Below the pieces are notes generated by a model. It did not search any database and was not told where the DNA came from. It was given only the letters and a program-made list of their open reading frames with translations. The position numbers and the translations under genes were made by a program. From positions 1 through 22,106 of the IMG/VR virus record IMGVR_UViG_3300021127_000037: a stretch of DNA of 22,106 bases. One strand, written 5' to 3'. How positions within the stretch are numbered: the first letter of the stretch is position 1; each line of letters opens with the position of its first letter. Shown here in pieces: positions 1 to 22,106 of this stretch. The DNA is from a virus.

Positions 1-104
1 CTATGATGACAACATACTGAGTTGAAGACAATCCACCCCTTTGCATTTTGCTTGCGTTTAGGTGGCAAGTAATCAAGCACAATCTCATGAATAAGTGAGG
101 TCAT
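1..104 (-). CDS. 5' start of a CDS running off the left edge, possible zinc-binding protein
   Basis: An open frame starts at ATG 104 and runs 34 codons off the window. It begins MTSLIHEIVLDYLPPKRK and reaches a Cys-Cys-His-His cluster (VCCHH) at its last visible residues. The GW-x-x-FN-x-VCCHH pattern looks like the first half of a zinc ribbon of the kind seen in phage primase-like proteins, but the second half lies outside the window. It follows the stop of the proline-rich structural gene by about 37 bases on the same strand. No clear Shine-Dalgarno sequence is visible, so the start is uncertain. I cannot name the product. Confidence 0.5.
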   Translation of the reverse strand, partial: MTSLIHEIVLDYLPPKRKQNAKGWIVFNSVCCHH

Positions 105-141
105 GTTTGTAGTTTAAACTCGTATTTTGAGTGTCACAATA

Positions 142-1302
142 TCAGTTTTTATACAGTATACCTGCAAAATATCCGTGATTACAGTTTATAACTGGCAATC
201 CAGCCTGTGTCGTTGGATACGGCAAGGGTGCAGGAGGTGGAGGATAAGGACCAGGAGGTGGAGGATAGGGCGCTGGCGGATATGGTGGAGGAGGCACACA
301 TGGCGGCGGCGGCCACGAAGGTGGATTAGGGCCGCACGGCCATGGTCCTGATGGCGGATTGAAAGTTCTATTATTGGCACTTGAACATACAAAAGGTGCA
401 GGACCGCATGAAAACTTATTGAAAAGTAGTGGATTGTTTTTACCTGCGTAATACTGATTGCATGTTGCACATTGGTAATAATAAGGGTTTTCAAAAACAA
501 ATCTTACCCAATAGTAATTTCCAGAAAAATTAAAAACCTTAATAGTAGGACTATTGTAAGGAGGGCTATATTGAAAATAATCTGTTCCGTTGCCTATGGG
601 TATATTAGACCAATCAAGTGATGACGGAGCATTTAGAGTAAGACTAACCTGTATCCAAAATTTTCCAGCATAGTTATTGCCGGTGTATGCTACCACTGTA
701 TGCATACCATTGCTTCGTTCTGCTTGTGCATCTCCTTGTACCGCACCAGAGGCAAAAATATATTGATTTGTAAGGTCATCTACAGTTTCTGGAGTAAATT
801 GGTACGCTGGTATATTAATAGCAGGAACTAGAGAGGTGCTCATACCTTCCACTAGTTCAAATGTTCCATAGGTGCTTCTATTAAGATCAGTATACAAAAA
901 TTCTTGTCGTCCTGTTACATCAGTTAATCTTATGGTATATCTGTAGAATCCTGCTAGCCAATGCCCTATTTCAAGATCAGTCAAAGTAAGTCTACAAGTG
1001 CCCGCAGTGTCTTGCAAAGTTTGCACAGGTTGAATTAACAAAAGTTCAGCTAATGGACTGTTGCCATTTCCTGGAGTTGTTGTTACAGTCTCAACACGTT
1101 GGATTAATGCGTCAATTTGATATGCTGACAAATTTATAGGTTTACGGTCGTTGTTTCTCACAACAAAATCTATTGTATTAGTAGCACCTTTATATACTTT
1201 TGTGTTATATTGTATCATAGGTCCATTTATGTTAGGTGCGTTGCCTCCAGTTGACCACAATTGTACATATTCGCGAAATCTAAATAAAACTTGATCAACC
1301 AT
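142..1302 (-). CDS. Virion/baseplate-type structural protein with proline-rich tail
   Basis: This is a 386-residue protein. The first ~150 residues contain a stretch (KGATNTIDFVVRNNDRKPIN, residues ~38-57) resembling the N-terminal beta domain of phage baseplate upper or receptor-binding proteins. That domain usually starts with a promise of 'intrinsic deformation' against a linear default. The middle is Tyr/Asn-rich beta-type sequence. From about residue 315 there is a low-complexity run of Pro, Tyr and Gly (PPPPYPPAPYPPPPGPY), then a short Cys/His-containing end (INCNHGYF). Several Cys pairs (CATC, residues ~278-281) could bind metal or form bridges. A late-type promoter lies 24 bases upstream, and AAGG sits just before the ATG. 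It is probably a late-expressed virion component. The exact tail or baseplate role is inferred, not shown. Confidence 0.8.
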   Translation of the reverse strand: MVDQVLFRFREYVQLWSTGGNAPNINGPMIQYNTKVYKGATNTIDFVVRNNDRKPINLSAYQIDALIQRVETVTTTPGNGNSPLAELLLIQPVQTLQDTAGTCRLTLTDLEIGHWLAGFYRYTIRLTDVTGRQEFLYTDLNRSTYGTFELVEGMSTSLVPAINIPAYQFTPETVDDLTNQYIFASGAVQGDAQAERSNGMHTVVAYTGNNYAGKFWIQVSLTLNAPSSLDWSNIPIGNGTDYFQYSPPYNSPTIKVFNFSGNYYWVRFVFENPYYYQCATCNQYYAGKNNPLLFNKFSCGPAPFVCSSANNRTFNPPSGPWPCGPNPPSWPPPPCVPPPPYPPAPYPPPPGPYPPPPAPLPYPTTQAGLPVINCNHGYFAGILYKN

Positions 1303-1325
1303 GCACCTTAATCCACCTTTCCCAA

Positions 1326-1333
1326 TATTTATG
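1326..1333 (-). promoter_or_regulatory. Late-type promoter octamer for the 386-residue structural gene
   Basis: The minus strand reads CATAAATA, one mismatch from the T4 late consensus TATAAATA. It lies 24 bases before the ATG at 1302. It is one half of a divergent pair with the motif at 1360-1367. Confidence 0.6.
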
Positions 1334-1359
1334 AAAATTTTACAAACCTAAAATTTGGA

Positions 1360-1367
1360 CATAAATA
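1360..1367 (+). promoter_or_regulatory. Late-type promoter octamer for the 123-residue plus-strand gene
   Basis: The plus strand reads CATAAATA, 22 bases before the ATG at 1389. It faces away from the minus-strand late motif at 1326-1333, so the short intergenic space looks like a divergent late promoter pair. Confidence 0.6.
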
Positions 1368-1388
1368 AGAGCTAGAGAATTTATAGAA

Positions 1389-1760
1389 ATGACACCAGAA
1401 ACACACAAATTATTACAGGAAAAATTTCCTTTCCTTACAATCATTAGCTATCTGAATACCGAGTATATTGGTATTATGCAAAATGCCGATACGCAGTTTG
1501 TCAGCATTTACGTATTAGATCCAAGTTTTACAAATGAAAAAAAGCGAGCGTTTTTGTTATGCGGCGAAACTTGGTGGTGGGAAAGCAACAGAAGTATTCC
1601 TATAAATCTGTTTCTTGGAGAAAGATTTAAGGTCTTCAAACCTAGTCTGAAGACCTTTGCTAGAAAAGAGGTTACTATTGTAGAAGGCCCAACAATTAAT
1701 CTAATGGACCTTATGAATAAGAAATTTAAAAGAAGAACTATTCAGCTGGTCAAAAATTAA
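1389..1760 (+). CDS. Small conserved-looking phage protein of unknown function
   Basis: The product is 123 residues with no signal peptide or membrane segment. Notable parts are an aromatic block (GETWWWESNRSIPINLFL, residues ~58-75) and a basic C-terminus (KKFKRRTIQLVKN). The composition and aromatic motif remind me of a short conserved protein found in marine T4-like phages, but I know no function for it. It is one of only two genes here on the plus strand and has its own late-type promoter. Its stop codon overlaps the stop of the convergent gene at 1757. The Shine-Dalgarno sequence is weak. Confidence 0.75.
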   Translation: MTPETHKLLQEKFPFLTIISYLNTEYIGIMQNADTQFVSIYVLDPSFTNEKKRAFLLCGETWWWESNRSIPINLFLGERFKVFKPSLKTFARKEVTIVEGPTINLMDLMNKKFKRRTIQLVKN

Positions 1761-2236
1761 GACCCGCTTATACTAGACACTTGAACTGTAACCGTTACAC
1801 TTCCGTCTTTGTTTATCGTTGGCTTTACTGGTTGTTTCTTCTTCTCTTCTTGATATTCAGCTTCTTTAGCATCGTCCCATTTTTGCCACTGTTCAACATT
1901 TGACCAAGCGAAAATTGCAGCGTCGTCTTTGTTTTCAAATGTAGCATATCCGATTACAGTATCAGGCGTATCCTTCTTACGTTCAAGAATAGCCCTAATC
2001 GAAAATGTTCCTTCAAGGCTGTACAGAGTTTTTAGCATTTGTTCCCAATCCTCTGTTTGAATATTAGGGCTACGAAAAACAAATCCTGATGGCAACGAAT
2101 CTACTAAATTTGCAAGCGGATTGTTTTCCAAATTTTCCGCAAGACACTCATGATATTTTTTATTCGCGGATTGCAAAAATACATTTGTTCCTAGAGAATT
2201 GGTGTTAGCCACTAAGTTTAAATCAATGGTTGGCAT
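1757..2236 (-). CDS. Hypothetical protein, 159 residues
   Basis: I do not recognise this protein. The N-terminus is polar. Residues ~75-120 form an alpha/beta stretch ending in Trp-rich sequence (FAWSNVEQWQKWDDAKEAEY), followed by a Lys/Glu-rich linker and a short Thr/Val/Ser beta-like tail (GSVTVTVQVSSISGS). AGGA lies seven bases before the ATG. It is last in the minus-strand cluster that begins at 4592 and is convergent with the plus-strand gene ending at 1760. Confidence 0.75.
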   Translation of the reverse strand: MPTIDLNLVANTNSLGTNVFLQSANKKYHECLAENLENNPLANLVDSLPSGFVFRSPNIQTEDWEQMLKTLYSLEGTFSIRAILERKKDTPDTVIGYATFENKDDAAIFAWSNVEQWQKWDDAKEAEYQEEKKKQPVKPTINKDGSVTVTVQVSSISGS

Positions 2237-2271
2237 TACTCGTTCCTTTCTATACTATAATAGTAGCATAC

Positions 2272-2880
2272 CTATGAAACACTGTCAACGTCTTGCGACA
2301 ATTGTTCTACTATTAGATTGGCATGAACTTTCACAAGCATAGCATATGAAATAGCATGTGCATGTTTGAAACTATACCCTTCCGAATTGTCAGTCCAAAT
2401 TTCATCTAAAACGCTATCGAAGCCATTCTTTATACACTTGTCTATTAGATGTTTTTTACCAGGTCGAATAAGGGCAAGTATTATAGCAACATGTTCAACA
2501 TTAGATGGCTTCAGTCTGGAAACCAAATCTGCATGGTTGCCTAAATGAATTAATTTAGAAACAAATTCTTTGTAGGTAAACAGCGTCCATTCAACTGGTT
2601 TTTCCATAAGCTCTAGTAAGTGTTGTTCGTTTTTAATCCCTTCATAAACACTTACATTTAAAAGGTCGAGTTTATACCAACCTCGATCAGCAGCAATATC
2701 GTATGGTAATGATGCAAGTTTGGTAATAGGGTCTATAGGAACTGTATGAAAATATACACCTGTATTGTGTTTGATTAGTGAGTTATTACGTATGATTGAT
2801 GCAGGAGTATGATTTAATACAGAAAGAGCTAAATTTCTATCAGCAAAATCAATGTCAACATCTCCGATAATTAATGACAT
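2272..2880 (-). CDS. Miniature DNA polymerase III alpha (C-family)-like protein
   Basis: The product is 202 residues when started at the ATG at 2880; an in-frame ATG at 2898 lies inside the upstream gene. It shows, in order, motifs that match the palm/finger region of bacterial DnaE: GDVDIDF (6-12, like PD-x-DVDF with the catalytic aspartates), KHNTGVYF (37-44, like KHAGGVVI), YKLDLLNV (69-76, like VKFDFLGL with the third aspartate), SRLKPSNVEHVAIILALIRPGK (like KRL-P-CFED-IALVAL-RPGP) and GYSFKHAHAISYAML (168-182, like GYGFNKSHSAAYAL). The full enzyme is about 1,100 residues, so the PHP, thumb and tau-binding parts are absent. The colinear order is seen directly; homology is my inference; polymerase activity is unproven. 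It is translationally coupled to the gene ending at 2871. Confidence 0.75.
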   Translation of the reverse strand: MSLIIGDVDIDFADRNLALSVLNHTPASIIRNNSLIKHNTGVYFHTVPIDPITKLASLPYDIAADRGWYKLDLLNVSVYEGIKNEQHLLELMEKPVEWTLFTYKEFVSKLIHLGNHADLVSRLKPSNVEHVAIILALIRPGKKHLIDKCIKNGFDSVLDEIWTDNSEGYSFKHAHAISYAMLVKVHANLIVEQLSQDVDSVS

Positions 2881-3119
2881 ATAATATATCCACTCCATGT
2901 GAGTTGAAATTCAACAGATTGGTTTTCTTCAATGTCCAGATAAAGTAATAGATAAAAATCGCGCTCGTGTATAGAATATTGTATATCTCTTTCTGTTAAC
3001 CAAAGAAAAAGAGGTGAGTCTGGATTGAGAACAGGTATTGAGAAAGTATTAGATTTATTATCTAACTGATATGCTAAGCAACTTTGCTTATTGTCCCAGT
3101 TGATTTTATAAAGTTTCAT
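2871..3119 (-). CDS. Hypothetical protein, 82 residues
   Basis: This is a small protein with aromatic and acidic content (FLWLTERDIQYSIHERDFYLL in the centre, VEFQLTWSG near the end). It has no recognisable domain. Its ATG overlaps the stop of the upstream gene in an ATGA arrangement at 3116-3119, and its own end overlaps the start of the DnaE-like gene, so the three genes are read as one unit. Confidence 0.7.
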   Translation of the reverse strand: MKLYKINWDNKQSCLAYQLDNKSNTFSIPVLNPDSPLFLWLTERDIQYSIHERDFYLLLYLDIEENQSVEFQLTWSGYIICH

Positions 3120-3415
3120 TTTTCGTAACTGACCTTGTTATCAAGCTCGCCTGTTATCTCTCTAATACGCCGTTCTTGCATAAATTGTTTACTTTTCAGA
3201 GAATGTAATTCAGTCTCTAAACGCTGTATATGAGATTGTAATCTTTTTAACGTAGATTCCATGTTTATCACAACAGATGGATCAATAACCGCAACTTTTT
3301 TCCCTTGCATTTCAATTTCTGTTATGGCGCCGCGGACTCCTAGAAAGTTAACCGGTAAAGGGCTTTCGTTGCTAGCAGTATTTTCATCTGTTGTATTATA
3401 CATGTCGTCAGTCAT
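3116..3415 (-). CDS. Small coiled-coil protein, unknown function
   Basis: The product is 99 residues. It has a polar N-terminus, a short beta-like stretch (EIEMQGKKVAVIDPSVVI, ~34-51), then a heptad-rich helix from about residue 53 to 92 (STLKRLQSHIQRLETELHSL and onward) typical of a coiled coil. Its ATG shares one base with the TAA of the upstream zinc-finger gene (TAATG at 3415), so translation is probably coupled. I do not know its role. Confidence 0.75.
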   Translation of the reverse strand: MTDDMYNTTDENTASNESPLPVNFLGVRGAITEIEMQGKKVAVIDPSVVINMESTLKRLQSHIQRLETELHSLKSKQFMQERRIREITGELDNKVSYEK

Positions 3416-4119
3416 TATATGCCGCTTTCTCTAAGTGTGTTTCTAATAAATGTGCATGTTTCTCTGTTTTTAGAAAATTTTATTTTCCATGGCCCAGGGG
3501 GTGCACAATCTTTTATTATACTTAGTTGTTCAGGAGAACATCTTTCTAAAAAATCAACAGAACTGTCAGCATTATATAATACCCATGGGCTAATTCTACC
3601 GCTTTTAATCCATAATGTACCTTGATTAGGGTTGACCATTCTAAAAAAATCGAACCAATTTTCCCCTGTAGACATGCTCCATTCGTTCATTAAAAGTATA
3701 TTACGTTCCAGTGCATCTTCACCGGTTTCTTGTCTTGTAAGTTCTCTAACGTATTGTTCATATATGTAATCTTGCGTCCATCGATCAATAGGAATGGTAT
3801 TTTTAATTACATAATCTATAAACTTTTTTGGATTGATAGCATTTATGTCTCGAATATGTTTTCCAAATTTGACAAATGATTCATAATATCTACTATCAAT
3901 AAAATTTTTGTAACTATTTTTCCATTGTTCAGTTTTGTTGTAACTGTTAAGTTGATAAAACCTATTCCATGCTAAAAATCCAAACCTGTTTTCTGGTTCG
4001 TTTTGTCTAAACCATCTTTGTTTTTTCTTGCACGTATGATTGATAAAACTTTTGTGCTGTACAAATTTTTTATTGCAGAATTCGCACACCAAGTCTTCTT
4101 TTATTTCTCTTTCGACCAT
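3415..4119 (-). CDS. N-terminal zinc-finger protein of unknown function
   Basis: The product is 234 residues. It starts with a C2H2/C2HC-type finger: CEFC at 12-15, then His-x-Cys (NHTC) about 13 residues later. The rest is a helical, Trp/Tyr-rich domain with no recognised motif (for example NRFGFLAWNRFYQLN near residue 44). It overlaps the end of the upstream possible clamp-loader gene by 19 bases and the start of the next gene by one, so it sits in the replication-flavoured cluster. Nucleic-acid binding is a reasonable guess from the finger, but no specific function can be assigned. Confidence 0.75.
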   Translation of the reverse strand: MVEREIKEDLVCEFCNKKFVQHKSFINHTCKKKQRWFRQNEPENRFGFLAWNRFYQLNSYNKTEQWKNSYKNFIDSRYYESFVKFGKHIRDINAINPKKFIDYVIKNTIPIDRWTQDYIYEQYVRELTRQETGEDALERNILLMNEWSMSTGENWFDFFRMVNPNQGTLWIKSGRISPWVLYNADSSVDFLERCSPEQLSIIKDCAPPGPWKIKFSKNRETCTFIRNTLRESGI

Positions 4120-4592
4120 GCTGCTGTCATTTCCTTAACCTCTGCATCAGTAGCTCCGCTACCTTTTACAAAAGCATTCCAACTTTTTGAATCGTGTTGA
4201 GATTTTAAAATAGAAATTTCTTCATCATTAAGTTCTGGAAATTTTTCTAATAACCATGAATCTATTTTGTTTTTCTTTTTAGTGTTTTTGGCTGCTATCC
4301 AAGGTCTTTTTTGAGATCCACCTAGACCGGTTACACATAGTAACTTATGTTGCAAGTCCGGATATTTGCTTAATGTCCAGAAGCCTAAATTTACAACATC
4401 ATTTGTAGCAATCACAGCGTATGCACAGTTACTATTTTGCGAGGTCAATGAACTCATATAGCGCATTAGCACCAAAGGAGTGTAACCTTTTTTCTCTTTG
4501 TCAGTTAACCTATCATAATAATCTAGATCGCGGTTGTCTAGTGCATAAAGTACCTGTTGCAGATCTAAAATATATTTTTTATCCCCGGTCAT
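4101..4592 (-). CDS. Possible sliding-clamp loader small subunit (gp62-like), or unknown
   Basis: The product is 163 residues. The overall pattern resembles what I recall of the T4-like clamp loader A subunit: a short helical start, then a 'PLVLMRYMSSL' segment, a run ending in a Trp-containing basic stretch (KRPWIAAKNTKKKNK), then a C-terminal helical part ending in K-x-x-G-like sequence. In T4, gp62 works with gp44 to load the gp45 clamp. No gp44 or gp45 gene is in the window, so context does not confirm it. AGG lies seven bases before the ATG. It heads the minus-strand cluster that also contains the DnaE-like protein. Confidence 0.45.
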   Translation of the reverse strand: MTGDKKYILDLQQVLYALDNRDLDYYDRLTDKEKKGYTPLVLMRYMSSLTSQNSNCAYAVIATNDVVNLGFWTLSKYPDLQHKLLCVTGLGGSQKRPWIAAKNTKKKNKIDSWLLEKFPELNDEEISILKSQHDSKSWNAFVKGSGATDAEVKEMTAAWSKEK

Positions 4593-4685
4593 TTTTCTAC
4601 CTTTAAGATTCTAACTGTATTATTTTATCATTTATCTGGTGTTGCAACAAATCAGACGCGATCAACGCACTGTTTATCGTTTTTA

Positions 4686-4693
4686 CATAAATA
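4686..4693 (+). promoter_or_regulatory. Late-type promoter octamer for the 364-residue structural gene
   Basis: The plus strand reads CATAAATA, followed about 65 bases later by the ATG at 4759 and a strong AGGAG seven bases before it. The octamer sits in the 166-base intergenic region between the divergently transcribed genes at 4592 and 4759. Confidence 0.55.
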
Positions 4694-4758
4694 AGTTTAT
4701 CTAGCATTATGCGGCTGCCCAACTGCGTAGCCCTAGAACGGCATTAAGGAGAAACAAC

Positions 4759-5853
4759 ATGGGACGTCCGATTAATAAGAGATACATAGGTAATGTATCA
4801 ATTGGTGGTCAACAAATAGAAGCCACTGCATACTTCATCCAAAATGGTGGTCCTGCGCCTGCGTATATCGCAGCTCAAAAGGCTACAAATACTTATAATT
4901 TTGTGTCATTGGATGGACAATTTACTGAACGCTTGGAACTAACCAATGGCGGAGTTGCACTCCAACCCGGACAAGCAAATATTACGGTGCAACCATACGG
5001 ATCAACAGGGTGCGGTGCGACAGCTACAGCTAACTTAGGGGTACAGTCGTTTAGTTTAACCTCGGGTGGATCTGGAACAACTACAAACGGATATATCCCT
5101 GGACAAATACTAAGCATGAACGGCGGAACTCCGAGCGGAAACGACATAGCAAACGCTACCGTACTATCAGTCACGTTAGGTGCTGCTAGAGTAACAACAG
5201 ATACTGGCTATACTGTTGGAGACACATTTACCTGGAATTACGCTGGCTGGACAAGTCCAACTGTACTAACTGTTGCTAGCACATCAGGTAATGGAAACAT
5301 TAGCGGTGTTACAATTACCAATGCTGGTTCTGTTTACAACTCAATGATCACTAACACAACTCCATTTAGTAGCAGTGTTAAAGCAAATGCATGGGCTACA
5401 AGCGCTGCATTCCAATTACGTTGGGATGTCAGCAGCATCAACTTGCTAAATGCAGGAGATTATACATCTCTGCCATCTAACCCTGTTAGTTTCACTGCTC
5501 AATCAGGTCACGGAACAGGTGCTGAAGCTTCAGCAAGCTATGGAATATCATCTGTTAAGGTAACCCGCGGTGGTACAAACTATCAAGCTGTAAATGTTAT
5601 AACAAATCCACCGGGCAATGCGATAATTTATGGCAACATAGGTTGCGGCGGTAGCGTAAGCGAACTGACAGTTGTTGCACCTGGAACGTTTGGACCAACT
5701 ATACCTACTCTAACAGTTGCACCAATCGCAAGCACAGAATATGCCGATGTAATTAGAAATCTTACTGTAACCACATTTAATTATAATACGTATGAATGGG
5801 TACCGACTGGTACTGTTCCACAACCTGGCCAGGCTGTTCTACAGTCTGCATAA
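4759..5853 (+). CDS. Probable virion structural protein, glycine/threonine-rich beta protein
   Basis: The product is 364 residues, starting MGRPINKRYIGNVSIGGQQI. The composition is dominated by Gly, Ser, Thr, Ala, Asn and Val, with repeated short beta motifs such as ISGVTITNAGSVYN and ISSVKVTRGGTNYQ. These are loosely repeated 'VT-x-GG-x-NY' units typical of tail-tube or fibre-like beta structure. The C-terminal third has a YADVIRNLTVTTFNYNTYEWVPTG motif. It is transcribed alone on the plus strand, with its own late-type promoter upstream and a strong intrinsic terminator just downstream. The GC content is clearly higher than that of its neighbours, which fits high expression or a different origin. 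A structural role is an inference. Confidence 0.8.
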   Translation: MGRPINKRYIGNVSIGGQQIEATAYFIQNGGPAPAYIAAQKATNTYNFVSLDGQFTERLELTNGGVALQPGQANITVQPYGSTGCGATATANLGVQSFSLTSGGSGTTTNGYIPGQILSMNGGTPSGNDIANATVLSVTLGAARVTTDTGYTVGDTFTWNYAGWTSPTVLTVASTSGNGNISGVTITNAGSVYNSMITNTTPFSSSVKANAWATSAAFQLRWDVSSINLLNAGDYTSLPSNPVSFTAQSGHGTGAEASASYGISSVKVTRGGTNYQAVNVITNPPGNAIIYGNIGCGGSVSELTVVAPGTFGPTIPTLTVAPIASTEYADVIRNLTVTTFNYNTYEWVPTGTVPQPGQAVLQSA

Positions 5854-5881
5854 CTGCCCTGTCACAAACAGGCAGACTCAG

Positions 5882-5928
5882 AAAATCCTTGATAATTAGC
5901 CGGAGCGAAATTATCAAGGATTTTTTTA
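5882..5928 (+). terminator. Intrinsic terminator after the 364-residue structural gene
   Basis: A 16-bp perfect stem (arms 5882-5897 and 5909-5924) encloses an 11-base loop and runs straight into a T7 tract on the plus strand. It lies 28 bases past the stop at 5853. The A-tract on the other side means it could also slow minus-strand transcription arriving from 5926. Confidence 0.88.
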
Positions 5929-6426
5929 AAACATTTTTCTTATGTCTAAGTTGTCTGGTATTTTACCAGAATCTTTAACGAAAAAAGCACATAACGGGGA
6001 CTCGCCGCCTGATAATGGCACAGCAAGTAAATGACCATTTTTTAATTTTGGAAAATACCATTTAACATCCGGCCATGTGTTTACAATTTCTAATCTTAAA
6101 AAGCTAGGCATAAAACCGTTTATAGGATTAAAACAAAACACATCAAAATCTTTATCCATAAGGTATACAAGCGGCATTATTTCCAAGTCGCCCATATTCA
6201 TATCGCCAATTACAACGCTCCAATCAAGAGGCATCTGTATATTATATTTTCCAATTCTAATATCAATACAGGGGCTATTAAAACTTTCCAGAAATATCAG
6301 TGGAAGAAAAAAATAGTCAACATCATTTTGATTTGAGTAATCTAAAACGCAATATCGTAAATCGTCTACCTTATCTGGAATTTGAGTTATAGAATATGCC
6401 TTGTTATCGTGAGTAAGTATTTTAAT
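5926..6426 (-). CDS. Hypothetical conserved-looking protein with apparent ATT start codon
   Basis: The frame continues well upstream of its first internal ATG at 6234, without a stop, back to an ATT at 6426. That ATT sits seven bases after a near-perfect CAGGAGA Shine-Dalgarno sequence. Read from there, the product is 166 residues beginning (M)KILTHDNKAYSITQIPDKV. The 64 extra residues look fully protein-like (YFFLPLIFLESF, then CIDIRIGKYNIQMPLDWS). The C-terminal half has WYFPKLKNGHLLAVPL and ends CAFFVKDSGKIPDNLDIRKMF. No ATG, GTG or TTG lies in frame near the Shine-Dalgarno sequence. The pattern recalls a conserved protein of marine T4-like phages, but its function is unknown to me. A small hairpin overlaps the Shine-Dalgarno sequence. 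Confidence 0.75.
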   Translation of the reverse strand: MKILTHDNKAYSITQIPDKVDDLRYCVLDYSNQNDVDYFFLPLIFLESFNSPCIDIRIGKYNIQMPLDWSVVIGDMNMGDLEIMPLVYLMDKDFDVFCFNPINGFMPSFLRLEIVNTWPDVKWYFPKLKNGHLLAVPLSGGESPLCAFFVKDSGKIPDNLDIRKMF

Positions 6427-6433
6427 TGAATTT

Positions 6434-6462
6434 CTCCTGGCAAATGATGCCAGGTATTTACA
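6434..6462 (-). promoter_or_regulatory. Late-type promoter plus hairpin over the ribosome binding site of the ATT-start gene
   Basis: The minus strand reads TGTAAATA (6455-6462), one mismatch from the T4 late consensus. It runs directly into a 7-bp stem CCTGGCA/TGCCAGG (6434-6452) with a 5-base loop. The 3' arm contains part of the CAGGAGA Shine-Dalgarno sequence. A transcript started about six bases past the octamer would lack most of the 5' arm. Confidence 0.5.
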
Positions 6463-6487
6463 ATTTGAAGGTCAATATTTTTTTTAA

Positions 6488-7327
6488 TCAGTAAGTTATT
6501 TTTTTCATATTAGATGGATATTGAACATCTGCATAAAATTTTTTACGTTTTAATAAATGCCTGTTGGAAAATTTACATCTACTGGCTATATCATAAATCT
6601 CAACTGCGTCCTTGTCATCTGCTTTTCTTAGTCCTCTGCCAATGCTTTGTATAACTCTTACAAAACTTTTGCCTGGTTCTAACAACACTAGATTGAAAAT
6701 TCTATTAATCGATATGCCTGTAGAGGTAGTACCATACGTGGCTATCATAATAGCATTATCAGCAAAATTTATTTCGTCATATAATACTTTACGTTTAGTA
6801 CTCTTCATTTGGCCGCTTATGAAGGTTGAATTTGGTATCAATTCTGAAAGAAGTTCACCTGTTTCAATTCTATCTATCAACACCAACGTATTTCCACTTT
6901 TAGCAATTTCTAAAATTCGTTTTGCCAACCAACCTATACGATGTTTGTTTGTGGTTAAAAACTTTAGTTCTTCTTGGTAATTTTTGTAAATTATATCTTC
7001 TTGTGTTTGTTCTATATTCACGTGACACTGTGCTAGATGCCCTTGCTCTTGCAATTCTCTAGCAGTAAGTCTGCCTATCATTGGCCCTATGGCACTGAAT
7101 AAACTTGCTTGATTATATTCCTCTTCCGGAATTGTGCCTGTGAGGCCCCAACGTATTGGAATATTTGAAAACGTGTTAGTTAGCAGCCCGTGCAATACAT
7201 TCATGTTTTTCACACTATGACAGTTAGACACTACGGCCCGTTCTACTATATAATTGTGATCATCCTGTACATGTAGGTTGTAAACTTGATCAGGTTTACT
7301 GATTTCTCGGCGACTTAGCAGTTTCAT
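6488..7327 (-). CDS. uvsW: UvsW helicase C-terminal fragment with C-intein
   Basis: The product is 279 residues. Residues 1-35 are a split-intein C-half: block F (QVYNLHVQDDHNYIVER) and block G ending AVVSN, where the terminal Asn is present but the usual preceding His is Ser. Cys36 is the +1 residue. From there the extein reads CHSVKNMNVLH, the second half of the DECH box, then helicase domain 2 with WGLTGTIP (motif III), NTLVLIDRIETGELL (motif IV), MIATYGTTSTGISI (motif V) and IQSIGRGLRK (motif VI). UvsW is the T4 branch-migration and R-loop unwinding helicase. It must be trans-spliced to the 9254-8244 product to give a helicase of about 484 residues, close to T4 UvsW. AGGA lies seven bases before the ATG, and the start overlaps the endonuclease gene by 32 bases. 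Confidence 0.93.
   Translation of the reverse strand: MKLLSRREISKPDQVYNLHVQDDHNYIVERAVVSNCHSVKNMNVLHGLLTNTFSNIPIRWGLTGTIPEEEYNQASLFSAIGPMIGRLTARELQEQGHLAQCHVNIEQTQEDIIYKNYQEELKFLTTNKHRIGWLAKRILEIAKSGNTLVLIDRIETGELLSELIPNSTFISGQMKSTKRKVLYDEINFADNAIMIATYGTTSTGISINRIFNLVLLEPGKSFVRVIQSIGRGLRKADDKDAVEIYDIASRCKFSNRHLLKRKKFYADVQYPSNMKKITY
7223..7327 (-). other. Split intein C-half, UvsW (35 residues)
   Basis: These codons encode blocks F and G of an intein, ending Ser-Asn directly before the +1 Cys that restores DE-CH. It is the partner of the N-half at 8247-8534. The Ser in place of the usual penultimate His is seen in some active inteins. Confidence 0.88.
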
Positions 7328-8207
7328 ATAGGTATCCTATCTTTCTTGCAGTTTCAGAATCAAATCTAGCTAGATCTGGCAATGGTACATTAGACGTTAG
7401 CCATTGTTGATCAATTAGCAATATTTTATAATCGTGTTGTTTTGCCCAGTCTTTAAGGACAGTATATTTTGCTTCCCATTTAGTGCCATTAAACAAGTTG
7501 TAAGGTTTGACCTCAACTACAAGTTTATCAACATGATCAATAAAATCAACGATGTACACATAATTCTTACCATCTAACATGTACATTAAACGAAGTTGTT
7601 CGTATTCAGATTGTTGATTATGATAATGGTATAATGCTTCCCAGCTAGATCTGTATTTTTTACCATCAAATGTTGAATTCCATCGACCAAATTGATTACT
7701 AGATTTTGGTGTAAATTTTCCAGTTAATATTAAATTTGTTATTGTTTTGGACAGATGGCACTTCTCCTCGTCAGAGTGTAGTCGTCCATACATTCCGTTA
7801 TTTTTGCCAGAATTCTGTTGTCCTATTTTATGTTTGGTCTCCGTTGAATGTTTTTTACCTGTAAATGTACCAGGTTTTCCTTTACTCCAGGGTATGCCGG
7901 TGTTTAAATTTTTCCGTATAGTCTCACTGTTCATATTCCATGATTTTTTTCCTCGATTTATTGCCAACTGATGTTTTATATCATATTCTGTTATTTCACC
8001 ACAAAACAATTTATCAAAGTTTTCAATCCATATACTAGTACGTGTGTTGGACAATCTAAGCCTAAATACATTTTTATTTTTTCCCGTTATTATTACCCCA
8101 TTCGACAACTTAATTAATGATCTATTATAGTCATCTATTCTTAGATTTTGATTATAATTTTCTAAAATACTATTGAATCGCGTTATTATATTTTCATACG
8201 TTGCCAT
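7296..8207 (-). CDS. Free-standing homing endonuclease in the uvsW break, PD-(D/E)xK type
   Basis: The product is 303 residues. Residues ~105-155 hold two NUMOD3-like DNA-binding repeats (HSTETKHKIGQQNSGKNNGMYG and HSDEEKCHLSKT), a module of HNH and GIY-YIG homing endonucleases. The C-terminal part has a PD-(D/E)xK signature: Glu190 (RSSWEALY), Asp221 (YIVDFIDH) and Glu232-x-Lys234 (VVEVKP), then a helix and KILLIDQQWL, like TnsA-type nucleases. It probably cuts intein-less uvsW to spread the intein. It lies between the two halves of uvsW, 36 bases after one and overlapping the other by 32. A hairpin covers its start, and a late promoter forms the hairpin's 5' arm. Target specificity is inferred from position. 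Confidence 0.85.
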   Translation of the reverse strand: MATYENIITRFNSILENYNQNLRIDDYNRSLIKLSNGVIITGKNKNVFRLRLSNTRTSIWIENFDKLFCGEITEYDIKHQLAINRGKKSWNMNSETIRKNLNTGIPWSKGKPGTFTGKKHSTETKHKIGQQNSGKNNGMYGRLHSDEEKCHLSKTITNLILTGKFTPKSSNQFGRWNSTFDGKKYRSSWEALYHYHNQQSEYEQLRLMYMLDGKNYVYIVDFIDHVDKLVVEVKPYNLFNGTKWEAKYTVLKDWAKQHDYKILLIDQQWLTSNVPLPDLARFDSETARKIGYLYETAKSPRNQ

Positions 8208-8243
8208 AAAATACCTATATGTCTTTGACTGTATGTATTTATG
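8205..8243 (-). promoter_or_regulatory. Late promoter within a start-codon hairpin, uvsW endonuclease gene
   Basis: The minus-strand late octamer CATAAATA (8236-8243) is itself the 5' arm of an inverted repeat (8235-8243). The 3' arm is 8205-8214, nine pairs with one bulged base, and contains the ATG at 8207. Read-through RNA could pair and hide the start. RNA begun at the octamer would lack the 5' arm. Confidence 0.5.
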
Positions 8244-9254
8244 TTAATAGTTGATAATGTCGTGATCAACAGTTATTTCATCAGCTCGGCACCACCCGAT
8301 GGTGGTTAAAAACTTATGATTACCAGTAACCTGTATTTTTGAATGATTATCAAATTCTAATTCATACATCTTTTCATTTGTTGAATCGGTTAGATTGCAA
8401 TGTTGTTTTATTACAGTGTCAACTTTGAATTGTTGTAACTTCTCAGAATAGTTGATAACCTGTTGCCCAGACGATATATCCTTTATTGGAATATATCCGG
8501 TAGGTGTTAAAACACGCATATCACCATTAAAACATTCATCGCATACCACTGCCACTAGATTATCTAAAAACACAGCCAGTTGGTCATCATCTAAAGCATC
8601 TTTATTTTTCTTATCTAAAACATTTAAACTCTGCCACGTGCAAATAGTATGGGTGCGATTATATTCTTTTCTATCGCCAAATAGTACGCCGACATCTAGT
8701 CCAATATTTCTGTAATCTTCTTCTGTTTGCAGAACTAAATTTTTATTAGGAACGATAACGATTGTACGACCATATTTTTGGGCAATCATAGATAGACTTG
8801 CTGTAATAATTGTTTTACCGGCACTAGTTGGTGCAACCGAAATTCCCTGTAAGTTATTGACGCACTCATTAATGGCTTGAACTTGGTAATCTCTTAGAAT
8901 AATAGGTTGCCCTGCAAATCTGTGTCCTGCAGGCCACACAATATGGCTTAAAAAATTTTCATCTATGTTATCAAATTCAAAAACGTGCTTAGTTCTTTTG
9001 TCAGTTATGGTAAATTCATAGCCTTCGTCAAGTAGAACAGGTAAAATTTTATCTAGCAAATTAAGGTATGTTCTACCACCTAAAGTACAAAAACTTGTGG
9101 TCCCGTCCCATCGTCCTAGTTTAAATGCTGGACTATAGCGAGCATGTGGTAGAAAATATTTTACAGCGTTTACACATAACCGGCGTGTTTTGAGATCAAG
9201 TCCTTCTAGTTTTACTGTAGTTTCATCTTCAATTATTAATTCAACTTGTTTCAT
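8244..9254 (-). CDS. uvsW: UvsW helicase N-terminal fragment with N-intein
   Basis: The product is 336 residues. The extein part is 1-240. It has an N-terminal DNA-binding region (FKLGRWDGTTSF, typical of UvsW), then helicase domain 1 with the Q-like LRDYQVQAI (~120-128), Walker A APTSAGKT (141-148), motif Ia IVIVPNKNLV and motif II beginning VVCDE (236-240). Residue 241 is the intein Cys1, starting block A (CFNGDMRVLTPTGYIPIKDI). Block B (VTGNHKFLTTIGW) follows and the frame stops after 96 intein residues. It must be joined to the 7327-6488 product by trans-splicing. GGTGG lies before the ATG, three bases after the uvsY-like gene stop. Confidence 0.94.
   Translation of the reverse strand: MKQVELIIEDETTVKLEGLDLKTRRLCVNAVKYFLPHARYSPAFKLGRWDGTTSFCTLGGRTYLNLLDKILPVLLDEGYEFTITDKRTKHVFEFDNIDENFLSHIVWPAGHRFAGQPIILRDYQVQAINECVNNLQGISVAPTSAGKTIITASLSMIAQKYGRTIVIVPNKNLVLQTEEDYRNIGLDVGVLFGDRKEYNRTHTICTWQSLNVLDKKNKDALDDDQLAVFLDNLVAVVCDECFNGDMRVLTPTGYIPIKDISSGQQVINYSEKLQQFKVDTVIKQHCNLTDSTNEKMYELEFDNHSKIQVTGNHKFLTTIGWCRADEITVDHDIINY
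8247..8534 (-). other. Split intein N-half, UvsW (96 residues)
   Basis: The frame has the canonical N-intein layout. Cys1 opens block A (GDMRVLTPTGYIPI) and block B carries GNHKF. It ends DHDIINY then stop, at the usual break position of canonical split inteins. The insertion point is within the helicase DECH box, between DE and CH. Confidence 0.92.
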
Positions 9255-9256
9255 TG

Positions 9257-9724
9257 TTAGCCACCTTTTGTATCAAGATTAGCATCTTCCATGCCAACTA
9301 CTCGTAGTCGAACAATGTTTGATATTTGCCAATTTTTAATTTCTAGTCCCTTCATAAGGGCTAGGTATTTGTTTCTTACTAGGCCTACTTCATTAATAAT
9401 CATATTCATGCTGACAATATCGTCCTCGCCATCAATGTATTTTTCTATACTGCGATCAGTTAAATCACGCTGGTATCTTTCTAGATATTTTCTATAATGA
9501 TCGCTTCGCATTTTGTCATATTTGATATTAAGATGTTTTAGGATAGCTTCTATTTCCTGAAGCTGCCCAAACCTGTGCGAGGTGATACCCGATAATTCTT
9601 GCGAATTTTTTTCCAGTTTACCAGATATTTTAGGTTCATTTTTAGCTGAATCAAGTTCGCTATTATAGTAATCAATTGCCGAAGGAATTTCAGCTAGATT
9701 TTCTACTATACGATTATACCACAT
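9257..9724 (-). CDS. uvsY: UvsY-like recombination mediator
   Basis: The product is 155 residues, predicted all-helical and highly charged. The region LNIKYDKMRSDHYRKYLERY (residues ~66-85) followed by a second helix and GLEIKNWQISNIVRLRVVGM near the end matches the general pattern of UvsY: a helical start, an 'HYRKY'-like middle, and an 'G-x-x-IKN-x-x-x-x-x-R' end. UvsY loads UvsX on gp32-coated single-stranded DNA. T4 UvsY is 137 residues. It sits immediately before uvsW, as in the T4 uvsY-uvsW neighbourhood, and between uvsX and uvsW here. The assignment rests on pattern and position, without a search. Confidence 0.62.
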   Translation of the reverse strand: MWYNRIVENLAEIPSAIDYYNSELDSAKNEPKISGKLEKNSQELSGITSHRFGQLQEIEAILKHLNIKYDKMRSDHYRKYLERYQRDLTDRSIEKYIDGEDDIVSMNMIINEVGLVRNKYLALMKGLEIKNWQISNIVRLRVVGMEDANLDTKGG

Positions 9725-9739
9725 TAAAACACATATCTA

Positions 9740-10249
9740 TTATAAAGTTTTCCACAATTTCCAATCTAAGGCTTTGAGTAACAGCAATGTTTTTGCTTGC
9801 AGTTGAAGTTGCAGCCACACCACTTCATTTGGATCTTTTCTAGCAACTGCATGCTCTACTTCGACTATTAATTTACGTAAATCATGATCAGTTAACACAA
9901 ATGCCTGAGATAAAGCTTCTGCATATGATGTGTGCACAGGTGTTTCTGGTACATCTTCATTTGGTTCATTTTCAGGTTTTGGTAATTTTATCGTTTTACG
10001 CTTAATTAATGATTCTAGTGTTTCTTGTTTGGTTTCAAATTTTGGAACATCATTTTCGATGTGAATATTTTGAATCAACATAGAATCGTCAGCGTCTTGT
10101 TGATTTAGCACAGGATCAACGGATAGTTTATCGTGTTCTTCAACAACGGAGTTGTCTGTAGACAACTCCGTTGTAGTGCTTGTGTTTTCGTTTATAGCTG
10201 TGCGCATTAAACGATCTTTAAATTTATTCTTCTTCGTATTCAGGTTCAT
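9740..10249 (-). CDS. Hypothetical protein, about 169 residues
   Basis: I chose the ATG at 10249 because AGGA sits seven bases before it; other in-frame ATGs lie at 10285, 10264, 10255 and 10207. The N-terminus is basic (NTKKNKFKDRL). A long Asp/Glu/Ser/Thr/Asn-rich, probably disordered region follows, then a helical C-terminal third (SYAEALSQAFVLTDHDLRKL and WLQLQLQAKTLLLLKAL) with Leu heptads. I do not recognise it. It overlaps the end of the upstream 79-residue gene and precedes the uvsY-like gene by 15 bases. A 14-bp inverted repeat lies inside its disordered region. Confidence 0.65.
   Translation of the reverse strand: MNLNTKKNKFKDRLMRTAINENTSTTTELSTDNSVVEEHDKLSVDPVLNQQDADDSMLIQNIHIENDVPKFETKQETLESLIKRKTIKLPKPENEPNEDVPETPVHTSYAEALSQAFVLTDHDLRKLIVEVEHAVARKDPNEVVWLQLQLQAKTLLLLKALDWKLWKTL
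10143..10174. repeat. 14-bp perfect inverted repeat inside a coding region
   Basis: Arms 10143-10156 and 10161-10174 pair perfectly around the loop TGTA. It lies within the codons for the disordered TTTELSTDNSVVEE segment. No T tract follows on either strand, so it does not look like an intrinsic terminator. Confidence 0.7.
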
Positions 10250-10463
10250 CTTCATATCCTTCATCGAGGCTACTTGCCAGTTCATCTAGTGCGTAGTCCA
10301 AATGCTCATCTTCTTCCCTTAATTCTTCTAGGTCATCAAGATCTATATCTGCATCTATAAAGATTTTAAGAAACCGAACAGCAGCATCATTTTTCTTACC
10401 AGGTGGTACAAAATCTGAAAATAGCTCCCAAGTTTCCAATAGTACGTGTTCAGAAATTTCCAT
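10224..10463 (-). CDS. Small acidic protein, unknown function
   Basis: The product is 79 residues and strongly acidic. The first half is helical with hydrophobic positions (LLETWELFSDFVPPGKKNDA), and the last 25 residues are mostly Asp/Glu and end YEDEPEYEEE. AGGAG lies seven bases before the ATG, inside the last codons of the UvsX C-terminal fragment, so it is probably co-translated with uvsX. The acidic nature could suit a protein-protein adaptor, but no function can be assigned. Confidence 0.75.
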   Translation of the reverse strand: MEISEHVLLETWELFSDFVPPGKKNDAAVRFLKIFIDADIDLDDLEELREEDEHLDYALDELASSLDEGYEDEPEYEEE

Positions 10464-10464
10464 G

Positions 10465-10992
10465 TTATTCTCCTATATCAGTTACCGTATCATTGTCTAG
10501 ACTGTCTTGTGTTTGTAATAGTTTGCTTTCATCCCACTCATTCATGATTTGATCTAGAAGTGACGTAGGTATAGCTGAACGAAAATATTTGTGTTCTTTA
10601 CCTGAGTTGTCAACATATTTTAGTTTTGTACTATCTTTTACTAAGACACCTTTCTTCTCAAAAAGGTCAATGAGACCACTATAAGGATCCATACCTGTAT
10701 CCCAAGGGATTTTTATTTCAACGTTTTCAAACGGCTTGTTATATCTAGTCTTCATAATTTTGCATGCAGCACGAATACCACGAACATCTGTAACCTTTTT
10801 ACCATCTTCGTCTTCTTTAAGCTTGCGCTTTTGCATAGCTACAACAATTGATGATGCATAAATGAAACCCGAGTTATGGCTGACTACGCCGCTATCTAAT
10901 AGATAATGATGCGCATCGGGCACTGATATATCATATACTTTTTTGATACCTATATTTTTTTTACTTTTAATTTTGATTTTTTGTAGCGACAT
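10465..10992 (-). CDS. uvsX: UvsX recombinase C-terminal fragment with C-intein
   Basis: The product is 175 residues. Residues 1-40 are a split-intein C-half: block F (KVYDISVPDAHHYLLDSG) and block G ending VVSHN, with the expected penultimate His and terminal Asn. Ser41 is the +1 residue. The extein (41-175) begins SGFIYASSIVVAMQKRKLK, the strand after the L2 loop of the RecA/UvsX core, and continues through the rest of the ATPase core to an acidic end (DNDTVTDIGE). UvsX is the T4 RecA-like strand exchange protein. This fragment supplies about 135 of 354 residues. GGAG lies 10 bases before the ATG, and the start overlaps the endonuclease gene by 26 bases. Confidence 0.93.
   Translation of the reverse strand: MSLQKIKIKSKKNIGIKKVYDISVPDAHHYLLDSGVVSHNSGFIYASSIVVAMQKRKLKEDEDGKKVTDVRGIRAACKIMKTRYNKPFENVEIKIPWDTGMDPYSGLIDLFEKKGVLVKDSTKLKYVDNSGKEHKYFRSAIPTSLLDQIMNEWDESKLLQTQDSLDNDTVTDIGE
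10873..10992 (-). other. Split intein C-half, second UvsX intein (40 residues)
   Basis: This holds blocks F and G, ending SHN directly before Ser-Gly-Phe of the extein. It is the partner of the N-half at 12033-12311. The length is ordinary for the C-half of a canonically split intein. Confidence 0.92.
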
Positions 10993-11962
10993 TTTTGATA
11001 TACTCCTTTACCATTTTAATTGATTCTAGCATGTTATCTGATTCCCAAACTACTATAGTATGATACCCTCTGGTATTCAACATACACTGTTGTTTGTTTT
11101 TATCTCTGTCCCATATTTCTTGTGCTGTTAAATTTGTTTGTTTATGTAAGTATTCAGAATTATATTTTTTTGGATTACAATGCCAATAGTCTCCATAAAA
11201 TTCAACACAAAGATTAAATTCTGGGACAACAAAATCGAAAAAATAATAACAATTAAAATTTGAATCTAAAATTCCATATTCACCATTTTCATTGCAGGCA
11301 CTATAAATTTTGCAGCCAGCAAATATATTGCTTAATTCTAGAAAAAAGTTATTTGCCTTTTCTGAATTATGTCTATTTTTAAATTTTTTAGACCATAACT
11401 TTCGTCCTGCTACTTCTCCATGATTGTTAATATACCCATCTAGTGTATAATTTATTTTTCTAGATTCACATAGAGCATTATATTTCAAAGTTCCTTCAGT
11501 TTCTCCAAATTTTGATATAAAATATTGCAAAGACATATTATCAGAGCGTTGCATAATGTATGATTTAGCCTCATCCTCACTCATTCCATGTTCCATCCAA
11601 TATTCTTTGCAAAATGGAGATCTACGTTTTCTTTCAACCGTATCATATTTTTCTAATCTCAGTTGACTATTAGCATGTTGCACTATAGAAACTTGCTTGG
11701 TAGCATTTTCCATAGTGTATCCCTTCTTTATCCAATAATCAACGCTACGCGGACTTCGAGATTTCTGAAGTTGAGATATTTTTTCTTGCGATTCCTGCAA
11801 TGACAATCCTTTTTTTAGCCAATATTCAGCCGAAGTTTGACTGATTTTTTTAGGCTGTTTTAACTTTCTGTTGTTTTTGCACAATGATGAACATACATAT
11901 TGTATAGTCATTATACTATCTTTTTTTCTTATCATTTTTCCGCATTCAACACATGGTTTCAT
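10967..11962 (-). CDS. Free-standing Vsr-like homing endonuclease in the second uvsX break
   Basis: I start this at the ATG at 11962, nine bases after GGAGGG; the frame is open further up. The product is 331 residues. It begins with a zinc knuckle (Cys4, Cys7, Cys24, Cys28), then tandem 'EYW-x-KKG-x-x-x-E-A' DNA-binding-like repeats (for example EYWLKKGLSLQES, DYWIKKGYTMENA, EYWMEHGMSEDEA). The C-terminal nuclease domain has the Vsr-type pattern FFDF...CVEFYGDYWHCNP with Asp, Glu, Asp and His, then WDRDKNKQQCMLNTRGYHTI. This family is known from fractured phage genes with split inteins. Its start signals are locked in an 18-bp hairpin with a late promoter in the loop. Confidence 0.87.
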   Translation of the reverse strand: MKPCVECGKMIRKKDSIMTIQYVCSSLCKNNRKLKQPKKISQTSAEYWLKKGLSLQESQEKISQLQKSRSPRSVDYWIKKGYTMENATKQVSIVQHANSQLRLEKYDTVERKRRSPFCKEYWMEHGMSEDEAKSYIMQRSDNMSLQYFISKFGETEGTLKYNALCESRKINYTLDGYINNHGEVAGRKLWSKKFKNRHNSEKANNFFLELSNIFAGCKIYSACNENGEYGILDSNFNCYYFFDFVVPEFNLCVEFYGDYWHCNPKKYNSEYLHKQTNLTAQEIWDRDKNKQQCMLNTRGYHTIVVWESDNMLESIKMVKEYIKNVATKNQN

Positions 11963-11967
11963 GTGGT

Positions 11968-12019
11968 TTGCCCTCCAGTAATTTGTGTACGGTATATTTA
12001 GCAAATTACTGGAGGGCAA
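11968..12019 (-). promoter_or_regulatory. 18-bp hairpin hiding the ribosome binding site, with late promoter in its loop
   Basis: Arms 12002-12019 and 11968-11985 are perfectly complementary over 18 bases around a 16-base loop. The 3' arm contains the GGAGGG Shine-Dalgarno sequence of the endonuclease that starts at 11962. The minus-strand GCTAAATA (11995-12002) lies in the loop, overlapping the first base of the 5' arm. Transcripts begun there would carry only the 3' arm and stay open. Confidence 0.82.
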
Positions 12020-12029
12020 GGATTATTAG

Positions 12030-13148
12030 TTAAACAAGTTGTAGGATTTCATCATTTACGTACAATTCCGCTACAGTTTTCCATACTAATTGATTATTAG
12101 ACTGTTGCGTTGAAAACTTATGTTCGTTAGTGGCCTGAATTATTTCACCAGTTTCTAATTCAATTTCGATTACTTCTTTGTCATCAAATGTAAAAGTTTC
12201 TGAAACATCAATATCACCATCTAATGTCACAACAACATCCCCTTGCCGAATATCTTCAATATTCTTTGATGAACCGTCTGCCATCCAGATTTTGTGTCCG
12301 GCTGTTAAACAACCGCCTGAAATTTTGTCATCTGGATCAAACATGTCTTGTGATTGATAACTATGATTAGTCACAACCATGCCTACATCATACTCGCCGA
12401 ACATGTTCACGCAGTTGCGTACTAGTGCAGCCAGCGCCCGTGGTTTACGTCCCATGTCTCCTTTGAGGTCGCCTGCTTCAAATTGGTTTACATCGGTAGG
12501 TGTTAGCAACATGCCAAGACTATCAAGTACAAAAAGAGTCTTCTTGCGTTCTTCAGGAGCCAGGTCTTTGTACCATGCCATATAACCGGTAATAGTTTTA
12601 GCAACATCGTCAATCATAGCTAGGTTGACTTTGAAAAGCTTATCTGGATCAGTATCAACGCCAAGAGGTTTTAACCACTTTTCATCTAATGCGTTTTCTG
12701 TATCAATTAAGACAACAAATATACCTTGTTGCTGTGCATTCCGAACCATATTACCAGAACAGATATAAGATTTACCAGAATTATGACTAGAAAATCCATC
12801 TCCCCAGTAACGGTGGTTATCATGTAGGACTTCGAAATCAAAACATTCTTGATCATCTATGTCTGTAGTTGCAATAACAGTTTGCGGTCCGCTTGTAGTT
12901 AATAAAACATCGCCTACATTCACTTCTCCAGCTAATACCCAATCTTCTGAATCTAATTGTAGAAGATGGGTATATGCACATGATGTAGTGTGTGATTCCG
13001 TAATTATTGAAACCATTTGTAATTTGCCCTTATCAAACCATTGACCTATCGGTTGATAACCATCGGGTGTATCTATTTCAATATGGTAATTATTACTAGC
13101 GACCATGTTTTTTAATAGTTCTATAGTAACTTCCTGCTCAATAAACAT
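12030..13148 (-). CDS. uvsX: UvsX recombinase middle fragment flanked by two half-inteins
   Basis: The product is 372 residues in three parts. Residues 1-123 are the long C-half of the first intein, ending FSSHN. Residues 124-279 are extein, starting with the second half of the P-loop (SGKSYICSGN) and including Walker B (TLFVLDSLGML) and a DNA-binding loop region (DVGMVVTNHSYQS) up to DDKISGG. Residues 280-372 are the N-half of the second intein (CLTAGHKIWMADG..., block B TNEHKF). The polypeptide can become functional UvsX only after two separate trans-splicing events, one at each end. Its ATG overlaps the stop of the upstream endonuclease gene by 11 bases, with AGGA eight bases before it. 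Confidence 0.95.
   Translation of the reverse strand: MFIEQEVTIELLKNMVASNNYHIEIDTPDGYQPIGQWFDKGKLQMVSIITESHTTSCAYTHLLQLDSEDWVLAGEVNVGDVLLTTSGPQTVIATTDIDDQECFDFEVLHDNHRYWGDGFSSHNSGKSYICSGNMVRNAQQQGIFVVLIDTENALDEKWLKPLGVDTDPDKLFKVNLAMIDDVAKTITGYMAWYKDLAPEERKKTLFVLDSLGMLLTPTDVNQFEAGDLKGDMGRKPRALAALVRNCVNMFGEYDVGMVVTNHSYQSQDMFDPDDKISGGCLTAGHKIWMADGSSKNIEDIRQGDVVVTLDGDIDVSETFTFDDKEVIEIELETGEIIQATNEHKFSTQQSNNQLVWKTVAELYVNDEILQLV
12033..12311 (-). other. Split intein N-half, second UvsX intein (93 residues)
   Basis: It opens with Cys1 and block A (CLTAGHKIWMADGSSKNIED), has block B with TNEHKF, and stops after NDEILQLV. Length and break point are canonical. The insertion point is after KISGG in the RecA-type core. 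Confidence 0.92.
12780..13148 (-). other. Split intein C-half, first UvsX intein (123 residues)
   Basis: This is an unusually long C-half: it contains what is normally the rest of the N-domain as well as blocks F and G. A block-B-like segment (TTSCAYTHLLQLDSEDWVLAG) is inside it, followed by NVGDVLL and, at the end, CFDFEVLHDNHRYWGDGFSSHN-type block F/G residues. It matches the 15-residue N-half at 14348-14392. Confidence 0.88.
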
Positions 13149-14280
13149 AATTTTTTCCTATACTTTCTAACAAGGTTGTAACAACTACATCAGGTTGTTG
13201 TCTATATTCATTTTCCCAAATTATGAGTAATTTAGACACGTGAGATGTATCTTCTTTAATTTTTGTTGCTCTAGTTGCGTCTGTTGTCCATTTTTCTTTC
13301 GAACAGTAACCATGTGTAAAAAAATCTGCTGAAAAAAACAATGGATTTCTATGCCAATAATCTCCGTAGAATTCAATGACTGTTTTTGATTCAAGATGAT
13401 AGAAATCTACTCTAAATCCGCCTATCAATGCTTCGTGTGTAGTTGGCTTAAAATAACATGTTCCTTTGAGTTTTTCTCGAAGAGTTAAAAAAAGCTTATG
13501 CGATATATTTGAAAATGGAGACCTATTGATTTGTCGCATTCGTTCGCACATATCGCTGTATGCTGTAATCGCATCATCCTCTGAATATCCCCTAAGTATA
13601 TATCCATCAATTGATAATGATTTTTTACGATTTATAAGAGAAATTTCTTCAGTACTTTTAGATTGTAATGTATCTAGCCACGATTTAATTCTATTCTCAA
13701 ATAAAATCTTCCCGCGTTCTTTCCCGTATTTTTCAGTATAAAATTTTAATCCATTAGTGGTTTGAACTCTACGCACTTGCTCGGCTGCATCAGATTCAGT
13801 CAATCCCTTACGTAACCAGTATTCAATCGATCTATGTGTATAAATGTTCTTGCCACGTGTTTTTTCAACTGATTTTTTGTTCCTCTCAAGTTGTATCTCT
13901 TTAACTTTGTCATTAGCCGCTGCTATATCAAATCCTAAATCTGTCCAATATTTTACAGTATTTTTAAAATGTTTGCTACGCCTGGTGTCCTGTTCGTGCT
14001 TAATTTTTTCAAAATTTTTCTTGCCATACCGTAAAAACGCAGAAACATTTGATCGATCAGTTGGTATTTTCATCAATCTACGTAACCTTCCAACATAATT
14101 TATTAAATCATATTTTATAAAAGTTGCTATAGTTATATGCCACGTTTCTAATGACTTGCAAGTTCGGTCTTTAAATACTGCATTTAATCTAGTTATCTGT
14201 AAATCAGTTAATGCAATATTTCCTAATATTGCAATAACTGATTTCCGTTTCATAAATCTTTTAGCCTGTTTGTTCAACAT
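13138..14280 (-). CDS. Free-standing Vsr-like homing endonuclease in the first uvsX break
   Basis: The product is 380 residues. A basic helical N-terminus is followed by 'YW-x-x-LG' / 'EYWLRKGLTESDAAEQV' repeats (~110-171) like those of the other uvsX endonuclease. The C-terminal Vsr-type domain holds FRVDFYHLESKTVIEFYGDYWH with Asp292, Glu303, Asp307 and His310, then LLIIWENEY. Such enzymes would cut intein-less uvsX alleles and so spread the split intein. AGGA lies eight bases before the ATG. The stop overlaps the start of the middle uvsX fragment. Sequence shared with the 11962 endonuclease is at motif level only, so they look like distant relatives rather than recent copies. Confidence 0.87.
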   Translation of the reverse strand: MLNKQAKRFMKRKSVIAILGNIALTDLQITRLNAVFKDRTCKSLETWHITIATFIKYDLINYVGRLRRLMKIPTDRSNVSAFLRYGKKNFEKIKHEQDTRRSKHFKNTVKYWTDLGFDIAAANDKVKEIQLERNKKSVEKTRGKNIYTHRSIEYWLRKGLTESDAAEQVRRVQTTNGLKFYTEKYGKERGKILFENRIKSWLDTLQSKSTEEISLINRKKSLSIDGYILRGYSEDDAITAYSDMCERMRQINRSPFSNISHKLFLTLREKLKGTCYFKPTTHEALIGGFRVDFYHLESKTVIEFYGDYWHRNPLFFSADFFTHGYCSKEKWTTDATRATKIKEDTSHVSKLLIIWENEYRQQPDVVVTTLLESIGKNYVY

Positions 14281-14337
14281 ATTATGTTTCCTAGTATTAT
14301 TTTTACATAGTATTTATTATTATGCTGGACAAACAGG
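14265..14337 (-). promoter_or_regulatory. Late promoter between arms of an inverted repeat, first uvsX endonuclease gene
   Basis: The minus-strand AATAAATA (14311-14318) lies between 9-bp complementary arms (CCTGTTTGT at 14329-14337 and ACAAACAGG at 14265-14273). The 3' arm spans codons 3 to 5 of the endonuclease gene starting at 14280. The stem is short for its 55-base loop, so the fold is only tentative. Confidence 0.4.
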
Positions 14338-14344
14338 TAAAATA

Positions 14345-14581
14345 TTATTTCAATTTATATTGTATACGAACCTTGGCTGATGCAGGCAAACAACCACTCT
14401 GACCAGCAAACATCGTAACCTTGCCTAATGGGATTCCATTCCTAAAGTTACCAGATATTGCATAATTTAGTGCATAATTACCCGAATCTACCCAGTGTTT
14501 TGGATCATTAAATCCAACAGAAATACCTGGAATACTTTTTGTCAGATCTTTTCTAAATTTTGAGATGTCAAAAGGACGCAT
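14345..14581 (-). CDS. uvsX: UvsX recombinase N-terminal fragment with 15-residue N-intein
   Basis: I start this at the ATG at 14581, six bases after GGAG; the frame is open 14 codons further up but without a ribosome binding site. The product is 78 residues. Residues 1-63 (MRPFDISKFRKDLTKSIPGI..., PLGKVTMFAGQSG) are the UvsX N-terminus up to the middle of the P-loop. Residue 64 is the intein Cys1, and the intein part is only CLPASAKVRIQYKLK before a TAA stop. Joined to the next fragment it restores GQSG-SGKS. Splicing must occur here for any ATP binding. It is the first uvsX cistron downstream of gp32. Confidence 0.92.
   Translation of the reverse strand: MRPFDISKFRKDLTKSIPGISVGFNDPKHWVDSGNYALNYAISGNFRNGIPLGKVTMFAGQSGCLPASAKVRIQYKLK
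14348..14392 (-). other. Ultra-short split intein N-half, first UvsX intein (15 residues)
   Basis: Only block A is present (Cys1 to Lys15), where canonical split inteins carry about 90-100 residues. The remaining intein is encoded at 12780-13148 behind an intervening endonuclease gene. The stop codon directly follows, and no frameshift or second frame carries a missing N-domain in the 64 bases before the endonuclease gene. Confidence 0.88.
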
Positions 14582-14623
14582 GTGTGTCTCCAATGCTATA
14601 ATGATGATGTTTTTTGATGTCAC

Positions 14624-14655
14624 AATTGTAACGAGGGATAACCCTCGTTACAATT
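14624..14655 (-). terminator. Strong hairpin between gene 32 and uvsX, possible terminator
   Basis: A 14-bp perfect stem (arms 14624-14637 and 14642-14655) has a 4-base ATAA loop. It starts 12 bases past the gp32 stop. On the minus strand it is not followed by a clear T tract, so it may instead be an RNA-stability or processing element for the abundant gp32 message. Confidence 0.55.
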
Positions 14656-14667
14656 TTATGATGTAGC

Positions 14668-15699
14668 TTACTTTCCTTGCTGACGCTTGCGTATTGCAGC
14701 AATAATATCATCAGGAGTTTGCATGCGGGGTTTTTCAACTTGTGTAGTTACAGATTGTGTAGCTTGTGACTGATCTTCCCATGGTGGAGTATCATCAGTT
14801 GAGGGTTTTGCCTGAACTTTATTCAGTATTGAATTACCTGTCATGGCAACAGTTGTTTTTGTTGATACAACTGTTGCATCTGCGTCACTACTTGTGGTGT
14901 CATTACGCATGCTAGTTGGACGGTAAAATTGGCCCCATTTATCAAGATCATATAGTTCTTGATCAACGCTAGCTTGGAATAGTTCCATTATAGCATTTAG
15001 ATGTGCTTCATCTGGTTTTTTAGGCAGAAAACTACTTAGGTTCCATAATCCATGAGTATTCATAGCAGCAGTTTCTATTTCTGATAGAGCACGCTCCTTC
15101 ATAGCCCACTTGCTTGATGCATAGTTTGCATAACCGCCTTTAGTAGTCTTGATAAGGTAGAAATCACGTCCGTGGTCGAAATCAGTAGGACTATTTTCGA
15201 GATCTTGATCCATAAGGATTGATTTAATAACATCAAACACTGATGGATTGATGATAAATCTACGGATCGGATTTTCCGGTTCCTGATCATCCTTATTAGG
15301 GTTTGATGGAACAAAGCCTTGGAACAGATAGCTCTTCTTTTTGTAATACTTCCGAGCCATGTCTTCGAGGCTCTTGTCTTTCCACCATGGACGAATTTCT
15401 GCTGTAATTGGACAAGAGCCTGCTTTCCACATATCTGTGCACGGAACTTGAACATCGACAGGTCTTCCAATAGGATCGCCTTTTACACCAGGAAATGGTA
15501 ATTTAATGATTAAGCGTTCACACCAGAAAAAATCGTTTGATTCATCGCCGTCTGGTAAGAATCTAAGAGTAGCGCTTGAACCATCTGGATTATTCCAGAA
15601 AGGATAAATCGAATTGTCGCCACCGCCATTCTTTGCTCGGTCTTTATTGGCTTGTTGTGCCAGTAGTTTTGCTTGTATTTCTTTAAGACTTAGTGCCAT
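14668..15699 (-). CDS. 32: Single-stranded DNA-binding protein gp32
   Basis: The product is 343 residues (T4 gp32 is 301). The N-terminal basic helix (LKEIQAKLLAQQANKDRAK) is the cooperativity domain. The core has FWCERLIIKLPFPG (53-71) and a zinc-binding candidate set Cys60, Cys87 and Cys96, followed by aromatic-rich DNA-binding sequence (RKYYKKKSYLFQGFV and RDFYLIKTTKGGYANY). gp32 coats single-stranded DNA in replication and recombination. Unlike T4 gp32, the very end (IIAAIRKRQQGK) is basic, though acidic/Pro-rich sequence precedes it. GGAGG lies eight bases before the ATG. A tandem 11-base repeat covers the leader, and a late-type octamer lies further upstream. Confidence 0.93.
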   Translation of the reverse strand: MALSLKEIQAKLLAQQANKDRAKNGGGDNSIYPFWNNPDGSSATLRFLPDGDESNDFFWCERLIIKLPFPGVKGDPIGRPVDVQVPCTDMWKAGSCPITAEIRPWWKDKSLEDMARKYYKKKSYLFQGFVPSNPNKDDQEPENPIRRFIINPSVFDVIKSILMDQDLENSPTDFDHGRDFYLIKTTKGGYANYASSKWAMKERALSEIETAAMNTHGLWNLSSFLPKKPDEAHLNAIMELFQASVDQELYDLDKWGQFYRPTSMRNDTTSSDADATVVSTKTTVAMTGNSILNKVQAKPSTDDTPPWEDQSQATQSVTTQVEKPRMQTPDDIIAAIRKRQQGK

Positions 15700-15723
15700 T
15701 TTATGTGCCTCCTTTATGTGCCT
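15700..15723 (-). repeat. Tandem 11-base repeat over the gene 32 ribosome binding site
   Basis: On the minus strand AGGCACATAAA occurs twice (15713-15723 and 15700-15710), separated by GG. The second copy follows the functional GGAGG. In T4, gp32 represses its own mRNA by binding an A/T-rich leader. A similar operator here is possible but not shown. Confidence 0.6.
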
Positions 15724-15736
15724 AATTAGTGTCTAA

Positions 15737-15772
15737 GACAACTGTAGATCATCATTCTGTTCTACTGTTGAC
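15737..15772 (-). promoter_or_regulatory. Leader hairpin of gene 32
   Basis: Arms 15737-15748 and 15761-15772 pair at 10 of 12 positions around a 12-base loop, just downstream of the late-type octamer on the minus strand. T4 gene 32 has a pseudoknot in its leader used in autoregulation; this may be the counterpart. Confidence 0.4.
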
Positions 15773-15777
15773 AATAC

Positions 15778-15785
15778 TATTTATC
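15778..15785 (-). promoter_or_regulatory. Late-type promoter octamer upstream of gene 32
   Basis: The minus strand reads GATAAATA, one mismatch from the T4 late consensus, 79 bases upstream of the gp32 start. The resulting leader would include the hairpin and the tandem repeat. Confidence 0.5.
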
Positions 15786-15852
15786 CCAGTTGGTGAAAGC
15801 AAATTTGTTTTCGAAAAAAAATTAATCAAAAAGATCCAAGAAATCACTAGGA

Positions 15853-16347
15853 TCAAGTTCGCACGACTCTATCCAGGCTTTTTTTTTGATAAATGGATTT
15901 TTGTTCCCATAACGGATCAGGGTCCATACCCTTGTTAATGAACGGTAACTGTGAAATAGACCACGGTCTAATATGTGTGGCTTTAAAATGTCCTAGAATT
16001 TCTTTTCCGCCCATTAGACTTTTCATTGCATAAAGAGATGGAAGGTGAAATTCGTCACCATGCATAAATTGCTCAATACCGTCTGTTAGTTGAGTGTCTA
16101 AAAAGGCACAGGTTGTTAGGTTAGCAGCAATAGCTCCGGCACGCCAATTAAAATCTGGAGCAAGTAATCCATTAACATGAGAAATGCAGTCCAATGACAT
16201 TCCACTTTTATATGTAGGGTTAAGTCTAATTTTGGTTTCTTCTTCCTGAAATCCGCCCGGTGGACCCGGGCGATAAAGTATGTCTGATCGTATGCTCAAT
16301 ACATTATCATACACGAAATCATTATCAAGCTCATGTTGTCTTTTCAT
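15853..16347 (-). CDS. Glycosyltransferase-like protein, C-terminal part (interrupted gene)
   Basis: This is a 164-residue frame starting at ATG 16347, in the same frame as the 16677 gene and separated from it by one TGA and seven sense codons. It begins MKRQHELDNDFVYDNVLSIR with SDILYRPGPPG following, like the 'R-x-D-x-x-Y' metal/sugar-nucleotide region of small phage glycosyltransferases. It has HGDEFHLPSLYAM in the middle. There is no good Shine-Dalgarno sequence before the ATG, so it is probably not an independent gene. It lies just upstream of gene 32 on the same strand. The product may modify DNA bases or a virion surface, but the substrate cannot be read. Confidence 0.6.
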   Translation of the reverse strand: MKRQHELDNDFVYDNVLSIRSDILYRPGPPGGFQEEETKIRLNPTYKSGMSLDCISHVNGLLAPDFNWRAGAIAANLTTCAFLDTQLTDGIEQFMHGDEFHLPSLYAMKSLMGGKEILGHFKATHIRPWSISQLPFINKGMDPDPLWEQKSIYQKKSLDRVVRT

Positions 16348-16368
16348 AATTCCAGCGTGATAATCGTA

Positions 16369-16677
16369 TCAGGTTTGCTTCCAGTAAGACAATGGCAAAA
16401 ATTTAAAGGTGTGTATAGCATTATTGCAAAATTCATATGACTTCTGCCTGTCAAAAATGCTTTGAATCTCGCTATCGTCAAGAAAAAGGTAATCTATAAG
16501 TCTTGAATTATCAAATATTCTGTGTATTGTATTGGATGTGCATGAATTATCACAGGCTAATACAACGTACCAGTCTGGGTGGTTGTATATCCTGTCAAAC
16601 AAACGTAGGTTATATGGTAGCACATGTTCCCATGTCCTTGCTTGCCCTTTTACAATAATAGCGGTTCTCATGTCCAT
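16369..16677 (-). CDS. Glycosyltransferase-like protein, N-terminal part (interrupted gene)
   Basis: The 102 residues begin MDMRTAIIVKGQARTWEHVL. This 'II-x-GQ-R-x-w' start is typical of small glycosyltransferase-like proteins of marine viruses. It continues through an LRLFDRIYNHPDWYVVLAC strand-helix-strand segment and ends LSYWKQT at a TGA (16369-16371). The next seven codons and the following 164-residue frame are in the same frame, so this is either a gene split by a nonsense mutation or two pieces of a sequence error. The start overlaps the end of the upstream 99-residue gene. Confidence 0.62.
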   Translation of the reverse strand: MDMRTAIIVKGQARTWEHVLPYNLRLFDRIYNHPDWYVVLACDNSCTSNTIHRIFDNSRLIDYLFLDDSEIQSIFDRQKSYEFCNNAIHTFKFLPLSYWKQT

Positions 16678-16967
16678 TTGTAAACCTTTAAACCGATTCT
16701 ATGACCCAGCCATATTAACTTAGTATTAACATTTGCGTCAGGTTCATCAGCAATAACTCTATATGGGCAAACCGTTTCATTTTCAATTGCATATGTACAA
16801 GATGCCCACTTAATGAGTGCCCGTGGATGGCCAATTGCATAATTTTGTGTATCGCGCGAGTCTAATGTTGCAAAACAAATTTCGTCTCCTCTTAGAGGAT
16901 TTGCCCAATTTGGTATATAATTCGCAAATGCAAAATCACATTGGCACCAAACAATAGCGCCTATCAT
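16668..16967 (-). CDS. Hypothetical protein, 99 residues
   Basis: I do not recognise this protein. It has a hydrophobic N-terminus (MIGAIVWCQCDFAFANYI), an internal GDEICFATLDSRDTQNYAI segment and a C-terminal stretch with several aromatic residues (KLIWLGHRIGLKVYKWT). Cys8 and Cys10 form a CQC motif. Its start follows the 57-residue gene by seven bases and its end overlaps the next gene by 10 bases. No good Shine-Dalgarno sequence is visible, so it probably depends on translational coupling. Confidence 0.6.
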   Translation of the reverse strand: MIGAIVWCQCDFAFANYIPNWANPLRGDEICFATLDSRDTQNYAIGHPRALIKWASCTYAIENETVCPYRVIADEPDANVNTKLIWLGHRIGLKVYKWT

Positions 16968-16974
16968 AGATGAA

Positions 16975-17148
16975 TTAGCGTAAGGCCAACGGGTAAAAAA
17001 AATTATTCGATATTAACTTTTTTTGTAGGACTAGACCGCATCTAGTAATGATTTTAAAAACACTATCATTACTAGTGCAGGTTGCTACAATATAATCTTT
17101 ATCTGCAGGCGGCGCATTTATCGACGAAATAACAAGATAATCAAGCAT
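16975..17148 (-). CDS. Hypothetical small protein, 57 residues
   Basis: This frame is short but tightly placed. Its ATG shares one base with the TAA of the 897-residue gene (TAATG), and its stop lies seven bases before the next ATG. The product starts MLDYLVISSINAPPADKDYI, continues VATCTSNDSVFKIITRCGLV and ends NNFFYPLALR. The 'VAT-x-x-x-ND-x-VFKI-x-x-x-G' pattern loosely recalls the end of a GNAT acetyltransferase, but it is too short to assign. An 11-bp inverted repeat (arms 17042-17052 and 17065-17075) lies inside it. Confidence 0.55.
   Translation of the reverse strand: MLDYLVISSINAPPADKDYIVATCTSNDSVFKIITRCGLVLQKKLISNNFFYPLALR
17042..17075. repeat. 11-bp inverted repeat within the 57-residue gene
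   Basis: CTAGTAATGAT and ATCATTACTAG pair perfectly around a 12-base A/T-rich loop. There is no T tract. Its role, if any, is unknown. Confidence 0.55.
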
Positions 17149-19841
17149 TAAATTCCAGCAAGAGTTTTAATCCTGACTATTTCATCTTCTTTCATATGAC
17201 TGCCTTCAGCAGCTATTGAGCGAGCTATTTCAGCTGATTTACTATAGAGGCCTCTATCAAATGATTCCCAAGTCTTATCTGGTTTGAGTTGATGTAATGC
17301 GTCCGATTGACCAACTACCATTACAGGCCATGCCTGAACAAGTACAGCTAACCTACCACCACTCAGTTTTAATACATCACCATCTTCTAAATCATCATCG
17401 GTTTGAGTTATATCATATACCTCGCCGTCACTATACTGTGTCATATCATGCACAGTTGGACTCATAGGTCCTTTTTCTTTCCGGCGTATAAGATCTTGTG
17501 CCGCAGACATTGACTTGCTTCTCTTCCAATCTTTATCTGTAAACGGTCCCTTTCCACCGAAGCCAGGAACATTGCCTTGTCCAGATTTTTGAACATATGA
17601 TTTTAATGTATCAGATGATATTTCATTTAATTCATTATCTTCGCCAAACGCTCTTCTATACGAATTAGGATCCATGCTTGTTTTAGATCCAACGACGCTC
17701 AGGCCTTCGCCGCCTAACAGCAGATCATACATCAGCTTGACAATATCACCTGGTCTACGTTTACTGTCAATTGCCTGCGATAACCACATAACCTTTTGTG
17801 GCTTCATAGGCTTCTGGCTCGGTGTTGAAATTAATTTTTTGGCAAAATCTTTCATTTGACCAAGATCTTGTAACTTTTCTAGGTGTTTTATATCATCAAT
17901 AGTGAAATTGTCAGCAGGACCTTCTTCTAAGGTGTCTTCACTTTCATCAACAACTATATCCAGTACATCTACAGGTGTGAAATAAACTTCGTCGTCGCCT
18001 TCAAATTTTACAGGATATTCATTTCCTTCTGGTTGGCCAACTACTACACCATGCTGGCCGCTTTCTTTATGCTTTACGTGATCTCCCTTAAGAAATCCAT
18101 TAGATTCATTAAAGTCATCTTCATTCATTGCGGCGTAATCATCGTGGTCTATGTAAAAATCACTATCAGGATCGTAGTATTTTCCTTCTTTTGGATCATA
18201 GTACACAGTCTTTCCACTTTTAGTCATAAAAGGACCTTCAAGCCCTGATCTTTCTTGATAGCGATCTGTGTTAATTGGCCGCACTGCATGCCAACCTTCA
18301 CCTAAGGTTGTAGCTTTTTCTCTAAAAGCTTTAACAGCTCGTCCAGGCGGGTCGTATGGCATATTGAGATTATCTACATATTCCCACTTATCGCCAACTT
18401 TTCTAACTATTTCGTATTCGTTTTTAACAGTGTGTGCGTCATGCCTATCCGGGAACCAAGTTAGATAAAGATCGCCCGCTTGGTCTATAACTTCTCCTGG
18501 AAAACCTGGAATAAATCGTATTTTACTTGTGTCGCTTGAAACTTCTGAATTTTCAACAACATTGTCTGCACCAAAAATTTTAGTTGGATCAAATTCACTT
18601 AAAAAATTATCTATCTCGATTTCTTCAGGTAGGTATTGTTCATCCTCTACAATGTTTAAGCTGCTGTTGATAGCTTCTCGTACAAATGACAAGTCTTCTT
18701 CTGTTGGGCGTCTATTATCTGCAATCATTATAGCTATTTCGGATAGTCTAGCTGCAGAACGTGTATCCTCACAAGCATCTGACAGTTCTTTCAACTGTAA
18801 TTGCAATCTTTCCTGCACTGGCATTCCGGAAGGAACATTTGATACGTTTGGACGTCTAGACCATTTGAATTGAGGTTTTGCCGGAAATGGACTTGCTGTG
18901 CCGACATATCTAGCTGCAACTGACAGATCCGAATAGGTATCATCTCCTTGTTGGCATGAACATTGTTCAGCAAATATCTGCAAAAGATTTTCTGTCGCTT
19001 GTTCGTCAAGTATAACCGTAGGCGAAACAAGTATAGAAGCAGCGTTTTGATACCCTTTTGGGCCTTGTACCGATTTCATACGCTTGTTAATTAGATCTAA
19101 TTGTTCTCTTATACCAACAATGTATTCACTTAAGACTTGATTTTGTCTCATAGTAAATGCAGCTCTTTTTAAAGAAACATAATCGGCACTGAGAGAATAT
19201 AATGATTCTGCTATATCGTCAAAATTTGTGCCGCCGTTGCTTAAATGCCTTGCAAAAGCTTTGGCCCCATTTAGATGCAAATGCGGATATGCAAATCTTT
19301 CACCATTCTTGTTTTCAACAAAAATTGCTTTTACATGCCTTGTTCTAGCACCATGTTTGTCTTGATTAACAACATCACTGTGCCTAACAATAACTTTTGC
19401 CTCGCCGATGCGTTGAAAGGAACTCTTTGTTGTCCCAAACCATTTACTAATGTCTTTGCTTTCGTGTATGTTGTTCACGGCTTCCTCCCGAGGTTCTATT
19501 TCTTTGTCAAATACCTGCCAGATAACGTGTATGCCTTCTTTTTGTCCAACAGACTTTCGTATATGATGTCTAATCTTGTAAATTTTTGACCAGTCTTGCT
19601 CGTTGCTTAACTTTGGTGTTTTCAAGTTAATATAACTATTTTGTCCATTATCAATTACTGACACTAGAAATGTAAATTTTTCTAATGCAGGGTTATGGCT
19701 GCGATTGACTGCGAAAAATCTTGTTGCTTCGTCTGGATCAATTGTTTCATTGCCTTTTGCATCGTACATGCGTACGCTATCACATGAGCCTTTTAGAATT
19801 CCAAAAATCTTATTGGTAATAATTGACCAGTTAAAACTCAT
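17148..19841 (-). CDS. Large protein (897 residues) of unknown function with a KOW/SH3-like segment
   Basis: I start this at the ATG at 19841 because GGAG lies six bases before it; a TTG further up is also in frame. No signal peptide or membrane segment is present. Residues 100-200 are basic and aromatic (HVIWQVFDKEIEPREEA; RHVKAIFVENKNGERFAYPH). Residues ~340-400 are helical. Residues ~540-570 are rich in Asp/Tyr (KEGKYYDPDSDFYIDHDDY). Residues 585-628 (GDHVKHKESGQHGVVVGQPE onward) look like a KOW/SH3-type barrel. The C-terminal 150 residues contain Gly-rich sequence and a beta segment (GDVLKLSGGRLAVLVQ). It follows the terminase and has a late-type promoter, so a virion or head-associated role is plausible, but nothing in the sequence proves it. 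Confidence 0.82.
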   Translation of the reverse strand: MSFNWSIITNKIFGILKGSCDSVRMYDAKGNETIDPDEATRFFAVNRSHNPALEKFTFLVSVIDNGQNSYINLKTPKLSNEQDWSKIYKIRHHIRKSVGQKEGIHVIWQVFDKEIEPREEAVNNIHESKDISKWFGTTKSSFQRIGEAKVIVRHSDVVNQDKHGARTRHVKAIFVENKNGERFAYPHLHLNGAKAFARHLSNGGTNFDDIAESLYSLSADYVSLKRAAFTMRQNQVLSEYIVGIREQLDLINKRMKSVQGPKGYQNAASILVSPTVILDEQATENLLQIFAEQCSCQQGDDTYSDLSVAARYVGTASPFPAKPQFKWSRRPNVSNVPSGMPVQERLQLQLKELSDACEDTRSAARLSEIAIMIADNRRPTEEDLSFVREAINSSLNIVEDEQYLPEEIEIDNFLSEFDPTKIFGADNVVENSEVSSDTSKIRFIPGFPGEVIDQAGDLYLTWFPDRHDAHTVKNEYEIVRKVGDKWEYVDNLNMPYDPPGRAVKAFREKATTLGEGWHAVRPINTDRYQERSGLEGPFMTKSGKTVYYDPKEGKYYDPDSDFYIDHDDYAAMNEDDFNESNGFLKGDHVKHKESGQHGVVVGQPEGNEYPVKFEGDDEVYFTPVDVLDIVVDESEDTLEEGPADNFTIDDIKHLEKLQDLGQMKDFAKKLISTPSQKPMKPQKVMWLSQAIDSKRRPGDIVKLMYDLLLGGEGLSVVGSKTSMDPNSYRRAFGEDNELNEISSDTLKSYVQKSGQGNVPGFGGKGPFTDKDWKRSKSMSAAQDLIRRKEKGPMSPTVHDMTQYSDGEVYDITQTDDDLEDGDVLKLSGGRLAVLVQAWPVMVVGQSDALHQLKPDKTWESFDRGLYSKSAEIARSIAAEGSHMKEDEIVRIKTLAGI

Positions 19842-19866
19842 TACATGCTCCAGCAATATAGTCGTG

Positions 19867-19874
19867 TATTTAGT
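19867..19874 (-). promoter_or_regulatory. Late-type promoter octamer for the 897-residue gene
   Basis: The minus strand reads ACTAAATA, containing the CTAAATA form known from marine T4-like phages, 25 bases before the ATG at 19841. It overlaps the last codons of the terminase gene. Confidence 0.6.
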
Positions 19875-21465
19875 TAAGGATTACTGAAAACGGCAATGGA
19901 TCTCTGTGTTCTGCCTCATTGTCGTCAAAAACGTCTTTGAGTAACTCGCCTACTTTATCATCCCAGTTTGTGACCATTTGCATCATTCTTACACATAACA
20001 ATGTGCTCATAACACAATCATCGTGCTCGCCTTGTTTAGCTGCGAAACTATCGCCTTTGCTAACAAAGAACTTCAACTGCTTAACCAACATTTTACTATG
20101 TATTTTTAATTTGTTGCTTTCCAATAAACTTTTTAGTTTGGCACACGCATTTGCTTTACTGCGTCCATTGGTATTCAAACCTCTGCGGTATCTAATCAAG
20201 CCCGTTTTGCGAGGTTCATTTAATATTACAGCGTTGAAATTTTCCTCACCTATTTCCAAGATGGACTGTAAGGCTGCTTCGCCCCACGTGTTGTTTTCAA
20301 AAGTATAATAGATATCTGGTTCACCTTTATAGCCTTGCTTTTTACATTCTTGATATATGAAATTTATAATGAGTTGCATATTTCGCACTTGATTTGGAAT
20401 ACTAGTCTTGTTGCTTGTCCATTCTGCAATTTGTGTCATATCCGGCAGACTAAAAACCTGGATGCAGGCAGGGTCTTTACCAATGCCAGCACTTGGATCC
20501 AGGCTCACAAGATAGGTTTTGTCAGGTGTGATTGTGCTGTAGTAGCGTGTTTCACCAAGTTTAAAAAGGGGTTCATTTCCGCGTAAACGTTGCAGTGTTA
20601 GACTGCTTATCAATGTACTTTCTTCGCCTGCAAATTTGCATTCATATTCGCGTTGAAAACGCTCATCGCCGATTTTTGCTCGCTCAATTGCTGCCCATTT
20701 TTCGTCGCGACCTGGTACGTCACTGTAATGTGCTGAGAAAGCTTTGAAGCCGTTTATACCAAGCCCGTCAGGAACTTCAAACCCATCTTCATCTATTGTA
20801 TTAACTGCGCCAAGCCAAAGCTCTGCAAATGTATCTTCGTCACTAGCAGGTGTCGATGTGATTATACACTTCCCACCTGTAGCTAGTGTAGGTGCCATAG
20901 CAGTCCAAAATTCCACTGCAACACGTGGTCTAACGTAAGCAAACTCGTCTAGGTAAAGTAAACTAATCGACATGCCTCGACCACTGTCCGGAGTTGTTGT
21001 TGTAGCTACAATACGCGATCCGTTGTCAAATTTAATAGATGTAACATTATATTCTACAACACCGGGTCGGATATGGTCGGGTAATTCTTCGTATGCATAT
21101 TTTATACGCATCATAATTTCATTTGCGCTTTTGAATTTATTAGCTGCAATTAAAACAGTAACATCTTCGTTAAACATGGCATACCACAGCATATAGCCAG
21201 CTGCTGTTGTGGTTTTTCCGCTTTGACGCGGAATCATTGCAATGGTGTTGCGATTCTTCCAGTATGTCTTTACTAAATCTTTTTGGAAGTGATATGCTGT
21301 AAACGGCATTTTACCGCGCAAAGGATGCTGTATATACATAAAATGCTCCATGAACCAAAGAGGGTCCTGTGCACACTGCGCAAGTTCGCTAAATTGTTGC
21401 TGTGTTAGCGTTATTTTTTTAAAAGCTGGTTTTAACTTTTCATAATTGCTTGTATTTTTTGACAT
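19870..21465 (-). CDS. 17: Terminase large subunit (gp17-like packaging ATPase/nuclease)
   Basis: The product is 531 residues. The N-terminal ATPase has an adenine-binding Gln region (FTAYHFQKDLV, ~55-65), Walker A IPRQSGKTT (78-86), Walker B with catalytic Glu SLLYLDEFAY (168-177) and a coupling motif TSTPAS (~203-208). The C-terminal RNase H-like nuclease has Asp323 (SLDPSAG), Glu390 (TFENNTWG) and Asp482/Asp483 (GEHDDCVMS). It drives DNA into the prohead and cuts concatemers. No intein is present here, although other phages carry split inteins in terL. The ATG lies one base after the stop of the upstream gene and has no clear Shine-Dalgarno sequence, so coupling is likely. Confidence 0.97.
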   Translation of the reverse strand: MSKNTSNYEKLKPAFKKITLTQQQFSELAQCAQDPLWFMEHFMYIQHPLRGKMPFTAYHFQKDLVKTYWKNRNTIAMIPRQSGKTTTAAGYMLWYAMFNEDVTVLIAANKFKSANEIMMRIKYAYEELPDHIRPGVVEYNVTSIKFDNGSRIVATTTTPDSGRGMSISLLYLDEFAYVRPRVAVEFWTAMAPTLATGGKCIITSTPASDEDTFAELWLGAVNTIDEDGFEVPDGLGINGFKAFSAHYSDVPGRDEKWAAIERAKIGDERFQREYECKFAGEESTLISSLTLQRLRGNEPLFKLGETRYYSTITPDKTYLVSLDPSAGIGKDPACIQVFSLPDMTQIAEWTSNKTSIPNQVRNMQLIINFIYQECKKQGYKGEPDIYYTFENNTWGEAALQSILEIGEENFNAVILNEPRKTGLIRYRRGLNTNGRSKANACAKLKSLLESNKLKIHSKMLVKQLKFFVSKGDSFAAKQGEHDDCVMSTLLCVRMMQMVTNWDDKVGELLKDVFDDNEAEHRDPLPFSVILN

Positions 21466-21466
21466 G

Positions 21467-21712
21467 TTAATTCAAACTATATAATTCGCTTACTGCGCGA
21501 TATGTTTTTGGTTGATCTCCTGAAACACTGATTAGTATTTCAGCAATTACAGCATCTATAGATTTATGCCAATAATTTAGAAAATTATGAGTACGTAATA
21601 GTTCCGGTATGTGGTCTTCAAACCCCCAACTAAATTCCTGTAAAAGGCTAGGGCGATCTGGCATCCAGTAATATACTTTTAATAGTACGGGTTTTGTAGA
21701 TTTTATTATCAT
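21467..21712 (-). CDS. Hypothetical small protein, 81 residues
   Basis: I start this at the ATG at 21712, five bases after GGAGG; a TTG five codons upstream is in frame but would place the Shine-Dalgarno sequence inside the gene. The product reads MIIKSTKPVLLKVYYWMPDR with LLQEFSWGFED and LLRTHNFLNYWHKSIDAVIA after it, a small alpha/beta protein rich in Trp and Tyr. It lies between an unidentified gene and the large terminase, where T4 has gene 16, but its sequence and size do not resemble T4 gp16. Function unknown. Its ribosome binding site is one arm of an inverted repeat. Confidence 0.75.
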   Translation of the reverse strand: MIIKSTKPVLLKVYYWMPDRPSLLQEFSWGFEDHIPELLRTHNFLNYWHKSIDAVIAEILISVSGDQPKTYRAVSELYSLN

Positions 21713-21713
21713 T

Positions 21714-21769
21714 GTTGCCTCCTTCAAAAAACTAGAGGCAACTTTGATTATTTAAATGCATGTTGCCTC
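21714..21769 (-). promoter_or_regulatory. Three interleaved 8-base repeats around the start of the 81-residue gene, with late-type octamer
   Basis: On the minus strand GAGGCAAC (21762-21769), its complement GTTGCCTC (21735-21742) and GAGGCAAC again (21714-21721) occur in order. The last copy contains the Shine-Dalgarno sequence for the ATG at 21712. A TTTAAATA octamer (21749-21756) lies between the first and second copies. The middle copy can pair with either flank, so two exclusive folds are possible. Confidence 0.5.
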
Positions 21770-22106
21770 ACTATTGTACTCATTGGACTGTGACTACCAT
21801 CATCTACTGGTTCTTCATCATGTAGTGGATCTTTATCAAAACTGGGCTTTGTAGGGTCACTGAGCGGGCTCATGGCACCGCTTTCGTTTTCTCTTTCAGT
21901 TTCTTCCAGGTATTTGGTATAATCATTTATTAGTTTATTATGTAATTCCTGTATTAAACCATTATCACCTGCACTACCTTTAATGCGTTGCGGATTTTCA
22001 ACTGCTTGCCAAATATATTCAGGTTCATCAATTTCTTCACCTTCGTCTTTGAATTTACGATGACCATAATCGTATTCAGCTACATCTTCTTCTAATTCAA
22101 CATTTT
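21748..22106 (-). CDS. C-terminal part of an acidic protein cut by the window edge
   Basis: The frame is open from the right edge (first full codon at 22104) to TAA at 21748, 118 residues. The sequence is acidic and polar: VELEEDVAEYDYGHRKFKDE at the start, a helical stretch LIQELHNKLINDYTKYLEET in the middle, and a Pro/Asp-rich end (MSPLSDPTKPSFDKDPLHDE) finishing STIVRQHAFK. By position, upstream of the terminase, a neck or small terminase protein would be expected in a T4-like order, but I cannot identify it from this part. It is incomplete at its 5' end. Confidence 0.7.
   Translation of the reverse strand, partial: NVELEEDVAEYDYGHRKFKDEGEEIDEPEYIWQAVENPQRIKGSAGDNGLIQELHNKLINDYTKYLEETERENESGAMSPLSDPTKPSFDKDPLHDEEPVDDGSHSPMSTIVRQHAFK

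Follow-up and report, generated by a model that had tools for sequence, protein, structure and literature searches.

An ATT start codon and a predicted late-promoter hairpin switch at a phage gene of the phrog_11279 family

The bacterial gene infC starts with AUU, which is read under IF3 control. In Streptomyces, the GTC start codon of sigR is also read under IF3 control (PMC5472188). In phage T4, the genes e, soc, 49, and I-TevI have a late promoter within a hairpin that hides the Shine-Dalgarno (SD) sequence (PMC3014915, PMC2988022). We describe here a phage gene at which a near-cognate start codon appears to be added to a switch of the T4 type. The gene lies in a virus sequence of 22,106 nucleotides (positions 1 to 22,106 of IMG/VR record IMGVR_UViG_3300021127_000037), which we call the window, and all results come from comparative sequence analysis and computed folding.

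As in T4 e, soc, 49, and I-TevI, the late promoter core of the window gene lies in or just before a hairpin that hides the SD, the start codon, or both, the 5′ arm of the hairpin is predicted to be missing from the late RNA, and the gene is downstream of a replication/recombination gene that is possibly transcribed earlier. The switch itself is a known T4 device. Unlike the T4 examples, the switch in the window is predicted from sequence, the window subclade adds a near-cognate start codon, and the gene product is neither a lysozyme nor an endonuclease. Like infC and sigR, the gene has a non-AUG start at a conserved position, one base off AUG and fixed by homologs, but it is a phage gene whose codon varies among relatives (ATG in many), it has a very strong SD, and its product is, as far as we could see, no translation factor.

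On the minus strand of the window, a C-terminal piece of the UvsW helicase (6488 to 7327; phrog_9690/phrog_16 DNA helicase, with an intein C-terminal signature) has its stop at 6488 and is followed by a late promoter octamer, a hairpin, an SD, an ATT codon, 165 sense codons, and a stop at 5926. This UvsW piece is presumed to be the source of read-through RNA into the gene (5926 to 6426; 166 codons plus stop), the product of which belongs to phrog_11279 (E = 6e-51), a family of unassigned function, and has a predicted HINT fold. Relatives were found in the jumbo phages Sinorhizobium phage Phosso (64%) and Agrobacterium phage Atu_ph07 (50%) and the PA5oct group (48%), with homologs at about 33% in the RaK2/121Q/GAP32 group; in the regions examined, they lie directly or one gene after a helicase gene. 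When the protein of Vibrio phage 2.275.O was used as the query, no relatives were retrieved. A virion role found no backing in the main text of the CBB paper, which makes no mention of CBB_283, the homolog in phage CBB. Both UvsW (9254 to 6488) and UvsX (14623 to 10465) on the minus strand appear to be fractured genes: the two intein signatures, N-terminal and C-terminal, fall on different open reading frames, with endonuclease-like genes between them.

The ATT start codon occupies positions 6424 to 6426 of the minus strand. In homologs from dozens of contigs, the alignment begins exactly at this codon as residue 1, in a column that holds ATT, ATA, ATC, CTG, GTG, TTG, or ATG. The original prediction held that no ATG, GTG, or TTG is available in frame at this end of the gene, and none occurs between the ATT and an in-frame stop 48 nt upstream (identical locus L001). 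Across 140 distinct loci, the column contained ATG in 108, ATT in 12, ATA in 5, ATC in 1, CTG in 3, GTG in 4, and TTG in 4, and it was misplaced in the other 3. One ATT locus (L110) was left out because of an in-frame ATG 15 nt upstream, leaving 20 non-canonical starts (ATT, ATA, ATC, or CTG); in most of these, an in-frame stop lies 15 to 69 nt upstream with no intervening canonical start. Their sources are many different metagenomes and a single isolate, Vibrio phage 2.275.O (AAGGAGGATAGGGTT-ATT), in which the annotation of NVP2275O_010 begins at an ATG that lies 36 nt past the likely ATT start (L084:2501-2537). Because homologs align exactly from the ATT codon and 20 distinct sequences have non-canonical codons, we conclude from the comparison that ATT is the true start and not a sequencing error. 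Close relatives of these sequences carry ATG at the same column, and the best tree, in which many forks are weak, has eight changes between canonical and non-canonical starts. ATT starts had been described as very rare, which holds as a general statement, yet this family has acquired non-canonical starts repeatedly. The literature searched contained no report of ATT starts in phage genes, nor of conserved ATA, ATC, or CTG starts, which leaves their absence unproven; the recurrent non-ATG starts of the phrog_11279 family are new.

In a relative, the 452-kb contig G001, a scan for an SD plus start codon over 400 kb returned a single ATT match, the phrog_11279 gene, and no genome-wide use of non-ATG starts was seen. 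No special initiator tRNA was detected within the window, and one tRNA-Met was present in the 400 kb of G001. At L234:1051-1206 and L223:11695-12033, the contig also holds a tmRNA and two tRNAs with CUA anticodons; ARAGORN called these two tRNA-Pyl, and they are possibly amber suppressors. Its GC content at 20 to 80 kb (L219 to L221) is 0.55 to 0.61, versus about 0.44 to 0.52 elsewhere, and this region may be a foreign block or reflect a chimeric contig.

The SD of the window gene, AGGAGA (6433 to 6438, minus strand), has a computed anti-SD duplex energy of −7.4 kcal/mol and is kept in relatives with non-canonical starts. The predicted gap of seven bases to the ATT is correct from AGGAG but is 6 nt from CAGGAGA, the motif for which it was given. 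Duplexes of −7.0 kcal/mol or lower were found at all 20 non-canonical starts, versus a median of −3.05 kcal/mol at ATG starts, and a strong SD is mostly absent from ATG homologs. After clustering at 80 to 95%, the association between SD and start class ranged from 7/7 versus 0/17 (Fisher P = 3e-6) to 19/19 versus 1/60 (P = 2e-17). On the tree, SD strength mostly shifts with start class and hardly ever in the opposite direction, the pairs being too few for significance. The upstream gene is overlapped or abutted by 52 of 94 ATG members and by no non-canonical member. If RNA is assumed to start six bases after TAAATA, leaders of 3 to 6 nt would result in eight ATG relatives (L026, L027, L029, L034, L038, L041, L042, and L049). 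Leaderless RNAs appear to be AUG dependent, according to work cited in PMC5622118, and the pairing of short leaders with ATG and no strong SD would fit this need.

The near-cognate start codon is probably a separate, constant brake on translation, partly offset by the strong SD. The codon could instead be a product of neutral drift, in which AUG decays without selection as a brake because the SD is strong and little of the protein is needed. We regard drift as a serious contender, at somewhat less than even odds, given that the codon varies among ATT, ATA, ATC, and CTG and that stronger SDs tend to compensate for weak starts in bacterial genomes (PMC5622118). Against it are the recurrence of non-canonical starts in this one gene (the eight changes on the best tree) and the near absence of such starts elsewhere in the 400 kb of the relative. 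Drift would bear only on how the start codon is interpreted and does not conflict with a timing switch.

Directly before the hairpin is a T4-type late promoter octamer, TGTAAATA (6455 to 6462, minus strand), which differs by one base from the T4 octamer TATAAATA; the predicted RNA start is at about 6449. Its core, TAA[AG]TA, lies within 60 nt of the start codon in 34/34 distinct sequences of the window clade, versus a background of 3.2%, and other window genes are preceded by it as well. The core takes the form TAAGTA, a putative promoter, in six relatives (L027, L034, L038, L041, L042, and L049). A similar motif, ATAAATA, was predicted before late structural genes of the RaK2-like phage CBB (PMC5259590). 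Late promoter use and the RNA start site at the octamer are inferred by analogy with T4. Since the octamer is absent from six relatives with non-canonical starts (L051, L060, L067, L075, L084, and L114), the start codon and the switch are separable.

The hairpin (minus strand) consists of a 5′ arm, CCTGGCA (6448 to 6454), a loop, TCATT (6443 to 6447), and a 3′ arm, TGCCAGG (6436 to 6442), which covers the first part of the SD. Both the octamer and this stem had been proposed from the window sequence, and both were borne out: the fold has an energy of −14.5 kcal/mol (z = −4.0; 0 of 200 shuffles were as good), and in an alignment of ten members 96.7% of cells were paired, versus at most 46.7% when the arms were slid, with two-sided changes in three of six pairs. 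Arms in the clade include CCTGGCA/TGCCAGG, CTCCTGA/TCAGGAG, ATGCTGT/ACAGCAT, TTGAC../..GTCAA, and CTACCA/TGGTAG, and in most hairpins the 5′ arm lies ahead of the predicted RNA start, with the SD or start codon under the 3′ arm. Pairing across the predicted RNA start had a median z of −2.8 in the clade and was not clearly above shuffles in L020, L027, L041, L042, and L049. The median was −0.18 for a set of 33 further late promoters in these phages, most of which lack such a hairpin.

An RNA beginning at 6450 formed no stable stem. Opening the stretch from SD to start codon was computed to cost 8.9 kcal/mol in the long RNA and 3.0 in the late RNA, a difference that exceeded 2 in 35 of 35 cases and was larger than at other late promoters (P = 1.5e-8). 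The late RNA is predicted to lack the 5′ arm for RNA starts 4 to 9 nt after TAAATA; the switch prediction held for starts at 4 to 7 nt in 34/34 sequences and at 8 to 9 nt in 30 to 31 of 34. Because the predicted late RNA start is inside the 5′ arm, the hairpin should act only on uvsW read-through RNA. The suggestion that expression is held down twice needs revision: the start codon would be the constant brake, and the hairpin is predicted only on read-through RNA. Among the controls, the strongest case was an endonuclease-like gene at 11962, whose SD is covered by an 18-bp stem (12018 to 11960, minus strand) with TAAATA in its loop; this is the I-TevI arrangement (PMC2988022). At two further genes with TAAATA, the start would be hidden in read-through RNA: L020:1220 (a difference of 8.1 kcal/mol) and the minus strand of L038 at 1355 (9.7 kcal/mol).

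Given the match to T4 e, soc, 49, and I-TevI, the octamer and hairpin probably form one timing switch. It is improbable that the hairpin is a protein operator, for which the protein-bound hairpin upstream of the T4 gene 43 start offers a precedent (PMC3014915), or a terminator or processing site after uvsW. Pairing and position relative to TAAATA persist although the sequences of stem and loop vary, a pattern unsuited to a sequence-specific operator, and the stem is not followed by a run of U.

Other placements of the translation start fare worse. Initiation farther upstream, be it at an in-frame CTG at 6453 within the 5′ arm or at a different codon, is very improbable: no stop intervenes between that CTG and the gene, but it has no preceding SD, it precedes the predicted late RNA start, its frame is not preserved in relatives (27 nt here versus 28 in L002), and in L016, L067, and L075 a stop lies 15 to 18 nt upstream of the start. 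It is hardly credible that the real start is the first in-frame ATG, at 6234 and 64 codons downstream, which gives the sole frame (102 residues) listed under ATG, GTG, or TTG starts, or that ATT is a misread ATG, given that codons 2 to 64 have a dN/dS of 0.04 to 0.09, versus 0.05 to 0.08 for the rest (comparisons without saturated dS), and that ATT, ATA, and ATC recur at the same column across many independent contigs. Codons 2 to 64 and the rest are under the same purifying selection, and the original prediction of protein-like sequence above the ATG, together with its proposed check by homolog alignment, is upheld: homologs do not align only from 6234.

An AlphaFold (AF2) model of the window protein (pLDDT, 87.6) matched HINT chains with Z up to 12.1, and the 72 chains with Z of at least 5 were all HINT among the matches listed. 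A second AlphaFold model, from an alignment without the window's clade, also matched HINT (Z = 11.8). The predicted fold is thus like that of inteins and HINT proteins such as Npu DnaE, Ssp DnaE, and Hedgehog. Unlike inteins, the gene is free-standing, and residue 1 of both models aligns with intein residue 6, so that the N-terminal nucleophile (Cys, Ser, or Thr) is absent; no C-terminal His-Asn is conserved in the alignment, in which C146, F149, and K151 are conserved near the end. By these tests, the protein does not qualify as a splicing intein. No intein match was found in Pfam, NCBIfam, or PDB sequences, and hhalign gave no match to the Npu DnaE intein or the window's UvsW intein. A sequence-level link to inteins was dropped, and the link rests on the fold. 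Judging from the models, the gene probably encodes a HINT-fold protein that does not splice; descent from an intein is plausible, and the modeled intein-like fold is new. We think it rather unlikely, as a more elaborate idea, that near-cognate starts in this jumbo-phage gene family were selected as an IF3-sensitive volume control atop the late-promoter hairpin switch, the product being a free-standing HINT protein derived from an intein minus its first residues, with the start codon replacing the catalytic cysteine region.

The comparisons establish the start position, the conserved octamer, the covarying hairpin, and the trade-off between SD and start codon; from these we infer the timing and low output of translation. 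Read-through RNA from uvsW would carry the whole hairpin, and because this would hide the SD, the gene would be silent early in infection. At the late stage of infection, transcription by the phage's late RNA polymerase would begin within the 5′ arm, some six bases past TAAATA, and the resulting RNA, unable to form the hairpin, would leave the SD free for translation. The ATT would be read by initiator tRNA, aided by the strong SD, and the near-cognate codon would limit the output. We assign this explanation as a whole, comprising ATT start, timing switch, and limit on output, a probability of roughly 0.82.

The phrog_11279 gene occurs in many giant viruses that infect bacteria, and its family is a natural series in which different start codons are matched with different SD strengths. 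The annotation of Vibrio phage 2.275.O suggests that gene callers miss ATT, ATA, ATC, and CTG starts. A free-standing, apparently non-splicing HINT protein, as modeled here, raises a further question that is accessible in an isolate. The switch of T4 gene e would extend to jumbo phages that are distant from T4.

What the first reader, a model, noticed from the sequence alone, without database searches (positions are those of the whole stretch)
10465..14581. UvsX recombinase encoded in three pieces that need two trans-splicing reactions
Three separate open frames carry UvsX sequence in order: 63 residues, 156 residues and 135 residues. Their borders are intein ends (Cys1 / HN-Ser), and two endonuclease genes fill the breaks. 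The middle polypeptide has a C-intein in front and an N-intein behind, so a single 372-residue chain takes part in two different splicing reactions. Fractured genes with one split intein are known from environmental phage DNA. A three-piece essential recombinase with two different split types is unusual. The two inteins must be orthogonal, otherwise the N- and C-pieces could join directly and skip the ATPase middle.
Basis: partly seen in the sequence, partly recalled or inferred. Interest (0 to 1): 0.88.

Follow-up and report, generated by a model that had tools for sequence, protein, structure and literature searches.

The report
Phage recombinase stitched from three proteins
A phage carries its DNA-recombination gene broken into three separate genes, whose protein pieces very probably glue themselves together through two different self-splicing split inteins; each single break is already known, but both breaks in one natural gene, seen in several related viruses, looks new.

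Summary
On the minus strand lie uvsX-N (63 extein aa + 15-aa N-intein), HEG1, uvsX-M (123-aa C-intein + 156 extein aa + 93-aa N-intein), HEG2 and uvsX-C (40-aa C-intein + 135 extein aa). Intein a is of the VidaL family, a split intein that others have shown to trans-splice (half-life about 1 min); a contig nearly identical to VidaL has it at this same uvsX P-loop site. Intein b is a canonical split intein. The double break recurs in two near-identical contigs, four diverged ones (two cut by a contig end) and a distant 306-kb virus. Relatives show empty, cis, split-with-HEG and split-with-HEG-scar states. The IN2-HEG2-IC2 cassette is 92-97% identical to three relatives whose flanking uvsX DNA is 67-71% identical away from the borders: a homing signature. 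The pieces are under purifying selection. Many HEG starts (17 of 32) carry a hairpin with TAAATA in its loop. Single splits also occur in cultured phages (PA5oct; HY03, Pm5461). New, as far as the papers held show: natural tandem trans-splicing of one gene. Splicing is inferred, not observed.

The parts
14393..14581 (-). uvsX-N extein, 63 aa, ends ...MFAGQSG inside the Walker A P-loop
   Evidence: phrog_97 E 2.9e-12; junction matches intact relatives
14345..14392 (-). N-intein 1 (IN1), 15 aa CLPASAKVRIQYKLK plus stop; atypically short N-intein
   Evidence: the same element is in cis in L004, L087, L091-L093 and L081; VidaL IN is 16 aa
14265..14337 (-). hairpin at the HEG1 start (arms 14321-14337 and 14265-14281, one mismatch and one G-U), late-promoter-like AATAAATAC at 14310-14318 in the loop, HEG1 ATG in the 3' arm
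   Evidence: z -4.9, 0 of 200 shuffles as stable; motif place; similar elements at other HEG starts
13138..14280 (-). HEG1, 380 aa, putative Vsr-like homing endonuclease (EFYGDYWHxNP)
   Evidence: phrog_22677 E 7.1e-13, phrog_3339 E 0.00035; profile to Vsr structures E 0.0013
12780..13148 (-). C-intein 1 (IC1), 123 aa, VidaL family, ends ...FSSHN; overlaps the HEG1 end by 11 nt
   Evidence: phmmer to 6vgv VidaL E 8.8e-39; AlphaFold M model top hit 6vgv TMt 0.82
12312..12779 (-). uvsX-M extein, 156 aa, SGKS... to ...KISGG
   Evidence: phrog_97 E 2.2e-29; UvsX/RecA structure hits
12030..12311 (-). N-intein 2 (IN2), 93 aa, canonical split, plus stop
   Evidence: TIGR01445 intein_Nterm from M residue 280, 26.1 bits, cut-off 24.5; gp41-1 intein structure hits
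11968..12019 (-). perfect 18-bp hairpin: 5' arm 12002-12019, loop with CTAAATATA, 3' arm 11968-11985 holding the HEG2 Shine-Dalgarno (TGGAGG)
   Evidence: -34.8 kcal/mol, z -9.7, 0 of 200 shuffles as stable; relatives L103, L104
10967..11962 (-). HEG2, 331 aa from the ATG (ORF caller starts at TTG 12019), putative Vsr-like homing endonuclease
   Evidence: phrog_22677 E 3.6e-23, phrog_3339 E 5.5e-6; alignment A5
10873..10992 (-). C-intein 2 (IC2), 40 aa, ends ...GVVSHN; SD AAAGGAG (by eye); overlaps the HEG2 end by 26 nt
   Evidence: TIGR01443 intein_Cterm E 1.9e-6, above cut-off
10465..10872 (-). uvsX-C extein, 135 aa, SGFIYASS..., plus stop
   Evidence: phrog_97 E 9.6e-15, phrog_18112 E 2.3e-24

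Best explanation
A doubly fractured uvsX. Shown by sequence: the UvsX-like recombinase is encoded as three polypeptides. N and M carry the two halves of a VidaL-type intein (split after about 15 aa) in the P-loop; M and C carry the two halves of a canonical split intein in what I take to be the L2 region. Inferred: IN1 docks on IC1 and IN2 on IC2, each pair splices in trans, and 63 + 156 + 135 aa ligate to a 354-aa UvsX whose P-loop is complete only after splicing 1 and whose L2 region only after splicing 2. Split geometry should forbid N-to-C joining. Each break probably arose when a homing endonuclease gene invaded an intein, and is kept even after that gene erodes. At site b the whole IN-HEG-IC cassette has moved between phages. 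Hairpins at many HEG starts, with T4-late-promoter-like TAAATA in the loop and in some the Shine-Dalgarno in an arm, probably keep HEGs untranslated on the read-through message that makes the uvsX pieces, and let them be made late.
For: Pieces and borders. Intein a is VidaL-like: window IC1 to 6vgv E 8.8e-39, profile of 16 rows E 3.7e-54. L002 IC differs from the 6vgv chain at 3 of 126 positions, with the same SGK after it and, like 6vgv, ESG before it. VidaL half-life about 1 min at 37 C, passage of PMC13014065. Same layout elsewhere: L084, L085, L001, L221, L095 with both breaks complete; L086 and L215 cut by a contig end; at least 5 changes of the three-piece state on a 79-row extein tree (gain and loss not told apart). 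No second uvsX in the 7 records searched, G001-G007; the one extra hit, in G005, is 30% over 55 aa. Purifying selection, pN/pS: window vs L086 0.131/0.74 (N), 0.096/0.65 (IC1), 0.144/0.85 (M), 0.135/0.59 (IN2); vs L108 0.010/0.13 (IC2), 0.130/0.83 (C). Homing: IN2 92%, gap+HEG2 96%, IC2 97% DNA identity to L104, L105 and L108, against 67% in the first 300 nt of extein M and 67-71% in distal extein C; L103 is 95-100% over the first 120 nt of extein C, then 73%. HEG scars: L002 gap aligns with the HEG tail of L227; L088 and L102 remnants. HEG-start element, 32 distinct regions: inverted repeat of 8 or more in 23 (shuffle mean 4.45; mid-HEG 7), TAAATA-type motif in its loop 17 (0.4; 0), Shine-Dalgarno in the arm too 10 (0.0).
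Against: No splicing, transcript or protein was observed for the window. Orthogonality from missing blocks is inference, and in PolB16 OarG the usually crucial histidine is dispensable (PMC10189870, abstract and passages). The TAAATA-type motif is not enriched in the window as a whole (12 found, 14.7 expected). 9 of 32 HEG-start regions lack an inverted repeat of 8 bp, 7 lack the motif, 22 lack the full set with a Shine-Dalgarno arm; related regions are not independent; the uvsW HEG3 start has no hairpin. The contig is a 22-kb fragment and no record searched is known to be complete, so an intact uvsX elsewhere in the genome is not excluded.
Confidence: 0.87

Rival explanations
1. The three pieces do not splice but assemble non-covalently into a working recombinase (fragment complementation); the intein halves only dock.
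For: Split intein halves bind each other (general knowledge); no splicing data exist for this virus.
Against: The splice residues are present at both sites of the window: Cys1 on both N-inteins, His-Asn at the end of both C-inteins, Ser at +1. Break a lies inside the P-loop. The closest characterised relative, VidaL, splices (passage).
Confidence: 0.06
2. A decaying pseudogene: HEG invasions destroyed uvsX and the phage lives without it or uses the host's RecA.
For: Nothing direct; the contig is a fragment.
Against: pN well below pS for the pieces; same layout kept in diverged contigs; no second uvsX in the 7 records searched.
Confidence: 0.03
3. Assembly artefact that interposed genes in a normal uvsX.
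For: Single metagenomic contig.
Against: Two contigs with different metagenome numbers and identical parts, diverged versions, and cultured phages with each single break.
Confidence: 0.01
4. RNA-level joining: HEGs sit in introns and exons are joined by RNA splicing.
For: HEGs often lie in group I introns (general knowledge).
Against: Intein residues stand at the borders, with a stop after each N-intein and a start before each C-intein; no Rfam family reaches its gathering score in the window.
Confidence: 0.02

Closest known systems
VidaL split intein (PDB 6vgv, 6vgw; Burton et al. 2020 and Neugebauer et al. 2017 seen only as references)
   Same: Intein a is of this family: short N-intein, E 8.8e-39 for the C-intein. 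L002, 3 differences in 126 positions, shows that its native place is the uvsX P-loop.
   Different: VidaL is used as a two-piece tool; in L002 uvsX has one break only, site b being empty. The window adds a second split intein and two HEGs.
Fractured genes (Dassa et al. 2009; paper not held; content recalled)
   Same: Enzyme gene broken by a split intein with a free-standing, Vsr-related endonuclease gene in the break, some with control elements.
   Different: As recalled, each locus is broken in two; here one gene is broken in three by two different split types.
Pseudomonas phage PA5oct (gp276/gp275/gp274)
   Same: Cultured phage with uvsX split at site a by a 17-aa IN, with an HEG-like gene in the gap; the record notes ESI-MS/MS for gp274.
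   Different: Site b is empty. The paper on the relative MIJ3 reports a split PolB intein; its main text holds neither 'UvsX' nor 'RecA' (term search and passages).
Escherichia phage HY03 and Proteus phage Pm5461 (DNA repair protein / homing endonuclease / recombinase)
   Same: Cultured T4-like phages with uvsX split in the site-b region by a canonical split intein with an HEG between.
   Different: Not split at site a; +1 residue is Thr.
Salicola phage SCTP-2 gp204
   Same: Both inteins at both uvsX sites.
   Different: Both contiguous (143 and about 134 aa) in one frame: the unsplit counterpart.
Engineered tandem trans-splicing (PMC12707363, PMC11271493; passages)
   Same: Three segments joined by two orthogonal split inteins.
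   Different: Man-made; the window is a natural case.

Membership tests
VidaL-type intein, site a | Sequence and fold of the VidaL C-intein | tested here: met
   E 8.8e-39; AlphaFold M model to 6vgv TMt 0.82, rmsd 1.4 over 125 columns
VidaL-type intein, site a | Short N-intein | tested here: met
   15 aa here. Of 38 site-a splits in the tally 35 have 15-33 aa, 2 were counted as 92 by a search-pattern error (same N frame, L003), 1 (L273) was not parsed
VidaL-type intein, site a | Trans-splices | not testable with these tools
   Shown by others for VidaL (passage of PMC13014065)
Class 1 canonical split intein, site b | Cys1, conserved histidine, C-terminal His-Asn, nucleophile at +1 | tested here: met
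   M residue 280 is Cys; H64 of IN2 invariant in 7 rows; IC2 ends ...VSHN, then Ser
Class 1 canonical split intein, site b | N part about 90-120 aa, C part about 35-50 aa | tested here: met
   93 + 40 aa. Of 28 site-b rows, 22 parsed at 90-104 aa, 6 not parsed
Fractured gene | Conserved enzyme gene broken by a split intein with a free-standing HEG in the gap | tested here: met
Fractured gene | Broken in two (as recalled from Dassa 2009, not read) | tested here: not met
   Broken in three; filed as a variant for that reason
Vsr-like homing endonuclease | Vsr-related catalytic domain | tested here: met
   Profile of 9 HEGs to 1odg, 1vsr, 1cw0 at E 0.0013-0.0017, the three best of 4 hits; weak. 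Pfam: no family for HEG1 itself, PF18741 REase_MTES_1575 in 5 of 9 members, best E 0.00026
Vsr-like homing endonuclease | Cuts the empty allele | not testable with these tools
   Only the co-conversion signature was seen, for HEG2
UvsX/RecA recombinase | UvsX sequence continuous after joining | tested here: met
   M fold hits to UvsX and RecA

The most novel reading that the evidence does not exclude
Natural tandem protein trans-splicing as a recurrent state: phage recombinases have been broken in three several times, in every case seen by a short-N-intein split in the P-loop and a canonical split in the L2 region, a pairing whose mismatched geometry makes ordered, error-free three-part assembly possible. 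The breaks may persist as a ratchet, and could delay active UvsX until all three pieces are made.
Probability: 0.4. Interest if true: 0.78.

Novelty: new variant of a known kind. Interest (0 to 1): 0.64.

Why it matters
Three-segment assembly with two orthogonal split inteins has been presented as a protein-engineering scheme; here the same logic occurs in nature in an important phage enzyme, with relatives showing the intermediates. It illustrates how split inteins can form (HEG invasion), persist (HEG lost, scar and split kept) and spread (the whole IN-HEG-IC cassette homes). It gives the native genomic home of the VidaL intein, where even the version without HEG keeps an HEG tail. It also supplies a naturally selected pair of split inteins that should be compatible, and makes a direct test of natural tandem trans-splicing possible.

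Tried and rejected
Group I intron or other known RNA element: none at gathering score; no tRNA. Bacterial or archaeal homes for intein a: the genome-contig scan gave no relative. AlphaFold of a contiguous site-a uvsX (L004, 8 rows): mean pLDDT 57.5, extein part poor, not used. T4-late-promoter-like motif as a window-wide signal: not enriched; only its place in front of HEGs is unusual. Hairpin at HEG3 of uvsW: none. Two N-intein lengths of 92 at site a are a search-pattern error. L264 was first classed cis/split; it is cis/cis with an in-frame TAG in the extein. Left out of the selection figures: IC1 against L103 (24% identity) and HEG1 against L103, L104, L105, L108 (20-22%), matches to other inteins or to HEG2-type genes, with pN/pS about 0.7. 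BLASTP between the two inteins of SCTP-2: no significant similarity. Literature: in the listings and passages of 10 searches I saw no natural gene broken in three by two split inteins; 'split intein' with 'UvsX' gave 0 papers. The library holds only CC0/CC BY/CC BY-SA papers, and Dassa 2009 and Burton 2020 could not be read.
Full report
WHAT IS THERE. The window is a whole 22,106-base virus record. All three pieces match the same UvsX family in order. The joined 354-aa exteins aligned with 81 intact relatives over both junctions, without a gap within 9 residues of site a in 75 and of site b in 76. Site a splits the P-loop (...AGQSG / SGKS...); site b (...KISGG / SGFIYASS...) lies in the stretch that I take, from recall, for RecA loop L2.

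INTEIN A IS THE VIDAL FAMILY. A profile of 16 IC1-like stretches finds PDB 6vgv (VidaL) at E 3.7e-54; the window's IC1 alone at 8.8e-39. The contig L002, with uvsX split at site a only, has an IC that differs from the 6vgv chain at 3 of 126 positions, one of them the terminal Asn that is Ala in 6vgv; the chain keeps ESG before and SGK after, as in UvsX. So VidaL's home is very probably this uvsX site. Passages of PMC13014065 give VidaL a 16-aa N-intein, a split after strand beta-2 and a half-life near 1 min at 37 C. The window's 15-aa IN1 is as short as that of PolB16 OarG, called the shortest characterised in 2023 (PMC10189870, abstract and passages). AlphaFold of the middle chain (64-row alignment, mean pLDDT 88.4, pTM 0.62) has 6vgv as top structure hit (TMt 0.82, 51% identity), followed by RecA inteins and UvsX/RecA structures.

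INTEIN B IS A CANONICAL SPLIT INTEIN. IN2 and IC2 match the curated splicing-region models TIGR01445 and TIGR01443 above cut-off, and the IN2 profile is nearest among solved structures to gp41-1 (E 1.1e-10). In SCTP-2, where both inteins are contiguous in one open frame of 669 residues, BLASTP finds no significant similarity between them.

HOW COMMON. Several fetching calls were capped at the best 80 loci (599 relatives; 129; 100; 191). From the loci held, 249 extein-M hits collapse to 168 distinct DNA sequences: empty/empty 82, split/empty 29, cis/empty 19, empty/split 10, split/split 5, cis/split 3 (one, L264, is really cis/cis with a TAG), empty/cis 2, cis/cis 1 (SCTP-2), and 17 in classes with an unseen or cut end (no N-piece/split 7, split/cut 3, IC only/empty 3, and one each of split/cut with IN, IC only/split, no N-piece/cis, no N-piece/cut with IN). 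Since several queries were intein-bearing, these are not population frequencies. The five split/split sequences are L084 and L085 (window type), L001 (no HEG genes), L221 and L095 (306-kb virus, extein M 31% identical). L086 (IC1 82%, HEG1 75%, part of an HEG2 relative) is cut at the C side, L215 at the N side. On a 79-row extein tree (IQ-TREE, careful) the three-piece state needs at least 5 changes, site a 22 and site b 11, without telling gain from loss. Three rows were dropped as too short and intact rows thinned to one in five; L095 and 20 other long or distant rows were left out of the careful tree. L086 groups with site-a-empty L105 (99/93), not with the window. In L095, by eye, the second break is one residue further on and ends Ser-Asn/Cys. 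The 7 records searched, six core contigs and the 306-kb record, gave no second uvsX; none is known to be complete.

THE BREAKS ARE MOBILE AND PERSISTENT. Between the window and L104/L105/L108, extein M is 67% identical in its first 300 nt and 64-81% nearer the border, IN2 92%, gap plus HEG2 96%, IC2 97%, and extein C 85-88% in its first 60 nt, 82-87% in the next 60 and then 67-71%. L103 (cassette about 91%) is 95-100% over the first 120 nt of extein C and then 73%. Synonymous differences say the same for L104, L105 and L108: 0.65-0.92 per site in exteins M and C, 0.08-0.25 in IN2, HEG2 and IC2. This is the expected mark of homing with co-conversion of IN2-HEG2-IC2 as one unit. HEG loss leaves the split in place: L102 keeps about the last 25 HEG2 codons, L088 a 76-position HEG1 piece. 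The 61-nt gap of VidaL-like L002 aligns over its last 52 nt with the last 54 nt of the HEG in its sister L227, with two mismatches and a 2-nt gap. By eye, one frame of the gaps of L003, L237, L257 and L259 reads a WESE...NP HEG end, and that of L001 a weaker WAEY version.

SELECTION. Non-synonymous differences per site are far below synonymous ones in the orthologous parts, for example window versus L086: N 0.131/0.74, IC1 0.096/0.65, M 0.144/0.85, IN2 0.135/0.59, HEG1 0.137/0.60; versus L108 (L086 is cut there): IC2 0.010/0.13, C 0.130/0.83. The least constrained include C versus L221 (0.316/0.71), C versus L103 (0.143/0.40) and HEG2 versus L086 (0.278/0.57). Synonymous sites in exteins are often saturated, so ratios are not quoted there. 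Paralogous rows left out are named under Tried and rejected.

HEG CONTROL ELEMENT. Behind the N-intein stop, many HEG starts lie in or behind a hairpin: window HEG2 18 bp perfect, z -9.7; window HEG1 z -4.9; L086 -6.0; L089 -3.9; L082 -3.6; L103 -3.8; L104 -9.2. Over 36 split sites with gaps above 900 nt, 26 have z below -3 (mid-HEG control: 1 of 36) and 29 have the TAAATA-type motif. After collapsing to 32 distinct regions: inverted repeat of 8 or more 23 (shuffle mean 4.45, mid-HEG 7), motif inside the loop 17 (0.4, 0), plus a Shine-Dalgarno-like string in the 3' arm 10 (shuffles 0.0). Exceptions: nine regions lack the repeat, seven the motif; HEG3 has no hairpin though CATAAATAC stands at 8235-8243. 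Several regions are close relatives of each other. I read it as the I-TevI-type switch known from T4 (recalled): closed on read-through messages, open on late messages that begin in the loop. That step is inference.

MECHANISM AND ORTHOGONALITY. The stretch that I recall as block B, with its invariant histidine (H61 of IC1 in 16 of 16 rows, H64 of IN2 in 7 of 7), lies in IC1 and in IN2, not in IN1 or IC2. A wrong N-to-C pair (15 + 40 aa) therefore lacks it and most of the fold, and should not splice. The middle chain, IC1-extein-IN2, has all blocks and could in principle cyclise; only divergence of the two inteins would prevent that.

KNOWN AND NEW. Known: split inteins with HEGs (fractured genes), VidaL, and single uvsX splits, which I also find in cultured phages: at site a in PA5oct (layout checked in that phage only; 11 Pseudomonas records, two of them PA5oct, match IC1), and in the site-b region in HY03 and Pm5461. 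Engineered three-segment splicing is known (PMC12707363 and PMC11271493, passages). Not seen in the listings of 10 searches of the held library: a natural gene broken in three by two split inteins; the key 2009 paper could not be read. I therefore file it as a new variant of a known kind.

Noticed in passing
window 6488-9254 (-): uvsW helicase is also fractured: uvsW-N with a 96-aa N-intein after VVCDE, HEG3 (NUMOD3), uvsW-C with a 35-aa C-intein ending Ser-Asn before Cys. L002 has a contiguous intein at the same DE/CH site. With uvsX this makes three predicted trans-splicing reactions in one recombination module.
   Followed up: partly
L001:1073-3637: TerL is in two frames with a short N-intein (AceL-TerL-like layout, by eye) and the second frame also seems to hold a contiguous intein.
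   Followed up: no
L264:2554-4332: uvsX with both inteins contiguous is interrupted by one in-frame TAG in the extein just before GGC: sequencing error, amber recoding or a mutation.
   Followed up: no
L095:7111-8202: In the 306-kb virus the second break is, by eye, one residue further on and ends Ser-Asn/Cys; the 1-kb gap holds only opposite-strand frames above 70 residues, one with a zinc-finger-like motif: perhaps an independent second break with a decayed HEG.
   Followed up: partly
L221:6117-7697: The site-b gap holds a 525-residue frame (endonuclease-like by eye) that the HEG1/HEG2 profiles did not match: probably a different gene family at the same break.
   Followed up: no
L361 (Escherichia phage HY03), L362 (Proteus phage Pm5461): Cultured T4-like phages have uvsX fractured in the site-b region by a split intein with an HEG between; annotated as DNA repair protein / homing endonuclease / recombinase.
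   Followed up: yes
L082 (Pseudomonas phage PA5oct): uvsX fractured at site a; the N-piece gp276 and the HEG-like gp275 are annotated hypothetical.
   Followed up: yes
window 2272-2898 (-): A 208-aa frame matches a DNA polymerase PHROG (phrog_11778, E 2.2e-55) and weakly part of phrog_405: DNA polymerase may be in pieces too.
   Followed up: no
window 15853-16967 (-): Three consecutive short frames look by eye like one broken gene (perhaps a glycosyltransferase); the Pfam search that held two of them failed, and PHROGs gave nothing for 15853-16347.
   Followed up: no
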